Assembly (NCBI GenBank): GCA_902569405.1
Contig: CACFTX010000001.1
Span: 1 to 64,000, forward strand
From: an uncultured Pelagibacteraceae bacterium
GTDB lineage: Bacteria > Pseudomonadota > Alphaproteobacteria > Pelagibacterales > Pelagibacteraceae
DNA length: 64,000 nucleotides
Direction: 5' to 3'
The notes below the pieces were generated by a model. It saw only the letters and a list, made by a program, of their open reading frames with translations, had not been told where the DNA came from and ran no database searches. Position 1 is the stretch's first letter, and each line of letters opens with the position of its first letter. Positions 1 through 64,000 of this stretch are shown piece by piece. A program made the translations under genes and the position numbers.

Positions 1-180
1 AATTTAAATCGATTGGGTTATGGTGGTGGATATTACGATCGTATAATAGAAAAATTAATGAAAAAGAAAAAGTTTTTAAAAATTGGTTTAGCTTTTTCTA
101 AACAAAAAACTAGCAATTTGCCCATATCAAAATACGATAAGAAAATGGACTATATTGTAACAGAAAAATATATTTTATAA
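1..180 (+). CDS. 5-formyltetrahydrofolate cyclo-ligase, C-terminal fragment (cut by window start)
   Basis: Only the last 59 codons are in the window, in frame 1, ending at TAA 178-180. The visible RLGYGGGYYDR stretch is the conserved glycine-rich substrate/ATP-binding signature near the C-terminus of 5-formyltetrahydrofolate cyclo-ligase, which converts 5-formyl-THF to 5,10-methenyl-THF in one-carbon metabolism. The rest of the gene lies upstream of the window. Its stop overlaps the ymdB start by one base (TAATG), so the two are probably co-transcribed and translationally coupled. The family call rests on this single motif and the short C-terminal tail. Confidence 0.8.
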   Translation, partial: NLNRLGYGGGYYDRIIEKLMKKKKFLKIGLAFSKQKTSNLPISKYDKKMDYIVTEKYIL

Positions 181-986
181 TGAGAATTCTTTTTTTAGGG
201 GACATTGTTGGAAAATCAGGATGTGATGCTTTAAAAAAAAATTTACCAGATACAATAAAAAAAAAAAAAATTGATTTTGTGATAGTAAATGGTGAAAACG
301 CCTCAGATCAGGGTGTTGGCATTACAGAAAAAATTTGCACTGAAATGTTTAACTCGGGAGTCGATGTTATTACCACAGGAAATCATGTTTGGGATCAAAA
401 AGAAACTTTATCACACATTGAAAAAGAAAATAGACTTTTGAGACCTGAAAATTTAGTTAAGCCTTCGCCAGGAAAAGGTTTTAAAATATTTAACATAAAT
501 AATGGTTTAAAGATTGGAGTTTTAAATTTGATGGGAAATATTTTCATGAAAAAATGTGACGATGTATTTCTTGAGGCTGAAAAATTTATAAGAAAAAATA
601 TTTTAAAAAAAAACTATGATTTTTTAGTAGTTGATTTTCACGGCGAAATCACAAGCGAAAAAATGGCAATAGGCCATTTTTTTGATGGCAAAGCAACTCT
701 AGTTGTTGGTACGCATACCCATGTACCAACTAATGATGCAAGAATTTTAAAAAATGGAACCGCTTATCAAACTGATGCAGGAATGTGTGGAGATTACAAC
801 TCTGTAATTGGAATGGATAAATTTAATTCATTGAACAAATTTTTAAAAAAAGAAGCAACAAAACATTTTCCTGCAACTGGCGAGGCTTCTTTGTGTGGAG
901 TTATCGTTGAAGCTAATATAAATAATGGTCTAGCAGATAAAATTGAAAATTTTATTTTAGGAGGAGATTTAAAAAATTTTAACTAG
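180..986 (+). CDS. ymdB: YmdB-family metallophosphoesterase
   Basis: A 268-residue protein of the YmdB (TIGR00282) calcineurin-like phosphoesterase family, a binuclear-metal enzyme; the Bacillus member hydrolyses 2',3'-cAMP. Visible metal-ligand motifs are GD at residues 7-8, NGEN at 37-40, GNH at 67-69, DFH at 152-154 and GTHTH at 177-181, all in the expected order and at the usual family length (about 265). The ATG at 180 shares a base with the previous stop, and yebC starts one base after this stop. The cellular role in alphaproteobacteria is not settled; cytoplasmic location is inferred from the absence of a signal peptide. Confidence 0.85.
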   Translation: MRILFLGDIVGKSGCDALKKNLPDTIKKKKIDFVIVNGENASDQGVGITEKICTEMFNSGVDVITTGNHVWDQKETLSHIEKENRLLRPENLVKPSPGKGFKIFNINNGLKIGVLNLMGNIFMKKCDDVFLEAEKFIRKNILKKNYDFLVVDFHGEITSEKMAIGHFFDGKATLVVGTHTHVPTNDARILKNGTAYQTDAGMCGDYNSVIGMDKFNSLNKFLKKEATKHFPATGEASLCGVIVEANINNGLADKIENFILGGDLKNFN

Positions 987-987
987 T

Positions 988-1713
988 ATGGCAGGGCACT
1001 CTCATTGGGCAGGAATTAAACATAAAAAAGGCAAAGCTGACAAACAAAGATCAAATCTTTTTTCTAAACTGTCAAAAGAGATAACCGTAGCTGCAAAATT
1101 GGGCGACAAAAATCCTGATATGAATGCAAGGCTAAGATCAGCAATGCAAGCGGCAAGATCGGCTAATATGCCTAAAGAAAACATTGAAAGAGCAATTGAT
1201 AAATCTTCAAACTCAGTAGATGAAAATTTTGAAAGTATAAGATATGAGGGTTTTGGTCCTGAAAAAATAGCTGTAATAGTTGAAAGTTTAACAGATAACA
1301 AAAACAGAACAGCTTCAAATGTTAGAACGATTTTTCAAAAAAATGGAGGAAGTTTAGGTACTCAAGGCTCTGCTTCACATAATTTTAAACAACTGGGTGT
1401 TATAAAAATTGATAAAAAAGAAATTTCGGAAGAAAAAATTTTAGAAATTGCAATAGATTCGGGGGCTGATGAATGTTTTTCTCATAAAGATTTTCATGAA
1501 ATCCACTGTGATAAAAACGAGATTTATAATGTTAAAAAAGATTTAGAAAAAACTATAAAAAATTTTATATCTACAGATATTTGTTGGTTACCAATAAATA
1601 ACGTAGAAGTTAAAGACGAGAAGTTAAAAATGGCTTTAGATTTTTTAGAAGAACTTGAAGAAGATGATGACGTTCAAAAAGTATATACAAATTTAATTGA
1701 AGGTATTAGTTAA
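988..1713 (+). CDS. yebC: YebC/PmpR/TACO1-family protein
   Basis: A 241-residue member of the YebC/PmpR/TACO1 family. The N-terminus MAGHSHWAGIKHKKGKAD is the family hallmark, and the length matches E. coli YebC (246). Family members have been described as DNA-binding regulators and, more recently, as factors that help ribosomes through difficult stretches such as polyproline. In gammaproteobacteria and alphaproteobacteria it normally sits directly before ruvC, as here: its stop overlaps the resolvase start by one base at 1713. A cytoplasmic housekeeping role is inferred. Confidence 0.93.
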   Translation: MAGHSHWAGIKHKKGKADKQRSNLFSKLSKEITVAAKLGDKNPDMNARLRSAMQAARSANMPKENIERAIDKSSNSVDENFESIRYEGFGPEKIAVIVESLTDNKNRTASNVRTIFQKNGGSLGTQGSASHNFKQLGVIKIDKKEISEEKILEIAIDSGADECFSHKDFHEIHCDKNEIYNVKKDLEKTIKNFISTDICWLPINNVEVKDEKLKMALDFLEELEEDDDVQKVYTNLIEGIS

Positions 1714-2204
1714 TGTTAGTAATAGGTATAGACCCAGGAATTACAGGATCAATTTGTTTTTTTGAAGATGGAAAAATAATTGATTTAATTGAAATGCCAA
1801 ATATGGCGGACGGAAAAAAACAAAAAAAACAAGTAAATGGAGCTCAAATTTATAATGAAATTCTTTTAAGAACAAAAAATGTAGAAAAAGAAAATATTAA
1901 GGTTGTTATAGAACATGTATCTGCAATGCCAGGTCAAGGAGTGACTAGCATGTTTAATTTTGGTCAATCTTTTGGAGTTTTAAAAGGTATTTGTTCAGCT
2001 ATGCAGCTTTCTATGCATTTTGTTAGGCCTATAAAATGGAAGAAATATTTTAACTTAATTAACGCAGAAAAAGATGCAAGTAGAACTAAGGCAATAGAAA
2101 TTTTTCCATACATTTCGAATCAATTATCGAGGAAAAAAGATGCAAATAAAGCAGATGCGGCTTTAATTGCTAGTTTTTTTTACGAAACCTACCAATCTGA
2201 TTAA
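1713..2204 (+). CDS. ruvC: RuvC-like Holliday junction resolvase of phage/mobile-element type
   Basis: A 163-residue RNase H-fold junction nuclease. Candidate catalytic acids are D7 in GIDPG, E67 in VIEHV, and D143 and D148 in RKKD...KADAALIA. The motifs AMPGQGVTSMFNFG (71-84), PIKWKK (106-111) and the C-terminal RKKDANKADAALIA are characteristic, from memory, of the RuvC-like resolvases found in phages and integrative elements rather than of canonical chromosomal RuvC. The position after yebC is nevertheless the classical ruvC site. No ruvA or ruvB follows: tolQ starts 58 bases later. It may resolve recombination intermediates without the RuvAB motor, or RuvAB may be encoded elsewhere. Confidence 0.85.
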   Translation: MLVIGIDPGITGSICFFEDGKIIDLIEMPNMADGKKQKKQVNGAQIYNEILLRTKNVEKENIKVVIEHVSAMPGQGVTSMFNFGQSFGVLKGICSAMQLSMHFVRPIKWKKYFNLINAEKDASRTKAIEIFPYISNQLSRKKDANKADAALIASFFYETYQSD

Positions 2205-2261
2205 TAAATATTTTAATAATAAAGACAAATTCATGACACATTTTAGTGTGAGATCTAACAA

Positions 2262-2936
2262 ATGGATGCAGATATTACATCACAAGCTGTAGGGCTAGCA
2301 AGCAATACAGATTTTTCAATTTTAAAATTATTTATTAGAGCAGATATAATTGTTAAAAGTGTTATAATAATTTTAATAGCTTGCTCAATATATTCATGGG
2401 CAGTCATAATTGAAAAAATTAAACTATTTAAAAAAATAAGCTCTTCCTCTGAAGATTTTGAAAATAAGTTTTGGAAATCAAAATCTGCAGAAAATTTTTA
2501 CAATAATCTTCCATCAAAAACTGAAGATCCGATGGCAAGAGTCTTTATGGATTCAATGCATGTAATGTTAAAATCTAGACGAAGCTCAAACTTGGATGAA
2601 AAAATGTCTATGATGTTAGAAATAAATATTGAAAAACAAATGGAAAAAATTGAAAAAGGATACACATTCCTAGCTACAGTTGGATCAACAGCACCTTTTA
2701 TAGGTTTGTTTGGAACTGTATGGGGAATAATGAATTCCTTTCAGTCAATTGCTATATCAAGAAATACAAGTTTGGCGATTGTAGCTCCCGGAATAGCAGA
2801 AGCTTTATTTGCCACTGCTTTAGGTTTGTTAGCAGCTATACCAGCAGTTATTGCTTATAATAAGTTTAATAATGATGCAAAAAAATATTCTCAAAAATTA
2901 GAAAATTTTTCAAAAAGATTTTTATCAATAATTTAA
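2262..2936 (+). CDS. tolQ: Tol-Pal system proton channel subunit TolQ
   Basis: A 224-residue MotA/TolQ/ExbB-family inner-membrane protein. It shows one membrane segment near residues 28-50, a cytoplasmic loop, and two further segments at about 136-158 and 172-197. The conserved stretch around GSTAPFIGLFGTVWG (141-155) lies in the second segment. With TolR it forms the proton-driven motor that energises TolA and Pal during outer-membrane constriction. It heads the cluster tolQ-tolR-tolA-tolB-pal-cpoB in standard order. The usual upstream ybgC thioesterase gene is missing. Confidence 0.95.
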   Translation: MDADITSQAVGLASNTDFSILKLFIRADIIVKSVIIILIACSIYSWAVIIEKIKLFKKISSSSEDFENKFWKSKSAENFYNNLPSKTEDPMARVFMDSMHVMLKSRRSSNLDEKMSMMLEINIEKQMEKIEKGYTFLATVGSTAPFIGLFGTVWGIMNSFQSIAISRNTSLAIVAPGIAEALFATALGLLAAIPAVIAYNKFNNDAKKYSQKLENFSKRFLSII

Positions 2937-2937
2937 A

Positions 2938-3354
2938 ATGGCTATTAATTTAAAACGTTCATCGAAAGAACCTATGAGCGAAATTAATGTTACACCATTT
3001 GTTGATGTAATGTTGGTACTTCTAATTATTTTTATGGTAACCGCCCCTTTACTTACAGTAGGAGTGCAAGTTGATTTGCCAGAAAGTTCAGCAGATTCTT
3101 TACCAGAAGAACAGGAACCTTTGACATTGAGCATCAACTCAAAAGGTGAAATTTTTATACAAGAGTCGAAAGTTGAATATGATAAAATTATAGCAAAAAT
3201 ATTAGCAGTTTCAAAAAATAGAACTGATACAAGAATTTATGTCAGAGGAGATAAAACAATTAACTATGGTAGAGTTTTAGAAATTATGGGAATGTTGTCT
3301 GGTTCAGGATTTACTAAAGTAGCGTTAATTTCCGAACCATATAAAGAAAGGTAA
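2938..3354 (+). CDS. tolR: Tol-Pal system protein TolR
   Basis: A 138-residue ExbD/TolR-family protein with a short cytoplasmic N-terminus, one membrane segment at about 21-42 and a periplasmic domain. The sequence INVTPFVDVMLVLL contains Asp23, the proton-carrying residue at the same position as in E. coli TolR. It begins one base after the tolQ stop, so the two are translationally linked. It couples proton flow through TolQ to TolA conformational change. Length is normal for the family. Confidence 0.95.
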   Translation: MAINLKRSSKEPMSEINVTPFVDVMLVLLIIFMVTAPLLTVGVQVDLPESSADSLPEEQEPLTLSINSKGEIFIQESKVEYDKIIAKILAVSKNRTDTRIYVRGDKTINYGRVLEIMGMLSGSGFTKVALISEPYKER

Positions 3355-3359
3355 GTTCC

Positions 3360-4166
3360 GTGATTAGAAATGTTATTATTTCTTCAACTTTTCATTTTAT
3401 TATAATTTTTATTACTGCAATGAGTTTGCCTTTTTTAACAAAAAAACCAATCGATCTTCCACCTATTGTTTCAGTTGAGTTAATACAAATCACAGATATA
3501 ACTAGTATTCCTTTTGCCCCTAAGGCAAAAAAAATAATTGAAAAGGTTAAAGAAAAAGAAAAGCTAGTCTCAGAACAAGCACCACCTAAAATTGTTAAAA
3601 AAGAGAAACCCGATGCTGTTCCGCTACCTGATGAAAAAATAGAAAAAGTTAAAAAATTAGAGGATAAAAAACAAAATCCTGAAAAAATAGATAATAAAGT
3701 AAAACAAGTTTCTGAATTTGAAAAAGAAGAGCTTTTTGACCCTAATAATATTGCTGCACTTATAGATAAATCAAAAGAAGATGTAGGAGAAACAACAGAT
3801 AAATCAAACAAGATTTCTCAAGATCAAGACAAAACAGTAGACAATATTGGACTATCTTTAAGCGAGGAAGATGCTTTAAAAGCTCAAATTTTCGGTTGTT
3901 GGAGTATTCCACTTGGTTTACCTTATAATGAAAATTTATTAGTGAGAATTAAATTAAAATTGAAACCTGATGGATCAGTTATTAAGTCAGAAATATTGGA
4001 TCACGCGAGAATGAATAAACCAGGTCAAGGTTTTTATAAAGTTTTGGCTGAAAGCGCGCTAAGAGCTATCCAATTATGTCAACCTCTTAGAGTTCCAACT
4101 ACAGGCTATGAAAGATGGAAAGATCTGCAACTAAATTTTGATGCAAGAGAAATGTTAGAAGGATAA
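3360..4166 (+). CDS. tolA: TolA-like energy-transducing envelope protein
   Basis: A 268-residue protein starting with GTG. It has an N-terminal membrane anchor (about residues 4-26), a Lys/Glu/Pro-rich spacer (about 50-125) and a compact C-terminal domain (about 165-268). Cys180 (FGCW) and Cys240 (QLCQP) are placed like the disulfide-forming cysteines of TolA domain III. TolA spans the periplasm and links the TolQR motor to TolB/Pal. The spacer is shorter than in E. coli TolA (421 residues in total), consistent with compact SAR11 proteins. Identity comes from architecture and position between tolR and tolB. Confidence 0.88.
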
Positions 4167-4168
4167 CT

Positions 4169-5509
4169 ATGTTTTTTAGATATTTATTAATTTTAATTTT
4201 TTTAATTCCGATAAATTCTTTTGCTTTAATTGAAGTTGATATAACTAGAGGAAATTTAAGCCCACTTCCTATTGCAGTTTCACCTTTGTCTTTAGATAAA
4301 GAATCAAAACTGAACTTAAAAAAAATATCAAAAAAAGAAGATTTAGGTGCGGAAATTTCTACTGTTGTTGAAAATAATTTAAAAAAATCTGGACTTTTTA
4401 ATCCTTTAAATAAAGATTCTTTTTTGCAAAAACCGAATATTGCTCATTTAAAACCTAGATTTGAAGACTGGGCTTTAATTAAAGCACAAGCTTTGATAAC
4501 TGGCAAAGTTACTTTTGTTGATGAAAAATTAAGGGTTGAATTTAGACTTTGGGATGTGCTTGCTGCAAAAGAAATGATGGCTCTGGCATTTACCACAGTT
4601 CCAAATAATTGGAGAAGAGTTGGACATATTATAACTGATAAAATTTATGAAAGGTTAACAGGAGAAAAAGGTTATTTTGATACAAGAGTTATATACGTTG
4701 CCGAAGAAGGACCAAAGACAAAAAGAATAAAAAAATTAGCAATAATGGATCAAGATGGATTTAATACAAAATATTTAACTTTAGGAAATGAATTAGTTTT
4801 AACTCCTAGATTTAATCCAACAAATCAAATGGTTACTTATCTCTCTTACTTTAGAAATTTACCAAGAGTTTATTTGCTCGATATTGAAACCGGTATACAA
4901 GAAGTGGTAGGAGACTTTCCTGGAATGACATTTGCTCCAAGATTTTCTCCAGACGGTAAAAAAATTATAATGAGTTTTGCTAAAGATGGAAATTCTGATA
5001 TTTATACCATGGATCTTGAAAATAGAATTGTTGAAAGAATTACCAATCATCCGTCAATAGACACATCTCCCTCATATTCACCAGATGGCAAATATATTTG
5101 CTTTAACTCTGATAGAAGTGGCTATCAACAAATTTATATTATGAAAAGCGATGGGTCCAATGTTAAAAGAATATCTTTTGGTAAAGGTTTATACGGAACA
5201 CCGGTTTGGTCTCCAAGAGGAGATTTAATAGCTTTTACAAAATTACACAAAGGCAAGTTTTATATTGGAGTAATGAGAACTAATGGCAAAGGTGAAAGAT
5301 TATTAACTGAGAATTTTTATCAAGAGGCACCATCATGGTCTCCCAATGGAAGAGTTTTAATTTTTTATAGAGAAACAAAAACAGATGAAAAGGGAGAAGG
5401 TTTTACAGCAAAATTATGGTCAATAGATTTAACAGGTTACAATGAGAGGCTTGTAGACACAGAAACAGACGCTTCTGACCCATCTTGGTCGTCTTTATTA
5501 AGTAATTGA
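4169..5509 (+). CDS. tolB: Tol-Pal system periplasmic beta-propeller TolB
   Basis: A 446-residue periplasmic protein. The first 19 or so residues form a signal peptide ending near [13 protein letters not shown]. An N-terminal TolB domain follows, and then a six-bladed propeller with recurrent FSPDGK / YSPDGK / WSPRGD / WSPNGR blade motifs in the second half. It binds Pal and is released by TolA during envelope constriction. It starts two bases after tolA. A 79-base gap with a good AAGGAG ribosome-binding site separates it from pal. Confidence 0.95.
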
Positions 5510-5588
5510 TATTAAATAGTTGATTTTTAGGCTTGAAAGATCTAATTAGTTGTGAAAAAGTCATAATATTCAATTTTAAGGAGTAAGA

Positions 5589-6065
5589 ATGAATTTAAAC
5601 AAAATTTTTAAAAATGCACTTCTTGTAACATTTGCGTGTTTAGTGTTGTCTGCTTGTGCGAAAAAAGTGAGTACAGGCCAGCTACAGGGAGATGTATACA
5701 CGGGTACGGACACTGTTGAATATTTAGCATCGGGTGTTCCAGATAGAGTTTTCTTTGCAACTAACGAGTCAATTTTAACAACAAAGTCTAGAGAGACTTT
5801 AAGAAAGCAAGCTGCCTGGTTAAGAAAAAATTCAAAAATTAATATAGTTGTTGAAGGTCATGCTGACGAAAGAGGAACAAGAGAATATAACTTAGCATTA
5901 GGAGAAAGAAGAGCTAATGCTGCGAAGGATTATTTAATGACCTATGGAATTTCTGCAGACAGAATTTCAGTAATCAGTTATGGAAAAGAAAGACCTGTAG
6001 ATTCAGGTTCAAATCCACTTTCTTGGTCAAAAAACAGAAGATCTGTTACAGTAAAAGCTAATTAA
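5589..6065 (+). CDS. pal: Peptidoglycan-associated lipoprotein Pal
   Basis: A 158-residue outer-membrane lipoprotein. The lipobox LSAC ends at Cys23 after a hydrophobic signal, giving a predicted lipidated N-terminus. The C-terminal half is an OmpA-like peptidoglycan-binding domain with the signature VVEGHADERGT...GERRANAAKDYL. It anchors the outer membrane to the cell wall and partners TolB. The start is preceded by AAGGAG at the right distance (5578-5583). A strong hairpin terminator follows the gene. Confidence 0.96.
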   Translation: MNLNKIFKNALLVTFACLVLSACAKKVSTGQLQGDVYTGTDTVEYLASGVPDRVFFATNESILTTKSRETLRKQAAWLRKNSKINIVVEGHADERGTREYNLALGERRANAAKDYLMTYGISADRISVISYGKERPVDSGSNPLSWSKNRRSVTVKAN

Positions 6066-6080
6066 AAAGTTTTAAAAATT

Positions 6081-6117
6081 AAAGACCCTGTTATTAAGTT
6101 ATCAGGGTCTTTTTTTT
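6081..6117 (+). terminator. Rho-independent terminator after pal
   Basis: A 10-bp perfect stem, AAAGACCCTG pairing with CAGGGTCTTT, encloses a 12-base loop and runs straight into a T-run. It closes the tolQ-pal transcription unit and insulates cpoB, which starts 29 bases further on. Such hairpins are rare in this window, so this one is notable. Confidence 0.9.
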
Positions 6118-6145
6118 GCCATCATTATAATTACTAATAAATTCG

Positions 6146-7135
6146 ATGTTGAAGATTATAAAATATATATCGATTAGTTTTTTTTTAATTTTAATTTTTT
6201 TTAACAACAAAGCTGCTGCTGAAACTGAAAATGAAAAAATAACAGTAATACTAGAATCAATTCAAAAAGATATAAAAATTTTGGAAAAAGCAGTTTATTC
6301 AGGAGAAAGTAATTCTTTATCAACCAATTCTTTTGATCAGAACTCTGAAGATGTTCTCACAAGACATTTGTTAAAATTATCAGAAATTGAAAAACAATTT
6401 CAAGATTTAACAAATAAGTTTGAAGAGATAAATTTTAAGTTAGACAAATTATCAAACAGACTTTCAAAAGTTCAAGCAGATAACCAGATTAGATTTGAAC
6501 ATATAGAAAATAAAGCATTTTCACAAACAGCTAGCGCTGAAGAAAATAAAAAAGTTACTTCAAAAATTGATAAAGAAGATGAAGCTTTACCAGGATCTTC
6601 TCAACCACAAGATTTAGGTTCAATTTCATACAAAGATACGGAAACAAATTTATCAACACAAGAAACTCAATCTATAGAATCAACTGGAACAATAGTCACT
6701 GAGGAATTTCGCACAGAAGAAAAATTATTACCAAATGTAACTCCAGAAAAACAATATGAGTTTGCAACTAGTTTTTTAAAAGTTGGTGACTATAATATGG
6801 CTGAACGTGCATTTAGGGAATTTGTCAATACAAATCCAGAACATAAATTAGCCGGTAATGCACAATATTGGTATGCTGAAACTTTTAGAATTAGACAATT
6901 ATATACTGATGCAGCATCCGCATATCTAGAAGGATATCAAAAATATCCCAAAAGCGATAAGGGTCCTATAAATTTACTAAAACTTGGTGTATCATTGGTT
7001 CAGATAGGAGAAAAAGATCAAGGTTGTTTAATGATCACCGGAGTGGAAAAACAATACCCTGAAGCAAAACAGTCTGTTCTTCAAAAAGCAAAATATGAAG
7101 AAAAAAAGTTTGAGTGTAAAAAGAAAAAATCATAA
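6146..7135 (+). CDS. cpoB: Tol-Pal-associated periplasmic coordinator CpoB (YbgF)
   Basis: A 329-residue secreted protein. It has a signal peptide ending near KAAAETEN (about residue 25), a coiled-coil stretch with many Leu/Lys heptads (about 75-125), a low-complexity Ser/Thr/Glu linker, and C-terminal TPR repeats (about 200-325: YEFATSFLKVGDYNMAERAF, AQYWYAETF). This is the YbgF/CpoB layout. In E. coli CpoB links Tol-Pal action with peptidoglycan synthesis at division. Its place after pal fits. Its 3' end overlaps the tilS reading frame by 41 bases if the first tilS start is used. Confidence 0.9.
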   Translation: MLKIIKYISISFFLILIFFNNKAAAETENEKITVILESIQKDIKILEKAVYSGESNSLSTNSFDQNSEDVLTRHLLKLSEIEKQFQDLTNKFEEINFKLDKLSNRLSKVQADNQIRFEHIENKAFSQTASAEENKKVTSKIDKEDEALPGSSQPQDLGSISYKDTETNLSTQETQSIESTGTIVTEEFRTEEKLLPNVTPEKQYEFATSFLKVGDYNMAERAFREFVNTNPEHKLAGNAQYWYAETFRIRQLYTDAASAYLEGYQKYPKSDKGPINLLKLGVSLVQIGEKDQGCLMITGVEKQYPEAKQSVLQKAKYEEKKFECKKKKS

Positions 7136-8132
7136 CTTAATTCTTAAACATTTAAACGACAAAGATATTTTAAAAGTTTTCAAAGAATTTAAAAAAACAA
7201 TAGATATTAAAAATAAATACGCTGTAGCAGTTTCTGGAGGTCCCGATAGTCTTGCTCTTGCTTATTTTAGTAAATGTGTTTCAATAATTTACAAAACAAA
7301 AATCCAATATTATTTAGTTGACCATAAGCTAAGAAAAGATTCAAAAAAAGAAGCTAAAAAAGTTTTACAAACCCTTAAGAAATTCAAAATAAACTGCAGA
7401 ATATTAACTTGGAAAGGAAAAAAACCTAAATCCAATATTCAATCTATTGCTAGAAATGCAAGGTATTCTTTATTAACAAAAGAATGTAAAAAAAATAATA
7501 TACCATTTTTACTATTAGGACATCATCTCGATGATTTGTATGAGAATTTTTTATTAAGGATTTTAAGAGGAAGTGGTCTAAAGGGACTATCGTCGATGGA
7601 TAAAATATCTGAGAATAATTTTGATAATATCAAAATAATTAGACCATTAATGGATATTAAAAAATCTGAGTTAAAAAAAATATCAAAAAAAGTCTTTAAT
7701 TTTTTTGCTGTTGATCCTTCAAATTTTAATGAAAATTTTAAAAGAATTAGAATAAGAAAACTAATAAATACTTTAGAACTAGAAGGTCTAGATAAAAATA
7801 AGTTGAAACTTACAATTAAAAATTTGCAAGATGCAAATAATGCTTTTAATTTTTACGTAAAAAAAAATATTAATGAAAATTCTTTTTTTGTTAAAGAAAA
7901 AAACAAGTTTTTTTTAAATAAATCTTTCTTTAACCAGCCTAGCGAAGTTACTTTTAGATCTTTTGGTGAAATTATAAAGATAATTGGAAGGAAATATTAT
8001 TTACCTAGAGGCAAAAGTATAAGTTTTATTGTATCAGCTATCAAGTCAAATAAATTTAAAAAAACAACTTTAGGAGGCTGTGTGATTCAAAAAATAAGTG
8101 AAACTGTGATTGTTTTTTCAGAAAGATCATGA
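7095..8132 (+). CDS. tilS: tRNA(Ile)-lysidine synthase TilS
   Basis: A 345-residue PP-loop ATPase. The ATP-pyrophosphatase motif SGGPDS lies at residues 47-52, preceded by KYAVAV and followed by DHKLR and LGHHLDDLYENFLLR. TilS attaches lysine to C34 of the minor tRNA-Ile(CAU) so that it reads AUA, an abundant codon in such an AT-rich genome. The C-terminal part is shortened compared with E. coli TilS (432). The ATG at 7095 gives a 41-base overlap with cpoB; a downstream TTG at 7110 is an alternative start. Confidence 0.9.
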   Translation: MKKKSLSVKRKNHNLILKHLNDKDILKVFKEFKKTIDIKNKYAVAVSGGPDSLALAYFSKCVSIIYKTKIQYYLVDHKLRKDSKKEAKKVLQTLKKFKINCRILTWKGKKPKSNIQSIARNARYSLLTKECKKNNIPFLLLGHHLDDLYENFLLRILRGSGLKGLSSMDKISENNFDNIKIIRPLMDIKKSELKKISKKVFNFFAVDPSNFNENFKRIRIRKLINTLELEGLDKNKLKLTIKNLQDANNAFNFYVKKNINENSFFVKEKNKFFLNKSFFNQPSEVTFRSFGEIIKIIGRKYYLPRGKSISFIVSAIKSNKFKKTTLGGCVIQKISETVIVFSERS

Positions 8133-8195
8133 AAATGCTAAATTTTGCAACAAAATGTCACTTGTTTAATTTGTAATAATTCTTATCTTACAACT

Positions 8196-10088
8196 ATGAA
8201 TTTTAAAAATTTAGCTATGTGGGCGGTTATAGTCTTTTTGACAATAGGTCTTTATAATATGTTCAAAAATCCACAAGGATCTTTGAACAAAGTTAATACT
8301 ATTATTTTTTCTGAATTTTTAACAGAAGTTGACAATGGGAGAGTAGTTAAAGTTGAAATTAAAGAAAACAATATTAAAGGCGTAATGTCTAACGGTGAAG
8401 TCTTTACAACCTATTCACCAAACTATCCAGATCTTATTGAAAGACTTACAGAAAAAGGAGTTAGTATATCAGCATTGCCTGTTGATGAAAAAATGCCGTC
8501 GCTTCTGGGAGTTCTTTTATCCTGGTTCCCAATGTTATTATTAATTGCAGTTTGGATTTTTTTTATGAGACAAATGCAAGGAGGAAAAGGTGGAGCAATG
8601 GGTTTTGGACGCTCAAAAGCAAAAATGATGAACGAATTAAAAGGTAAGGTAACTTTCAATGATGTAGCTGGCGTAGAAGAAGCCAAAGAAGAAGTTGAAG
8701 AAGTAGTAGAATTTCTAAAAGACCCAAAAAAATTTAGCAGATTAGGCGGAAAAATTCCAAGAGGATGTTTATTAGTTGGAGCACCAGGAACTGGAAAAAC
8801 TTTACTAGCTAGAGCTATAGCTGGAGAAGCAGGTGTTCCATTTTTTACAATTTCAGGATCTGATTTTGTCGAAATGTTTGTGGGAGTAGGTGCCTCAAGA
8901 GTAAGAGACATGTTCGAACAAGGTAAAAAACATTCTCCTTGTATAATTTTTATAGATGAAATTGATGCAGTTGGAAGAAGTAGAGGAGCTGGTTTGGGCG
9001 GTGGAAATGATGAAAGAGAACAAACTTTAAATCAATTGTTAGTAGAAATGGATGGTTTTGATACTAATGAAGGAGTAATTATAATTGCTGCAACTAATAG
9101 ACCTGACGTATTAGATCCTGCACTATTAAGACCAGGGAGATTTGATAGACAAGTAGTAGTTTCACTTCCAGATATTATTGGAAGAGAAAAAATATTAAAA
9201 GTACATGCAAAAAAAATATCAATGGCACCAGATGTTAATCTAAGAACTGTTGCAAGAGGTACACCTGGATTCTCAGGGGCAGATTTGGCAAATTTAGTAA
9301 ACGAAGCTGCTTTATTAGCTGCGAGAAAAAATAAAAGAATTGTAACTTATAATGAATTTGAAGAAGCTAAAGACAAAGTAATGATGGGTGCAGAAAGAAG
9401 ATCTATGGTAATGACAGAGGAAGAAAAAAAATTAACTGCATATCATGAAGCAGGCCATGCAATTGTAACTATTAATGAAAAAGCAGCTTATCCAATTCAT
9501 AAAGCTACAATAATACCAAGAGGAAGGGCTTTAGGAATGGTTATGCAGTTACCAGAAAAAGATGAAGTTTCTCAGACAAGAGAGCAGCTACATGCACAGA
9601 TGGCAATTGCTATGGGGGGTAGAGTTGCAGAAGAATTAATTTTTGGTGATGACAAGGTAACAACTGGAGCAGCTAGCGATATTGAGCAAGCAACAAAAAG
9701 AGCGAGAGCCATGGTTATGAGAGCAGGTCTTAGCAAAGAACTAGGTCCGGTTGCATATGGAGAAAATGAAGAAGAAGTATTTTTGGGACGTTCAGTTGCA
9801 AGACAACAAAACATGTCAGAAGAAACAGCAAAAAAAGTAGATTCTGAAATAAGAAAATTTGTTGAAAAAGGTTATGAAAGAGCAAAAAAAGTCTTAACAG
9901 AAAAAATAGATGATTTGCATAAATTAGCTAAGGCCCTTTTAACTTACGAGACGCTAACAGGAAACGAGATTGAAGATTTGGTTAATAAAAATATATATCC
10001 TGCTAATAAAGAAGATTTAAAAGCAGAAGAAGAGAAACAAGATTCGGCTTTAGGTTCAATGGGACTAAAGCCCAAAATAGTTCATTAA
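8196..10088 (+). CDS. ftsH: ATP-dependent zinc metalloprotease FtsH
   Basis: A 630-residue membrane-bound AAA+ protease. Two membrane segments lie at about 5-21 and 104-124, with a small periplasmic domain between them. Walker A GAPGTGKT is at 195-202, Walker B IIFIDEID at 250-257, the second region of homology ends in RPGRFDR, and the zinc site HEAGH is at 417-421. I chose the ATG at 8196 because it gives the standard N-terminus; a frame extension back to a TTG at 8145 adds 17 non-family residues. It degrades misfolded membrane proteins and, in other bacteria, RpoH and LpxC. rpoH is also in this window. Confidence 0.97.
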
Positions 10089-10094
10089 ATTAAG

Positions 10095-11147
10095 ATGGTT
10101 AAATATTACACCAGGGCGTGTAATTTTTATTTAGGGAAGAGATCAAAAGAAAAAGTTAAAAATAGATCTGCTCTATCTTTAAATAATAGTAATCTAATAT
10201 CTTTTGACACTATAGAAATTATAACTAGAAAATATAAAAAAAAAATTCATATAAGAGAAATAAAAAATCAAAGCTATATAATTAAAAAAAAAATCAAAGA
10301 AGATATTAAGCTAATTACAGAGAAAAAAAAATTTAAAGGATTAAACTTTTTAAATTTTCCTATTTTAATGGGAGTAATTAATTTAACGCCTGATAGTTTT
10401 TCAGATGGAGGAAAATACAACAAGGAAAAATCCGGACTCAATCACGCAAGTTATTTGAAAAAAAAAGGATGCGGAATTTTAGATATAGGTGGAGAGTCCA
10501 CTAGACCAGGAGCTAAATATGTTAATAAAAAAATAGAATGGAAACGAATTAATAAAACTTTAAAAAAAATCAAAAAACTAAATACATTTATTTCTTTAGA
10601 TACTCGAAAGAGCTGGATTATGGAAAAAGGAATAAAAAATAAAGTAAATTTAATTAATGATGTTTCTGGTCTTGATCATGATGAAAATACTATAAATATT
10701 TTAAAAAAATATAAAATTCCATTTGTTATTCATCACACTCAAGGAACTCCGAAAAATATGCAAAAAAACCCAAGATATAAAAATGTTCTTTTGGATATTT
10801 ATGATTTTTTTGAAAACAAATTAAAAAAAATAAGATCTTTAGGAATTAAACATAATAACATTATTTTGGATCCAGGTATTGGTTTTGGTAAAAACTTGAA
10901 ACATAATATTACCTTAATTAACAATATTTCTATTTTTCACTCTCTTGGATTTCCTATAATGTTGGGCGTTTCCAGAAAAAAATTTATTAAAGACTTATCA
11001 GGAAATAATGATAGTAAAGAAAGGTTGGGTGGCACAATATCATCTAGTTTGTATGCAATGACACAAGGAATTCAAATATTAAGAGTTCACGATGTAAATG
11101 AAGTGAATCAAAGTATAAAAGTTTTTAAATCATTAAATTTTAAATAA
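10095..11147 (+). CDS. folP: Dihydropteroate synthase FolP
   Basis: A 350-residue TIM-barrel enzyme joining 4-aminobenzoate to the pterin pyrophosphate in folate synthesis. The signatures MGVINLTPDSFSDGG (about 94-108) and LDIGGESTRPGA are intact, as are the later DPGIGFGK and GVSRKKFI motifs. The first 85 or so residues are a basic extension before the barrel; comparable extensions are known to me in alphaproteobacterial FolP. It starts 6 bases after ftsH, and its stop overlaps the glmM start by one base, giving the familiar ftsH-folP-glmM order. Confidence 0.94.
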   Translation: MVKYYTRACNFYLGKRSKEKVKNRSALSLNNSNLISFDTIEIITRKYKKKIHIREIKNQSYIIKKKIKEDIKLITEKKKFKGLNFLNFPILMGVINLTPDSFSDGGKYNKEKSGLNHASYLKKKGCGILDIGGESTRPGAKYVNKKIEWKRINKTLKKIKKLNTFISLDTRKSWIMEKGIKNKVNLINDVSGLDHDENTINILKKYKIPFVIHHTQGTPKNMQKNPRYKNVLLDIYDFFENKLKKIRSLGIKHNNIILDPGIGFGKNLKHNITLINNISIFHSLGFPIMLGVSRKKFIKDLSGNNDSKERLGGTISSSLYAMTQGIQILRVHDVNEVNQSIKVFKSLNFK

Positions 11148-12481
11148 TGTCAAAAAAATATTTTGGTACAGATGGAATTAGAGGAAAAGTAAATCAAGGA
11201 AATATTAATGGAGAAATGTTTTTTAAGTTTGGTTTAGCTGTAGGAACTTATTTTAAAAATTTAAAAAAAACTAAACAAACAGCAATTATTGCTAAAGATA
11301 CAAGATTGTCTGGTTATACTTTAGAACCCGCACTAGTATCTGGCTTAGCTTCTGCTGGAATGCATGTTTATACATTAGGTCCTTTGCCAACTAATGGTCT
11401 TGCCATGTTAACCAAAAGAATGAAATCAAATATGGGTATTATGATAACAGCATCTCACAACCCTTATTTTGATAATGGATTAAAATTGTTTGGACCTGAC
11501 GGTTTAAAGTTATCTGACAAAATCGAAAAAAAAATTGAAAAATTAATAGATTCAAAAATAACAAAAAATTTATCTAAACCAAATATTCTTGGTAGAGTAA
11601 AGAGATTAGAGAATGCTAATGATAGATATATTGAAATTTTAAAATCTAATTTTCCAAGTAATTTTAGGTTAAAAGGAATTAAAATTGCCATAGATTGTGC
11701 GAATGGAGCTGGATATAAATCAGGACCAAAACTTTTCAAATCTTTAGGAGCAAAAGTTTATAGCGTTGGCACGTCACCTAATGGATTAAATATTAACCAA
11801 AATTGCGGGTCTACGTTTCCAAAAAGGATTAAATCTTTAGTTAAAAAACACAGAGTTAATTTAGGAATATCATTAGACGGTGATGCAGATAGAATTATTT
11901 TATGTGATGAAAAAGGAACAATAGTTGATGGCGATCAGATTATAGCGATGCTTGCCAATAGATGGAAAAGAAAAAAAATTCTCAGAGGTGGTGTAATTGG
12001 AACTTTAATGTCTAATTATGGATTACAAAATTATTTTAAAAAAAAACAAATAAGATTTATAAGAGCTAATGTTGGTGACAGATATGTTAAAGAAAAAATG
12101 CAAAAAAATAGATTTAATCTAGGAGGAGAACAATCAGGTCATATTATATTGGGAAATTTTGCAACAACAGGTGATGGACTGTTAGTAGCATTAGAAGTTT
12201 TATTTTCGATGAGAAAAGGAAAAAAGGCTAGCGAGTTATTAAATATTTTTAAACCAATGCCTCAAATTTTAGAAAATATTTTTGTTAAAGATAAAAATAT
12301 AATAAATAAATTAAAATGTAAAAAAGCAATTAAAAAAGCCAATAAACTAATGGGTCAAAATGGAAGACTTTTGGTTAGAAAATCTGGCACTGAACCAAAA
12401 ATTAGAATTATGGGCGAGTCACATAATAAAAATTTGATTACAAAATGTATAAAAATAATTAAGCGGTCAATAAAATATTGA
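11147..12481 (+). CDS. glmM: Phosphoglucosamine mutase GlmM
   Basis: A 444-residue alpha-D-phosphohexomutase that converts glucosamine-6-phosphate to glucosamine-1-phosphate for peptidoglycan and LPS. The phosphoserine loop TASHNP places the active Ser at residue 103. The metal-binding loop DGDADR, the sugar-binding GGEQSGH and the C-terminal phosphate-binding RKSGTEPKIR motifs are all present. N-terminal FGTDGIRG is diagnostic of GlmM. The length is normal. It is coupled to folP (TAATG) and thiD (TTGA overlap). Confidence 0.96.
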   Translation: MSKKYFGTDGIRGKVNQGNINGEMFFKFGLAVGTYFKNLKKTKQTAIIAKDTRLSGYTLEPALVSGLASAGMHVYTLGPLPTNGLAMLTKRMKSNMGIMITASHNPYFDNGLKLFGPDGLKLSDKIEKKIEKLIDSKITKNLSKPNILGRVKRLENANDRYIEILKSNFPSNFRLKGIKIAIDCANGAGYKSGPKLFKSLGAKVYSVGTSPNGLNINQNCGSTFPKRIKSLVKKHRVNLGISLDGDADRIILCDEKGTIVDGDQIIAMLANRWKRKKILRGGVIGTLMSNYGLQNYFKKKQIRFIRANVGDRYVKEKMQKNRFNLGGEQSGHIILGNFATTGDGLLVALEVLFSMRKGKKASELLNIFKPMPQILENIFVKDKNIINKLKCKKAIKKANKLMGQNGRLLVRKSGTEPKIRIMGESHNKNLITKCIKIIKRSIKY

Positions 12482-13290
12482 AACCTAATTCCAAAATTTT
12501 AATAATTGCTGGATCAGATTCCTCTGGAGGAGCAGGCATACAAGCTGACATTAAAACTATTACTTCGCTTGGGTCATATGCTATGACCGCAATAACCGCC
12601 GTAACTTCACAAAATACTACTGCCGTAAAATCAATAACACCGATGTCTGCAAGAGAAATATCAAACCAAATAGAATTTACTTCTAAAGATATTAAACCTG
12701 ATGCAATTAAAATCGGAATGCTTCATTCAGTTGAAGTTATTAATGCAGTATTAAAGTCTTTAAATAAAATAAAAGTAAAAAAAATTATTTTAGATCCTGT
12801 GATGGTTGCCAAAGGAGGAAGTAAATTAATTGATAATCGTTCAATTAAAATTTTAAAATCAAAATTAATAAAAAAAGTTAGTTTAATAACACCAAATATT
12901 CCTGAGGCTGAAATTTTGACAAAAACAAAAATTTCTTCAAAAGACGACATGATCTATGCTGCAAGAATTTTAATAAACTTAGGTGCAAAAAATATATTGA
13001 TAAAAGGTGGTCATCTTAAATCAAGAATTATGCAAGATATTTTTTTAAATAAAAATGAAATTTCAGTTTTTAAAAATAAAAAAATTAATACAAAAAATAC
13101 TCACGGCACTGGATGTACATTATCTAGTGCTATTGCTACATATTATTCATGTGGAAAAACATTAAAGAAATCTTGTGAGATGGCGATCAAGTATGTTAAC
13201 CATTCAATTGGCACAGGACCGAGGTACGGTAAAGGTCATGGGCCAATAAATCATTTAAGTACAATAAATATTAATAAAAAGTTTAAATGA
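12478..13290 (+). CDS. thiD: Hydroxymethylpyrimidine (phospho)kinase ThiD
   Basis: A 270-residue ribokinase-family enzyme phosphorylating HMP and HMP-phosphate for thiamine synthesis or salvage. It shows [18 protein letters not shown] near the N-terminus and the anion-hole/catalytic [10 protein letters not shown] near residue 213. The start is a TTG overlapping the glmM stop by four bases. From the literature, cultured SAR11 depends on external HMP, so this kinase would be the entry point for salvaged HMP. That dependence is background knowledge, not seen here. Confidence 0.93.
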
Positions 13291-14579
13291 AAAATGTAGT
13301 TGTTGTTGGATCTCAATGGGGAGATGAAGGAAAAGGAAAGATTGTTGATTGGCTTTCTAGTGAAGCTGATATTGTTGTAAGATTTCAAGGAGGTCATAAC
13401 GCCGGGCATACTTTAGTAATTGATAGTGCAACATATAAATTGAGGTTATTGCCCTCAGGAATTGTAAGAAAAGATAAGATTTCAATTATTGGAAATGGTG
13501 TTGTTGTCGATCCGTGGGCTTTATTAGATGAAATTAAAGAAATCACATCAAAAGGAGTCGAAGTAAGTCCAAAAAACTTAATTATATCAGAGGCTGCAAA
13601 TTTAATTTTACCGTTTCATAGAGAAATGGATGAAATAAGAGAAGATGCAGCAGGCAAAGCTAAAATAGGAACAACAAGAAGAGGAATTGGCCCAGCATAT
13701 GAAGATAAAGTTGGTAGAAGATCAATAAGAGTTATGGATTTAGTTTCTGAGAAAAATCTGGACCATAGACTAGAAACAGTTTTAATGCATCACAATGCAA
13801 TAAGAAAAGGATTAGGAAAAGAAGTTTATAAAAAAGATAAACTAAAACAAGATTTATTAAAGATAGCGCCAGAAATTTTAAAGTACTCCCAACCAGTATG
13901 GAAAAAAATAGATGAATTTAAATCAAAAGGAAAAAAAATATTATTTGAAGGTGCACAAGGTATTTTACTTGATGTTGATCATGGCACATATCCATTTGTT
14001 ACATCTTCAAATACTGTAGCTTCAGCTGCAGCTACTGGTTCCGGTTGTGGCCCTAATTCAATAAATTATGTTTTGGGTATTACAAAAGCTTATACTACCA
14101 GAGTTGGAGCAGGTCCTTTTCCAACAGAACTGACAGATGAAATAGGGGAAAAACTAGGAACTGTAGGAAAAGAATTTGGAACGGTTACAAGTAGAAAAAG
14201 AAGATGTGGATGGTTTGATGGAGTTTTGGTTAGACAAACAATTAAAATTGCCGGAATAGATGGAGTAGCATTAACTAAACTAGATGTTTTAGATCAATTG
14301 GACGAAATTAAAATGTGTATTGCATATGAAGTTAATGGAAAAAAAATGGATTATTTGCCTGCTGCTGTAGATGATCAGTTAAAAGCAAAACCTGTTTATA
14401 AAAAATTTAAAGGCTGGAAGTGTTCAACTAAGGGTATAAAAAAATTTGATGACCTTCCTGATAATGCTAAAAATTATATTAAAGAGTTAGAAAAATTTAT
14501 ACAAACAAAAGTTGCTAGTATTTCCACAAGCCCAGAAAGAAATGATACTATATTGATAGTTGATCCTTTTAGCAGTTAA
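13287..14579 (+). CDS. purA: Adenylosuccinate synthetase PurA
   Basis: A 430-residue GTP-dependent enzyme forming adenylosuccinate from IMP and aspartate, the first step from IMP to AMP. Key motifs: [11 protein letters not shown] (8-18), [23 protein letters not shown] and the C-terminal [10 protein letters not shown]. The length is the family norm. The ATG overlaps the thiD stop by four bases. The gene ends in a four-base tail-to-tail overlap (TTAA) with rpoH on the other strand. The competing IMP branch enzymes guaB and guaA lie further along the window. Confidence 0.97.
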
Positions 14580-15469
14580 TTTGCCGGTAGAAGATTTTTT
14601 GATTTTGCAGAATTTAACATATGTTTTTGAAGTTTTTCAAAAGCTTTGTTTTCAATTTGTCTTATTCTTTCTCTACTTATTTTATATTTTCTACTTAAAT
14701 CTTCTAGAGTAGTTGGTTCATCGTTTAATCTTCTTGAGTATAAAATTTCTCTTTCTCTATCATTTAATATTTTAATTGAGTCTTTCAAAAGATCTTTTCT
14801 TTGATCCATTTCTTCTTTTTGAGCTAACTTTAACTCTTGATCCATCTCTTTATCTACAATCCAATCTTGCCATTCATTACCATCTTCACCGATTTGGGCA
14901 TTAAGAGAATGTTCTTTTCCAGATAATCTTCTATTCATTGAAACAACTTCTTCTTCACTAACATTTAATTTATCTGCAATTTCAGAAACATGTTCTTTTT
15001 TTAAGTCACCTTCAGCTCTAGGTGCAATTTGATTTTTTATTTTTTTTAAATTAAAAAATAATTTTTTTTGTGCTGTCGTTGTTCCAATCTTCACTAAACT
15101 CCATGACCTTAAAATATATTCTTGGATAGATGCTTTTATCCACCACATAGCATATGTTGCTAATCTAAAACCTTTCTCTGGTTCAAATTTTTTTACAGCT
15201 TGCATAAGGCCAATATTCCCCTCTGAAATCATTTCATTGACTGGTAATCCGTAACCTTTGTAACCCATTGCAATTTTTGCAACTAATCTTAAATGACTTG
15301 TAACAAGTTTTTCAGCAGATTTAATGTTGCCAGTGGATTTCCAATTTTTTGCCAACATATATTCTTCTTCAGCATCTAGCATTGGGAATTTTTTAATTTG
15401 AGCAAGATAAGCTGATAATCCACCTTCATTGGATAGAGTAGGAAGATTATAACTAGAAGTTGTATTCAT
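14576..15469 (-). CDS. rpoH: Heat-shock sigma factor RpoH (sigma-32)
   Basis: A 297-residue sigma-70 family factor without region 1.1. Region 2 ([21 protein letters not shown]...[19 protein letters not shown]) and region 4 ([26 protein letters not shown]) are clear. The diagnostic RpoH box [10 protein letters not shown] is present near residue 134. It directs heat-shock promoter recognition. SAR11 genomes are reported to carry very few sigma factors, so this is likely the only alternative factor. It lies 41 bases downstream of rluD on the same strand and overlaps the purA end by four bases. Confidence 0.96.
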
Positions 15470-15510
15470 AGACCTATTTATTTAATTAAGATTTTTAATT
15501 TTACAATGAT

Positions 15511-16491
15511 TTATTTATCAATATTTCTTAGGGTTTTTACTATTGTCATTAAATCACTTGGCAAAATAGAAGTAAATCTTAATTTTTTTTCAGATTTAGG
15601 ATGAATAAACCCAAGTATTTTTGCATGTAAAAATTGTCTATTTAAATTATAGATAAGTTTTTCAAGATTTTGATCAATATTTTTTAATTTTTTAAATTTT
15701 TTTTTATATTTTTTATCTCCTAATATATTATTTCCTTTGTGACTCATGTGAACTCTTATTTGGTGTGTTCTCCCAGTTTCAAGCTTACACTCAACCAAGC
15801 TTAGAGTGGGTGTATTTTTATTTTCAAATACTTCTAGGGTTTTATAATTTGTAATTGCTTTTTTTCCTCTTGTAACTCCAACTTCCATTAATTGTCTATT
15901 TTTTGAACTTCGAGTAATTAAAGTTTCAATCTTTCCAAATTGGGGTCTTAATTTTCCCCAGATCATTAATTCATATATTCTTTCAATAGAATGTTTATTA
16001 AATTGATTAGATAATTTTTCATGTGTAAAATTATTTTTTGCAACCACAACCAATCCAGAGGTATCTTTATCTATTCTATGAACAATTCCAGGTCTTAATT
16101 CTCCTCCTATATTTGATAAACTTTTTCCACAATGATTTACAAGAGCATTTACTATTGTATTATCATAATTTCCAGCTCCAGGGTGTATAACAATTCCTGC
16201 GGGTTTATTCAGAACCAATAGATCGTTATCTTCATAAATAATATCAATTTTAAAATTATATGGTTTTAACGAAGCTTTTTTTGGTTCAGGTATAACTAAA
16301 TTAATTTTATCCCCAGTAGCAACTTTTTGTGATGGATTGATTATTATTAAATTATTTAACTTGAGATTTTTTTGTAGTATTAAATTTTTAATTCTAGTTC
16401 TGCTTAATTTTTTTTCTTTTTTTGAAATAAACGAGTCAATGCGGATGCCATTTTCTTCATCTTTAACAATTATATTAATGATATTTTTCAT
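15511..16491 (-). CDS. rluD: 23S rRNA pseudouridine synthase, RluD family
   Basis: A 326-residue pseudouridine synthase with an N-terminal S4 RNA-binding domain (about 15-75) and a catalytic domain carrying the RluA-family motif HRIDKDTSGLVVVAK with the catalytic Asp. Later LETGRTHQIRVHMSHKG is also family-typical. RluD modifies helix 69 of 23S rRNA. The start faces the tRNA-Arg gene on the other strand across only 23 bases. The RluC/RluD distinction is by overall resemblance and is less certain than the family. Confidence 0.9.
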   Translation of the reverse strand: MKNIINIIVKDEENGIRIDSFISKKEKKLSRTRIKNLILQKNLKLNNLIIINPSQKVATGDKINLVIPEPKKASLKPYNFKIDIIYEDNDLLVLNKPAGIVIHPGAGNYDNTIVNALVNHCGKSLSNIGGELRPGIVHRIDKDTSGLVVVAKNNFTHEKLSNQFNKHSIERIYELMIWGKLRPQFGKIETLITRSSKNRQLMEVGVTRGKKAITNYKTLEVFENKNTPTLSLVECKLETGRTHQIRVHMSHKGNNILGDKKYKKKFKKLKNIDQNLEKLIYNLNRQFLHAKILGFIHPKSEKKLRFTSILPSDLMTIVKTLRNIDK

Positions 16492-16495
16492 ATTT

Positions 16496-16501
16496 TATAA
16501 T
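16496..16501 (+). promoter_or_regulatory. Candidate -10 element for tRNA-Arg
   Basis: TATAAT lies 13 bases before the mature tRNA-Arg 5' end. The matching -35 would fall inside the start of the divergent rluD gene, where no good TTGACA is evident, so the call rests on the -10 and position only. Confidence 0.35.
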
Positions 16502-16514
16502 AATAATATTATAT

Positions 16515-16591
16515 GCGCTTGTAGCTCAATTGGATAGAGCGCCTGACTTCGGATCAGGAGGCTGAGGGTTCAAGTCCTTCCGAGCGCACCA
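16515..16591 (+). tRNA. tRNA-Arg (anticodon TCG)
   Basis: A complete 77-base cloverleaf. The acceptor arms GCGCTTG and CGAGCGC pair over seven positions with one G-T. The anticodon stem CCTGA/TCAGG holds loop CTTCGGA with anticodon TCG (reads CGA). The T arm contains GGTTCAAGTCC. The discriminator A is followed by a genome-encoded CCA (16589-16591). It sits in a gap between divergent rluD and the convergent Sua5 gene, which ends 17 bases away. Confidence 0.96.
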
Positions 16592-16607
16592 TTATTCAAC
16601 ATTTTCA

Positions 16608-17540
16608 TTAAAATTTTGAAGCGCGGAGCAATCTATCATTAATTGCTTCACCAAAACCTTTGTTTGGTATTTTTTCAACTGCAATACTTTTGAATTTCTT
16701 TTTCTTTATTATTCGTAAGGTTTTGTATAAATTTTTTGCCGCATCTTTAAGATTTTTATTTTTACTTAAATAATAAAAGTTCTTACTAGATAGTTTTCTT
16801 TTTTTAATTAACATGAAAGCTTCATTCTGCTTTTCTTTATTAACATTTAATCTTATAGGAATTCCGGGAGAGTAATGAACTTTTCCCTGTCCAGGTGAAG
16901 CAATTTTTTTCTTTTTTTTATTATATCGAATATTAGATTTAAGTATTTTTTTTATTTTTTTCATTTCAGTTCCACCTAACCTTAATATCTCGGGTTTATT
17001 TATTAAACTAATGATTGTGGATTCAAGACCTATTTTTGATCTGCCACCATCAAGGATAAATTTAATTTTTTTTCCAAATTCTTCTTTTACATCGTCTTTT
17101 GATACTGGGCTAATTTTAGTTGAAATATTTGCACTTGGTGCTGCAAGTGGATATTTTAGCTTTTTAAGCAATTTTTTTGTAATAGAATTTTTAGGAAATC
17201 TCACAGCTAATGTTTTTTTACCATTTGTAACATTTTTTGAAATCTTGCTATTTTTTTTTAATTTTAAAACAAATGTTATAGGTCCAGGGCAAAATTTTTT
17301 ATACAATTTATAAAAAATATTATTTGTTTCGCAATCAAGTTTTAACATTTTTAAACTATGATAATGTACTATTAAAGGGTTTTTTTTGGGTCTTTTTTTT
17401 AATCTAAATATTTTTGCTGTTGCAATGTTAGAATATGCCTTTGCAGCTAATCCATATACAGTTTCTGTTGGGACACCCACGCATTCATTTTTATCTAAAT
17501 AGTATTTAGCTTTTTTAATATTTGAAAGATTGTTTTTCAT
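16608..17540 (-). CDS. tsaC: L-threonylcarbamoyladenylate synthase (Sua5/YrdC family)
   Basis: A 310-residue protein with an N-terminal YrdC domain (about 5-190; motifs VPTETVYGLAAKA, KIFRLKKRPKKNPL, SANIS) and a C-terminal Sua5 domain, which is the longer Sua5-type architecture rather than short TsaC. It makes threonylcarbamoyl-AMP from threonine, bicarbonate and ATP for the t6A37 tRNA modification. It is divergent from xseB, with starts only 19 bases apart. High lysine content is typical of this genome. Confidence 0.93.
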   Translation of the reverse strand: MKNNLSNIKKAKYYLDKNECVGVPTETVYGLAAKAYSNIATAKIFRLKKRPKKNPLIVHYHSLKMLKLDCETNNIFYKLYKKFCPGPITFVLKLKKNSKISKNVTNGKKTLAVRFPKNSITKKLLKKLKYPLAAPSANISTKISPVSKDDVKEEFGKKIKFILDGGRSKIGLESTIISLINKPEILRLGGTEMKKIKKILKSNIRYNKKKKKIASPGQGKVHYSPGIPIRLNVNKEKQNEAFMLIKKRKLSSKNFYYLSKNKNLKDAAKNLYKTLRIIKKKKFKSIAVEKIPNKGFGEAINDRLLRASKF

Positions 17541-17559
17541 GTAATATTACAACTATTAT

Positions 17560-17814
17560 ATGAAAGATAAAAATTTGCAAAATGATATTAAAAATAAATC
17601 TCTAAACGAGCTTACAGAACTAGCTAATAGCATAATCGAAAATCTTGAAAAAGAGAAAGACTTAGAAAATTCAATTAACAAATATCAAGAATTAATAAGA
17701 TTGAATAATTTAATAGAAAAAAAATTTCAAGCGACTTCAAAAAATATATCGCAAAATACTAAAGAAAAAATTAGCAAATTATTAATAAATAAAGATGGAA
17801 AAAAAATTAAATAA
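17560..17814 (+). CDS. xseB: Exodeoxyribonuclease VII small subunit XseB
   Basis: An 84-residue, almost wholly helical, charged protein. The segment with SLNELTELANSIIENLEKEKDLENSINKY resembles the conserved XseB core (ELE.IV..LE.....LE.S...YE.G). With XseA it forms an exonuclease on single-stranded DNA. It overlaps ispA by 20 bases; an xseB-ispA-dxs order is common in proteobacteria and supports the call. xseA is not in the window. Confidence 0.85.
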   Translation: MKDKNLQNDIKNKSLNELTELANSIIENLEKEKDLENSINKYQELIRLNNLIEKKFQATSKNISQNTKEKISKLLINKDGKKIK

Positions 17815-18664
17815 AATTGCTAAAGATGTAAATTTGTTTTTATTAAAATTTTTATCAAAACAAAAAAAAACAGATTTAATTAAACCAATGAAGTATGGTT
17901 TGTTGCCAGGTGGAAAAAAAATTAGAACGAAATTAATTGCAGATGTTGGAAAAATTTTTCGCACTAAATATCAAAATATTGTTCAGGTTGGAGCAGCCGT
18001 AGAATGTATTCATGCTTATTCTTTAATTCATGATGATCTTCCATGTATGGATAATGACTTATTGAGAAGAGGTAAGCTATCAACACATAAAAAATTTGGA
18101 GAATCAACAGCAATACTTGCAGGCAACTCTCTTCTTACAATAGCGTTTGAAATTTTGAGTCAAAAAAAATTTCAGCCAGATGCAAAAGTTAAAGTAAAGT
18201 TAATTAAATTAATATCAGAATGTTCAGGGCACTCAGGAATAGCAGGCGGTCAATATTCTGATTTAAATTTTGAAGGTAAAAAAATTCCTTTAAAAAGAAT
18301 AGTGGAAATGCAGATTAAAAAAACAGGAAAGTTATTTAGTTTTTGTTGTATGGCACCTGTGATTATGAGCAAAAAAAATAAATATTTAAAGAAATTTGAT
18401 AAGATTGGTGCAGACATTGGTTTATTATTTCAAATAGCAGATGATCTTATTGATTACAGTGGAAACTCAAAAGAAGCAGGAAAAAAAACCAGAAAGGATT
18501 TAAAAAAAGGAAAGGCAACACTAATCAGTTTACTAGGCCATCAAAATACTATTAAATATGGAAAAAAACTAAAATATAAAATATTTAAAAAACTTAATTA
18601 TTTTGGAAAAAGATCTGAAGATTTAAGAGGTACGGTTAAACATATATTAGAAAGAAGCAAGTGA
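17795..18664 (+). CDS. ispA: Farnesyl/geranyl diphosphate synthase IspA
   Basis: A 289-residue short-chain trans-prenyltransferase. The first aspartate-rich motif is in [13 protein letters not shown] (DDxxxxD, short-chain type) and the second in [21 protein letters not shown] near the N-terminus binds the diphosphate. It condenses IPP with DMAPP/GPP to farnesyl diphosphate. It is wedged between xseB (20-base overlap) and dxs (GTGA overlap), consistent with one isoprenoid operon. A role in supplying carotenoid for the retinal of the rhodopsin downstream is inference. Confidence 0.93.
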
Positions 18665-20574
18665 ATAAGAAATATAAATATTTAGATAAAGTTAATTTTC
18701 CTGCAGATATTAAAAATTTTACACAGTCAGAATTAAAGTTTTTAGCAGAGGAAGTTAGAGAAGAAATGATTGATGCTGTTTCTGAAACAGGAGGTCATTT
18801 GGGGGCTGGTTTAGGAGTAGTGGAATTGACTGTGTCTTTGCATTATATATTTAATACTCCAAATGATAAGTTAATTTGGGATGTCGGTCATCAAACATAT
18901 CCGCATAAAATTTTAACAGGAAGAAAAGATAGAATTAGAACTTTAAGAAAAGGAAACGGTTTATCGGGTTTTACAAAAAGATCCGAAAGCGAATACGATA
19001 CTTTTGGTGCTGGTCATAGCTCAACATCAATATCATCCGCCTTAGGAATTGCTGTTGCAAATAAACTTTCAAACAAATCTGACAATGTGATTGCGGTTAT
19101 AGGAGATGGCGCCATCAGTGCTGGAATGGCCTATGAAGCAATGAATAATGCTGGGGCAAGTAAAACTAAAATGATTGTTATTTTAAATGATAATGACATG
19201 TCAATAGCTAAACCAGTTGGAGCAATGAGAACATATTTGGCAAAGATTTTATCTGGAAAAATATATTTTAGCTTAAGAGAAACAACAAAACTTATTATAT
19301 CCGCTTTTTCAAAAAGATTTAGTAGCAAAGCTGGAAAAGCTGAAGATTTTTTAAGATCAGCTGTTACCGGCGGAACTTTATTTAATTCAATGGGCTTTTA
19401 TTATATTGGTCCAATTGATGGACACGACATAGACACTTTAATATCAGTATTAAAAAATGCAAAAGAGATAAATTATGATGGCCCAATAATGATTCATGTA
19501 AAAACAGAAAAAGGAAAGGGATATAGATTTGCGGAAAAATCAGCTGATAGATATCATGGTGTTACAAAGTTTAATGTAAATACCGGTATACAAGAAAAAT
19601 CAAAATCAAATAGTCCCGCATATACAAAAGTTTTTGCAAATACACTTTTAAAACACGCAGAAAGAGACAGTAAAATTATTGGTATTACTGCAGCAATGCC
19701 TTCTGGTACAGGTATGGATATTTTTGGAAAGAAATTTCCTTCTAGAATGTTTGATGTAGGAATAGCTGAACAACATGCGGTTACTTTTGCAGCTGGCCTT
19801 GCAACCGAAGGTTATAAGCCATATGCAGCAATTTACTCAACATTTTTACAAAGAGCATACGATCAAGTTGTTCATGATGTTGCAATTCAAAGTTTACCAG
19901 TGAGGTTTGCAATTGATAGAGCAGGACTAGTCGGCGCTGACGGCCCAACACACGCTGGATCATTTGATATAATATGTTTATCAACTTTACCTAATTTTGT
20001 TGTTATGGCTGCAAGCGATGAAGCTGAATTAGTAAGAATGATAAATACATCTATTGATATAAATGATAAACCTTCAGCTTTTAGATATCCTCGAGGCAAT
20101 GGAATAGGAGTAAATTTACCAACAATTGATGAAAAATTAGAAATTGGAAAAGGAAGAGTTATTAAGGAAGGTAAAAAAGTTGCTTTGCTAAATTTTGGAA
20201 CAAGATTAAAAGAATGTCTGATTGCCCGTGAAAATCTTATAAAAAAGGGCATTAACATAACATTGGTTGATGCAAGATTTGCTAAACCTCTTGATGAAAA
20301 TCTAATATGGCAAATTGCAACGGATCATGAAGCGATAATTACTATAGAAGAAGGATCAATCGGAGGATTCGGTTCACATGTGGCGCAATTTCTTGCTGAA
20401 AAAAATTTGTTAGATAATAATTTAAAGTATAGATCTATGATTTTATCTGATCAATTTATAAATCATGATAATCCTGATTTAATGTACAAATATGCTGGAC
20501 TAGATGCAAATAGCATAGAAAATAAAATTTTAGATACATTGAATTCAAAAATAATAATAAAAAAAACTAACTAA
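18661..20574 (+). CDS. dxs: 1-deoxy-D-xylulose-5-phosphate synthase Dxs
   Basis: A 637-residue thiamine-diphosphate enzyme that condenses pyruvate and glyceraldehyde-3-phosphate, the first step of the MEP isoprenoid pathway. The ThDP-binding motif [18 protein letters not shown], the N-terminal [29 protein letters not shown] and the C-terminal [12 protein letters not shown] are all intact. The GTG start overlaps the ispA stop by four bases. Length is the family norm. Its end overlaps aroC tail-to-tail by four bases. Confidence 0.97.
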
Positions 20575-21656
20575 CTATTGCACTGAGCAGTATTTATTAA
20601 ATAATGATCTAAAAGCACACAGTGCATCATTGCTTCGCCAATCGGTACAGCTCTAATGCCAACACACGGATCGTGTCTACCCTTGACAGATATTGAGGTA
20701 TTTTTTCCAAACTTATTAATAGTTTTTCGTGAGGTAAGAATTGAAGAGGTTGGTTTTACTGCAAACGAAATAATTATATCTTGTCCTGATGATATTCCAC
20801 CCAGAATACCCCCAGCATTATTTGATTTAAAATTTGTTTTTTTCCCACTTTGAGATATTTCATCAGAATTTTGTTCTCCAGTTAATTGAGCAGAATTCAT
20901 ACCCGATCCAATATTAACTCCCTTTACTGCATTAATACTCATCATTGCAGATGCTAAATCCATATCTAATTTTGAATATATTGGTGCACCTAATCCAACA
21001 GGTATTCCTCTTGCTCTTAATTCAATTATTGCTCCACATGACGAACCTGCTTTTCTTACACTCAGCAAATACTTTTCCCAAAGTTTTAATATGGACTTAT
21101 CAGGACAGAAAAATGGATTTTTATTAATAAATTTATCATTCCATTTTTTTGTATCACAACCTAGTATACCTAATTGAGTCACTGCCCCAACAACTTTGTA
21201 TTTTTTTCCAATTTTATTTTCTAAAACTTTTTTAGCTATAGCTCCGGCTGCTACTCTTGCTGCGGTTTCTCTTGCTGATTGTCTGCCTCCACCTCTATAG
21301 TCTCTGATTCCATATTTTTTAAAGTATGTGTAGTCTGCATGACCAGGTCTGAATTTATCTTTGATTGTTTCATAATCTCTTGATCTCATGTCTTTATTAT
21401 AAATAATCATAGAGATAGGAGTGCCTGTAGTTTTACCTTCAAACACACCTGACAAAATGTTTACTTTATCATCTTCTTTTCTTTGAGTTGTGAATTTTGA
21501 CTGACCTGGTTTTCTTTTATTTAGCTCAATTTGAATATCTTTTTCTTTAATATTTATATTTGGAGGACAGCCATCAACTACGCACCCTATAGCAGGCCCA
21601 TGAGATTCACCCCAAGTTGTGAAGCGAAATATCTTTCCAAAAGTATTAAATGACAT
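20571..21656 (-). CDS. aroC: Chorismate synthase AroC
   Basis: A 361-residue FMN-dependent lyase converting EPSP to chorismate. N-terminal [17 protein letters not shown], internal [30 protein letters not shown] (signature at about 100-130) and the C-terminal [17 protein letters not shown] are diagnostic. I take MSFNTFG at 21656 as the start: the frame extends upstream to 21698, but the extra 14 residues are not family-like and would overlap pdxH. The gene starts back to back with pdxH. Confidence 0.96.
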
Positions 21657-21689
21657 TAAGTATATTATATAAGTTATTTTGTTGAAATT

Positions 21690-22316
21690 ATGAATCAAAA
21701 AAATTCATTTGATCTGGATAAATGCTTTAAGGATTTAGAAAATCCAATAGAACTCTTTAAAGATTGGTTTAATGAAGCAAAAAAGACAGAGATAAACGAC
21801 CCTAATGTATTCACGTTAGCTACAGTAGATGCTAATGGGATCCCATCAGCACGAATGATTTTATTAAAAAGTTATGACCAAAATGGTTTTGTTTTTTATA
21901 CAAATCTTAATAGTAAAAAAAGCAGTGATTTAAAAGAAAACCCAAATGCTTCTTTGTGTTTTCATTGGAAGAGTCTTTTAAGACAAATAAGAATTAGTGG
22001 AAAAGTTTCCAAAGTATCAGATGAGGAATCCGACGCATATTACAAAACAAGACCTTATGATAGCAAAATTGGTGCTTGGGCATCTAAACAAAGTTCAGTT
22101 TTAAAAAATAGAGAAGAGCTTATTAAATTAATTGGTGATTTTAAAAAAAAATATCCTAATGAAAATGATGTTCCAAGACCAGATTATTGGTCAGGATGGA
22201 GCTTGAATCCAAATAGCATTGAGTTTTGGTTAGATGGTAAAAATAGAATACATCAAAGATTAAAATATATTAAAAAAGATAAAAATAATTGGGAAAAAAT
22301 TTTATTAAATCCTTAA
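21690..22316 (+). CDS. pdxH: Pyridoxamine/pyridoxine 5'-phosphate oxidase PdxH
   Basis: A 208-residue FMN oxidase forming PLP. Family features seen: [62 protein letters not shown] and a C-terminal W.G.R.HQR-type ending ([11 protein letters not shown]). It is divergent to aroC and ends in a four-base TTAA overlap with the ispB stop. It supplies PLP for enzymes such as SerC in this window. Confidence 0.95.
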
Positions 22317-23326
22317 AAAGTTCTTTCTAAACTAAAAGAAGTTAAATTTTGAAATATATTTTTTTCTTTTGTATCATTAAATATACTTAGCGAATTAGAT
22401 GCTAGACTAATAAAATGTTCAGCTTTTTTATAACATTCAAAAATAATGTTATATTTTTTTATCATTAAAAGAACTTTTTTAAATTCTTCTTCTGACCTTT
22501 CTTTCTTGTCAAATATTTCTTTTAATTCTTTTTTTTCATCATTTTTTGATTTTTGGTAAAGGAGTATTATAGGTAAAGTTATCTTACCTTCATAAAAATC
22601 ATTTCCTATTTCCTTACCAAATAATTTTAATTCAGAATTATAATCCAAAGTATCATCTGCTATTTGGAAAGTTAATCCAAGATTTTTTCCGTAGAACTCT
22701 AAAGCATCTTTAATTTTATTTTCTTTATTTGCCAATATGGAACCAACTCTTGTTGCTGCAGCAAACAAAGAAGCTGTTTTGGCGGATATTATTTTTAGAT
22801 ATGTTTCTTCCAACATATCAATTTCATTTTCATGTTGTAGTTGTAATACTTCTCCCTGAGATATTTCTGCAGAAGTTGAAGAAAGAAGTTTTAAAACTTC
22901 GAGATTACCATCCTCAACCATTATTTCAAAGCACCTGCTCAACAAATAATCTCCAACTAAAATTGATGATTTATTTCCCCAAATATTATTTAAAGTTTTT
23001 TTTCCTCTTCTAATCTCTCCTTTATCTATAACATCGTCATGCATTAAGGTCGCCGCATGTATAAGTTCTACACAAGCAGCAAGGTTGACGTCTCTAGAAC
23101 CTTTAGAATATCCACAAAGTTTAGAAGAACCTAAAGTAAGCAATGCTCTCAATCTCTTGCCACCTGTTCTAAGGTGATATTTTGTCATTTCATCTACTAG
23201 CTCTACTTTGCTTGATAATTTTGTTTTAATCTTTTCTTCAACTAAAATTAGCTTATCATCAACAGAATTTTTGAGGTCTGAATATGAATTGTTTATTCGA
23301 TTTTTTAACTGAACAACTGTTCCCAT
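22313..23326 (-). CDS. ispB: Long-chain polyprenyl diphosphate synthase (octaprenyl type)
   Basis: A 337-residue trans-prenyltransferase. The first motif LMHDDVID is DDxxD without the two-residue insertion of IspA, and the second is FQIADDTLDY, the long-chain pattern. GGKRLRALL is the usual N-terminal diphosphate-binding site. It likely makes the ubiquinone side chain. Product chain length cannot be read safely from sequence (decaprenyl is possible in alphaproteobacteria). It complements ispA and dxs nearby. Confidence 0.9.
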   Translation of the reverse strand: MGTVVQLKNRINNSYSDLKNSVDDKLILVEEKIKTKLSSKVELVDEMTKYHLRTGGKRLRALLTLGSSKLCGYSKGSRDVNLAACVELIHAATLMHDDVIDKGEIRRGKKTLNNIWGNKSSILVGDYLLSRCFEIMVEDGNLEVLKLLSSTSAEISQGEVLQLQHENEIDMLEETYLKIISAKTASLFAAATRVGSILANKENKIKDALEFYGKNLGLTFQIADDTLDYNSELKLFGKEIGNDFYEGKITLPIILLYQKSKNDEKKELKEIFDKKERSEEEFKKVLLMIKKYNIIFECYKKAEHFISLASNSLSIFNDTKEKNIFQNLTSFSLERTF

Positions 23327-23368
23327 AAGAATAGGTTAGTACAATTGACACAATATCATACTTAACAA

Positions 23369-23396
23369 TTGACGCACCTCAAACTACAACTATAAG
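23369..23396 (+). promoter_or_regulatory. Candidate sigma-70 promoter upstream of the S49 peptidase/glyQS run
   Basis: TTGACG (23369-23374) and TATAAG (23391-23396) are 16 bases apart and read toward the peptidase and glyQ-glyS genes, 40 bases before the start codon. The gap between ispB and this run is 109 bases, the natural site for divergent promoters. Match to consensus is good but not tested. Confidence 0.4.
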
Positions 23397-23435
23397 GAGA
23401 CTTTATATTAAACAAAAAATTTTATAAGCATTGGT

Positions 23436-24245
23436 ATGATGTCATTTTTCAAAAAAAAAAAAATTATTCCTCATTTAAAGTTAAATGGGGTAATAGGAAA
23501 TGTTGGTAAATTTAAACAAGGGATAGATTTTGCAGGACAAGAAGAAACAATAAAAAAAGCCTTTTCAATAAAGAAAGCACCCGCTGTAGCAATATCAATA
23601 AATTCTCCAGGAGGCTCACCTGTTCAATCACATTTGATACATAATTTTATAAGATATCAGGCTAAAAAGAACAAAAAAAAAGTTATAATCTTTGCTGAAG
23701 ATGTTGCAGCATCAGGCGGATATTTGATTGCTTGTGCAGGAGATGAAATTTATGCAAATCAAAGCTCAATTGTGGGTTCAATAGGTGTTATTTACTCTTC
23801 TTTTGGTTTTAAAGATTTAATTGAAAAAATTGGAGTTCAAAGAAGAGTATACACTGCTGGAAAAAACAAAAGCACTTTAGATCCTTTTATGGAAGAAAAA
23901 CAGGAAGACATTGAAAGATTAAAAAATATACAACTAGATTTACACAAAGATTTTATAGAAATAGTTGAAAAAAGTAGATCCACTAAATTAAAAAAAGATA
24001 CAGGAATTGAGTTGTTCTCTGGGGAGTTTTGGTCAGGAAGAAAATCAAAAGAACTAGGTTTAATAGATGGAATTGGAAACGCAGATCAAATCTTAAGAGA
24101 AAAATTTGGGGAAGATGTTGTTATTAAAAAATTTGAAAAATCAAAAGGTTGGTTAGCTAAAAAATTATCATCATCAGAAAGTTATGCGGATCAAACTATT
24201 AGTATTTTAGAAGAAAGATCTATCTGGCAAAGATATGGTTTCTAA
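23436..24245 (+). CDS. S49-family signal peptide peptidase (SppA/SohB-like)
   Basis: A 269-residue serine protease of family S49. The nucleophile Ser is in [19 protein letters not shown] and the catalytic Lys in [24 protein letters not shown] and [19 protein letters not shown] are also typical. There is no N-terminal membrane anchor, only a basic MSFFKKKK start, so membrane association would be peripheral. Family members digest cleaved signal peptides. ATG codons at 23436 and 23439 are equivalent choices. It overlaps glyQ by 11 bases. Confidence 0.88.
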
Positions 24246-25119
24246 AAAAAAGAAAACAAAAAAACCTCAGTTTCAATCTTTTCAAGATACAATCTTGAAC
24301 TTACAAAAATATTGGAGCAAACAAGGCTGTGTTATTGTGCAACCTTACGATATGGAGGTGGGAGCTGGGACATTTCATCCTGCAACCACTTTAAGGTCTT
24401 TAGGATCAAAACCTTGGAAAGTTGCATATGTGCAACCATCAAGAAGACCAACTGATGGAAGGTATGGGGACAATCCAAATAGACTACAACATTATTATCA
24501 GTTTCAAGTTTTAATAAAACCATCTCCAAAAGAAATAAAAAAACTTTACTTAAACAGTTTAAGTGTTATTGGCATCAACCACAAAGAACACGATATTAGG
24601 TTTGTTGAAGACGACTGGGAAAGCCCAACTCTTGGAGCAGCAGGACTCGGGTGGGAAGTTTGGTGTGATGGAATGGAAATCACTCAATTTACTTATTTTC
24701 AACAAATGGCAGGCATGGAATGCAAACCAGTTTCTGTTGAATTAACCTATGGCCTTGAAAGAATCTGTATGTTTACTCAACAAAAGAAAAATGTGTTTGA
24801 TCTTTTGTGGAATAATGAAGGAATTGAATATAGAGAAGTATTTTATCAAGCTGAAAAAGAATTTTCTGCTTATAATTTTGAATACGCAAATACTGAAAAT
24901 TTATTTAAGATTTTTGATATGTTGGAACTGGAAGCAAAATCTCTTGTAGAAAAAAAAATATCTTTGCCTGCTTACGATCAATGTTTAAAAGCAAGCCATG
25001 TTTTTAATATTTTAGACGCCAGAGGTGTAATTAGTGTTGCACAAAGAGCGGAATACATTGGCAGAATAAGAGATATAACCAAAGTTGTTGCTGAAATATG
25101 GGTAAATAGTCAAAAATAG
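24235..25119 (+). CDS. glyQ: Glycyl-tRNA synthetase alpha subunit GlyQ
   Basis: A 294-residue class II synthetase subunit of the alpha2-beta2 bacterial type. [37 protein letters not shown], and [20 protein letters not shown] (motif 2 region) are near-invariant in GlyQ. It charges tRNA-Gly together with GlyS, which starts three bases after the stop. A short basic N-terminal tail (VSKKKKTKK) precedes the core. Confidence 0.97.
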
Positions 25120-25121
25120 TA

Positions 25122-27188
25122 ATGGCAGAATTTTTTTTAGAACTTTTTAGTGAAGAAATACCTCCAAATTTACAAAAAAATGCAAGAGTATTTTTTTTAG
25201 AAAATTTTCAAAAATTGTTTGAAGAAAAAAATTTAAAATTTAAAAAATCAGCCACTTATTCGACTCCCAATAGACTGGTAGTTTTATTTGAAGGTTTAGA
25301 TAAAGAAATTAAAGAAAAGCCTGAAGATATCAGAGGTCCAAATATTAATGCACCAGAAAAGGCTTTAGAAGGATTTTTAAGATCAAACAAAATAACTGAA
25401 AATGAAATTTATAAAAAAAAAACTGAAAAAGGAGAATTTTATTTTTTTAACAAGCCAGAAAAAATTATTAAAACTATAGATTTGTTAGAAAAGAATGTTC
25501 CTTTAATGCTCGACAAAATACCATGGAAAAAGTCAATGAAATGGGGTGATTTTGATATGGAGTGGGGAAGACCTTTAAAATCAATTTTATGTGTTTTTGA
25601 CAATCAAAGCTTGCCATTTAAATTTCATCATCTTGAAAGCTCAAATACCACATTTATTGATAAAGAATTTGAGGAAAAAAAAGGAGTATTTAAAAATTTT
25701 AAAAATTACCAGAGTTATTTTAAAAAAATAGGTATTATTATTGATCAAAATTCTAGAAAAAAAATAATTGAAAATGCTCTTCATAAAATTTCTAAAAGAA
25801 AAAATCTTAAGTTAGATATTAATCCTAAACTTTTAAATGAAGTCGTTGATTTAGTAGAACAACCAAATATTTTAATTTGTAAATTTGATCAAAAATTTTT
25901 GGAAATACCTAAAGAAATTCTTATTATTACGATGCAACACCACCAAAAGTATTTTCATACTTTTGATCAAAAAGAAAATATTACTAATGAATTTATTGTT
26001 GTAGCAAATAGCAAAGATATCAAAGGTTTTATAAAACTAGGAAATGAAAGAGTTGTTGATGCAAGACTGAGTGATGCTAGGTTTTTTTGGGAAAAAAATA
26101 AATCTAAGAATTTAATCAAACAAATATCAAAATTAAAATCAATTAATTATTTTGAAGGATTGGGCTCGTATTTTGACAAAGTACAAAGAATGAGAAAACT
26201 TGGTGCCATGATTTCAGATGAAATGCTTATAAGCAAAGACAAAGTGGAACTTTCAACATCTATATGCAAAATAGATTTAATTTCAGACATAGTTAATGAG
26301 TTCCCAGAGCTTCAAGGAATAATGGGTGGATATTTTGCAGACTCCCAAGGATTTGATAAAGATATTTCTTTATCTATAAGTGAACACTATTTACCTACAG
26401 GACTAGATAGTAGAGTGCCAAAAAAGCCCTTTAGTGTTACTTTGGCTTTAACTGATAAAATTGATACAATTGTAGGATTCTTTGGAATTAACCAAAAACC
26501 AACCAGCTCAAAAGATCCATATGCTCTGAGAAGATCAGCATTAGGAATTATAAGGTTAATATTAGAAAATAAAAAAGAATTTAAAATAAGTGATTTAATA
26601 AATTATTCAATCACACTTTATAAAGATCAAGAATTTGAATTTCAGAATAACAATGTCCAAAAAGACTTACTTTTATTTTTAACCGATAGGTTAAAATTTT
26701 ACATGAAAGAAAAAGATATTCGTTATGATATTATTGAAGCAAGTATAAATTCCTTTTCAATAGATCATGCATCAAAAATATACAATAAAGCTTTAGCTTT
26801 AAATAAAGTTATTATCAAGAGTGTTGGAAATGATATAATTACTAGCTACAAAAGAGCTTCAAATATTTTAGAGAACGAACTAAAAAATAAAGAGTTGAAT
26901 CTTTCAAACACGACTGATCCTGGAATTTTTAAAAATGACTATGAAAAAAATTTATATAAAAAAATAAATGAATTAAAAAAATATTTTACTAGCATTAATA
27001 AAGACGAGGATTACCATGTAACACTTGGAAATTTATCAGATGCTAAAGTAACTATTGCTGAATTTTTTGATAATGTAATTGTTAATGATGATGATCAGAG
27101 TATAAAGAAAAATCGATTGGAACTTTTGCAAATGTTATGTAAAACGTTTGACAATTATATAAATTTTTCAAATATTGAAAGTATTTAG
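25122..27188 (+). CDS. glyS: Glycyl-tRNA synthetase beta subunit GlyS
   Basis: A 688-residue protein, close to E. coli GlyS (689). N-terminal LELFSEEIPPNLQ, the central ITMQHHQKYF and LGSYFDKVQRM motifs, and FQGIMGGYFA-like LQGIMGGYF are family-typical. It binds and proofreads tRNA together with GlyQ. It lies directly after glyQ, and its TAG stop overlaps the GTG start of ppdK by one base. Confidence 0.96.
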   Translation: MAEFFLELFSEEIPPNLQKNARVFFLENFQKLFEEKNLKFKKSATYSTPNRLVVLFEGLDKEIKEKPEDIRGPNINAPEKALEGFLRSNKITENEIYKKKTEKGEFYFFNKPEKIIKTIDLLEKNVPLMLDKIPWKKSMKWGDFDMEWGRPLKSILCVFDNQSLPFKFHHLESSNTTFIDKEFEEKKGVFKNFKNYQSYFKKIGIIIDQNSRKKIIENALHKISKRKNLKLDINPKLLNEVVDLVEQPNILICKFDQKFLEIPKEILIITMQHHQKYFHTFDQKENITNEFIVVANSKDIKGFIKLGNERVVDARLSDARFFWEKNKSKNLIKQISKLKSINYFEGLGSYFDKVQRMRKLGAMISDEMLISKDKVELSTSICKIDLISDIVNEFPELQGIMGGYFADSQGFDKDISLSISEHYLPTGLDSRVPKKPFSVTLALTDKIDTIVGFFGINQKPTSSKDPYALRRSALGIIRLILENKKEFKISDLINYSITLYKDQEFEFQNNNVQKDLLLFLTDRLKFYMKEKDIRYDIIEASINSFSIDHASKIYNKALALNKVIIKSVGNDIITSYKRASNILENELKNKELNLSNTTDPGIFKNDYEKNLYKKINELKKYFTSINKDEDYHVTLGNLSDAKVTIAEFFDNVIVNDDDQSIKKNRLELLQMLCKTFDNYINFSNIESI

Positions 27189-29846
27189 TGAACAAATTAA
27201 TTTTAAATTTTAAATCCAAAGAATTCAAAAAGATAAAAAATCCCAAAAATTTTTTAGGAGGAAAAGGTGCAAACCTTTCTCAAATGGGAAGAATGGGCTT
27301 GCCAGTTCCGTCTGGATTTACAATTTCAACAAAAGTATGTGAGTTATTTTATAAAAATAAAAAAAAACTAAATTCAAAAATAGTTAAAAACATTCAAAAA
27401 GAACTTGAAAAAGTAGAAAAAGAATCTGGAAAGAAATTTGGTGATTTAAAAAATCCTTTGTTGGTATCTGTGCGATCTGGAGCTAGAGTATCTATGCCTG
27501 GCATGATGGACACAATTTTAAATCTTGGTTTGAATGACAAAACAGCTTTAGCATTAGGAAAAAGAACTTCCAATATTAGATTTGCAAAAGATAGTTATAG
27601 AAGATTTATTCAAATGTACTCAAATGTTGTTATGGGTGTTGAAAGTTACAATTTCGAAGAATTGATTGAAAATTATAAACTTACAAAAGGCGTTCTTCTT
27701 GATACTGAATTAGATGCTGATGATTGGGACGGCTTAATTAAAGATTTTAAACATGTAGTAAAAGAAAAAACAAAAAAAGAATTTCCACAAGATGTTTATC
27801 AACAATTAATTGGAGCTATTTCTGCGGTATTTTTATCTTGGGAAAGTAATAGAGCTAAAGTTTATAGAAAACTTAACCATATATCTTCAGACTGGGGAAC
27901 AGCAGTTAATGTTCAGTCAATGGTTTTTGGTAACATGGGTAATGATTGTGCAACTGGCGTTGTATTCACACGAAATCCATCTGATGGAACAAATGAAATT
28001 TATGGTGAGTATTTAATTAATGCTCAAGGAGAAGATGTGGTGGCCGGCACAAGAACACCTCAATATATAACTACAAAAGCTAAAAAAGAATCAAGCTCAA
28101 AAGAAAGTTCTTTGGAAGAATCTATGCCTAAAATTTTTAAAGAATTAAAAAAAATTCTTAAAATTTTAGAAAAACATTACAAGGATATGCAGGATGTTGA
28201 GTTTACAGTTGAAAATCAAAAGCTTTGGATTTTACAAACTAGATCAGGAAAAAGAACAGCAAAATCTGCAGTTAAAATTGCAGTTGACATGGTTAAAGAA
28301 AAAATAATTTCAAAAAAACAAGCAATTTTAAGAATAGATCCTAATACTTTAGAAACTCTTTTACATCCAAGTTTAGATGAAAAAAGTGAATTACATGTAA
28401 TAGCTAAAGGTTTGCCAGCATCTCCTGGAGCAGCAAGTGGAAAAGTAGTTTTTTCATCGGATGAAGCAGAAAGACTTAATGCTGTCATGCAAAATACAAT
28501 TTTAGTAAGAATAGAAACCTCTCCTGACGATATACATGGAATGCATGCAGCAAAAGGAATTCTTACTGCAAGAGGAGGAATGACTAGCCATGCAGCGGTA
28601 GTAGCTAGAGGAATGGGAAGACCTTGCGTATCAGGTTCTAGCGAAATTGAGATTGATTATAAAAATAAATTATTCAAAACAAAAAATTATGAAGTTAAAG
28701 AAGGCGATGTAATTACGATTGATGGATCAACTGGTAGAATAATTTTAGGAAAAGTTAAAACAATAAAACCAGAGATTTCGACTGATTTTTCTAAAGTTTT
28801 GAATTGGGCAGATAGTTCAAGAAAATTAAAAATTAGAACAAATTCTGAAACTCCACTTGATAGTAAAATTGCTAGAGAATTTGGTGCTGAAGGCATTGGA
28901 TTATGCAGAACAGAGCATATGTTTTTTTGAAGAAGAGAGAATTCTTTCCGTTAGACAAATGATATTATCAAAATCAAAAGAAGATAGAGATAAAGCTCTG
29001 GCTAAGTTGTTGCCTCACCAAAAAAATGACTTTGTTGAGATATTTAAAATAATGAATGGATTGCCAGTTACAGTAAGATTATTGGATCCACCTTTACACG
29101 AGTTTTTGCCAAAAAGTGAAAGTGAAATAAATGATGTAGCTAAATCGCTCAATTTATCAACCGAAGAAGTTGAGGTAAGAATCGGTGAACTCCATGAACA
29201 TAATCCAATGCTTGGACATAGAGGATGTAGATTGGGAATTTCTTTTCCTGAAATTTATGAAATGCAATGTAGAGCTATATTTGAAGCTTTAATTGAATGT
29301 AAAAATAAAAAATTAAAACCTATTATGCCAGAAATAATGATTCCATTAGTTTCAACGGAAGCTGAAATAAAAATTATGAAAGATCTGGTAATCAGAGTGG
29401 CACGACAAGTTCAAGATGAAAATAAAGCTAAGATAAACTTTTTAGTAGGTACAATGATAGAGCTTCCAAGAGCCGCTTTAAAAGCAAAAGATATTGCAAA
29501 ACATGCTGAATTTTTTAGTTTTGGAACAAACGATTTAACCCAGACAACATTTGGAATTAGCAGAGATGATAGTGGAAAATTCTTAAACGACTATATTGAA
29601 AATAAAATTTTTGACATAGATCCTTTCATATCAATCGATGAAGGAGTTGGAGATTTAATTGAAATTGCAACCTTAAGAGGGAAAAAACAAAACAAAAAAA
29701 TTAAATTGGGAATATGTGGAGAGCATGGGGGAGATCCAAAAAGTATTCATTTTTGTTCTAAAACAGGTTTAGATTATGTTTCTTGTTCACCTTATAGAGT
29801 ACCTGTTGCAAGATTGTCAGCTGCACAAGCAGAATTAAAAAAATAA
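27188..29846 (+). pseudogene. ppdK: Pyruvate, phosphate dikinase PpdK, split by a one-base frameshift
   Basis: Two frames together encode one complete PPDK of about 885 residues. Part one (27188-28930, GTG start) has the nucleotide-binding domain and the phosphohistidine domain GGMTSHAAVVARGMGRPCVSG, with His468 as phosphocarrier. It stops at TGA after EHMFF. Part two continues in the next frame from about 28927 with FEEERILSVRQMI and carries the PEP/pyruvate TIM barrel, including LGICGEHGGDP. The break is in a run of seven T (28922-28928); six T would restore the frame. The enzyme interconverts pyruvate and PEP. It may be a sequencing error, a true mutation, or a site rescued by slippage. 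Both halves look otherwise intact. Confidence 0.9.
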
Positions 29847-30680
29847 CTAAATTTCTAACTTTAAATCTAAAGAATTAAATGAATGTGTTAGAGATCCAAT
29901 AGAAATTCTTTCAACACCAGTGTTAGCAATTTTTTTTACATTTTTTAATGTAATACCTCCTGATGCTTCCGTTTCATAAAGTTTTTTGGATAGATTTACA
30001 GATTTTTTTAAAATTTTAGGTTTCATATTATCGAATAAAATTCGGTCAAATTTTAAACCAATTATTTTTTTTAACTGACTGAGATTATCTATTTCTACTG
30101 TAATTTTTTTACCCTTTTTTTTCTTGATCGCTAACTGAATTAATTTTTTAATATCTGCACTTGCAACATGATTGTCTTTTATCAAATATTCGTCACTCAA
30201 ATTAAATCTGTGATTAGTTCCGCCACCCAATTTTACAGCATATTTTTGCACTACCCTTAGATTTGGTACTGTTTTTCTTGTACAACAAATCTTACTTTTT
30301 TTTCCTACTTTTTTTACAAACTGATTAGTTGTAGTAGCGATTCCTGATATGTGAGACAAGAAATTTAATGCAACTCTTTCCCCAGCTAATATATGTTTTA
30401 TATTGCCCTCTATTATAGCAATTAGATCACCTTTTTTAATTTTAGATCCTTCTTTTTTTTTTAAATTAATTCTGATTTTTTTATCTATTAATTTAAATGT
30501 TTGTTTAGCAAACTCTAATCCGCCTATTATTCCAGATTGATTGGAAATTAATTTTACCTTTTTTTTAATATTATTTTTTAAAAGATTTGAAGAAATATCT
30601 CCTGAAGGATAAAGATCTTCATTTAAAGCTAATTTGCAAACGCTTCTTATAAAATTTTTACTTAGAATTATTTTTGACAC
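29847..30680 (-). CDS. nadC: Nicotinate-nucleotide pyrophosphorylase (carboxylating) NadC
   Basis: A 277-residue quinolinate phosphoribosyltransferase converting quinolinate and PRPP to nicotinate mononucleotide. Seen: GERVALNFLSHISGIAT, CTRKTVPNLRVVQKYAVKLGGGTNHRFNLSD (substrate site) and the C-terminal EASGGITLKNV...GVERISIGSLTHS. It starts five bases after nadA on the same strand. Its last base abuts the ppdK end with no spacer. Confidence 0.96.
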   Translation of the reverse strand: MSKIILSKNFIRSVCKLALNEDLYPSGDISSNLLKNNIKKKVKLISNQSGIIGGLEFAKQTFKLIDKKIRINLKKKEGSKIKKGDLIAIIEGNIKHILAGERVALNFLSHISGIATTTNQFVKKVGKKSKICCTRKTVPNLRVVQKYAVKLGGGTNHRFNLSDEYLIKDNHVASADIKKLIQLAIKKKKGKKITVEIDNLSQLKKIIGLKFDRILFDNMKPKILKKSVNLSKKLYETEASGGITLKNVKKIANTGVERISIGSLTHSFNSLDLKLEI

Positions 30681-30685
30681 AGACC

Positions 30686-31675
30686 TTATCTGCCTATTTT
30701 TGTCATTCTCTCTACTGATTTTCTTGCTTTCTCAATAGTTACTTCGTTCATTAAAATTTCGTTAGTTTCATTTTGTAGACAGTCTAAAATTTTTGGTAGA
30801 GTAATTTTTTTCATATGAGGACATAAGTTGCATGGTCTTATAAATTTAACATTTGGATTATCAACTTGGACATTATCACTCATCGAACACTCTGTAACCA
30901 TCATGACTTTTTCTGGTTGATTATCTTTTACATATTTTATCATTCCACTAGTAGAACCGGTAAAATCACTTGCTTTTATAACATCGGGGGGACATTCAGG
31001 ATGCGCTATTACTTTAATTCCGGGATTGTTTTTTCTAATTTCATTTATTTCTGCATCATTAAATTGTTCGTGAACTTCGCATGTTCCTTTCCAGGAAATT
31101 ATTTCAACATTTGTTTGAGATGCTACGTATTTTGCTAAGTAATCATCAGGCAAAAAAATTACTTTTTTAACGCCAAGTGAATTTACTATTTTAACTGCAT
31201 TTGCTGAAGTGCAACATACATCGGTTTCAGATTTTACATCTGCTGAAGTATTAACATAAGACACTACAGGCACACCCGGATATTTCTTTTTTAAATTTCT
31301 TACATCTTCACCTGTAATAGATGATGACAATGAACAACCCGCGTGCATATCTGGAAGTAAAACTTTTTTATTTGGGCTCATAAGTTTGGCAGTTTCTGCC
31401 ATGAAGTGTACACCACACATAACAATAATATCTGCTTTTGTTTTTGCTGCCTCAACGGCTAGAGCAAGCGAGTCAGCTGAAAAATCTGATATACCATGGT
31501 ATATTTCTGGAGTTTGGTAGTTGTGAGCAAGTATAACTGCGTTCTTTTCTTTTTTTAACTTATTGATTTTATAAATATAAGGAGCATGACTTGACCACTC
31601 AATATCAGGAACAGCCTTTGAAATTTTTTGATAGATCGGTTCAGTTGCTTTTCTTATTTCGGCAGTAAATTCCAT
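30686..31675 (-). CDS. nadA: Quinolinate synthase NadA
   Basis: A 329-residue [4Fe-4S] enzyme condensing iminoaspartate with DHAP to quinolinate. HNYQTPEI, MCGVHFMAETAKLM, DMHAGCSL, CCTSANA, WKGTCEVHEQF, AHPECPPDV and PCNLCPHMK are conserved. The likely cluster ligands are Cys114, Cys199 and one of Cys282/Cys285. It forms a nadA-nadC operon. nadB (aspartate oxidase), often the partner, is absent from the cluster, so iminoaspartate must come from a gene elsewhere. Confidence 0.96.
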   Translation of the reverse strand: MEFTAEIRKATEPIYQKISKAVPDIEWSSHAPYIYKINKLKKEKNAVILAHNYQTPEIYHGISDFSADSLALAVEAAKTKADIIVMCGVHFMAETAKLMSPNKKVLLPDMHAGCSLSSSITGEDVRNLKKKYPGVPVVSYVNTSADVKSETDVCCTSANAVKIVNSLGVKKVIFLPDDYLAKYVASQTNVEIISWKGTCEVHEQFNDAEINEIRKNNPGIKVIAHPECPPDVIKASDFTGSTSGMIKYVKDNQPEKVMMVTECSMSDNVQVDNPNVKFIRPCNLCPHMKKITLPKILDCLQNETNEILMNEVTIEKARKSVERMTKIGR

Positions 31676-31692
31676 ATTACAAATCTATCAAC

Positions 31693-31721
31693 TTGAAACA
31701 TAAATGTCATTCAATTATTCT
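31693..31721 (+). promoter_or_regulatory. Sigma-70 promoter of tRNA-Leu
   Basis: TTGAAA (31693-31698), a 17-base spacer and TATTCT (31716-31721) end 9 bases before the mature tRNA-Leu. A GC-richer GACGC patch follows the -10, as in stable-RNA promoters with stringent-type discriminators. The last point is inference. Confidence 0.6.
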
Positions 31722-31730
31722 GACGCATAA

Positions 31731-31816
31731 GCGGTCATGCTGAAATTGGTAGACAGGCACGGTTGAGGGCCGTGTGGGCCTAGCCTATGAGAGTTCGAGT
31801 CTCTCTGGCCGCACCA
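31731..31816 (+). tRNA. tRNA-Leu (anticodon GAG)
   Basis: An 86-base class II tRNA with a long variable arm. The acceptor GCGGTCA pairs with TGGCCGC. The anticodon stem CACGG/CCGTG holds loop TTGAGGG, giving anticodon GAG (reads CUC and CUU). The T arm carries GAGTTCGAGTCTC, and the discriminator A is followed by encoded CCA. The reverse-strand ygfZ gene ends 8 bases beyond its 3' end. Confidence 0.96.
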
Positions 31817-31824
31817 CTTTTAAT

Positions 31825-32712
31825 TTATTTTAACCATACCGGCTTTAAGACCTTTATTAAAGCAGATCCACAATTTAATTTTTTATCAAAATCAAAATTT
31901 TCATCTTTAAATTTAATAAGTCCGAAAGGATATTTTTCACTAATTAAAATTTTACCTAACTCTTTTTTGTTGATTGACACTTGATCGTCAACTTTTATTG
32001 AACCTTCTAAAACTTTTATTGGTAGTAATTTTTTTGAAAGTTTATCTTTTAACTTAATTCTAGCTGTATTTTCTTGTCCGATGTAGCAACCTTTTTTAAA
32101 GTCTAATCCATTTAACTCTTCAAAATTACATTCAATTCCAAAAAGTTTATTTTGCAATTTATCAGTATTTAATTGAGCAACACCTAATTTAAAACTAAAG
32201 TCATAATAATCTTTACTTTCTGCTGATTTTAATTTTAAATTTTCAATTGAAAGACTTAGCTTTTCTAAATTAATTATTAGTCTTCCTCCTAACTCTTTAT
32301 TTCTTGGATCTAAAACTATTGGGTCTTGTCTATATTTTGTAGTAAAACCATTTTCTTCTTTAACATTTTCAAAAGATAAAAATTTTTCCTTGCTAATTGC
32401 AGATACCACGAACTCATTACTTAAGTTTAAAATTTCTACTTTTGACCTTAATTTATAAACTTGTAATTGTTTATAAAGCTGGTCTATTTGTTTTTTTTCA
32501 CAATCAATGAAATAACCTTTTTTATGTTTTACAATTATAAAGTCAAAAAGATATTTGCCTTGAGGTGTGAGCAAAGAAGCAAAACAGCTCATCACATCTG
32601 TTACTTTATTAATGTCGTTAGTAATTATATTTTGTAAATATTCTAGAGCATCTTCTCCTTGAACATAAAGTATTCCTCTATCTTCTAGTGTATAAATATT
32701 ATTTTTATTCAT
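31825..32712 (-). CDS. ygfZ: Folate-binding YgfZ/GcvT-domain protein
   Basis: A 295-residue protein of the YgfZ/IBA57 family. The signature KGCYIGQEN is intact near residue 216, in the motif GLDFKKGCYIGQENTARIK. N-terminal DRGILYVQGEDALEYLQNIITNDI matches the GcvT-like fold. YgfZ proteins support assembly or repair of certain iron-sulfur enzymes (for example MiaB) in a folate-dependent way. It is divergent from pyrC. A glycine-cleavage T-protein is less likely because the protein is short and has the YgfZ cysteine motif. Confidence 0.9.
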   Translation of the reverse strand: MNKNNIYTLEDRGILYVQGEDALEYLQNIITNDINKVTDVMSCFASLLTPQGKYLFDFIIVKHKKGYFIDCEKKQIDQLYKQLQVYKLRSKVEILNLSNEFVVSAISKEKFLSFENVKEENGFTTKYRQDPIVLDPRNKELGGRLIINLEKLSLSIENLKLKSAESKDYYDFSFKLGVAQLNTDKLQNKLFGIECNFEELNGLDFKKGCYIGQENTARIKLKDKLSKKLLPIKVLEGSIKVDDQVSINKKELGKILISEKYPFGLIKFKDENFDFDKKLNCGSALIKVLKPVWLK

Positions 32713-32714
32713 AA

Positions 32715-32743
32715 TTGATTGTTCTTACTTTATAATATAATTA
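32715..32743 (+). promoter_or_regulatory. Candidate promoter for pyrC
   Basis: TTGATT (32715-32720), a 17-base spacer and TAATTA (32738-32743) lie in the 43-base gap between divergent ygfZ and pyrC, 12 bases before the pyrC ATG. A better TATAAT-like string overlaps the spacer, so the exact hexamers are uncertain. Confidence 0.35.
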
Positions 32744-32755
32744 CTTTTCTTAAAA

Positions 32756-34063
32756 ATGTTAGACCTTATAATTAAAAATGGTGATTGTTTTATCAATGGA
32801 ACACTCCAAAAAAAAGATATTGGAATAGCAGATGGAAAAATTGTTCAAATAGAAGATTCTATTGATGAATCATCAAAAGATGTTTTGGATACAAATGAGC
32901 TAATTGTTTTACCAGGGTGTATCGATACCCAAGTTCATTTCAGAGAACCAGGTTCTACAGATACAGAAGATTTAAATAGTGGAAGTAAAGCTGCAGTATC
33001 AGGAGGAATAACAGGTGTATTTGAAATGCCAAATACTAATCCACCAACTGCAAATGAAGAAGAGTTTCAAAAAAAATTAAATTTAGCAAAAGATAGAATG
33101 TTTTGTAATTATGCTTTCTATTTTGGTGCAACTCCCTCTAATCAATCAGAGTTATCAAAACTTAAAAATTTAGATGGATGTTGTGGAGTAAAATTATTTG
33201 CAGGATCATCAACTGGTAATTTACTTGTACATAAAGAAGAAGATATAGAAAAAGTTTTTGAGCATACCTCTAAAATAGTTGCGGTACATTCTGAAGATGA
33301 GTATATCCTTAATGAGAGAAAAAAATTAAGAGAAAATGGAAATGTTCTTAGTCATCCAGTTTGGCGAAATGAAGAATCCGCAATGTCTTCAACGAGAAGA
33401 ATAGTTAAAATTGCAAAGCGTCTAAATAAAAAAGCACATATACTTCATGTGACAACTAAAGAAGAAGTAGATTTTTTATCTCAGCATAAAGGAAATATTA
33501 CTTTTGAAATTACCCCACAACATTTAACAATGTATTCACCAGACTGTTACCAAAAACTTGGTACTTACGCACAAATGAATCCACCTATTAGAGACAAATC
33601 TCATTATGATCGATTATGGTATGCTGTGAGAAATAATTATAATGACACCATTGGATCAGATCATGCGCCACACTTGAAAGCAAATAAGGATAAAGAATAC
33701 CCAAACTCACCATCAGGTATGCCAGGCGTTCAAACTTTACTCCCAGTTATGCTTGACCATGTTAATAATGGAAAACTAAGACTGGACCAGTTAGTAAAAT
33801 TTTTATGTGAAAACCCAGTTAAAATTTTTGGAATTAAAAACAAAGGATATATCAAAAAAGATTTTGATGCTGATTTTACAATAATAGATTTAAAAAAAGT
33901 TATAGAAATTAAAAATGAAAATATTCAAAGCAAGTGTAGCTGGTCCCCTTTTAATGGATATAAATTTAAAGGTACACCTGTTGCAACGATCGTTAATGGT
34001 GAAATTAAAATGAAAAATGGAAAGTTATTGGGACAACCTTCTGGTAAGCCAATGCTATTTTAG
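32756..34063 (+). CDS. pyrC: Dihydroorotase PyrC
   Basis: A 435-residue amidohydrolase closing carbamoyl-aspartate to dihydroorotate in pyrimidine synthesis. Metal-site motifs: DTQVHFREPG (HxH), the carboxylated-Lys region CGVKLFAGSSTG, HILHVTTKEE, and GSDHAPH. This is the longer type I dihydroorotase family (also includes AllB-like hydantoinases), not the short E. coli type. The 3' end overlaps prpE by nine bases tail-to-tail. Confidence 0.92.
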   Translation: MLDLIIKNGDCFINGTLQKKDIGIADGKIVQIEDSIDESSKDVLDTNELIVLPGCIDTQVHFREPGSTDTEDLNSGSKAAVSGGITGVFEMPNTNPPTANEEEFQKKLNLAKDRMFCNYAFYFGATPSNQSELSKLKNLDGCCGVKLFAGSSTGNLLVHKEEDIEKVFEHTSKIVAVHSEDEYILNERKKLRENGNVLSHPVWRNEESAMSSTRRIVKIAKRLNKKAHILHVTTKEEVDFLSQHKGNITFEITPQHLTMYSPDCYQKLGTYAQMNPPIRDKSHYDRLWYAVRNNYNDTIGSDHAPHLKANKDKEYPNSPSGMPGVQTLLPVMLDHVNNGKLRLDQLVKFLCENPVKIFGIKNKGYIKKDFDADFTIIDLKKVIEIKNENIQSKCSWSPFNGYKFKGTPVATIVNGEIKMKNGKLLGQPSGKPMLF

Positions 34064-35950
34064 AATATTATTTTTTCTAAGATCTTCTTCTATTTCACTT
34101 AAAATTGCAGGATCATCTATAGTAGCAGGCATTTTATATTCTTCTTTATCAGCAATTTTTCTAATAGTTCCTCTTAATATTTTTCCCGACCTTGTTTTTG
34201 GTAATCTTTTAATAACAATAGCAACTTTAAATGCTGCAACGGGTCCAATTTTATCTCTAACCATTTGAACACATTCTTTAGATATTGCTTCATTGTCTTT
34301 TTTAACACCAGCTTTAAGAACAACCAAACCTATTGGCAGCTGACCTTTTAATTTATCTGCAATTCCTAATACTGCACATTCTGCAACAGATTGATGTTCT
34401 GATAAAACTTCTTCTATTGCCCCGGTTGATAATCTATGACCTGCTACATTTATAATGTCATCGGTTCTAGACATGATCCAAATATATCCATCATCATCAA
34501 TGTGACCTGCGTCATAAGTTTGATAATAACCTTCATAATTTGTCATATAAGTTTTTTTGTATCTTTCGTCTGCATTCCATAAAGTAGGAAAGGTACCCGG
34601 AGGCAAAGGAAGTTTTACTACAATATCTCCCATTTCATTTGGTTTAGCAATTGAACTATCACTTTTTAGAACTTTAACATCATAACCTGGAACAGCTTTA
34701 CAAGCTGAACCATATTTTGTTTTTTGCATTTCTATTCCAGTACAGTTCGAACTTATTGCCCAGCTAGTTTCTGTTTGCCACCAATGATCTATAACAGGAA
34801 CTTTTAAAAGTGTTTCTGCCCATTTAATAGTATCAGGGTCTGCTCTTTCGCCAGCAAGAAACAAAGACTCAAATGAGCTTAAATCATATTTTGAGAAAAA
34901 TTTTCCCTCAGGGTCTTCTTTTTTAATTGCTCTAAAAGCTGTAGGAGCAGTAAATAGTGATTTAACCTTGTAGTCTGAAATTATTTTCCAGAAAGCTCCT
35001 GCATCAGGAGTTCCCACAGGCTTACCTTCAAACAAGACTGTAGTGCACCCTTTAAACAATGGAGCGTAAACTATGTATGAGTGACCTACTATCCACCCAA
35101 TATCACTTGCAGACCACCAAATATCATCTGTATCAATGTTATAAATATTTTTCATAGTCCATTTAAGAGCAACTATGTGACCACCTATATCTCTTACGAT
35201 TCCTTTAGGGATTCCTGTGGTACCCGATGTATACAAAATGTATGCAAAATCATTTGCATTCATTTCAACGCAGTCCATATCTTGAGCGTTAGATAAAGAC
35301 TCGTCCCAACTAATTTCTTTTGGAGCATTAAGTTTTACTTCATGACCTGATCTTTGGTAAAGAATAATTTTTTCGGGTTTGTGAGAAGCAAGTTTTAAAG
35401 CTTCATCCACCAAAGGTTTATACTCAACAGTTCTTCCTGGTTCAAATCCGCATGATGCTGTAACTACTAGTTTTGCTTTACTGTCATCTATACGACTTGC
35501 TAACTCGTTTGAAGCAAATCCACCAAAAACTACTGAGTGAATAGCTCCAATTCTTCCACAAGCAAGCATAGCAATGACAGCTTCTGGTATCATTGGCATA
35601 TAAATTATTACCCTGTCCCCTTTAGTGATGCCTTGGTTTTTTAAAGCGCTTGCAAATTTTGAAACTTTCCCTTTTAGTTCATTGTAAGTGAACTTTTTTT
35701 TATTTCCTGTGATAGGGCTATCATATATTAGTGCGGTTTTATCTCCTCTACCTTGATCAATATGTATATCTAGAGCATTGTAGCAGGTATTTGTTTTTCC
35801 ATCACAAAACCATTTGTAAAATGGTGGTTTATCTTTGTTTAATATCTGAATTGGTTTTTTAAACCAAAAAATATCTTCAGATATCTCTTGCCAGAATTTT
35901 TCTGGGCCCTTTATAGATTGGTTGTAAATTTCTTTAAAAACTGAAGCCAT
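34055..35950 (-). CDS. prpE: Acyl-CoA synthetase, propionyl-CoA synthetase (PrpE) type
   Basis: A 631-residue AMP-forming acyl-CoA ligase. The P-loop is YTSGTTGIPKGIVRD, followed by IWWSASDIGWIVGHSY, and the C-terminal catalytic Lys sits in LPKTRSGKILRGTIRKIAD. The N-terminal NTCYNALDIHIDQGRGDKTA and YDSPITG, plus the GIVRDIGGH string after the P-loop, fit PrpE better than acetyl-CoA synthetase Acs. It activates propionate or acetate with CoA. No methylcitrate genes are adjacent, so substrate preference remains inferred. Confidence 0.88.
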   Translation of the reverse strand: MASVFKEIYNQSIKGPEKFWQEISEDIFWFKKPIQILNKDKPPFYKWFCDGKTNTCYNALDIHIDQGRGDKTALIYDSPITGNKKKFTYNELKGKVSKFASALKNQGITKGDRVIIYMPMIPEAVIAMLACGRIGAIHSVVFGGFASNELASRIDDSKAKLVVTASCGFEPGRTVEYKPLVDEALKLASHKPEKIILYQRSGHEVKLNAPKEISWDESLSNAQDMDCVEMNANDFAYILYTSGTTGIPKGIVRDIGGHIVALKWTMKNIYNIDTDDIWWSASDIGWIVGHSYIVYAPLFKGCTTVLFEGKPVGTPDAGAFWKIISDYKVKSLFTAPTAFRAIKKEDPEGKFFSKYDLSSFESLFLAGERADPDTIKWAETLLKVPVIDHWWQTETSWAISSNCTGIEMQKTKYGSACKAVPGYDVKVLKSDSSIAKPNEMGDIVVKLPLPPGTFPTLWNADERYKKTYMTNYEGYYQTYDAGHIDDDGYIWIMSRTDDIINVAGHRLSTGAIEEVLSEHQSVAECAVLGIADKLKGQLPIGLVVLKAGVKKDNEAISKECVQMVRDKIGPVAAFKVAIVIKRLPKTRSGKILRGTIRKIADKEEYKMPATIDDPAILSEIEEDLRKNNILK

Positions 35951-36103
35951 CTTTTTTGATTCTTTCTTGGTTTTTCTTAGTTTATTAAGTAAAAAATTGT
36001 ATTTAATTTTAAAAAGCTAGTAAAATCAATACAAAATAGCCATAAAAAAGGCTTCAATTAACTATTTATATTTGGTAATGAGTCTCAACTTTGGCGTAAA
36101 CAT

Positions 36104-36133
36104 TAGTTTAAGCCGTAGTTTAAATTTAAACTA
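36104..36133. promoter_or_regulatory. Repeat-rich leader element of the proteorhodopsin gene
   Basis: TAGTTTAA occurs directly at 36104-36111 and 36116-36123, and inverted (TTAAACTA) at 36126-36133. The last two form a perfect 18-bp palindrome (36116-36133). It lies 31-60 bases before the start codon inside the 213-base gap after prpE, one of the longest gaps in the window. It could be an operator or an mRNA structure; composition makes AT palindromes fairly common, so function is unproven. No convincing -35/-10 pair stands out in the gap. Confidence 0.35.
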
Positions 36134-36163
36134 ATAAAAACTAACTAAATGAGGGAGTTTTTT

Positions 36164-36928
36164 ATGAAAACATTAAAAACGTTAGCAATTGCTTTATTTG
36201 CTCTTATTGGAGTAACTACTGCAGCTAATGCAGCAACTACCTTTTTAGCTACGGATGATTTTGTAGGTATTTCGTTCTGGTTAATATCAATGGGTATGTT
36301 AGCAGCTACAGCTTTTTTCTTTATGGAGCAGGCAAATGTCAGCGCTCAGTGGAGAAAATCAGTAAACGTAGCTGGATTAGTAACAGGTATTGCATTTATT
36401 CATTACATGTACATGAGAGGAGTTTGGGTTGAAACAGGTGATACCCCAACTGTTTACAGATACATTGACTGGTTAATTACTGTGCCTTTACAGCTTGTAG
36501 AATTTTACCTAATTCTTTCAGCAGTTAAGAAAGTTGATAGCGGCATCTTCTGGAGAATCTTAATTGGTTCTTTAGTAATGTTAGTAGGTGGATATCTTGG
36601 AGAAGCTGGATTCATCAATTCTATGCTTGGTTTCATTATCGGTATGGCTGGATGGATTTATATTCTTTATGAAATCTTTTCAGGTGAAGCAGGTAAGACT
36701 GTTTCTAAATCTGGAAACAAAGCACTTGTTACAGCATTTGGCGCTATGAGAATGATCGTTACTGTTGGTTGGGCAATTTATCCGTTAGGTTACATTTTTG
36801 GTTACCTAACAGGTGGAATTGACGCTAATTCACTTAACGTAATCTATAACTTAGCAGACTTTATCAATAAAATCGCTTTTGGTATTATTGTTTGGTCTTG
36901 CGCTGTTGCGAACTCTAGAGGAAGATAA
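36164..36928 (+). CDS. Proteorhodopsin, blue-absorbing type
   Basis: A 254-residue seven-helix retinal protein, a light-driven proton pump in the inner membrane. The first 23 or so residues look like a cleaved signal (ending ANA). Against green proteorhodopsin (offset 5) the key residues are His80 (H75), proton acceptor Asp102 (D97) in RYIDW, Glu113 (E108, donor), and Lys236 (K231, Schiff base) in FINKIAFG. The tuning position is Gln110 (L105 in green types), predicting blue absorption. I chose the ATG at 36164 because GAGGGAG at 36151-36157 is its ribosome-binding site; the in-frame ATG at 36149 would lie before it. No carotenoid or blh genes are adjacent. Confidence 0.97.
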   Translation: MKTLKTLAIALFALIGVTTAANAATTFLATDDFVGISFWLISMGMLAATAFFFMEQANVSAQWRKSVNVAGLVTGIAFIHYMYMRGVWVETGDTPTVYRYIDWLITVPLQLVEFYLILSAVKKVDSGIFWRILIGSLVMLVGGYLGEAGFINSMLGFIIGMAGWIYILYEIFSGEAGKTVSKSGNKALVTAFGAMRMIVTVGWAIYPLGYIFGYLTGGIDANSLNVIYNLADFINKIAFGIIVWSCAVANSRGR

Positions 36929-36951
36929 TAATACTTCAGAGTTGAGACTTT

Positions 36952-36993
36952 AAAATAGGGCAAGTATTAAGTTACTTGCCCTATTTTTTTTTT
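36952..36993 (+). terminator. Strong Rho-independent terminator after proteorhodopsin
   Basis: A 15-bp perfect stem starting AAAATAGGGCAAGTA with a six-base loop ends in a T-run to 36993. It separates the highly expressed rhodopsin from the ferredoxin gene, whose start is 19 bases beyond. This is the longest clean hairpin in the window. Confidence 0.95.
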
Positions 36994-37011
36994 GCCTATA
37001 TAAAAATCTAC

Positions 37012-37332
37012 ATGGTCAAAATTGTCTATATCGAACATGATGGCAAATCTCATAGTATAGATGTGAAAAGTGGACTAACGGTAATGGAAGGTGCTGTGCA
37101 AAATAATTTACCCGGTATTGATGCAGATTGTGGAGGATCAATGGCATGTGCCACTTGCCATGTTTATGTCAAAGAAGAATGGTTTAATAAACTCCCAAAA
37201 AAAGAAGATGGAGAAGAAGATATGTTAGATATGGCATTTGAACCAAATAAATTTAGTAGACTTAGTTGTCAACTAACAGTTACCGATGAGTTAGATGGTT
37301 TGATTGTGCAACTTCCTTCTAAACAAGCTTAA
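37012..37332 (+). CDS. [2Fe-2S] ferredoxin (adrenodoxin type)
   Basis: A 106-residue plant/adrenodoxin-fold ferredoxin. Cluster ligands are Cys40, Cys46, Cys49 ([13 protein letters not shown]) and Cys86 (RLSCQL), with the vertebrate/bacterial adrenodoxin spacing. I use ATG 37012: a frame extension to 36976 would run into the terminator hairpin. Its stop overlaps the reductase start by one base, so the two form an electron-transfer pair. The partner enzyme is unknown; P450, Fe-S assembly or desaturase/hydroxylase roles are all possible. Confidence 0.93.
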
Positions 37333-38348
37333 TGATAAAAACTGATGCATTAATTATTGGAGCTGGTCCCACTGGATTATTTACAGCCCATCAATTAAAA
37401 TTAATTGGTTTGGATTGTGAGATAGTCGACAACCTTGATAAAATTGGTGGGCAATGTATTGAGCTTTATCCAGATAAACCAATTTATGATATTCCAGCAA
37501 TTTCCGAGTGTACGGGAGAAGAGTTAACAAATAATTTAATTAATCAACTGAAACCTTTTGATGTTAAATTTCACTTAAATGAAAGAGTAGAAGAAGTAAA
37601 AAATAATAATGGTAGGTGGGAAGTTAAAACAAACAAAGGAAAATCATTTAACACTCCAAACATAATTATAGCTGGAGGAGTTGGATCTTTTGAACCAAGA
37701 AAATTTGCTCCAAAAGATTGTGAAAAATTTGAAGATAAATCTATTTTTTATTCAATAAAAGATAAAACAATTTTTAAAGATAAAATTGTTTCGATTTTTG
37801 GAGGTGGAGATAGTGCACTAGATTGGGCAATTGAGTTGTCAAAAAATTCTATAATAAACTTAATTCATAGAAGAGATGAATTTAGAGCTGCACAATCAAC
37901 AACAGACAAGATGAATGAACTGGTAAAAAAAAAAAAGATCAACTTATATACAAAGTATCAATTAAAAGGAGTCAGAGGCACAGAAAATCTTGAAAGTATT
38001 GATATGGAAAATGACAATAAAGAAGTAAAAAATCTTAAAACTGATTTTGTTTTAGGTTTTTTTGGTTTGATAATGCAACTTGGTCCAATAGCTAATTGGG
38101 GACTTAATTTAAATAAAAAAACTATAAATGTTGACACAGAAAAATTTGAAACTAACCAAAAAGGCATATATGCCGTGGGAGATATCTGTAACTATCCTGG
38201 AAAATTAAAATTAATTTTGTCAGGTTTTCATGAAGGAGCATTAGCTGCTAGAGCATGTTTTAAATTGGCAAGACCAAATGAAAAATATAGATTTGAATTT
38301 ACTACAACTTCTAAAAACTTATTAAAAAGACTTGGTAAAAAAGAGTGA
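37332..38348 (+). CDS. Ferredoxin-NADP reductase, thioredoxin-reductase-like type
   Basis: A 338-residue two-dinucleotide-domain flavoprotein. FAD site IIGAGPTGLFTAHQL (about 6-20), IGGQCIELYP, and NADPH site SIFGGGDSALDWA (about 156-168), with YAVGDICNYPGKLKLI near the C-terminus. There is no CxxC redox pair, which distinguishes it from thioredoxin reductase and fits the YumC/type 2 FNR group. It should reduce the adjacent ferredoxin from NADPH or work in reverse. The neighbouring rhodopsin makes a light-linked redox role tempting but unproven. Confidence 0.92.
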   Translation: MIKTDALIIGAGPTGLFTAHQLKLIGLDCEIVDNLDKIGGQCIELYPDKPIYDIPAISECTGEELTNNLINQLKPFDVKFHLNERVEEVKNNNGRWEVKTNKGKSFNTPNIIIAGGVGSFEPRKFAPKDCEKFEDKSIFYSIKDKTIFKDKIVSIFGGGDSALDWAIELSKNSIINLIHRRDEFRAAQSTTDKMNELVKKKKINLYTKYQLKGVRGTENLESIDMENDNKEVKNLKTDFVLGFFGLIMQLGPIANWGLNLNKKTINVDTEKFETNQKGIYAVGDICNYPGKLKLILSGFHEGALAARACFKLARPNEKYRFEFTTTSKNLLKRLGKKE

Positions 38349-38971
38349 TTGAACTTTTCACCGCTGACACGCCAAATGGAAAAAAAATTTCTATAATGCT
38401 TGAAGAGATTGGTTACAAATATAAGTTAACAAAAATTGATATATATAATGACGAGCAATTTAAACCAGAGTTTAAAAAAATAAGTCCCTTTAGTAAAATT
38501 CCTGTGATCATTGACCACGATAACAATGAAAGTGTTTTTGAGTCTGGCGCTATTCTTATTTATTTAGGGGAAAAAAGTAATAAATTTTATGATCAAAAAG
38601 AAAGATTAACCATCAATCAATGGCTGATGGCACAAATGGGATTAATCGGTCCACTGATTGGTCAACACCACCAATTTCATCATTTTAACCCTGGCAAAAG
38701 CAAATTTGGTGAAGATAGATACTTTAAGATTGCTAAAAAACTTTACGAAGACCTAGATGAAAAACTTAAAGTTTCTAAATTTTTAGCTGGTGAAAATTAT
38801 ACAATTGCTGATATCGCAACTTGGCCATGGATAGCAAGACACGAATGGCACGATATTGGTTTAAAAAATTATAAAAATTTAACAAGATGGTATTTAGAGA
38901 TAGCTAGCCGAAGTGCTGTGATTAAAGGTTATGATTTAATGAATAATGGATCTGTTATTCCTAAGCCCTAA
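38345..38971 (+). CDS. Glutathione S-transferase family protein (YfcG/YghU-like)
   Basis: A 208-residue thioredoxin-fold GST with an N-terminal domain (FTADTPNGKKISIMLEEIG; SKIPVIIDHD; ESGAILIYLGE) and an all-helical C-terminal domain (NYTIADIATWPW). The TPNGKK start resembles the Nu-class YfcG/YghU disulfide reductases. GTG start overlapping the reductase stop by four bases puts it in one operon with ferredoxin and its reductase, consistent with redox or detoxification work. Its tail overlaps dksA by four bases. Confidence 0.9.
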   Translation: MIELFTADTPNGKKISIMLEEIGYKYKLTKIDIYNDEQFKPEFKKISPFSKIPVIIDHDNNESVFESGAILIYLGEKSNKFYDQKERLTINQWLMAQMGLIGPLIGQHHQFHHFNPGKSKFGEDRYFKIAKKLYEDLDEKLKVSKFLAGENYTIADIATWPWIARHEWHDIGLKNYKNLTRWYLEIASRSAVIKGYDLMNNGSVIPKP

Positions 38972-39384
38972 CTATCTGCATAAACTTTTTCGTCTTTCTC
39001 GTGTTTTTCTTGAGCTGTAATACAAAGCGTTGCTACCGGCCTTGCCATTAATCTTTTAATGCCAATTGGTTCCCCTGTTTCTTCACAAAAACCATACGTT
39101 CCATCTTTAATTTTTTTTAGTGCTGAATCAATCTTAGCTATTAGTTTAATTTGTCTGTTAATTGCTTTCATCTCAACATTTTTATCAGTGTAAGAACTTG
39201 CTTGATCCACTACATCAGCAGAAACACTGTTGTCATCTAACGATCCATTATACAAGGCTTCATTGTTTGCCTTAATAATATCTGACTTCCATTCAGTTAG
39301 TTTTTTCTTGAAATAAGCTTTGTGTTTTTCGCACATATACTTTTCAGTTGATTTTGGTACATAAGTTTTAGAGATTTTAACCAT
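38968..39384 (-). CDS. dksA: DksA/TraR-family RNA polymerase-binding factor with a two-cysteine zinc-finger region
   Basis: A 138-residue DksA homologue: coiled coil (about 20-95) with an acidic tip (SADVVDQASSYTD), then the globular GFCEETGEPIGIKRLMARPVATLC region. In E. coli DksA four cysteines bind zinc; here Cys100 and Cys121 are kept (same 21-residue spacing), but Thr103 and Ala124 replace the other two. It is therefore a low-zinc or zinc-free form, like several alphaproteobacterial and DksA2-type proteins. It modulates transcription with ppGpp. It is read from a strong promoter at 39406-39433. Confidence 0.92.
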   Translation of the reverse strand: MVKISKTYVPKSTEKYMCEKHKAYFKKKLTEWKSDIIKANNEALYNGSLDDNSVSADVVDQASSYTDKNVEMKAINRQIKLIAKIDSALKKIKDGTYGFCEETGEPIGIKRLMARPVATLCITAQEKHEKDEKVYADS

Positions 39385-39405
39385 AGTATAATTTTGACGT
39401 GGCGG

Positions 39406-39433
39406 AGTATATTCAGCAATTAATAGGTGTCAA
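39406..39433 (-). promoter_or_regulatory. Near-consensus sigma-70 promoter of dksA
   Basis: On the reverse strand TTGACA (39433-39428), a 16-base spacer and TATACT (39411-39406) precede the dksA ATG by 21 bases. It is the closest match to consensus that I found in the window, suggesting strong constitutive expression. Confidence 0.65.
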
Positions 39434-39462
39434 TACAACTTAATTCGTATAAATTTAGATAA

Positions 39463-40785
39463 ATGAATATTTATAAAACAAATATAAATAAATTCTTCTA
39501 CATCTTTTTATTAATTCATTTATCTGTCTGGACATTAATTCCTTCTCTAACTAATCAAAATTTACCGTTAGATACTATTGAAGCTTTAGCGTGGAGTAGC
39601 AATTTAGAATGGGGTTTTAACAAACACCCACCAGCGAGCGCATTTTTTGTTGAAATTTTTTATCAGATTTTTGGAAGCAATGACTGGGCGTATTATTTAT
39701 TAAGTCAAATTTTTGTAATATTTACTTTTTTTATCATTTGGAAGTTTTCCTACGAATTTTTAGGAAACAAAAATCTTTCTTTATTTTCTGTATTGTTACT
39801 TGAGACAATTTATTTTTATAATTTTACATCGCCTGAATTTAATGTAAACGTATGCCAACTGCCTTTCTGGGCATTGACAGTTTATTACTCTTGGAAACTT
39901 TATTATAAAAAAAATATTGATATTAAAGATGGTGTATTATTAGGATTTTTTGCTGCATTTGGTTTTTTATCTAAATATCTATTTATTTACTTGTTAATCT
40001 CGATTGATTTATTATTTTTTTATTTAATCTTTATAAAAAAGGATAAAAAATATGATTTTAAATATTTAATCCCTTTAATAGTTTTTGTTGGTTTGTTAAT
40101 TCCTCATATTATCTGGTTAATAAATAATGATTATATTACGATTACTTATGGCCTTCATAGAACAGGTTTAAGTGAACCAAATTTTATTGATCATTTAAAA
40201 TATCCACTTATATTTCTAGTTAAACAGATTGGAATATTGATCCCATTTTTTATATTAAGCTTATTTTTAACTTCTAAATTTAAATTTAATTTAAAATTTA
40301 ATGACAAAAAATTACTTTTTTTACTATCGATAAATATATTGCCAATTATGCTAATATTTCTAACTTCTTTTATTTTAGGAGTCAAAATAAGAACTATGTG
40401 GATGACTCCTTTTTATTTGTTTATTGGAACTTTGTTAATTTATATTTTTCAAAAACAAATAAACTTAAAAAAAATTAAAAATTTTTATATCACTTTCATT
40501 TTTTTATTTTTACTTTCTCCAATTATTTATGCTTATAATTCAATAAACCAGATAGATAAAAGAACAGATTATCTTGGAAAAGAAATAGCAGCGAAAGTTC
40601 AAAAAAAATGGGATTTGGAATTTAATGAACCAATTAATGTTGTTTTGGGCAATGAATGGTACGCTGGAAATTTGTCATATCATTTAAAATCTAGACCAAC
40701 CTGGGAAGGAGAACTGGATAAAAGTAAGTTAGACAGTTATAATATGTTTATTTGTGTAGACAATATATGTGTAGGAAATAAATGA
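39463..40785 (+). CDS. GT39/ArnT-like membrane glycosyltransferase
   Basis: A 440-residue integral membrane protein with about ten hydrophobic segments. The first extracytoplasmic loop carries LDTIEALAWSSNLEWGFNKHPP, matching the D-E and HPP features of the dolichol-phosphate-mannosyltransferase/ArnT superfamily (GT39/PMT_2), which transfers sugars from polyprenyl phosphates. The target here may be lipid A, glycolipid or protein. The neighbouring GT2 enzyme at 40912 is the type that would make the polyprenyl-phosphate sugar donor. Specificity cannot be read. Confidence 0.82.
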   Translation: MNIYKTNINKFFYIFLLIHLSVWTLIPSLTNQNLPLDTIEALAWSSNLEWGFNKHPPASAFFVEIFYQIFGSNDWAYYLLSQIFVIFTFFIIWKFSYEFLGNKNLSLFSVLLLETIYFYNFTSPEFNVNVCQLPFWALTVYYSWKLYYKKNIDIKDGVLLGFFAAFGFLSKYLFIYLLISIDLLFFYLIFIKKDKKYDFKYLIPLIVFVGLLIPHIIWLINNDYITITYGLHRTGLSEPNFIDHLKYPLIFLVKQIGILIPFFILSLFLTSKFKFNLKFNDKKLLFLLSINILPIMLIFLTSFILGVKIRTMWMTPFYLFIGTLLIYIFQKQINLKKIKNFYITFIFLFLLSPIIYAYNSINQIDKRTDYLGKEIAAKVQKKWDLEFNEPINVVLGNEWYAGNLSYHLKSRPTWEGELDKSKLDSYNMFICVDNICVGNK

Positions 40786-40907
40786 AAAATTTTTTCAACG
40801 ATAAAGTAAAAAAAATACTATTTATAGTTTTAATTGTTTTAGCGATTGAACTTTCAGGTCACGGTATATTTGCATCTTTAATGAGATTTTTGAATTCATT
40901 AAATTAG
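40782..40907 (+). CDS. 41-residue single-span membrane peptide, unrecognised
   Basis: A short frame of 41 codons starts with ATG overlapping the TGA stop of the GT39 gene by four bases (ATGA) and ends four bases before the GT2 ATG. The peptide has a basic N-terminus (MKNFFNDKVKK), a hydrophobic helix (ILFIVLIVLAIEL, about 12-24) and an amphipathic tail. Overlap with upstream and tight spacing downstream suggest real translation. I do not recognise the family. A role as a small subunit of the glycosyltransferase pair is inference. Confidence 0.6.
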   Translation: MKNFFNDKVKKILFIVLIVLAIELSGHGIFASLMRFLNSLN

Positions 40908-40911
40908 ATTT

Positions 40912-41781
40912 ATGAAAGTTAAAATATTAATACCTATCTATAATGATTGGCGCTCAGTTTTTGAACTTTTAAAAAATATTGACCAAGAAATTAATAACGT
41001 TAATGCCGAAATATCCGTATTAATTATTAACGATGGATCAAACGAAGAAAAAGAGGAAGTTTCTGAATTCAAAATTATAAAATCAGTTAAAATTATAAAT
41101 ATGAAAAAGAATAAAGGACATGCACGATGTAATGCTGCAGGTCTAAAATATATATTTGAAAACGAAGATTTTGATTATGTTATTCCAATGGATGGAGATG
41201 GGGAAGATCGACCTGAAGAAATAAAATTATTAATAGAAAAATCTAAAGATTACCCAGATGATGTAATAACAGCAAATAGAGTTAAAAGATCAGAAGGTTT
41301 ATTATTTAAATTCTGCTATGAAGCACACAAGCTTTTAACTTTAATTTTTACAGGACAAAATATAAAGTTTGGTAATTTTTCTTTGTTGCCAAAATCAATC
41401 GTCGAAAAAATGGTTAATGAAAAAGCAACTTGGAATAGTTTTTCTGGCTCATTGTGCAAAGTTTCAAAAGAGAGAAAATCAATTTCATCTACACGTGGCA
41501 ATAGATATTTTGGACCATCAAAAATGAGTTTTTTAAATTTAATTCAACACTCTTTATCGATAATTTCTGTTTTTAAATTTACTTGGTTGGTAAGGTCAGT
41601 AATATTTTTGTTAATTTACTGTTATTTTATTTCGAATTTTATTTCTATAATTACTTTAATACCAGTAGTTGTAATAATTGTTATGAATGCAATGATTTTT
41701 ACACTTTCTGCAAGAGAAAATTTAAATGAATATAAAAACTCACTAACAAATATTTCCAACATTGATACCATTAAAGGATGA
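40912..41781 (+). CDS. GT2-family glycosyltransferase (polyprenyl-phosphate sugar synthase-like)
   Basis: A 289-residue protein. The N-terminal GT-A domain has KILIPIYNDWRSVFELL, VLIINDGS and the catalytic IPMDGDGEDRPEEI (DxD-like). Two hydrophobic segments follow near residues 222-240 and 243-266, the arrangement of membrane-bound GT2 enzymes such as DPM1/GtrB types. It probably loads a sugar on polyprenyl phosphate for the GT39-like enzyme upstream. Donor and sugar are unknown. Confidence 0.85.
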   Translation: MKVKILIPIYNDWRSVFELLKNIDQEINNVNAEISVLIINDGSNEEKEEVSEFKIIKSVKIINMKKNKGHARCNAAGLKYIFENEDFDYVIPMDGDGEDRPEEIKLLIEKSKDYPDDVITANRVKRSEGLLFKFCYEAHKLLTLIFTGQNIKFGNFSLLPKSIVEKMVNEKATWNSFSGSLCKVSKERKSISSTRGNRYFGPSKMSFLNLIQHSLSIISVFKFTWLVRSVIFLLIYCYFISNFISIITLIPVVVIIVMNAMIFTLSARENLNEYKNSLTNISNIDTIKG

Positions 41782-41841
41782 AAAAGATTTAATTAGCTTT
41801 TTTACTTTAAAAATGATTTAAAATAAAAAAATTTAATTTTT

Positions 41842-43044
41842 ATGTATTTTATCAACCCTTTTAAAGCTTTAAGACCAACTAAAGAAAATGCATCTTCAGT
41901 AGCCATTGCTAGCACAGACCATCTAGGGGAAGATGGAAAAAAAGATTATTTAAAAAAAAATCCTTGGAGTTATTTAAATGTTTTTAATGCCAGCAATGAA
42001 TCACAATCAAAAGAACAATTTGAATTAATGAAAAAAAAATCCATATTAACAAAAGATGAAAAAACTTGTTTTTATATTTACAAAATATCAGATAAAAATC
42101 ATGAACAAATTGGAATAATTGGAACTGCAAAATTAGCTGCTTATGATAATTTACACATTCGTGGCCATGAAGAAATTTTCTTAGAACGTGCACAAAAAAG
42201 ACTTAAGCAGATGAATAATTTAAATGCACAAATAGGTCCCATTTATACAATTTATCCTGACAACGAACAGCTTAACGAATTATTAAAGAAAGAAATTTTA
42301 TCAAAACCAATATATTCATTTGATGCTCTTGATAAATGCAAACATGAAATTTGGGTTCTAAACGAAGAACAAAAAATAAAAAAAATATGTGATTTATTTA
42401 ATTCTATAAACCGTATTTATATTGCTGACGGACACCACAGAATGGAAGCTTTATCTAAACTATCAGAATTTAAAAAACATAAAAATCCTAACCACACAGG
42501 AGATGAACCTTATAATTATTTTATGGTTGCTATATTTCCTCAAAGTCAAGCAAGATTACTTGATTACAATAGGTTAATAAAAGATTTATACGGATATTCT
42601 CCAAAAGATTTTATCAAAGAAATTAAAAAGAAATTTAAAGTTGAAAAACATGATTCTTTTTATAAGCCAAAAAAACCTCAAACGTTTGGAATGTATTTAG
42701 ATAAACAATGGTATTCTTTGGAGTTAAAAGAACCACCTGAGCAAAATCTATTTCATATTATTAACCTAGATATTAATTTATTACACTATTACTTATTGGA
42801 ACCAATTTTAGGAATTGGCGATCCAAGATATGATAATAGAATAGATTTTTTAGCTGGATTTCATGGATTAAAAGCAATTGAAAACAAGGTAAATTCTAGA
42901 GAAGCTGAAGTAGGTTTTGCATTGTTTGCTACTCAAATGAAAAATGTAATAAGTTTTGCAGATAAAAAATTAAATATGCCACCAAAATCCACTTGGTTTG
43001 ATCCTAAACCTTTAGATGGACTAGTCGCGTACGATTTTGAATAA
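41842..43044 (+). CDS. DUF1015-family protein next to serC-serA
   Basis: A 400-residue soluble protein of the DUF1015 family (recognised from the FINPFKALRPTKENA start and the central IYIADGHHRMEALSKL). Biochemical function is not established to my knowledge. The DGHHR string resembles the nucleotide/phosphate-binding motif of the ParB/Srx fold, which includes free-serine kinases (SerK, SbnI). It is followed by serC and serA on the same strand, an association also known to me in other phyla. A role in serine or phosphoserine metabolism is therefore inferred. Gaps of 60 and 122 bases flank it. Confidence 0.85.
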   Translation: MYFINPFKALRPTKENASSVAIASTDHLGEDGKKDYLKKNPWSYLNVFNASNESQSKEQFELMKKKSILTKDEKTCFYIYKISDKNHEQIGIIGTAKLAAYDNLHIRGHEEIFLERAQKRLKQMNNLNAQIGPIYTIYPDNEQLNELLKKEILSKPIYSFDALDKCKHEIWVLNEEQKIKKICDLFNSINRIYIADGHHRMEALSKLSEFKKHKNPNHTGDEPYNYFMVAIFPQSQARLLDYNRLIKDLYGYSPKDFIKEIKKKFKVEKHDSFYKPKKPQTFGMYLDKQWYSLELKEPPEQNLFHIINLDINLLHYYLLEPILGIGDPRYDNRIDFLAGFHGLKAIENKVNSREAEVGFALFATQMKNVISFADKKLNMPPKSTWFDPKPLDGLVAYDFE

Positions 43045-43166
43045 TAAATTTATAATTTTTTCTTCTTATATCTGCGTCAATTACTCATTTTTTATTTCTA
43101 AAAAATATATATAAAAAAAATAGTGATAAATTTTTTTAAAAAGAAATATATCTAAAAATTATTTTT

Positions 43167-44321
43167 ATGGAAAAACCAAGTACAAAACCTAAAAATCCAA
43201 ATTTTTCAAGCGGACCATGCTCTAAACGTCCTGGTTGGAGTATGGATGTTTTAAAAGATACACCAATAGGAAGATCTCACAGACATAAAGTATGTAAAGA
43301 GAAACTTAATGAAGCAATAGTTAAATCAAAAAAAATATTGGAACTGCCTGAATCTTATCATGTTGGTATAATGACAGGTTCAAATACAGGAGCTTTAGAA
43401 GCTGCCATGTGGTCCCTTTTAGGATGCAAAGGAGTTGACGTTTTAGCTTGGGAAAATTTTGGAAAAGATTGGGTAATAGACGTGCTTGAACAATTAAAAA
43501 TAAAAGACGTTAATAGCTATGTAACTGATTATGGTACTCTTCCTGATTTGACAAAAGTTAATTTCAAAAATGATGTAATATTTACTTGGAATGGAACAAC
43601 TGCCGGTGTGAGAATTCCTAATGGTGACTGGATACCTGATGATAGAGAAGGCTTAACTATTTGTGATGCTACATCAGGAATTTTTGCTATGGACATAGAT
43701 TGTAGCAAACTTGATGTTATAACATGGTCTTGGCAAAAAGTTTTGGGAGCAGAAGCTGCTCATGGAATGATAGCGTTATCTCCTCGTGCAGTTCAGAGAC
43801 TTGAAACTCACGTTCCATCTTGGCCAATTCCAAAATTATTTAGATTAGCAAGTAAGAAAAAATTAATAAAAGGTATTTTTGAAGGTGGTACAATCAATAC
43901 TCCTTCAATGATTTGCGTTGAAGATGTATTGGATGCTTTAAAATGGGTTGAGTCAGTAGGCGGCACAAAGGGATTAATAAAAATTTCAAATGACAACTTA
44001 CAAATTGTAGAAGACTGGATAAGTAAAAGTGATAATTTTAAATTTATGTGTGAAGATAAAAAATTAAGATCTTCAACAAGTATTACAGTGTTAATTAAAG
44101 ATGAATGGTTTGCAAAATTTAACGAAGAAGAGCAAAGAGGAGTATTAAAAAAATTATTTTCGCTTTTAGAAAAAGAAGGGGTTGCCAACGATATTAATGG
44201 TTATCCCAAAGCGCCTCCCAGTATAAGGATATGGGGCGGATCAACTGTACAAAATAGTGACATCAAAGCATTGTTGCCTTGGATTGATTGGGCGTATAAT
44301 TCAATAAAAAATAATGCCTAA
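43167..44321 (+). CDS. serC: Phosphoserine aminotransferase SerC (alphaproteobacterial type)
   Basis: A 384-residue PLP aminotransferase of the TIGR01365-like SerC group. N-terminal KPKNPNFSSGPCSKRPGW, TGSNTGALEAAMWSLLG, and the PLP lysine in ITWSWQKVLGAEAAHGM are evident. It converts 3-phosphohydroxypyruvate to phosphoserine. It overlaps serA by eight bases, so product and substrate enzymes are co-translated. The 122-base AT-rich gap upstream shows no clear riboswitch or terminator. Confidence 0.95.
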   Translation: MEKPSTKPKNPNFSSGPCSKRPGWSMDVLKDTPIGRSHRHKVCKEKLNEAIVKSKKILELPESYHVGIMTGSNTGALEAAMWSLLGCKGVDVLAWENFGKDWVIDVLEQLKIKDVNSYVTDYGTLPDLTKVNFKNDVIFTWNGTTAGVRIPNGDWIPDDREGLTICDATSGIFAMDIDCSKLDVITWSWQKVLGAEAAHGMIALSPRAVQRLETHVPSWPIPKLFRLASKKKLIKGIFEGGTINTPSMICVEDVLDALKWVESVGGTKGLIKISNDNLQIVEDWISKSDNFKFMCEDKKLRSSTSITVLIKDEWFAKFNEEEQRGVLKKLFSLLEKEGVANDINGYPKAPPSIRIWGGSTVQNSDIKALLPWIDWAYNSIKNNA

Positions 44322-45249
44322 AGTTTTAATTTCAGATTCAATGAGCAATGTTGCTCAAAAAATTTTTGAGAAAAATAATATTTCCGTTGATGTAAAAACC
44401 GGTTTGTCAGAAGAAGAAATTATAAAAATTATTCCAGAGTATGATGGAATGGTTGTTAGATCTGCTACAAAAGTAACTAAAAAAATTATTGAAGCTGCAA
44501 AAAATTTAAAAGTAATTGGTAGAGCAGGAGCCGGTGTTGATAATATAGATTTGCCGACAGCTAAAGAAAAAAATATGATTGTTATGAATACTCCCGGTGG
44601 AAATGCTAATGCAACAGCAGAACATGCGTTTGCATTAATTATGTCGACGCTAAGAAAAATTCCTTTTGCCAACGACACAACACATAAAGGACAATGGGAG
44701 AAAAAAAATATTAAAGGCACTGAACTTTCAAAAAAAACGTTAGGCATAGTTGGATTTGGAAATGTAGGTGTAAGATTAAGTAATCTTGTTAAAGGTTTTG
44801 ATATGAAAATATTGGTTAATTCAAAATCGCTAGAATCTAGAAAAAAAGACTATCCTCATGTAGAAAATGTAAGTTTTGATGAATTGATAAGCAAAAGTGA
44901 CATTATAAGTTTTCATTGTAAGGCTCCTAAAGATGGTAAACCAATGATTACCAAAGAACATTATAAAAAAATGAAACCTACAACGTATATAATTAATGCA
45001 GCCAGAGGTAACATTGTCGATGAAAAAGATTTAAATGATGCGCTAAATGAAAATCTAGTTGCTGGAGCAGCAGTAGATGTATTTTCAAAAGAACCGGCTA
45101 AAGAAAATATTTTATTCAACAATCCAAAAGTTATTTTAACTCCGCATATAGCAGCATCTACAACAGAAGCCTCAATAGTTGTAGCTGAAATGGTAGCAAA
45201 CCAAATATCAGATTTTTTATTAAAAGGCGTTAAGGTTAATACTGTTTAA
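44314..45249 (+). CDS. serA: D-3-phosphoglycerate dehydrogenase SerA, short form
   Basis: A 311-residue 2-hydroxyacid dehydrogenase with NAD site LGIVGFGNVGVRL (about 143-155), RSATKVTKKIIEAAKNLKVIGRAGAGVDNID, and the catalytic Arg/Glu/His region (INAARGNIVDEKDL; LTPHIAASTTEAS). It lacks the ACT regulatory domain and the intervening domain of long SerA (about 525 residues), so no serine feedback through ACT is expected. The overlap with serC supports the 3PG dehydrogenase assignment over other hydroxyacid dehydrogenases. It abuts umuC with no spacer. Confidence 0.9.
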   Translation: MPKVLISDSMSNVAQKIFEKNNISVDVKTGLSEEEIIKIIPEYDGMVVRSATKVTKKIIEAAKNLKVIGRAGAGVDNIDLPTAKEKNMIVMNTPGGNANATAEHAFALIMSTLRKIPFANDTTHKGQWEKKNIKGTELSKKTLGIVGFGNVGVRLSNLVKGFDMKILVNSKSLESRKKDYPHVENVSFDELISKSDIISFHCKAPKDGKPMITKEHYKKMKPTTYIINAARGNIVDEKDLNDALNENLVAGAAVDVFSKEPAKENILFNNPKVILTPHIAASTTEASIVVAEMVANQISDFLLKGVKVNTV

Positions 45250-46530
45250 TTAATTAGCTTTTATTGTTGGTAGAGAATAAAAATCAGCTGTATCTATTTT
45301 TGAATAATGTTGCCTTTTTGAATTCCATTTTTTATGAATGCCAGCACTTGCAAGACTTAAAGTTGATCGACCATATCGATAATTAGTATTATCAATAGAT
45401 TTCATTAAGTTATTTATTTTTTCATCTCTTTCTGAAGAAAATAAATTTTTTTCATTATTTGAATCTGACAAATGAGACAATATCACTCCAGCTTTTTGAT
45501 ATCTATAACCATTTTTAAAAATAGTTTCTAAATTAGAAATCGCAGCTTTTACAATTTCAATGCTATTATTAGTAGCTATTGGCAAGTCTATTGTTTTCGA
45601 ATTAGAGTAAAAACCATATCGATTTTGAAAAGGACTTGTTCTAATAAAAACTGTTATTGATTTTGTAACTAAAGATTCGGATCTAATTTTTTCTGAAGCA
45701 TTCAAAGAATAACCAGCTATTGCCTCTTTTAATTCTTGAAAATCTTCTACTCTTTTTCCAAATGAACGCGACACAATACAGCTCTTTCTTTTAGAACTTG
45801 TTGTTTCTAAGTCAATACAAGAAATACCTTTAAGCTCCATTGCTGTTCTTGAGCTTAAAACATTAGAGCTTTTTTTAATCCATGTATTGGATTTATTTTT
45901 TAACTGTTTTGCATTATAAATTCCATTTTGATGATAAAATTTTGTCAGTTGTTTACCAACTCCCCATACATCATTAATTTCTACTTTTTCTAATATTGGA
46001 TCAATATTTTCAACTCCCACCAAACTAACAACACCAGATTGCTTTTTTTTAGCTATATGATTTGCAACCTTGCTCAAAGTTTTGGTTTTTGCAATGCCGA
46101 TACTAGTTGGTATACCGGTCCATTTTAAAACTATACTTCTAATTTCTTTACCAATATCTTCCACTTCGTTATCAGGAAAATTTGATAAATCTAGAAAAGC
46201 TTCATCTATTGAATAAATTTCTATTTCAGAATTAAATCTTTTAAGAGTTCTCATTACCCTTCTGGATAAATCTCCGTACAAAGAATAATTTGATGAAAAC
46301 ACTTGAACATTGTTTTTAATAATAATATCTTTTTCTTTAAAATAAGGTTCTCCCATTTTAATACCTAAAGCTTTTGCCTCTGTTGATCTTGAAATAATGC
46401 AGCCATCATTATTTGATAAAACAACTACCGGTTTATTTCTCAACCTAGGATTGAACAGTCTTTCACATGAAACATAGAAAGAATTGCAGTCAACAAGGGC
46501 TATTTTTTTAGTATGTTGAGTGAATGACAT
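45250..46530 (-). CDS. umuC: Translesion DNA polymerase V catalytic subunit UmuC
   Basis: A 426-residue Y-family polymerase. [17 protein letters not shown] holds the first metal-binding Asp, and [11 protein letters not shown] the catalytic pair; [16 protein letters not shown] and [19 protein letters not shown] are typical of UmuC. I chose ATG 46530 (MSFTQHTKK); the frame extends 40 codons upstream inside umuD. It overlaps umuD by 23 bases in the usual umuDC arrangement. It copies damaged templates during SOS. Confidence 0.96.
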
Positions 46531-46903
46531 AAGTAACAACCCCCCAGATAAAAACGTTTGAATCTTCATCAATGATAATTTTATCTTCAGTGTTATTTGA
46601 TCCTGATGATAAAAAGTTTTGATTTTTTGATTTAATAAAATTTTTAACAACTAATTCGTCATGAACATTTGCAACTACGGTAGAGAAATTTTTGGGCTCT
46701 AAACTTCTATCGACTACCAATAAATCACCATCATAAATACCAACATCGGTCATGGATTTTCCTTGAACTCGGATAACAAAAGTTGCTGGAACATTTTTTA
46801 TTAGGTGAACGTTAAGATCAACGTCCTCTTCTATGTAGTCTGTTGCAGGAGAAGGAAAACCAGCTCCAGCTTTATGCAGGTAAAATGGTACAGTTAATTT
46901 CAT
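46508..46903 (-). CDS. umuD: Self-cleaving polymerase V subunit UmuD
   Basis: A 131-residue LexA/UmuD-like S24 peptidase. The predicted self-cleavage site is Ala14-Gly15 in [13 protein letters not shown] (Cys-Gly in E. coli). The nucleophile Ser is in [20 protein letters not shown] and the general-base Lys in HDELVVKNF. It becomes UmuD' after RecA-stimulated cleavage and activates UmuC. The N-terminal arm is shorter than in E. coli (139 residues). The SOS box directly before its ATG indicates LexA control. Confidence 0.95.
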
Positions 46904-46950
46904 GTTCTTGCTTTGTTCTCATTAATACTCTAATTTTCCAATATAGTCAA
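46904..46950 (-). promoter_or_regulatory. SOS (LexA) box and promoter of umuDC
   Basis: GTTC-N7-GTTC (46904-46918), the alphaproteobacterial LexA consensus, touches the umuD ATG. On the reverse strand TTGACT (46950-46945), 17 bases and TATTAA (46927-46922) form a good sigma-70 promoter, so transcription should begin near 46915, inside the box. LexA binding would block initiation, and the mRNA leader would be only about a dozen bases with no room for a normal Shine-Dalgarno site. The remaining bases to 47064 hold no visible gene. Confidence 0.8.
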
Positions 46951-47064
46951 ATAAGTTGTATTTTGAGTCTGTAAGTGAATCGAAAAGGAATCAAAACGTG
47001 AACATTAATAGCTGTATTTTGTTACATTGTGGATAACTTCAACTAAGGGTAGTCTGCAAAAATT

Positions 47065-47436
47065 ATGAAAAAAAAAGTTACATGCCATTGTGGAGAAGTT
47101 GAATTGGAAGTTAATTTCCCTGAAGAGGGCATTGGTAAAGTTACAAGATGTAACTGTTCTATTTGTAAAAGGAAATCAGCTACCATGGCAAGAGTTGATC
47201 AATCAGAGCTCAAAGTTATTAAGGGCAAAGATAAAATTAAACTTTATCAATATAATACGAAAATAGCTCAACATTATTTTTGTGGCAATTGTGGAATTTA
47301 TACTCATCACATCCCAAGGTCTGCACCAGAAGCATATGGAGTAAATGTTGGTTGTATTGAAGGTGTAGATCCGCTTGAATTGAAAGATGTAAATTTTTTT
47401 GATGGAGAAAACCATCCTTTAGATCAAAAAAAATAA
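47065..47436 (+). CDS. GFA/CENP-V-family zinc protein
   Basis: A 123-residue protein of the glutathione-dependent formaldehyde-activating (GFA) fold. Zinc-binding cysteines are visible in CHCGEVELEV, CNCSICKRKSA and YFCGNCGIYTHH. True Gfa enzymes speed up S-hydroxymethylglutathione formation, but many relatives have no known activity, so only the fold is claimed. Its stop overlaps the TolC-like gene start by one base. It is divergent from umuDC. Confidence 0.85.
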   Translation: MKKKVTCHCGEVELEVNFPEEGIGKVTRCNCSICKRKSATMARVDQSELKVIKGKDKIKLYQYNTKIAQHYFCGNCGIYTHHIPRSAPEAYGVNVGCIEGVDPLELKDVNFFDGENHPLDQKK

Positions 47437-48734
47437 TGAAAAAAATATTTTTAATTTTATTATTTGCAATTTTTAGTTTTAATTCGGCACAAGCTATATC
47501 TTTGTCAGATGCATTATTAGAAGCTTATAATAATAACCCAGAATTAAATGCTGAAAGAGAAAATTTAAATGTTTCTAAGGAAGATTTTAATATTTCAAAA
47601 AGTGAATTTTTACCAAGTTTAACTATTTCAGGTTCTAAAAGCAGCGAAGATACTAGCAAGAATACCGATAGATCAGGTGCAAATTCCGCAGTAACTGACG
47701 TAAATTCTAAAACTCAATCGGTATTAATAGAACAAAAATTATTTCAAGGGTTTGCGGGTATAGCAGGCTATGAAAAAAATAAAATTGGCTTAACTTTAGC
47801 ACAAGCAAAATATTTAAAAAAAGAACAAGATATTTTATTTAAAGCCGTAGAAGCGTACACTGGTCTTGCTTTTGCTAAAGAAAAACTAGAAATTAATTTA
47901 AGCAACGTAAATTTGTCAGAAAGACAAGTTGAAACAGATCAATCTAGATTAGAAAGAGGACAAGTAACCCTAGCAGATGTTGCACAATCCGAGTCTTCTT
48001 TGGCAGAGTCTCAAGCAAAATTAATAGAATCCCAAAATGAAATGTTAACATCAAGATTGGAATACGAGAAGGTAATTGGACCTTTAGAAAATATAGATAA
48101 TTTTAATAATAATTATGAAATTAATTTTGAAGTTCCATCATCTTTAAATCAAGCAATTGAAATTTCTAAGAACAACAATCCGGATTTAATTATATCTAAG
48201 TTAGAATATGAACAATCAGAAAAAGATGTAATAATTGCAAAATCTGAATTTTCACCTTCAGCTACATTATCCTTAGAGTCTTCAAAAACAGATGATTTAA
48301 GCGCTACTGTTGATGAAAGGGATAAAGAAACGGTTAAAGCAACTATATCTTGGCCTCTTTTTAAGGGAGGTAAAAATTTTGCAGAGTTAAATAGAAGTAA
48401 AAGTTTAAAAAATAGAAAAAAATTATTATTTGATTATGCTCATAAATCAAACGATACTGATGTTGCAAGTGCATGGGCAAATTTACAGTCTACTGAGAGT
48501 TTATTAAATTCGGTAAAATCTCAAGTGAAAGCAGCCGAAATTGCAAATGAAGGAATAAGTGCCGAATACGAGTCTGGACTTGGAAGATCAACACTCGATC
48601 TAATTCAATCTAATACAATACTTTTAAACTCAAAAATAAGTTTGGCTAATTCTGAAAGAAACTATCTCTTAGCCAAGTTTAATCTGCTTAAATCTATTGG
48701 TTTACTAAACAGTGATTATCTAAAAATTCAATAA
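47436..48734 (+). CDS. tolC: TolC-family outer-membrane efflux/secretion protein
   Basis: A 432-residue protein with a signal peptide (MKKIFLILLFAIFSFNSAQA) and two long helical/strand repeats typical of TolC. ISLSDALLEAYNNNPELNAERENL opens the mature protein, and the second repeat begins around LNQAIEISKNNNPDLIISKLEYEQ. It forms the outer-membrane channel for tripartite exporters. No membrane-fusion or inner-membrane partner is adjacent, so it probably serves systems encoded elsewhere. RecA follows after 108 bases. Confidence 0.9.
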   Translation: MKKIFLILLFAIFSFNSAQAISLSDALLEAYNNNPELNAERENLNVSKEDFNISKSEFLPSLTISGSKSSEDTSKNTDRSGANSAVTDVNSKTQSVLIEQKLFQGFAGIAGYEKNKIGLTLAQAKYLKKEQDILFKAVEAYTGLAFAKEKLEINLSNVNLSERQVETDQSRLERGQVTLADVAQSESSLAESQAKLIESQNEMLTSRLEYEKVIGPLENIDNFNNNYEINFEVPSSLNQAIEISKNNNPDLIISKLEYEQSEKDVIIAKSEFSPSATLSLESSKTDDLSATVDERDKETVKATISWPLFKGGKNFAELNRSKSLKNRKKLLFDYAHKSNDTDVASAWANLQSTESLLNSVKSQVKAAEIANEGISAEYESGLGRSTLDLIQSNTILLNSKISLANSERNYLLAKFNLLKSIGLLNSDYLKIQ

Positions 48735-48767
48735 ATTCGGTATTTTTTCGTTAATTTAATATTTTTA

Positions 48768-48795
48768 TTGCCAATGAGAACAAAATGTGTACATT
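48768..48795 (+). promoter_or_regulatory. recA promoter with SOS-like box in the spacer
   Basis: TTGCCA (48768-48773), 16 bases and TACATT (48790-48795) form a plausible promoter. GAAC-N7-GTAC at 48778-48792 differs from the LexA consensus GAAC-N7-GAAC at one base and overlaps the spacer and the -10. Repression by LexA is expected for recA. The match is weaker than at umuD. Confidence 0.5.
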
Positions 48796-48842
48796 TAATT
48801 GTATGATTCGATTGATAAAAAACGCAAAAAAAGAGGCAAAAA

Positions 48843-49964
48843 ATGACTAAAAATAACTTAAAAGTAGTTAAATCTACTAAAGAGAAAGATTCAGAAAGCA
48901 AAGAAAAGAATAAAGCTTTAGACGCAGCAATTAGCCAGATTACAGACAACTTTGGAAAAGGCTCTGTAATGAAGCTTGGCCAACAAACAACAATGGATAT
49001 TGAGTCCATTTCTACAGGATCCTTAAGCTTAGATTTAGCATTAGGAATAGGTGGACTGCCTAAGGGACGAATTATAGAAATATATGGTCCAGAGTCTTCT
49101 GGAAAAACAACACTTGCATTGCAAGTTGTCGCTGAAGCTCAAAAGGCTGGAGGCATTTGTGGATTTGTAGATGCAGAACATGCTTTAGACCCAGTTTATG
49201 CAAAAAAATTAGGAGTAGATACTGAAGAATTGTTAATATCTCAACCTGACACAGGAGAACAAGCTTTAGAAATAACTGATACATTAATTAAATCAGGCTC
49301 AATTTCTGTATTAGTTGTCGACTCTGTTGCAGCTTTAACCCCAAGAGCTGAAATTGAAGGAGAGATGGGAGATCATCATGTTGGGCTCCAATCAAGATTG
49401 ATGAGTCAAGCTTTAAGAAAATTAACAAGCTCAATTTCACGAACAAATACAATGGTTATTTTCATTAACCAAATAAGAATGAAAATTGGTGTTATGTTTG
49501 GAAGTCCTGAAACTACTTCTGGAGGAAATGCATTAAAATTCTATTCATCAGTTAGAATGGATATTAGAAGAATAGGTGCCATCAAAGAAAAAGATGCAAT
49601 TATAGGAAATGCAACAAGAGTAAAAGTTGTAAAAAATAAAGTATCGCCACCATTTAAAGTAGTTGAATTTGATTTAATGTATGGCAAAGGAATTAGCAAA
49701 ACTGGTGAGCTAATTGATCTTGGTGCAAAAGCTGAGATAGTAGAAAAAGCAGGCGCCTGGTACGCTTATAAAGGTGAAAAAATTGGACAAGGTAAAGAAA
49801 ATGCAAAACTCTATCTTGAACAAAATCCAAAAGCAGCAGCTGAGATTGAAATGGCAATAAGAGAAAAAGCCGGGATGATTTCAAAGAAGATTGAAGGAAA
49901 TCCGATAGATGAAGAAAAAGTAAAGGCTGAATCGAAAGAAGAAATCTCACCTAAAAAGAATTAA
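48843..49964 (+). CDS. recA: Recombinase RecA
   Basis: A 373-residue RecA. Walker A is GPESSGKTT; the full string [23 protein letters not shown]-type lead-in ([17 protein letters not shown]), the Walker B region [12 protein letters not shown], and the L2/C-terminal [27 protein letters not shown] are intact. It drives strand exchange and stimulates LexA/UmuD self-cleavage. The N-terminal 20 residues are a lysine-rich extension. A weak AGAGGC ribosome-binding site precedes ATG. The gene ends in an acidic/lysine-rich tail before a terminator. Confidence 0.98.
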
Positions 49965-49977
49965 CTTTTAGTTATCT

Positions 49978-50007
49978 AAAAAGGCGCTTGTTTTAAGCGC
50001 CTTTTTT
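49978..50007 (+). terminator. Rho-independent terminator after recA
   Basis: The stem AAAAAGGCGCTT pairs with AAGCGCCTTTTT around a five-base loop and runs into a T-tract. It ends the recA transcript; alaS begins 48 bases later. Confidence 0.93.
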
Positions 50008-50054
50008 CCCTACTGTTATCTAGACATCAAATAAAAAAGCTGTATTTTAAAAAT

Positions 50055-52721
50055 ATGGCCGATAAATCACTAAATGAAATAAGAAGTACTTTTCTTAAGT
50101 ATTTTGAAAAGAACGACCATAAAATTGTTGAATCTAGCAATTTAGTTCCAAATAATGATCCAACGTTAATGTTTGCTAATTCTGGGATGGTACAATTCAA
50201 AAATGTATTTACGGGACTTGAAAAAAGAGACTATCAAAGAGCTACCACATCACAAAAATGTGTAAGAGCAGGTGGAAAACATAATGATTTAGAAAATGTT
50301 GGTTATACTCCTAGACACCATACTTTTTTTGAAATGCTTGGAAATTTTTCTTTTGGAGATTACTTTAAAGAAAGGGCAATTGAACTAGCATGGAACTTGA
50401 TAACAAAAGATTTTGGTTTAGATAAAAATAGGCTGTATTTCACCGTTTTTAAAGAAGATGAGGAAGCTTTTAAACTTTGGAAAAAAATAACAGGATTTGG
50501 TGAAGATAGAATAATTAAAATTTCTACATCAGATAACTTTTGGTCAATGGGAGAAACTGGACCATGTGGTCCTTGTTCAGAAATATTTTTTGATCACGGA
50601 GACCACTTGAAAGGTGGTTTGCCCGGAACTAAAGATCAAGATGGAGATAGGTATATAGAAATTTGGAACTTAGTATTTATGCAATTTGAACAGGTTTCAA
50701 AAGATAAAAGAATAAATTTACCAAAACCATCTGTAGATACAGGAATGGGCCTAGAGCGAATGACAGCTTTGCTTCAGGGAACGCATGACAATTACAAAAC
50801 AGATCACTTTATTAAATTAATAAATTCTATTGCTGACGCAGTTAAAATAAAACCAAATGAAAAAAATATGTCGAGTTTTCGAGTTATTGCCGATCATTTA
50901 AGAGCAAGTTCTTTTCTAATTGCTGAAGGTGTTTTGCCATCCAACGAGGGACGTGGTTATGTATTAAGAAGAATTATGAGAAGAGGTATGAGGCACTCTC
51001 ATTTGTTAGGCTCAAAGGAACCAATATTTTTTAATATTTTTAAAACTTTAATGAATGAAATGTCTGGTAACTATCCAGAGTTAAAAAGAGCGGAGTCATT
51101 AGTAAGGGAAACATTAAAAACAGAAGAAGAAAAATTTTTAGTTTTACTTGAAAGAGGTATGAAAATTTTGAATGATGAAATTAGTAAAGTTGAAAAAGTT
51201 TTATCTGGAGAAGTTGCTTTTAAACTTTATGATACATATGGTTTTCCTTTAGATTTAACCGAAGATATCTTAAAAAGTAAATCACTTTCAGTAGATCATA
51301 AAAAATTCAAATCATTAATGAACGAAAGCAGAGAACTTGCTAAAAAAAACTGGAAAGGATCTGGTGACAGTTCTGTTGAAGAAATTTGGTTTGGAATAAA
51401 AGATAAAATAGAACCAACTGAATTTTTAGGATATGAAACCGATCAAGCTGAAGGAGTAATTCTTTCATTAATTAAAGATAATAAAGAAGTCAAAAGTTTA
51501 AATAATGGTGATGAAGCAATTATAATTGTTAATCAAACACCTTTTTATGGTGAGTCAGGAGGACAGGTTGGTGACATTGGCTATATAGTTTCTGGTGAAT
51601 TTAAATTTAAAGTAAATGATGTTCAGAAAAAACTTGGAGACTTATTTGCTCATTATGGCAAAGTTGAAGGTGGAACTATTAATTTAAATGACAGTATAGA
51701 AATGAAAATAGATATTAAAAGAAGAGAAAATATTAGAGCATACCATTCAGCAACTCATCTTTTGCATGAATCTCTAAGAAGAATTTTAGGAACACATGTA
51801 ACTCAAAAAGGATCTTTAGTTGCCCCTGATAGATTAAGATTTGATTTTAGCCATATGAAACCAATTTCAAATGATGAGATAAATAAAATTGAAAATTATG
51901 TAAATAAAATGGTTGAGACTAAATCTGAAGTAAAAACAAGACTAATGACACCGAAAGAGGCAGTTGATAATGGTGCTTTAGCCTTATTTGGCGAAAAATA
52001 TGGTGAAGAAGTAAGGGTTCTTTCTATGGGTGATGAAAAGGATAAATATTTTTCTACAGAGCTTTGTGGAGGAACTCATGTTCGAAATACGGGTGACATT
52101 GGAAAGTTTAAGATTGTAAGCCAATCATCAATAGCCGCAGGAGTTAGGAGAGTTGAAGCTTTAAGGGATAAACAATTGGAAGAATATTTAACAAAAAAAG
52201 AAAAGTTGTCTGATCTATCTTCACAGAAAAATGAAGAAATTATTAAAAATATTTCAGAACAAATTATAAAGCTTGGTGGAAAACCAAATTTAGAAAATGA
52301 AAATCAAAAAGATTTAATAAAAGATTTAAACAAACAATTTGAGCAACTATCAGTTAAAAATATTTTGGCCGATAAATCAAAGAATATTATTAAAGATGAA
52401 GAGATAAATGGTATTAAAATAAGATTACAAAAAGTAACTGATCTTCCTTCTAAAGATTTAAGAAAATTAGTAGATAATGGAAAAAAAGAAATAACCGAAG
52501 GAATAGTAATTATTTTTGCGATTAAAGACGATAAAATTGGTTTGGCAGTAGGAGTTACTGATAAACTTACTAAAAAGTATGATGCTGTAAAATTTGCAAA
52601 AACAGGATCAGAAATAGTAGGAGGCAAAGGAGGAGGAGGCAGACCTGATTTTGCACAAGCTGGAGGCATGTTACCAGATAAAATAGAAGAAGCTTTTACT
52701 AAATTAAAATCTTTAGTTTAA
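50055..52721 (+). CDS. alaS: Alanyl-tRNA synthetase AlaS
   Basis: An 888-residue class II synthetase. The catalytic core opens with [21 protein letters not shown] and [18 protein letters not shown]; the editing site has [12 protein letters not shown] and [15 protein letters not shown], and the C-terminal [16 protein letters not shown] is the C-Ala signature. It charges tRNA-Ala and edits Ser/Gly. Length is normal (E. coli 876). It overlaps icd tail-to-tail by nine bases. Confidence 0.98.
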
Positions 52722-53927
52722 TTTCTTTTTTAAATTGCCATCAATTTTATCTAGAAATTCATTAGTATTTAAATATTTGTTTGAAGGACCTATAAGTATA
52801 GCTAAGTCTTTTGTCATTGATCCACTTTCAACACAATCAATGCAAATTTTTTCTAGTGTATTTGAAAATTTAATTAACTCATTATTTCCGTCTAATTCAC
52901 CCCTGTGGGCCAAACCTCTAGTCCAGGCAAAAATTGATGCTATCGGATTTGTAGAAGTTTCTTTGCCTTCTTGATGCATTCTAAAATGCCTAGTAACTGT
53001 TCCATGGGCTGCTTCAGCTTCCATTGTTTTTCCATCTGGAGCAAGCAATACACTTGTCATCAATCCTAGAGATCCATATCCTTGCGCAACCGTATCTGAT
53101 TGAACATCACCATCGTAATTTTTACAAGCCCATATGTATTTTCCACTCCACTTCATCGCGCATGCTACCATGTCATCGATTAATCTGTGTTCGTAGGTAA
53201 TATTTTCTTTTTCAAATTTAGACTTAAATTCACTTTTAAAAACTTGTTGAAATATATCTTTAAATCTACCATCGTAAGTTTTTAGTATTGTATTTTTGGT
53301 TGATAAATAAACTGGCCATTTTTTAATTAATCCATAATTAAAGCAAGAACGTGCAAAATCTTCTATAGATTTATCAAGATTATACATTGATAAAGCAATA
53401 CCTGGTCCAGGAAAATTAAATACTTCATATTTTTTTTCGTCTTTCCCATCTTCTGATGTCCATTTTATTTCTAATTTACCTTTTCCAGGAACTTGAAAAT
53501 CTGTAGCTCTATACTGATCACCAAATGCATGTCTTCCAATAATTAACGGATCAGTCCACGAAGGAACTAACTTCGGAATATTTTTACAAATGATTGGTTC
53601 TCTGAATACTGTTCCTCCAATAATATTTCTTATAGTACCGTTTGGAGATCTCCACATTTTTTTTAAATTAAATTCTTTAACTCTTTTTTCATCAGGAGTA
53701 ATTGTTGCACATTTAATTCCAACTCCATTTTTTTTAATCGCTTTTGCACAATCGATCGTTATTTGATCAGATGTATTATCTCTACTTTTAATCCCAAGAT
53801 CGTAGTATTCGATTTTTAAATCTAAATATGGAAGAATGAGTTTATTTTTAATGAAGTTCCAAATCACCCTGGTCATTTCATCACCATCTAGCTCAACTAT
53901 TGGGTTTTTTACCTTAATTTTGCTCAT
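52713..53927 (-). CDS. icd: NADP-dependent isocitrate dehydrogenase
   Basis: A 404-residue homodimeric, eukaryotic/alphaproteobacterial-type NADP-IDH (subfamily II). N-terminal [20 protein letters not shown], substrate site [34 protein letters not shown], metal-binding [28 protein letters not shown] and [11 protein letters not shown] are diagnostic. It catalyses the oxidative decarboxylation of isocitrate to 2-oxoglutarate in the TCA cycle. It is divergent from psd across 75 AT-rich bases. Confidence 0.97.
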
Positions 53928-54002
53928 ATTTAGATGTTATCTTAATAATTGAATTTAAGCATTTTATATACATATTAAACAAAAATTATCAAATTAAGGA
54001 TT

Positions 54003-54650
54003 ATGATAGATAAAGTTTTTCCAAAGATACATAATGAAGGGTACAAGTTTTTGGTTATATTTGGTTTTGCAACCTTAATATTGTATTTAATAAGTGGTTT
54101 TTTGGGACTAATAGGTTTGGTTTTAACAATATGGGTTTATTATTTTTTTAGAGATCCAGATAGAATTTCTATCAATGATGAAAATTATCTTGTAAGCCCA
54201 GCCGATGGAGAAGTTTTACAGGTAGAAGATTCAGATGGACCAAAAGAATTAAATCTTGAAGGTAAAAAATTTAAAAAGATAAGTATTTTTATGAATGTTT
54301 TTGATTGTCATGTTAATAGAACCCCTTGTTCAGGAAAAGTTACTGAAATTTTATATAAACCAGGAAAGTTTCTAAATGCTTCTCTAGACAAAGCAAGCGA
54401 AGACAACGAAAGAAATTATTATAAAATTTCAAATTCTAGTGAAGAAGATATAATTGTTGTTCAGATTGCGGGTCTTATAGCGAGAAGAATAGTTTGCGAA
54501 GTAACAGAAAACAGTGAATTAAAACAAGGTGACAGAATAGGTATGATTAGATTTGGAAGCAGAGTCGATATTTATTTTGAAAACTACAACTCACTAGTTA
54601 AGGTTAATCAAAAAACTATAGCTGGAGAAACACTTTTGGCAAAGAAATAA
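54003..54650 (+). CDS. psd: Phosphatidylserine decarboxylase Psd, short form
   Basis: A 215-residue proenzyme of the short Psd family. One or two membrane segments lie at about 15-48 (hydrophobic GFATLILYLISGFLGLIGLV), then YFFRDPDR and VSPADGEV, FMNVFDCHVNR, and the self-cleavage site Gly185-Ser186 in MIRFGSRVD, which yields the pyruvoyl cofactor. It makes phosphatidylethanolamine from the PssA product. pssA follows after one base, so the two-step pathway is one operon. Confidence 0.95.
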   Translation: MIDKVFPKIHNEGYKFLVIFGFATLILYLISGFLGLIGLVLTIWVYYFFRDPDRISINDENYLVSPADGEVLQVEDSDGPKELNLEGKKFKKISIFMNVFDCHVNRTPCSGKVTEILYKPGKFLNASLDKASEDNERNYYKISNSSEEDIIVVQIAGLIARRIVCEVTENSELKQGDRIGMIRFGSRVDIYFENYNSLVKVNQKTIAGETLLAKK

Positions 54651-54651
54651 G

Positions 54652-55455
54652 ATGATGAACGAACCCAAAAAAAATTTTAAAATAGTAACTGATACTAAAG
54701 CTAGAGTTATACTGCCTAATACTTTAACACTTATAGGGGTGTGCATAGGTTTAACTTCAATAAATTTTGCACTAAATCAAAATTATAAATTATCTATAAT
54801 TGCAATTGTTCTTGCGGCAATAATAGATGGTTTGGATGGAAGAATTGCAAGATTAATTAGAGGAACTTCAAAAGTTGGAAAAGAACTAGATTCTCTAACA
54901 GATGTAATTAGTTTTGGTGTTGCTCCAGCATTTATAATGTATTTCTGGACAATGAATACCATAGGGAAAATAGGCTGGTTGATATCATTAATATATGTAG
55001 TTTGTGTAGCACTAAGATTAGCAAGATTTAATGTAAGCACAGGATCAGAACCTTCATGGACTGATAATTTTTTTGAAGGTATGCCATCGCCAGCAGGAGG
55101 AATTTTAGTTTTAAGCCCTCTGATTTATGATGTTAGTGGGTTTGATGTTATTAATTTAAATTATACAATAATAACTCCAATTATATTTGTAGTTGTTTCA
55201 ATATTGTTAATAAGTAAAATTCCAACATACTCTATGAAAAAGATTGTAGTGCCAAGAAGTACTACAATTTTCTTACTTTTTGGAATAGTTCTTTCATTTG
55301 GTTTGTTATTAATTTTTCCATTTAAAGCTCTTATCGTCGGTAGTACAGTCTATCTATTAACAGTGCCAATAAGTTTATTTCACTATCATAAAATAAAAAA
55401 AAAACACAAACATGACAATAACTTTAATGATGAGGAACCTGAAGACGTTCTATAA
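54652..55455 (+). CDS. pssA: CDP-diacylglycerol-serine O-phosphatidyltransferase PssA
   Basis: A 267-residue CDP-alcohol phosphatidyltransferase with about eight membrane segments. The active-site motif D-G-x2-A-R-x8-G-x3-D-x3-D is seen as DGRIARLIRGTSKVGKELDSLTD. It makes phosphatidylserine from CDP-DAG and serine. The gene is the multi-span (type II, Bacillus/alphaproteobacterial) form, not the E. coli peripheral form. The ATG follows psd by one base and its stop abuts the next gene. Confidence 0.95.
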   Translation: MMNEPKKNFKIVTDTKARVILPNTLTLIGVCIGLTSINFALNQNYKLSIIAIVLAAIIDGLDGRIARLIRGTSKVGKELDSLTDVISFGVAPAFIMYFWTMNTIGKIGWLISLIYVVCVALRLARFNVSTGSEPSWTDNFFEGMPSPAGGILVLSPLIYDVSGFDVINLNYTIITPIIFVVVSILLISKIPTYSMKKIVVPRSTTIFLLFGIVLSFGLLLIFPFKALIVGSTVYLLTVPISLFHYHKIKKKHKHDNNFNDEEPEDVL

Positions 55456-56367
55456 ATGAAAAAAAATGTAATTGTTTCATTGGCAGACTCTAATTATTTT
55501 GATTTATTGAATGAGCTAATTGACTCTATTAAAAAATTTAGTGAAAGTTCATCTACAGCAATATGTATTTTAGATGCAGGTCTAAATGAAAATCAAAAAA
55601 AAACATTATCAACAAAAGTTGATGAGATAAAAAATGCAAAATGGGATATTAAAGTTTCATCAATTAAAGTAGGAGGAAAAGAATGGTTAAAAAGCCAAGT
55701 ATCAAGAGCATTTTTGCCCAGTTATTTTCCAAGTTATGAAAAATATTTATGGATTGATTGTGATGCTTGGGTAAATGACTGGAATTCTGTTGAATTATAT
55801 TTTAAAGCATGTGAAAACGGAAAACTTGGAATAACACAAACTTTAGGCCCCGGTTATAAAATTATGTCTAAAGTCAGTTGGCTTTTCGGAAAGTTGGCAA
55901 TTATTAAGTCTCAAAATTTTAAACATGCCATAAGTTCAAAAATAGGACTAGATAAAGCTAGAAAATTAGCATTTGCACCACATATTAATATTGGAGTATT
56001 TTCACTTGAAAAAGACTCACCTTGTTGGAAAATATGGCAAAGAAATTTAGAGATAACTTTAAATTCAGGAAAAATATTTGGTTCAGAAGGACTAGCAATC
56101 AATATGAGCGTATATATAGACAATGTTGAAACTGAATTTTTACCTTTAAACTGTAATTGGATAGCGAGTAATTTGTTACCAAAATTTAATGAACAAAGTA
56201 ATACATTTGTGGAACCTTATTTACCAAATTATAAAATTGGCATTATGCATTTAGCTGCAGGACTTTGGGAAAACAATAAAGATATGAGATTAGATAAAAG
56301 TGTAAAAATAGATATTAAAACTTTAGACAATAAATCTGTAACTAAAAGTTTAAGATTTGGTCATTAA
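55456..56367 (+). CDS. Glycosyltransferase-like protein with a DxD motif, unassigned
   Basis: A 303-residue soluble protein. It begins NVIVSLADSNYFDLLNELIDSI, and the segment YEKYLWIDCDAWVNDW (about 94-109) has the DxD metal-binding motif of GT-A glycosyltransferases (GT8-like). HINIGVFSLEKDSPCW resembles the acceptor-side FNxGV motif of GT8 enzymes. I do not know its substrate. It is joined without a gap to pssA and rlmE, an odd setting that suggests a sugar addition linked to lipid or envelope, or merely operon co-location. Confidence 0.7.
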   Translation: MKKNVIVSLADSNYFDLLNELIDSIKKFSESSSTAICILDAGLNENQKKTLSTKVDEIKNAKWDIKVSSIKVGGKEWLKSQVSRAFLPSYFPSYEKYLWIDCDAWVNDWNSVELYFKACENGKLGITQTLGPGYKIMSKVSWLFGKLAIIKSQNFKHAISSKIGLDKARKLAFAPHINIGVFSLEKDSPCWKIWQRNLEITLNSGKIFGSEGLAINMSVYIDNVETEFLPLNCNWIASNLLPKFNEQSNTFVEPYLPNYKIGIMHLAAGLWENNKDMRLDKSVKIDIKTLDNKSVTKSLRFGH

Positions 56368-56979
56368 TTGAAAAAAAATAAAATCTCAAAAAATTGGATA
56401 AATAGACAAAGAAAAGATATTTATGTTCGTAAATCTAAAGTTGAAGGTTTTAGATCTAGAGCAGTTTATAAATTAAAGGAAATTGATGAAAAGTTTAAAA
56501 TATTTAAACAAGTAAATTCTTTAGTGGATCTTGGTGCAGCTCCAGGTAGTTGGTCGCAATATGCATCTAAAAAAATTAAAAATGAAAAAATTTTATCAAT
56601 AGATTTAATAGAATTTGAAAAAATAAAAAATATTCATCAAATTATTGGAGATTTTACAGATGAAAATTGCAAAGAAGAGATTAAAAAATATTTTAACACA
56701 AAAATTGACTTAGTTATTTCTGATATGGCTGTAAATACAATTGGAAATAAAAATATAGATTCAATCGTAACAGGAGAACTTTGTCTTGAAGCTATGAATT
56801 TTGCTTTAAAAATGCTCAATCAAGACGGCAAATTTGTATCTAAAATTTTTATGGGATCTAGTTTTAATGAAATTGTTGCCCATGCTAAAAAATCGTTTAA
56901 AGACGTGAAGGTTTTTAAACCATCAGCTAGCAGAAAAAATTCAAAAGAAACTTTTATAATTTGTAAATTTTTAAGATAG
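56368..56979 (+). CDS. rlmE: 23S rRNA 2'-O-methyltransferase RlmE (FtsJ)
   Basis: A 203-residue SAM methyltransferase of the RrmJ/FtsJ family, which methylates U2552 in the ribosomal A-loop. The SAM site is VDLGAAPGSWSQYA. The catalytic tetrad K-D-K-E is represented by the Lys in SRAVYKL, the Asp in VISDMAVN, the Lys in FVSKIFMG and the Glu in NSKETFIICKF. Start is TTG at 56368, directly after the previous stop. The size fits the family (209 in E. coli). Confidence 0.94.
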   Translation: MKKNKISKNWINRQRKDIYVRKSKVEGFRSRAVYKLKEIDEKFKIFKQVNSLVDLGAAPGSWSQYASKKIKNEKILSIDLIEFEKIKNIHQIIGDFTDENCKEEIKKYFNTKIDLVISDMAVNTIGNKNIDSIVTGELCLEAMNFALKMLNQDGKFVSKIFMGSSFNEIVAHAKKSFKDVKVFKPSASRKNSKETFIICKFLR

Positions 56980-57012
56980 TTACTCTTTAAATTTTTAAAG
57001 AATCGTATATAC

Positions 57013-58095
57013 ATGATTATGGGTCCCATAAAAGAAGCACTTACATTCGATGATGTTACTTTGGCTCCAAAGTATTCAGAGGTTCTTCCTTCACAAGTTG
57101 ATACAAAAGTGCAATTATCAAAAAATATAACTTTAAAAATACCTTTGTTATCTTCAGCTATGGACACAGTTACAGAGTCAAAAATGGCAATCTCTATTGC
57201 TAGGGCAGGTGGGATTGGAGTTATACATAGAAATTTAAACATAAAGGAACAAATTCAAGAAATAAAAAAAGTAAAATCAAAAAATTTAATTGTAGGTGCG
57301 GCCGTTGGTGCAGGTACTGATGAAATTATAAGAGCAGAAGCAATTTTAAAAGAAGGAGTAAATTTGATTGTAGTTGATACAGCGCATGGTCATACTAAAA
57401 AAGTTTCTGAAATAATTAAAAAAATAAAAAAAAAGAAAAATAATAAAACTTCAATTTGTGCAGGGAATATTGCAACCCCAGAAGCGGCAAAATTTTTATT
57501 AAAATTAGGAGTAGATATTATTAAAGTAGGAATAGGACCAGGTTCTATATGTACCACAAGGCTAGTAGCTGGGATTGGGGTCCCTCAGCTAAGTGCAATA
57601 ATAAATGTAAAAAGTGGCGTAAAAAATAAAAATGTTAAAATAATTTCTGATGGTGGAATTAAATTTTCGGGAGATATAGCAAAAGCACTGGCAGCAGGAG
57701 CTGATGCAGTTATGATTGGCTCATTGTTTGCTGGTACCAATGAGTCACCTGGAAAATTAATTAAAAAAAAAGGAAAATTATATAAAAATTTTAGAGGAAT
57801 GGGATCTGTTGGAGCAATGAACAAAGGTTCAGCAGATAGGTATTTTCAAAAAAAACAAAAAGATAAATCTAAATATGTGCCTGAAGGCGTTGAAGGTTTA
57901 ATTAAATTTAAAGGAAGTATTGATAAAGTAATTTTTAAACTTGTTGGAGGTTTAAAATCATCTATGGGTTACTTAGGGGCAAAAACAATAATTAAATTAA
58001 GAAAAAAACCTAATTTTGTGAAAATTACTAAAGCCGGATTTTATGAAAGCATGGTACATAATATTGACGAAGTAAAAAAAGATAGTGAATTTTAA
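57013..58095 (+). CDS. guaB: IMP dehydrogenase GuaB lacking the CBS domains
   Basis: A 360-residue TIM-barrel IMPDH against a usual length of about 485. The barrel N-terminus [17 protein letters not shown], the catalytic Cys loop [15 protein letters not shown], the [24 protein letters not shown] phosphate site and the flap [18 protein letters not shown] are intact. The roughly 120-residue CBS pair that normally sits between [14 protein letters not shown] and the NLIVGAAVG strand is missing. The enzyme still should oxidise IMP to XMP; CBS-mediated nucleotide control is lost. It leads a guaB-TPR-guaA run. Confidence 0.95.
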
Positions 58096-58532
58096 TGTTA
58101 ATTAAAAATAAGTTTATACTTAGCGTTGTTTTATATTGTGTATTTTTTAGCTTTTCCACAGCTAAAGAAAATTATTATAATGAAGCAATAAAAAATTTTG
58201 AAAAAAAAGAGTTAGAAGCTTCTAAATTTTTGTTTCAAAAAAATATAGTTTTTAATCCTAAGGATGCAAAATCATATTTGTATTTAGCAAAAATATTTAA
58301 TTTAGAAGAAAACGAAAAGGAAGAAGAAAAAAATTTAAACACAACTTTGCTTTTAGATCCTGCAAATGAAGAGGCAATGTATATGTTAATAAATATTAAA
58401 CTTAAAAAATCAAATTATTCAAAAGTTCAAGATTTGAAAGAAAAATTTGTTATTATATGCGTTAAGCTTTGTGAAAAAACAAAAGAAATAAATAAAACAT
58501 TGAAAAATATTGAACCAAAAAATGATACTTAG
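58095..58532 (+). CDS. Small secreted TPR protein, unknown role
   Basis: A 145-residue protein with a hydrophobic signal-like N-terminus ([21 protein letters not shown], cleaved or anchor) and a mostly helical, lysine/glutamate-rich body containing two TPR-like units ([40 protein letters not shown]). The final part has a Cys pair in IICVKLCEK. Its start shares a base with the guaB stop, and its end overlaps the guaA ATG by 11 bases. I do not recognise a specific family; a periplasmic scaffolding role is possible but not shown. Confidence 0.75.
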
Positions 58533-60087
58533 CAATAATTTAAATAAAATTTTAATTATTGATTTTGGTTCTCAGTTCACACAATTAATCGCTAGAAGAA
58601 TTAGAGAACTAGGAATTTTTTCTGAAATAATAAGTCATAAAAAAGCAAAAAATATAAAATTATTTAATAAAGAAATAAAAGGAATAATTTTATCAGGAGG
58701 TCCTCTTAATGTTTATGACAGCAATAAATTTAAATTTAATAAAAAAATATTAAATTTAAATATACCTATTCTTGGAATATGTTTTGGACATCAGATAATT
58801 TCTAAAGTACTAGGTGGCAAAGTTAAGAAGTCAAAATATAGAGAATTTGGTTCTGCCATTGTTAATAGAAAAAGTAAAAGTGAATTAGTCAAAAATTTTT
58901 TTAATAAAACTCAAACAAATAACGTTTGGATGAGCCACGCAGATCAAGTTTCAAAATTACCAAAAGACTTTAATGTTGTGGCATCAACTAAAAATTCTAA
59001 ATACACGATTATAGAAAATAAAAAAAAAAATTTTTTTGGAGTTCAGTTTCATCCGGAAGTAACACATACAAATAAAGGTAAAATTTTATTAAAAAACTTT
59101 GTAATAAAGATTTGTAAAGCAAAAAGAAACTGGTCTTCAAAACATCAAAAAATTAAATTAATTAATGATGTAAGAAAAAAAGTTGGAACAAAAAAAGTAA
59201 TATGTGCATTATCTGGTGGAGTAGATAGCAGTGTAGTTGCTCAATTGCTAAACAAAGCTATAGGTAAAAATCTTACATGTATTTTTGTTAATACTGGTTT
59301 GTTAAGAAAAAATGAGGAAAAACAAGTAATCAATACTTTTAAAAAGAAACTAAAGATTAAGTTAATTTATGTTAATGCAGAAAATGAATTTATAAAAAAA
59401 CTTAAAAATATTTCTGATCCCGAGAAAAAGAGAAAAATTATAGGCAATTTATTTATTAAAATTTTTGAAAGATACGCAAATAAAATAAAAAAAGTAAGGT
59501 TTTTAGCACAAGGAACTCTTTATCCTGATTTAATAGAAAGTAAATCAGTTACAGGTAGTCAAACTTCTAAAATAAAATCACATCATAACGTAGGTGGCTT
59601 ACCAAAAAAAATGAAATTAGAACTAGTAGAGCCTTTAAAATTTTTGTTTAAAGATGAAGTGCGAAAACTTGGTTTGGAACTTAATCTTTCTAAAGATATT
59701 ATATTTAGACATCCATTTCCGGGACCAGGTTTAGCAATTAGAATTCCTGGATTAATTACAAGTCAAAAAATCAATATACTTAAAGAGGCTGATTTTTACT
59801 TTATTAATGAATTGAAAAAAAATAATTTGTACAAAAAAATTTGGCAAGCCTATGCTGCCTTGCTACCAGTTAAAACAGTTGGTGTAATGGGAGACAACAG
59901 AACATATGAACACATATGCCTTTTAAGAGCCATAACATCTGAAGATGGAATGACAGCGGATTTCTTTAATTTTAAAAAAGATTTTATGCAAAAAATTTCA
60001 AATAAAATTATAAATAACATAAAAGGTATAAATAGAGTGGTATATGATATAACCTCGAAGCCACCAAGTACTATTGAATTAGAGTAA
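58522..60087 (+). CDS. guaA: GMP synthase (glutamine-hydrolysing) GuaA
   Basis: A 521-residue enzyme with an N-terminal class I glutamine amidotransferase ([27 protein letters not shown] with the catalytic Cys; QFHPEVTHT with His-x-Glu), the ATP-pyrophosphatase domain ([12 protein letters not shown]) and the dimerisation domain ending [10 protein letters not shown]. It makes GMP from XMP. I use ATG 58522; a TTG four codons upstream is possible. It overlaps the TPR gene by 11 bases and shares a base with panB. It completes the guanine branch begun by guaB. Confidence 0.96.
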
Positions 60088-60863
60088 TGATAAATAAAAT
60101 TAAAAAAATTATAAAAAAAAAAAATAAAACAAAAATTATTTGCCTAACTGCATATTCAAAAAATTTTGCAACTGAAGTAGATAAGCATGTAGATATAACT
60201 TTAGTAGGAGACTCATTGGGCTCTGTTCTTTATAATTATAATACAACTAGAAAAGTAACTTTAGATAACATGATAGAACACTCTAAAAGTGTTCGAATGG
60301 GTATAAAAAAAAGTTTAATGGTGGTAGATATGCCTTACAAAACCTATCAAAATAAAAAAGATGCTCTTAAAAATGCAATTAAAGTTATTAAAAAAACAAA
60401 ATGCGATGCTATAAAATTAGAAGGCGGATCCAAGATTAAGAAAATTGTAAAGCATTTAGTTACAAATAATGTGGCTGTAATGGGTCATATAGGTGTTTTG
60501 CCTCAAAGCGTAAAAGGAAAATTTAAATATAAAGGAAAAGTGGAAAGAGAAAAAAAACAATTACTTAATGAAGCAAAATTACTTCAAAACCTAGGTGTAT
60601 TTTCGATAGTTTTAGAATGCGTTCAGTCAAATACTGCACGATTGATAACTAGATCTATCAAAATACCAACTATTGGAATTGGTTCTTCAAAATATTGTGA
60701 TGGTCAGGTTTTAGTAACAGATGATCTTTTAGGTTTAAACGAAACAAAAATAAGATTTGTAAAAAAATTTGTTAATTTAAAAAAATTAATAAATCAAGGA
60801 ATAAAAAAATTTAAAAAAGAAGTAATTTCTAAAAAATATCCTTCAAAAAAATATTCTTACTAA
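60087..60863 (+). CDS. panB: 3-methyl-2-oxobutanoate hydroxymethyltransferase PanB
   Basis: A 258-residue TIM-barrel enzyme that adds a hydroxymethyl group from methylene-THF to ketoisovalerate to form ketopantoate for pantothenate and CoA. Seen: CLTAYSKNFATEVDKHVDITLVGDSLGSVLYNY, MVVDMPYKTYQ, KLEGG, VMGHIGVLPQ and PTIGIGSSKYCDGQVLVTDDLLGL. Length is normal. panC is not adjacent. It overlaps terC tail-to-tail by four bases. Confidence 0.95.
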   Translation: MINKIKKIIKKKNKTKIICLTAYSKNFATEVDKHVDITLVGDSLGSVLYNYNTTRKVTLDNMIEHSKSVRMGIKKSLMVVDMPYKTYQNKKDALKNAIKVIKKTKCDAIKLEGGSKIKKIVKHLVTNNVAVMGHIGVLPQSVKGKFKYKGKVEREKKQLLNEAKLLQNLGVFSIVLECVQSNTARLITRSIKIPTIGIGSSKYCDGQVLVTDDLLGLNETKIRFVKKFVNLKKLINQGIKKFKKEVISKKYPSKKYSY

Positions 60864-61471
60864 AAATATTTGATAAATTTCTTATTTATTTCTAAGATTT
60901 CTAAATCAACTAAACCACCTATTATTAGCTGAATTGCAACGATTAAAATAAATCCTAAACCTATATATGCAATCCATAAATGTTTTTGTATATAGTTAGC
61001 TAAATATGTAGCTAGAGCACCAGTTAATACAACTGACAAAACAAGACCAAATATCATAAAACTAAAATAACCTTTTGCGGCTCCAACAACACCAATTACG
61101 TTGTCAAAACTTATAGTTATATCTGCAAATAAAACTTTATAAATACTTTGAATATACGAAGGTTCTTTAGATTTTTTTGTAGGTGATTTGATTTTTTTGA
61201 TTTCAAATAAATCTTTACGAAGGTCATTAACAATCCAAATTAACAATAATCCTCCTAAAATTTTTATGAAATAAAATTTAAATAGATAAGTTGCAAAAAT
61301 AGCAAAAATTATTTTAAAAACTAATGCTCCTGCAACACCCCATAAAATAATTTGTTTTCTATTTTTTGGTACAAAGTTTGATGCAATTAACCCTATGATT
61401 ATTGCATTATCTGCAGCTAAAATTATATCTATAAATATAATTTGAACTAAAATTATTGACTGTTCTATCAA
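60860..61471 (-). CDS. TerC-family integral membrane protein (YjbE-like)
   Basis: A 203-residue protein with six or more membrane segments. The acidic intramembrane motifs IIFIDIILAADNAIIIGLI and FADITISFDNVIGVVGA form the repeated TerC fold. TerC relatives function in metal (Mn2+) efflux or resistance and in membrane-coupled protein secretion; the substrate here cannot be told. The gene stands alone on the reverse strand, divergent from the TRAP transporter. Confidence 0.88.
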   Translation of the reverse strand: MIEQSIILVQIIFIDIILAADNAIIIGLIASNFVPKNRKQIILWGVAGALVFKIIFAIFATYLFKFYFIKILGGLLLIWIVNDLRKDLFEIKKIKSPTKKSKEPSYIQSIYKVLFADITISFDNVIGVVGAAKGYFSFMIFGLVLSVVLTGALATYLANYIQKHLWIAYIGLGFILIVAIQLIIGGLVDLEILEINKKFIKYF

Positions 61472-61583
61472 AGTTTCATCATAATAATTAAAATTTAGAA
61501 TAATTCAATTAAAAGTAGTATTTATTTTTATTGATTTAATTTTTTTTACATAATGAAATACAAAAAATAAAAATGGAGGATAA

Positions 61584-62555
61584 ATGAGATTAATTAAATA
61601 TTTTTTAACTATTTTCACTTCTTTAGTTATATTTTCAAATGTTTCATTAGCTGAAAAATGGGACATGGCATTAGCATATGGTGCTGGAAACTTTCATTCT
61701 GCAAATGCTGCAGAGTTTGCAAAAAATGTAACTGAAAAAAGTGGTGGAAAATTAACAATTGTAACGCACCCTGGTGGATCACTTTATAAAGGTGGTGAAA
61801 TTTTCAGAGCAGTAAGAACTGGTCAAGCACCTATTGGTGAAAGATTTATGTCAGCATTAGGAAAAGAAGATCCTTTGTTAGAAATAGATTCACAGCCGTT
61901 TCTTGCAACATCTTATACAGATGCAATGAGATTGTACAAAGCAACTAAAGATGAAATTACTAAAAGTTTAGATTCTAAAGGCCTTGTATTTTTGTATGCT
62001 GTGCCATGGCCAGCTCAAGGTTTGTATAGCAAGAAAGCAATCAACACACTTGATGATCTAAAAGGTTTAAAATTTAGAGCATATAACTCTGCTACAATTA
62101 GAATTGCAGAATTGACTGGAATGGCTCCAACAAAAATTGAAGCTGCTGAAATAAGTCAAGCTTTTTCAACTGGAGCTGTCGAAAGTATGATCACATCTCC
62201 AACAACAGGAAAAAATAAAAAAATTTGGGAAAATGGTGTGAAATATTTTTATGATATTGCAGCTTGGTTTCCTAAAAATATGATAATTGCAAACAAAGAC
62301 GCTTGGAATAAGCTGGACAAGGCTACACAAGATTTAGTTAGAAAGGAAGCTGCGCTTGCTGAGAGAAAAGGTTGGCAACTTTCGAAACGAGGTAACGTTG
62401 CTGATAAAAAAGCTTTAGCTGATGCAGGGATGGTAGTTGGAAAAGTGAATTCAGTTTTACAAAAACATTTTGAAAGTGTTGGTGCAACCATGGCTAAAGA
62501 ATGGTCTGCAAAAGCAGGTTCAAGAGGAGCTGCTGTACTATCAGCATATAAATAA
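61584..62555 (+). CDS. dctP: TRAP transporter substrate-binding protein DctP
   Basis: A 323-residue periplasmic protein with a signal peptide ending near SLAEKWD (about residue 23). LKGLKFRAYNS and the following LTGMAPTKIEAAEISQAFSTGAVESMITSP are the typical DctP stretch with the ligand-binding Arg. An excellent ribosome-binding site GGAGG (61574-61578) predicts high expression, as expected for SAR11 binding proteins. It serves the DctQ and DctM subunits. Ligand (carboxylate, amino acid derivative, taurine-like) is unknown. Confidence 0.95.
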   Translation: MRLIKYFLTIFTSLVIFSNVSLAEKWDMALAYGAGNFHSANAAEFAKNVTEKSGGKLTIVTHPGGSLYKGGEIFRAVRTGQAPIGERFMSALGKEDPLLEIDSQPFLATSYTDAMRLYKATKDEITKSLDSKGLVFLYAVPWPAQGLYSKKAINTLDDLKGLKFRAYNSATIRIAELTGMAPTKIEAAEISQAFSTGAVESMITSPTTGKNKKIWENGVKYFYDIAAWFPKNMIIANKDAWNKLDKATQDLVRKEAALAERKGWQLSKRGNVADKKALADAGMVVGKVNSVLQKHFESVGATMAKEWSAKAGSRGAAVLSAYK

Positions 62556-62569
62556 AATACTTATCTTTA

Positions 62570-62597
62570 AAAAGGCCACTATTCTTAGTGGCCTTTT
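62570..62597 (+). terminator. Hairpin between dctP and dctQ (attenuating terminator)
   Basis: The perfect stem AAAAGGCCACT / AGTGGCCTTTT with a six-base loop is followed by an A-rich rather than long T-run end. It lies between the two cistrons and stops six bases before the dctQ ATG. Such hairpins commonly protect or partly terminate mRNA after the binding-protein gene, giving more DctP than permease. Full termination is doubtful. Confidence 0.7.
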
Positions 62598-62603
62598 AAA
62601 ATC

Positions 62604-63086
62604 ATGCTGAAGTACTTAGATAAAAATTTAAATAAAATTTATCAGTTTTCTGGATATATAGCAGCGTTATTTTTAATTTTTGTTGCTATATTTATTCTAA
62701 TTGGAATTTCATCAAGAATATTTAATTTTTATATCAGAGGATTAGCAGAGTACTCCGGATACTGTATGGCCGCAGCATCTTTTTTTGCTTTATCTTATAC
62801 TTTTATTCACGGTGGGCATATTAGAATAACTTTATTTTTTGAAAAATTAAAAGGAGCAAAAAAAAAAATTATAGAAATTTGGTGTTTAAGTCTTGCATGT
62901 ATTTTTTCAGGTTATTTAGCATACTATTTTTTAAAAATGATAATTATTTCTTATAACTTTCAAGAAAGAAGCGAAGGAGCTGATGAGATTCTAATTTGGA
63001 TACCTCAAACCAGTGTATCTTTAGGATCTATTATTTTTTTCATATGTATTTTACACCATTTAATTTTAAAAATATTTAGCAAATAA
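62604..63086 (+). CDS. dctQ: TRAP transporter small permease DctQ
   Basis: A 160-residue protein with four predicted membrane segments (about 16-35, 48-70, 90-110, 130-155). LAEYSGYCMAAASFFALSYTFIHGGHIRITLFF is the conserved DctQ core. It is needed with DctM for sodium-coupled uptake of the DctP-bound substrate. The ATG is directly downstream of the intercistronic hairpin, and dctM starts three bases after its stop. Confidence 0.93.
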   Translation: MLKYLDKNLNKIYQFSGYIAALFLIFVAIFILIGISSRIFNFYIRGLAEYSGYCMAAASFFALSYTFIHGGHIRITLFFEKLKGAKKKIIEIWCLSLACIFSGYLAYYFLKMIIISYNFQERSEGADEILIWIPQTSVSLGSIIFFICILHHLILKIFSK

Positions 63087-63089
63087 ATA

Positions 63090-64000
63090 ATGCCCGAATT
63101 ATTTTTAATAATCTTTTTTATAAGTATTTTATTATTTTTCTTAGGAACAGGAGTTTGGGTTGCAATAAGCATGATAGGTGTTTCTGCGATTGGAATGATG
63201 TTGTTTACATCAAGACCTGTTGGAGATGCAATGGCAACTATTATTTGGGGGACTTCTTCATCATGGACGCTTACAGCATTGCCATTATTTGTTTGGATGG
63301 GAGAAATCTTGTTTAGAACTAAACTTTCAAAAAATCTCTTTGAAGGTTTATCACCTTGGATGCAAAAACTTCCAGGAGGGTTAATACATGTTAATGTTGT
63401 AGGTTGTGCTTTATTTGCAGCTATATCTGGTTCGTCAGCAGCTACTGTTGCTACAGTTGGAAAAATGTCGATCCCAGAATTAAGAAAAAGAAAATATCCT
63501 GAAAAAATTTTACTTGGTAGTTTAGCTGGATCAGGAACTTTGGGACTACTAATCCCTCCTTCTATAATTTTGATTATTTATGGAGTAACTGTGCAAGAGT
63601 CTATTGCAAAATTGTTTATAGCTGGAATTTTACCTGGAATAATGATTGCTGTTATTTTTATGCTATATGTAGTTTTTTGGTCATTATTGAACACAAAAAT
63701 CATGCCAAAGTCTTTTGAAAATTTTTCTTTTTTTCAAAAAATAAAAAAATCAAAACAATTACTCCCAGTTATTGTATTAATTTTAGCAGTAATTGGATCA
63801 ATTTACACAGGAATAGCAACAGCAACAGAAGCTGCATCCTTAGGTGTGGTAGGTGCGTTAGTATTATCTTATTTCCAAAAAAGCTTAAATTTAAAAACAT
63901 TTAGAGAATCTTTGCTGGGAGCAACCAAAACCTCATGCATGATTGCTTTCATTCTTGCAGGCTCGTCTTTTTTATCACTTGCAATGGGATTTACAGGTTT
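63090..64000 (+). CDS. dctM: TRAP transporter large permease DctM (truncated by window end)
   Basis: An open frame of 303 codons from ATG 63090 to the window edge, not closed by a stop. The product is a multi-span protein. LGTGVWVAISMIGVSAIGMM, ALFAAISGSSAATVATVGKMSIPELRKRKY, GSGTLGLLIPPSIILIIYG and IGIATATEAASLG-like segments are diagnostic of the DctM/SiaM permease. About 120-140 residues should be missing at the C-terminus. It completes the dctPQM operon. Confidence 0.95.
   Translation, partial: MPELFLIIFFISILLFFLGTGVWVAISMIGVSAIGMMLFTSRPVGDAMATIIWGTSSSWTLTALPLFVWMGEILFRTKLSKNLFEGLSPWMQKLPGGLIHVNVVGCALFAAISGSSAATVATVGKMSIPELRKRKYPEKILLGSLAGSGTLGLLIPPSIILIIYGVTVQESIAKLFIAGILPGIMIAVIFMLYVVFWSLLNTKIMPKSFENFSFFQKIKKSKQLLPVIVLILAVIGSIYTGIATATEAASLGVVGALVLSYFQKSLNLKTFRESLLGATKTSCMIAFILAGSSFLSLAMGFTG

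Follow-up and report, generated by a model that had tools for sequence, protein, structure and literature searches.

A putative MOC1-like, phage-family Holliday junction resolvase in place of ruvC-ruvA-ruvB in RuvB-less SAR11 bacteria

In an uncultured SAR11 bacterium (family Pelagibacteraceae), we found that the position between yebC and tolQ where ruvC, ruvA and ruvB would be expected is occupied by one small gene of a phage resolvase family. Our main reading, to which we assign a probability of roughly 85%, is that this gene encodes a small RNase H-fold, MOC1-like Holliday junction (HJ) resolvase which came from the phage gene pool, settled in the old ruvC-ruvA-ruvB slot, and acts with RecG and independently of RuvAB.

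The window, that is, the whole stretch of DNA analyzed (64,000 nucleotides), belongs to a genome of 1.21 Mb in 20 contigs that is 98.64% complete. The features of the locus are as follows.

180 to 986, forward strand: open reading frame (ORF) of a TIGR00282-family metallophosphoesterase (NCBIfam TIGR00282 over cut-off), the upstream neighbor, conserved in relatives; we take it to be a YmdB-like gene
988 to 1713, forward strand: yebC (YebC/PmpR family, NCBIfam over cut-off), left flank of the slot
1713 to 2204, forward strand: gene of the 163-aa putative HJ resolvase (MOC1-like, phrog_1770), in place of ruvC-ruvA-ruvB
1731 to 1733, forward strand: D7 codon; D7 pairs in the alignments with D116, a catalytic residue of NtMOC1, and is identical in 37 of 37 SAR11 family copies examined
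1911 to 1913, forward strand: E67 codon; the NtMOC1 counterpart is the catalytic E175; identical in 37 of 37
1935 to 1937, forward strand: Q75 codon; at this position of the base-recognition loop NtMOC1 carries D183, which reads cytosine, and 37 of 37 SAR11 copies have Q
2154 to 2156, forward strand: D148 codon; the NtMOC1 counterpart is the catalytic E258; identical in 37 of 37
2205 to 2261, forward strand: 57-base spacer before tolQ, without ruvA, ruvB or ybgC
2262 to 2936, forward strand: tolQ (NCBIfam TIGR02796 over cut-off), right flank of the slot

The ymdB-like gene, yebC, the 163-aa ORF, tolQ, tolR, tolB, pal and ybgF run in one direction, and the start of the resolvase gene overlaps the last base of the yebC stop codon (a 1-base overlap). 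YebC, TolQ, TolR, TolB, Pal and YbgF were each named by at least one NCBIfam model over its cut-off. A sequence-only reading of this DNA had described a 163-residue ORF with two characteristic motifs, both of which the ORF at 1713 to 2204 carries, and had reported ruvA, ruvB and ybgC missing from the locus; none of the three lies between yebC and tolQ in the window. The short spacer that it gave as 58 bases is 57 bases long. The gene order yebC-ruvC-ruvA-ruvB, which it took as standard, was indeed seen in alphaproteobacterial controls: in all four RuvB-positive alphaproteobacteria with a listed position for each gene, ruvB shares the strand of yebC and lies 1.3–2.2 kb downstream of it, and the full order was recognized by eye in two more (L093 and L097).

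At the loci read from the window's genus ybgC is absent, but three further genera (L011/L064, L061/L063 and L062) within the family have it between the resolvase gene and tolQ, so its loss at the locus is separate from that of ruvAB. The ybgC frame overlaps the end of the resolvase gene in all five of these loci. A prophage island was ruled out for the slot, as the neighbors tested are ordinary yebC and tol-pal genes. The resolvase gene is also not foreign in composition, its GC content (0.295) being like that of its neighbors (0.302 and 0.286); the case for transfer therefore rests on the protein family and the tree alone.

Pfam and NCBIfam profiles gave no match to the 163-aa protein at E-values up to 10, which includes PF02075, the RuvC NCBIfam models and the RusA family model; as a control, RuvC from another locus (L084) scored 1.6e-47 against PF02075. 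The phage family phrog_1770, labelled Holliday junction resolvase, matched residues 1–158 of 163 (4.6e-34), followed by a second phage family, phrog_159 (4.2e-10). Among sequences of solved structures, chloroplast MOC1 was the best match, at 9.9e-12 with the protein alone and 7.7e-28 with a nine-member profile, versus 2.1 and 0.05 for canonical RuvC.

An RNase H fold is predicted for the protein by AlphaFold2 (pLDDT 92, pTM 0.88). When this model was compared with the PDB using Foldseek, the first 12 matches were MOC1 chains (1.2e-12 to 4.4e-11) and RuvC came next (1.7e-7). The VIA Z score was 22.9 against MOC1 (155 residues, rmsd 2.1) and 17.1 against RuvC; matches in BFVD had E-values of 5.2e-11 or weaker.

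The NtMOC1 study names D116, D118, E175 and E258 as the catalytic tetrad and D183 as the cytosine reader (PMC7078210). The tetrad aligns with D7, G9, E67 and D148 of our protein and D183 with Q75, so that chemistry or sequence preference may differ from those of MOC1. The protein thus shares with MOC1 (6kvn, 6jrf) the full-length fold, three aligned catalytic acids (D, E, D/E) and a C-terminal KKD...A[DE]A motif, but is only 25–29% identical to it, and its gene is a chromosomal bacterial one. Judged as a plant MOC1 in the strict sense, it meets the overall fold and lacks both the full tetrad and the Asp at D183; because D118 aligns with G9, we file it with the wider family. Membership of phrog_1770 is met both by the full-length profile match and by the D...E...D/E active-site acids. 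D7 and E67 are invariant across the 36 rows of alignment A4 (the window protein and 35 viral-contig rows), and a homolog in one phage record carries the CDD domain cd22992 MOC1.

The SAR11 gene is under purifying selection: median dN/dS was 0.088 (0.010–0.36), computed from those 511 of 666 pairs whose dS lay between 0 and 2. The 37 copies used for this analysis and for residue conservation are part of a set of 184, and 29 of them are the best-matching loci (L015–L043), which biases the sample to close kin.

The residue in the base-recognition loop varies in the wider family. It is Q in SAR11 and most phage rows and D in two plant MOC1 proteins, and Asp is also found in six phage, viral or plasmid rows of higher GC. 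The comparison of 6 D with 68 Q rows gave P = 0.001, uncorrected for relatedness and with 10 further rows lacking a motif match. This hints that the sequence preference of the resolvase may be tied to genome GC.

The absence of ruvA and ruvB from the locus extends to the genome. No RuvB (TIGR00635) over cut-off was found in the window's own genome or in any of 247 genomes of the order, and no RuvA (TIGR00084) over cut-off in 97 genomes of the order, the own genome included; the own genome, the only one searched for RuvC (PF02075), yielded no hit to it at E ≤ 0.001. The four weak RuvB matches in the own genome are ClpX, DnaX, Lon and FtsH, and of eight weak RuvA matches the one checked is RecR. 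These own-genome and order-wide profile searches led us to reject a hidden ruvAB elsewhere.

RecG was detected at E ≤ 1e-30 in 84 of 97 genomes of the order, namely, 48 of 48 in the window's family and 36 of 49 in the sister family. In none of the 97 did RecG reach the curated cut-off of 659.4 bits, its scores falling just short, although in most genomes the match covers almost the full profile. The 13 sister-family genomes without a RecG match include two that are more than 90% complete. In sister-family genomes, recG adjoins a second RecG-profile match, a frame of about 790–800 aa on the opposite strand (e.g., G363:C1:68748-70586 and 71602-72807), which is presumably Mfd.

The 247 genomes of the order fall into two families, the window's (f1, 194 genomes) and its sister (f159, 53 genomes). 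The MOC1-like gene is present in 184 of the 194 f1 genomes and, at E ≤ 0.001, in none of the 53 from f159. Eight of the ten f1 genomes without it were checked; six have no yebC match and in two yebC is cut at a contig end. No resolvase was obtained from one locus (L065). In another (L056, genome G422, about 2200-2700), the gene is split over several frames, which may be a sequencing or assembly error or a broken copy.

In the sister family, the eight loci read have a different protein of 124–127 aa between yebC and tolQ. Both of the two proteins tested matched PF24608 "Phage putative PDDEXK endonuclease" (8.5e-8 and 2.5e-7) and phrog_244 (2.1e-20 and 8.2e-20), and matches to PDB sequences were weak (Hjc, 0.87). 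One of the family's proteins (L066) had a single phage record hit, a Roseobacter phage CRP-810 protein with 53% identity that carries the annotation Holliday junction resolvase. A PDDEXK_15 protein was found in 43 of the 247 genomes, all from f159 (43 of 53) and none from f1; it is present in 12 of 12 f159 genomes at least 90% complete, and the ten f159 genomes without it are all below 80% complete. The MOC1-like and PDDEXK genes are mutually exclusive in the 247 genomes.

In the class, homologs of the window protein were detected in 6 of 289 genomes. The four with the gene beside yebC lack RuvB; in the two that are RuvB-positive (G194 and G246) the gene and yebC are on different contigs, and in G194 it is less than 1 kb from a DNA-invertase gene. 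Outside the order, one RuvB-less genome that is 80% complete (G118, family f118) has a MOC1-like gene in the yebC slot, 33% identical to the window's and followed by ybgC and tolQ. An AU test rejected SAR11 and f118 copies as one clade (P = 0.0025), and the f118 gene is apparently of separate origin. Some caution is needed here, as the group, although defined by gene order, was chosen once the tree had been seen, and the branches are long.

In four other RuvB-less genomes (G023 and G155 of f24, G161 of f141, G030 of f31), a protein of 97–122 aa lies between yebC and tolQ. These short, HIMB59-type proteins matched phrog_2002 "Holliday junction resolvase" (2.5e-10 for L087, 2e-8 for L092, 2.1e-6 for L083) and no Pfam family over cut-off. 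We assign them provisionally to the PD-(D/E)XK class from a D...ExK motif and a pair match with the sister-family protein (30% identity over 96 columns, E = 2e-6 for the pair); the two types may have a common origin. A scan of named genomes for the short family yielded 144 relatives, of which 80 were kept; with four further loci, a motif script found yebC-short-tolQ in 83 and yebC-short in one. The short protein of AG-891-K05 (L202) is 100% identical to that of L087, and one paper places this genome in family GCA002718135 of the HIMB59 order (PMC10734472). In f50 (G049), a 168-aa PDDEXK_15 protein (PF24608, 2.3e-21; phrog_244, 1.3e-13) stands between yebC and a tilS-like gene and is 44% identical to proteins of large Pseudomonas phages.

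RuvB-negative genomes (E ≤ 1e-40) number 30 of the 289 in the class. Twenty were listed, and we examined the yebC locus in 19 (all but G149), i.e., the own genome, G207, G098, G118 and 15 others. A phage-type resolvase fills the slot in nine and RuvC in four (G044, G084, G108 and G119; the G044 locus ends at a contig edge). In four, no recognized resolvase was found beside yebC among ORFs of at least 90 aa (L098 in G017, L099 in G072, L089 in G103 and L091 in G134), and two (G112 and G127) have no yebC match. Loss of RuvB is therefore not always paired with a phage-type resolvase in the slot. In two genomes scored without RuvB (G119, locus L086; G108, locus L088), the RuvC gene beside yebC has no adjoining ruvA and is possibly an orphan.

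Phage-type resolvases have thus come to occupy the yebC-tolQ slot of RuvB-less lineages on more than one occasion, and the number of captures is not fixed. MOC1-like and PD-(D/E)XK proteins are different families, so that at least two sources are needed; the likeness of the f159 and HIMB59-type proteins reduces the number of separate captures that can be claimed. It is conceivable, at somewhat below even odds, that yebC-tolQ is a recurrent site of resolvase replacement, where streamlined marine alphaproteobacteria dropped RuvABC and domesticated one-gene phage resolvases from at least two unrelated families, the MOC1-like type apparently twice and the PD-(D/E)XK type one to three times. If so, whole orders of dominant ocean bacteria would recombine with relaxed-substrate phage enzymes and RecG, which may help explain promiscuous recombination in SAR11, and the chloroplast MOC1 of plants would likewise have been captured from this phage pool.

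The same slot contents might also go back to few captures and later swaps, an ancestor of the RuvB-less marine lineages having taken up one phage resolvase that was then exchanged or replaced by recombination over the yebC and tolQ flanks; we regard this, too, as a tenable idea that falls a little short of an even chance. The flanks are conserved while the middle gene varies, SAR11 recombination is described as promiscuous in PMC12374537, and the short proteins of f24, f31 and f141 are 65–69% identical, with the f159 pair match pointing the same way. Few captures are harder to reconcile with two different families, with the AU result for f118, and with f159 and f50 proteins that share only a weak match of 41 columns (E = 0.002) and have different best phage matches. 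The yebC tree, from which L062 dropped out, was too poorly resolved to decide.

How the SAR11 protein would work can be outlined by inference. Its most likely function is that of a stand-alone HJ resolvase acting with RecG, and this assignment comes from comparative analysis without activity data. Under our main reading, the ancestor of the family would have acquired the gene from the phage gene pool, and the captured gene would now occupy the old ruvC-ruvA-ruvB slot, coupled to yebC. The protein, probably a dimer like MOC1, would cut four-way junctions with D7, E67 and D148 and no RuvAB partner, and RecG would supply branch migration in place of RuvAB. Homologous recombination in the conserved flanks, yebC and tolQ, could spread the gene between lineages, which would not explain its first entry into the slot.

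A precedent is known from Escherichia coli. A review states that RusA can replace RuvABC provided that RecG is present (PMC5055574). In the SAR11 family RecG is present and RuvB absent, and with a stand-alone resolvase the arrangement appears to fit this requirement; it would be a natural, fixed equivalent of the way in which RusA bypasses ruv mutations. Both cases involve a phage-type enzyme expected to stand in for RuvABC together with RecG, but the protein families differ, the rusA gene is normally silent, and the SAR11 case is natural and fixed family-wide.

It could be objected that the slot protein is a phage-derived nuclease with another job, such as phage exclusion or fork trimming, and that HJs are handled by YqgF or by RecG alone. 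Several phage-type nucleases do fill the slot, their resolvase labels are family names and not tests, and four RuvB-less genomes lack a recognized resolvase beside yebC. YqgF, which was outside our searches, has been proposed as a resolvase in a survey (PMC1193525). We nevertheless consider this objection improbable: the slot proteins of f1, f118, f159, f50 and the HIMB59 type all match families that carry the label HJ resolvase and sit at the ruvC position in RuvB-less genomes, the closest solved relative, MOC1, cleaves Holliday junctions (PMC7078210), and carriage by 184 of 194 family genomes is unlike what is expected of a defense gene.

Relatives of the protein occur in phages. It matched 116 of 50,697 phage records, including epsilon15, PaV-LD and SOVA965, whose homologs are 38–39% identical to it and similar in length and motifs; unlike them, the SAR11 copy is a near-universal, conserved chromosomal gene in a RuvB-less order. 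None of the best 40 of the 116 matches exceeds 39.9% identity, and all 116 stay below 60%. Viral contigs encode relatives of the wider family in at least 528 stretches, a scan of them with the single window protein giving 4 loci, and a plasmid search returned 4 records. No close donor was found among the phage, viral-contig or plasmid matches, and Pelagibacter phages are not among the ten commonest organism names in the phage matches listed. Identity to the 35 viral-contig rows of A4 is only 30–44%, so no donor is identified and the direction from phage to cell is inferred.

In a tree of 87 rows, the 11 SAR11 rows form one clade (100/99) and eight canonical alphaproteobacterial RuvC sequences a separate clade on a long branch (100/100); the phage, viral and plant MOC1 rows fall on the SAR11 side. 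The viral-contig rows had been thinned from 80 to 47, 13 of 120 phage and plasmid records were used, and L080 was left out. Bootstrapping had not converged, and the tree contains several long rows. With its deep branches unresolved, again no donor can be named.

These results also bear on descent from RuvC itself. A highly diverged vertical descendant of alphaproteobacterial RuvC, which lost its RuvAB interface after deletion of ruvAB, would account for the shared slot and RNase H fold and for RuvC being the next best fold match. However, MOC1 is preferred over RuvC by about 11 orders of magnitude with the sequence and about 25 with the profile, no Pfam family matches, the tree sets the protein with phage rows, and the PD-(D/E)XK proteins in the slot of other RuvB-less lineages have a fold that cannot descend from RuvC. 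We find this origin very unlikely, and profiles and tree together rule out a canonical but fast-evolving RuvC. That ruvAB exist and were missed through assembly or sampling is a negligible concern, as the fragmentation of the own genome and of many relatives is offset by four single-contig genomes of 99–100% completeness (G207, G098, G291 and G312) without RuvB or RuvA over cut-off and by a RuvB model that works in 256 of 289 class genomes and 10 of 14 controls, the other four being archaea.

The sequence-only reading had called the protein a phage-type resolvase and proposed xenologous replacement followed by loss or relocation of RuvAB. Judged by profiles and phylogeny, the protein is indeed phage-type and not a canonical RuvC. 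A grouping within canonical RuvC, or ruvAB beside another true ruvC, would have refuted the proposal; neither was found, the search for a true ruvC covering the own genome and that for ruvB 247 genomes of the order, and replacement with loss is well supported, the order of gain and loss being inferred. Relocation finds no support, with RuvB over cut-off in 0 of 247 genomes. The comparison of loci that it called for across the order and class gave a SAR11 family that keeps its resolvase in the slot and a sister family and other orders that hold different phage-type resolvases.

The protein family was already known; for the replacement in SAR11 and the recurrent use of the slot, no report was found in the open-access literature searched. 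Lists of missing ruv genes in SAR11 may exist, and an earlier mention of their absence is not excluded. Compared with canonical RuvC and RuvAB, the SAR11 protein has the same slot beside yebC, the same predicted fold and presumably the same reaction, but no PF02075 match, a separate clade and no RuvA or RuvB over cut-off in its order. In a survey of 117 species, RuvAB and a resolvase are near-universal core recombination genes with little horizontal transfer, and a phage-encoded protein doing the cell's resolution is suggested in general terms (PMC1193525). The same text describes RecU in the role of RuvC in Firmicutes, likewise a non-orthologous resolvase; RuvAB is kept there, whereas SAR11 lacks RuvAB and its lineages use different resolvases in one slot.

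A RuvB-less order of abundant, free-living and heavily recombining bacteria is a strong exception to near-universal RuvAB, and one slot with different phage-type resolvases amounts to an experiment of nature on what junction processing can do without. A 2025 paper describes heavy recombination in SAR11 and stresses missing RecBCD, RecF and MutSL; a term search of its main text only did not find "ruv", "Holliday" or "resolvase" (PMC12374537). Resolvase replacement is thus a further testable element in explaining how SAR11 recombines.

The window is placed in SAR11 by positions 46954-47044 on the forward strand, which match the Rfam family RF01827 (SAR11_0636 sRNA) with 85.1 bits, above the gathering threshold of 67.
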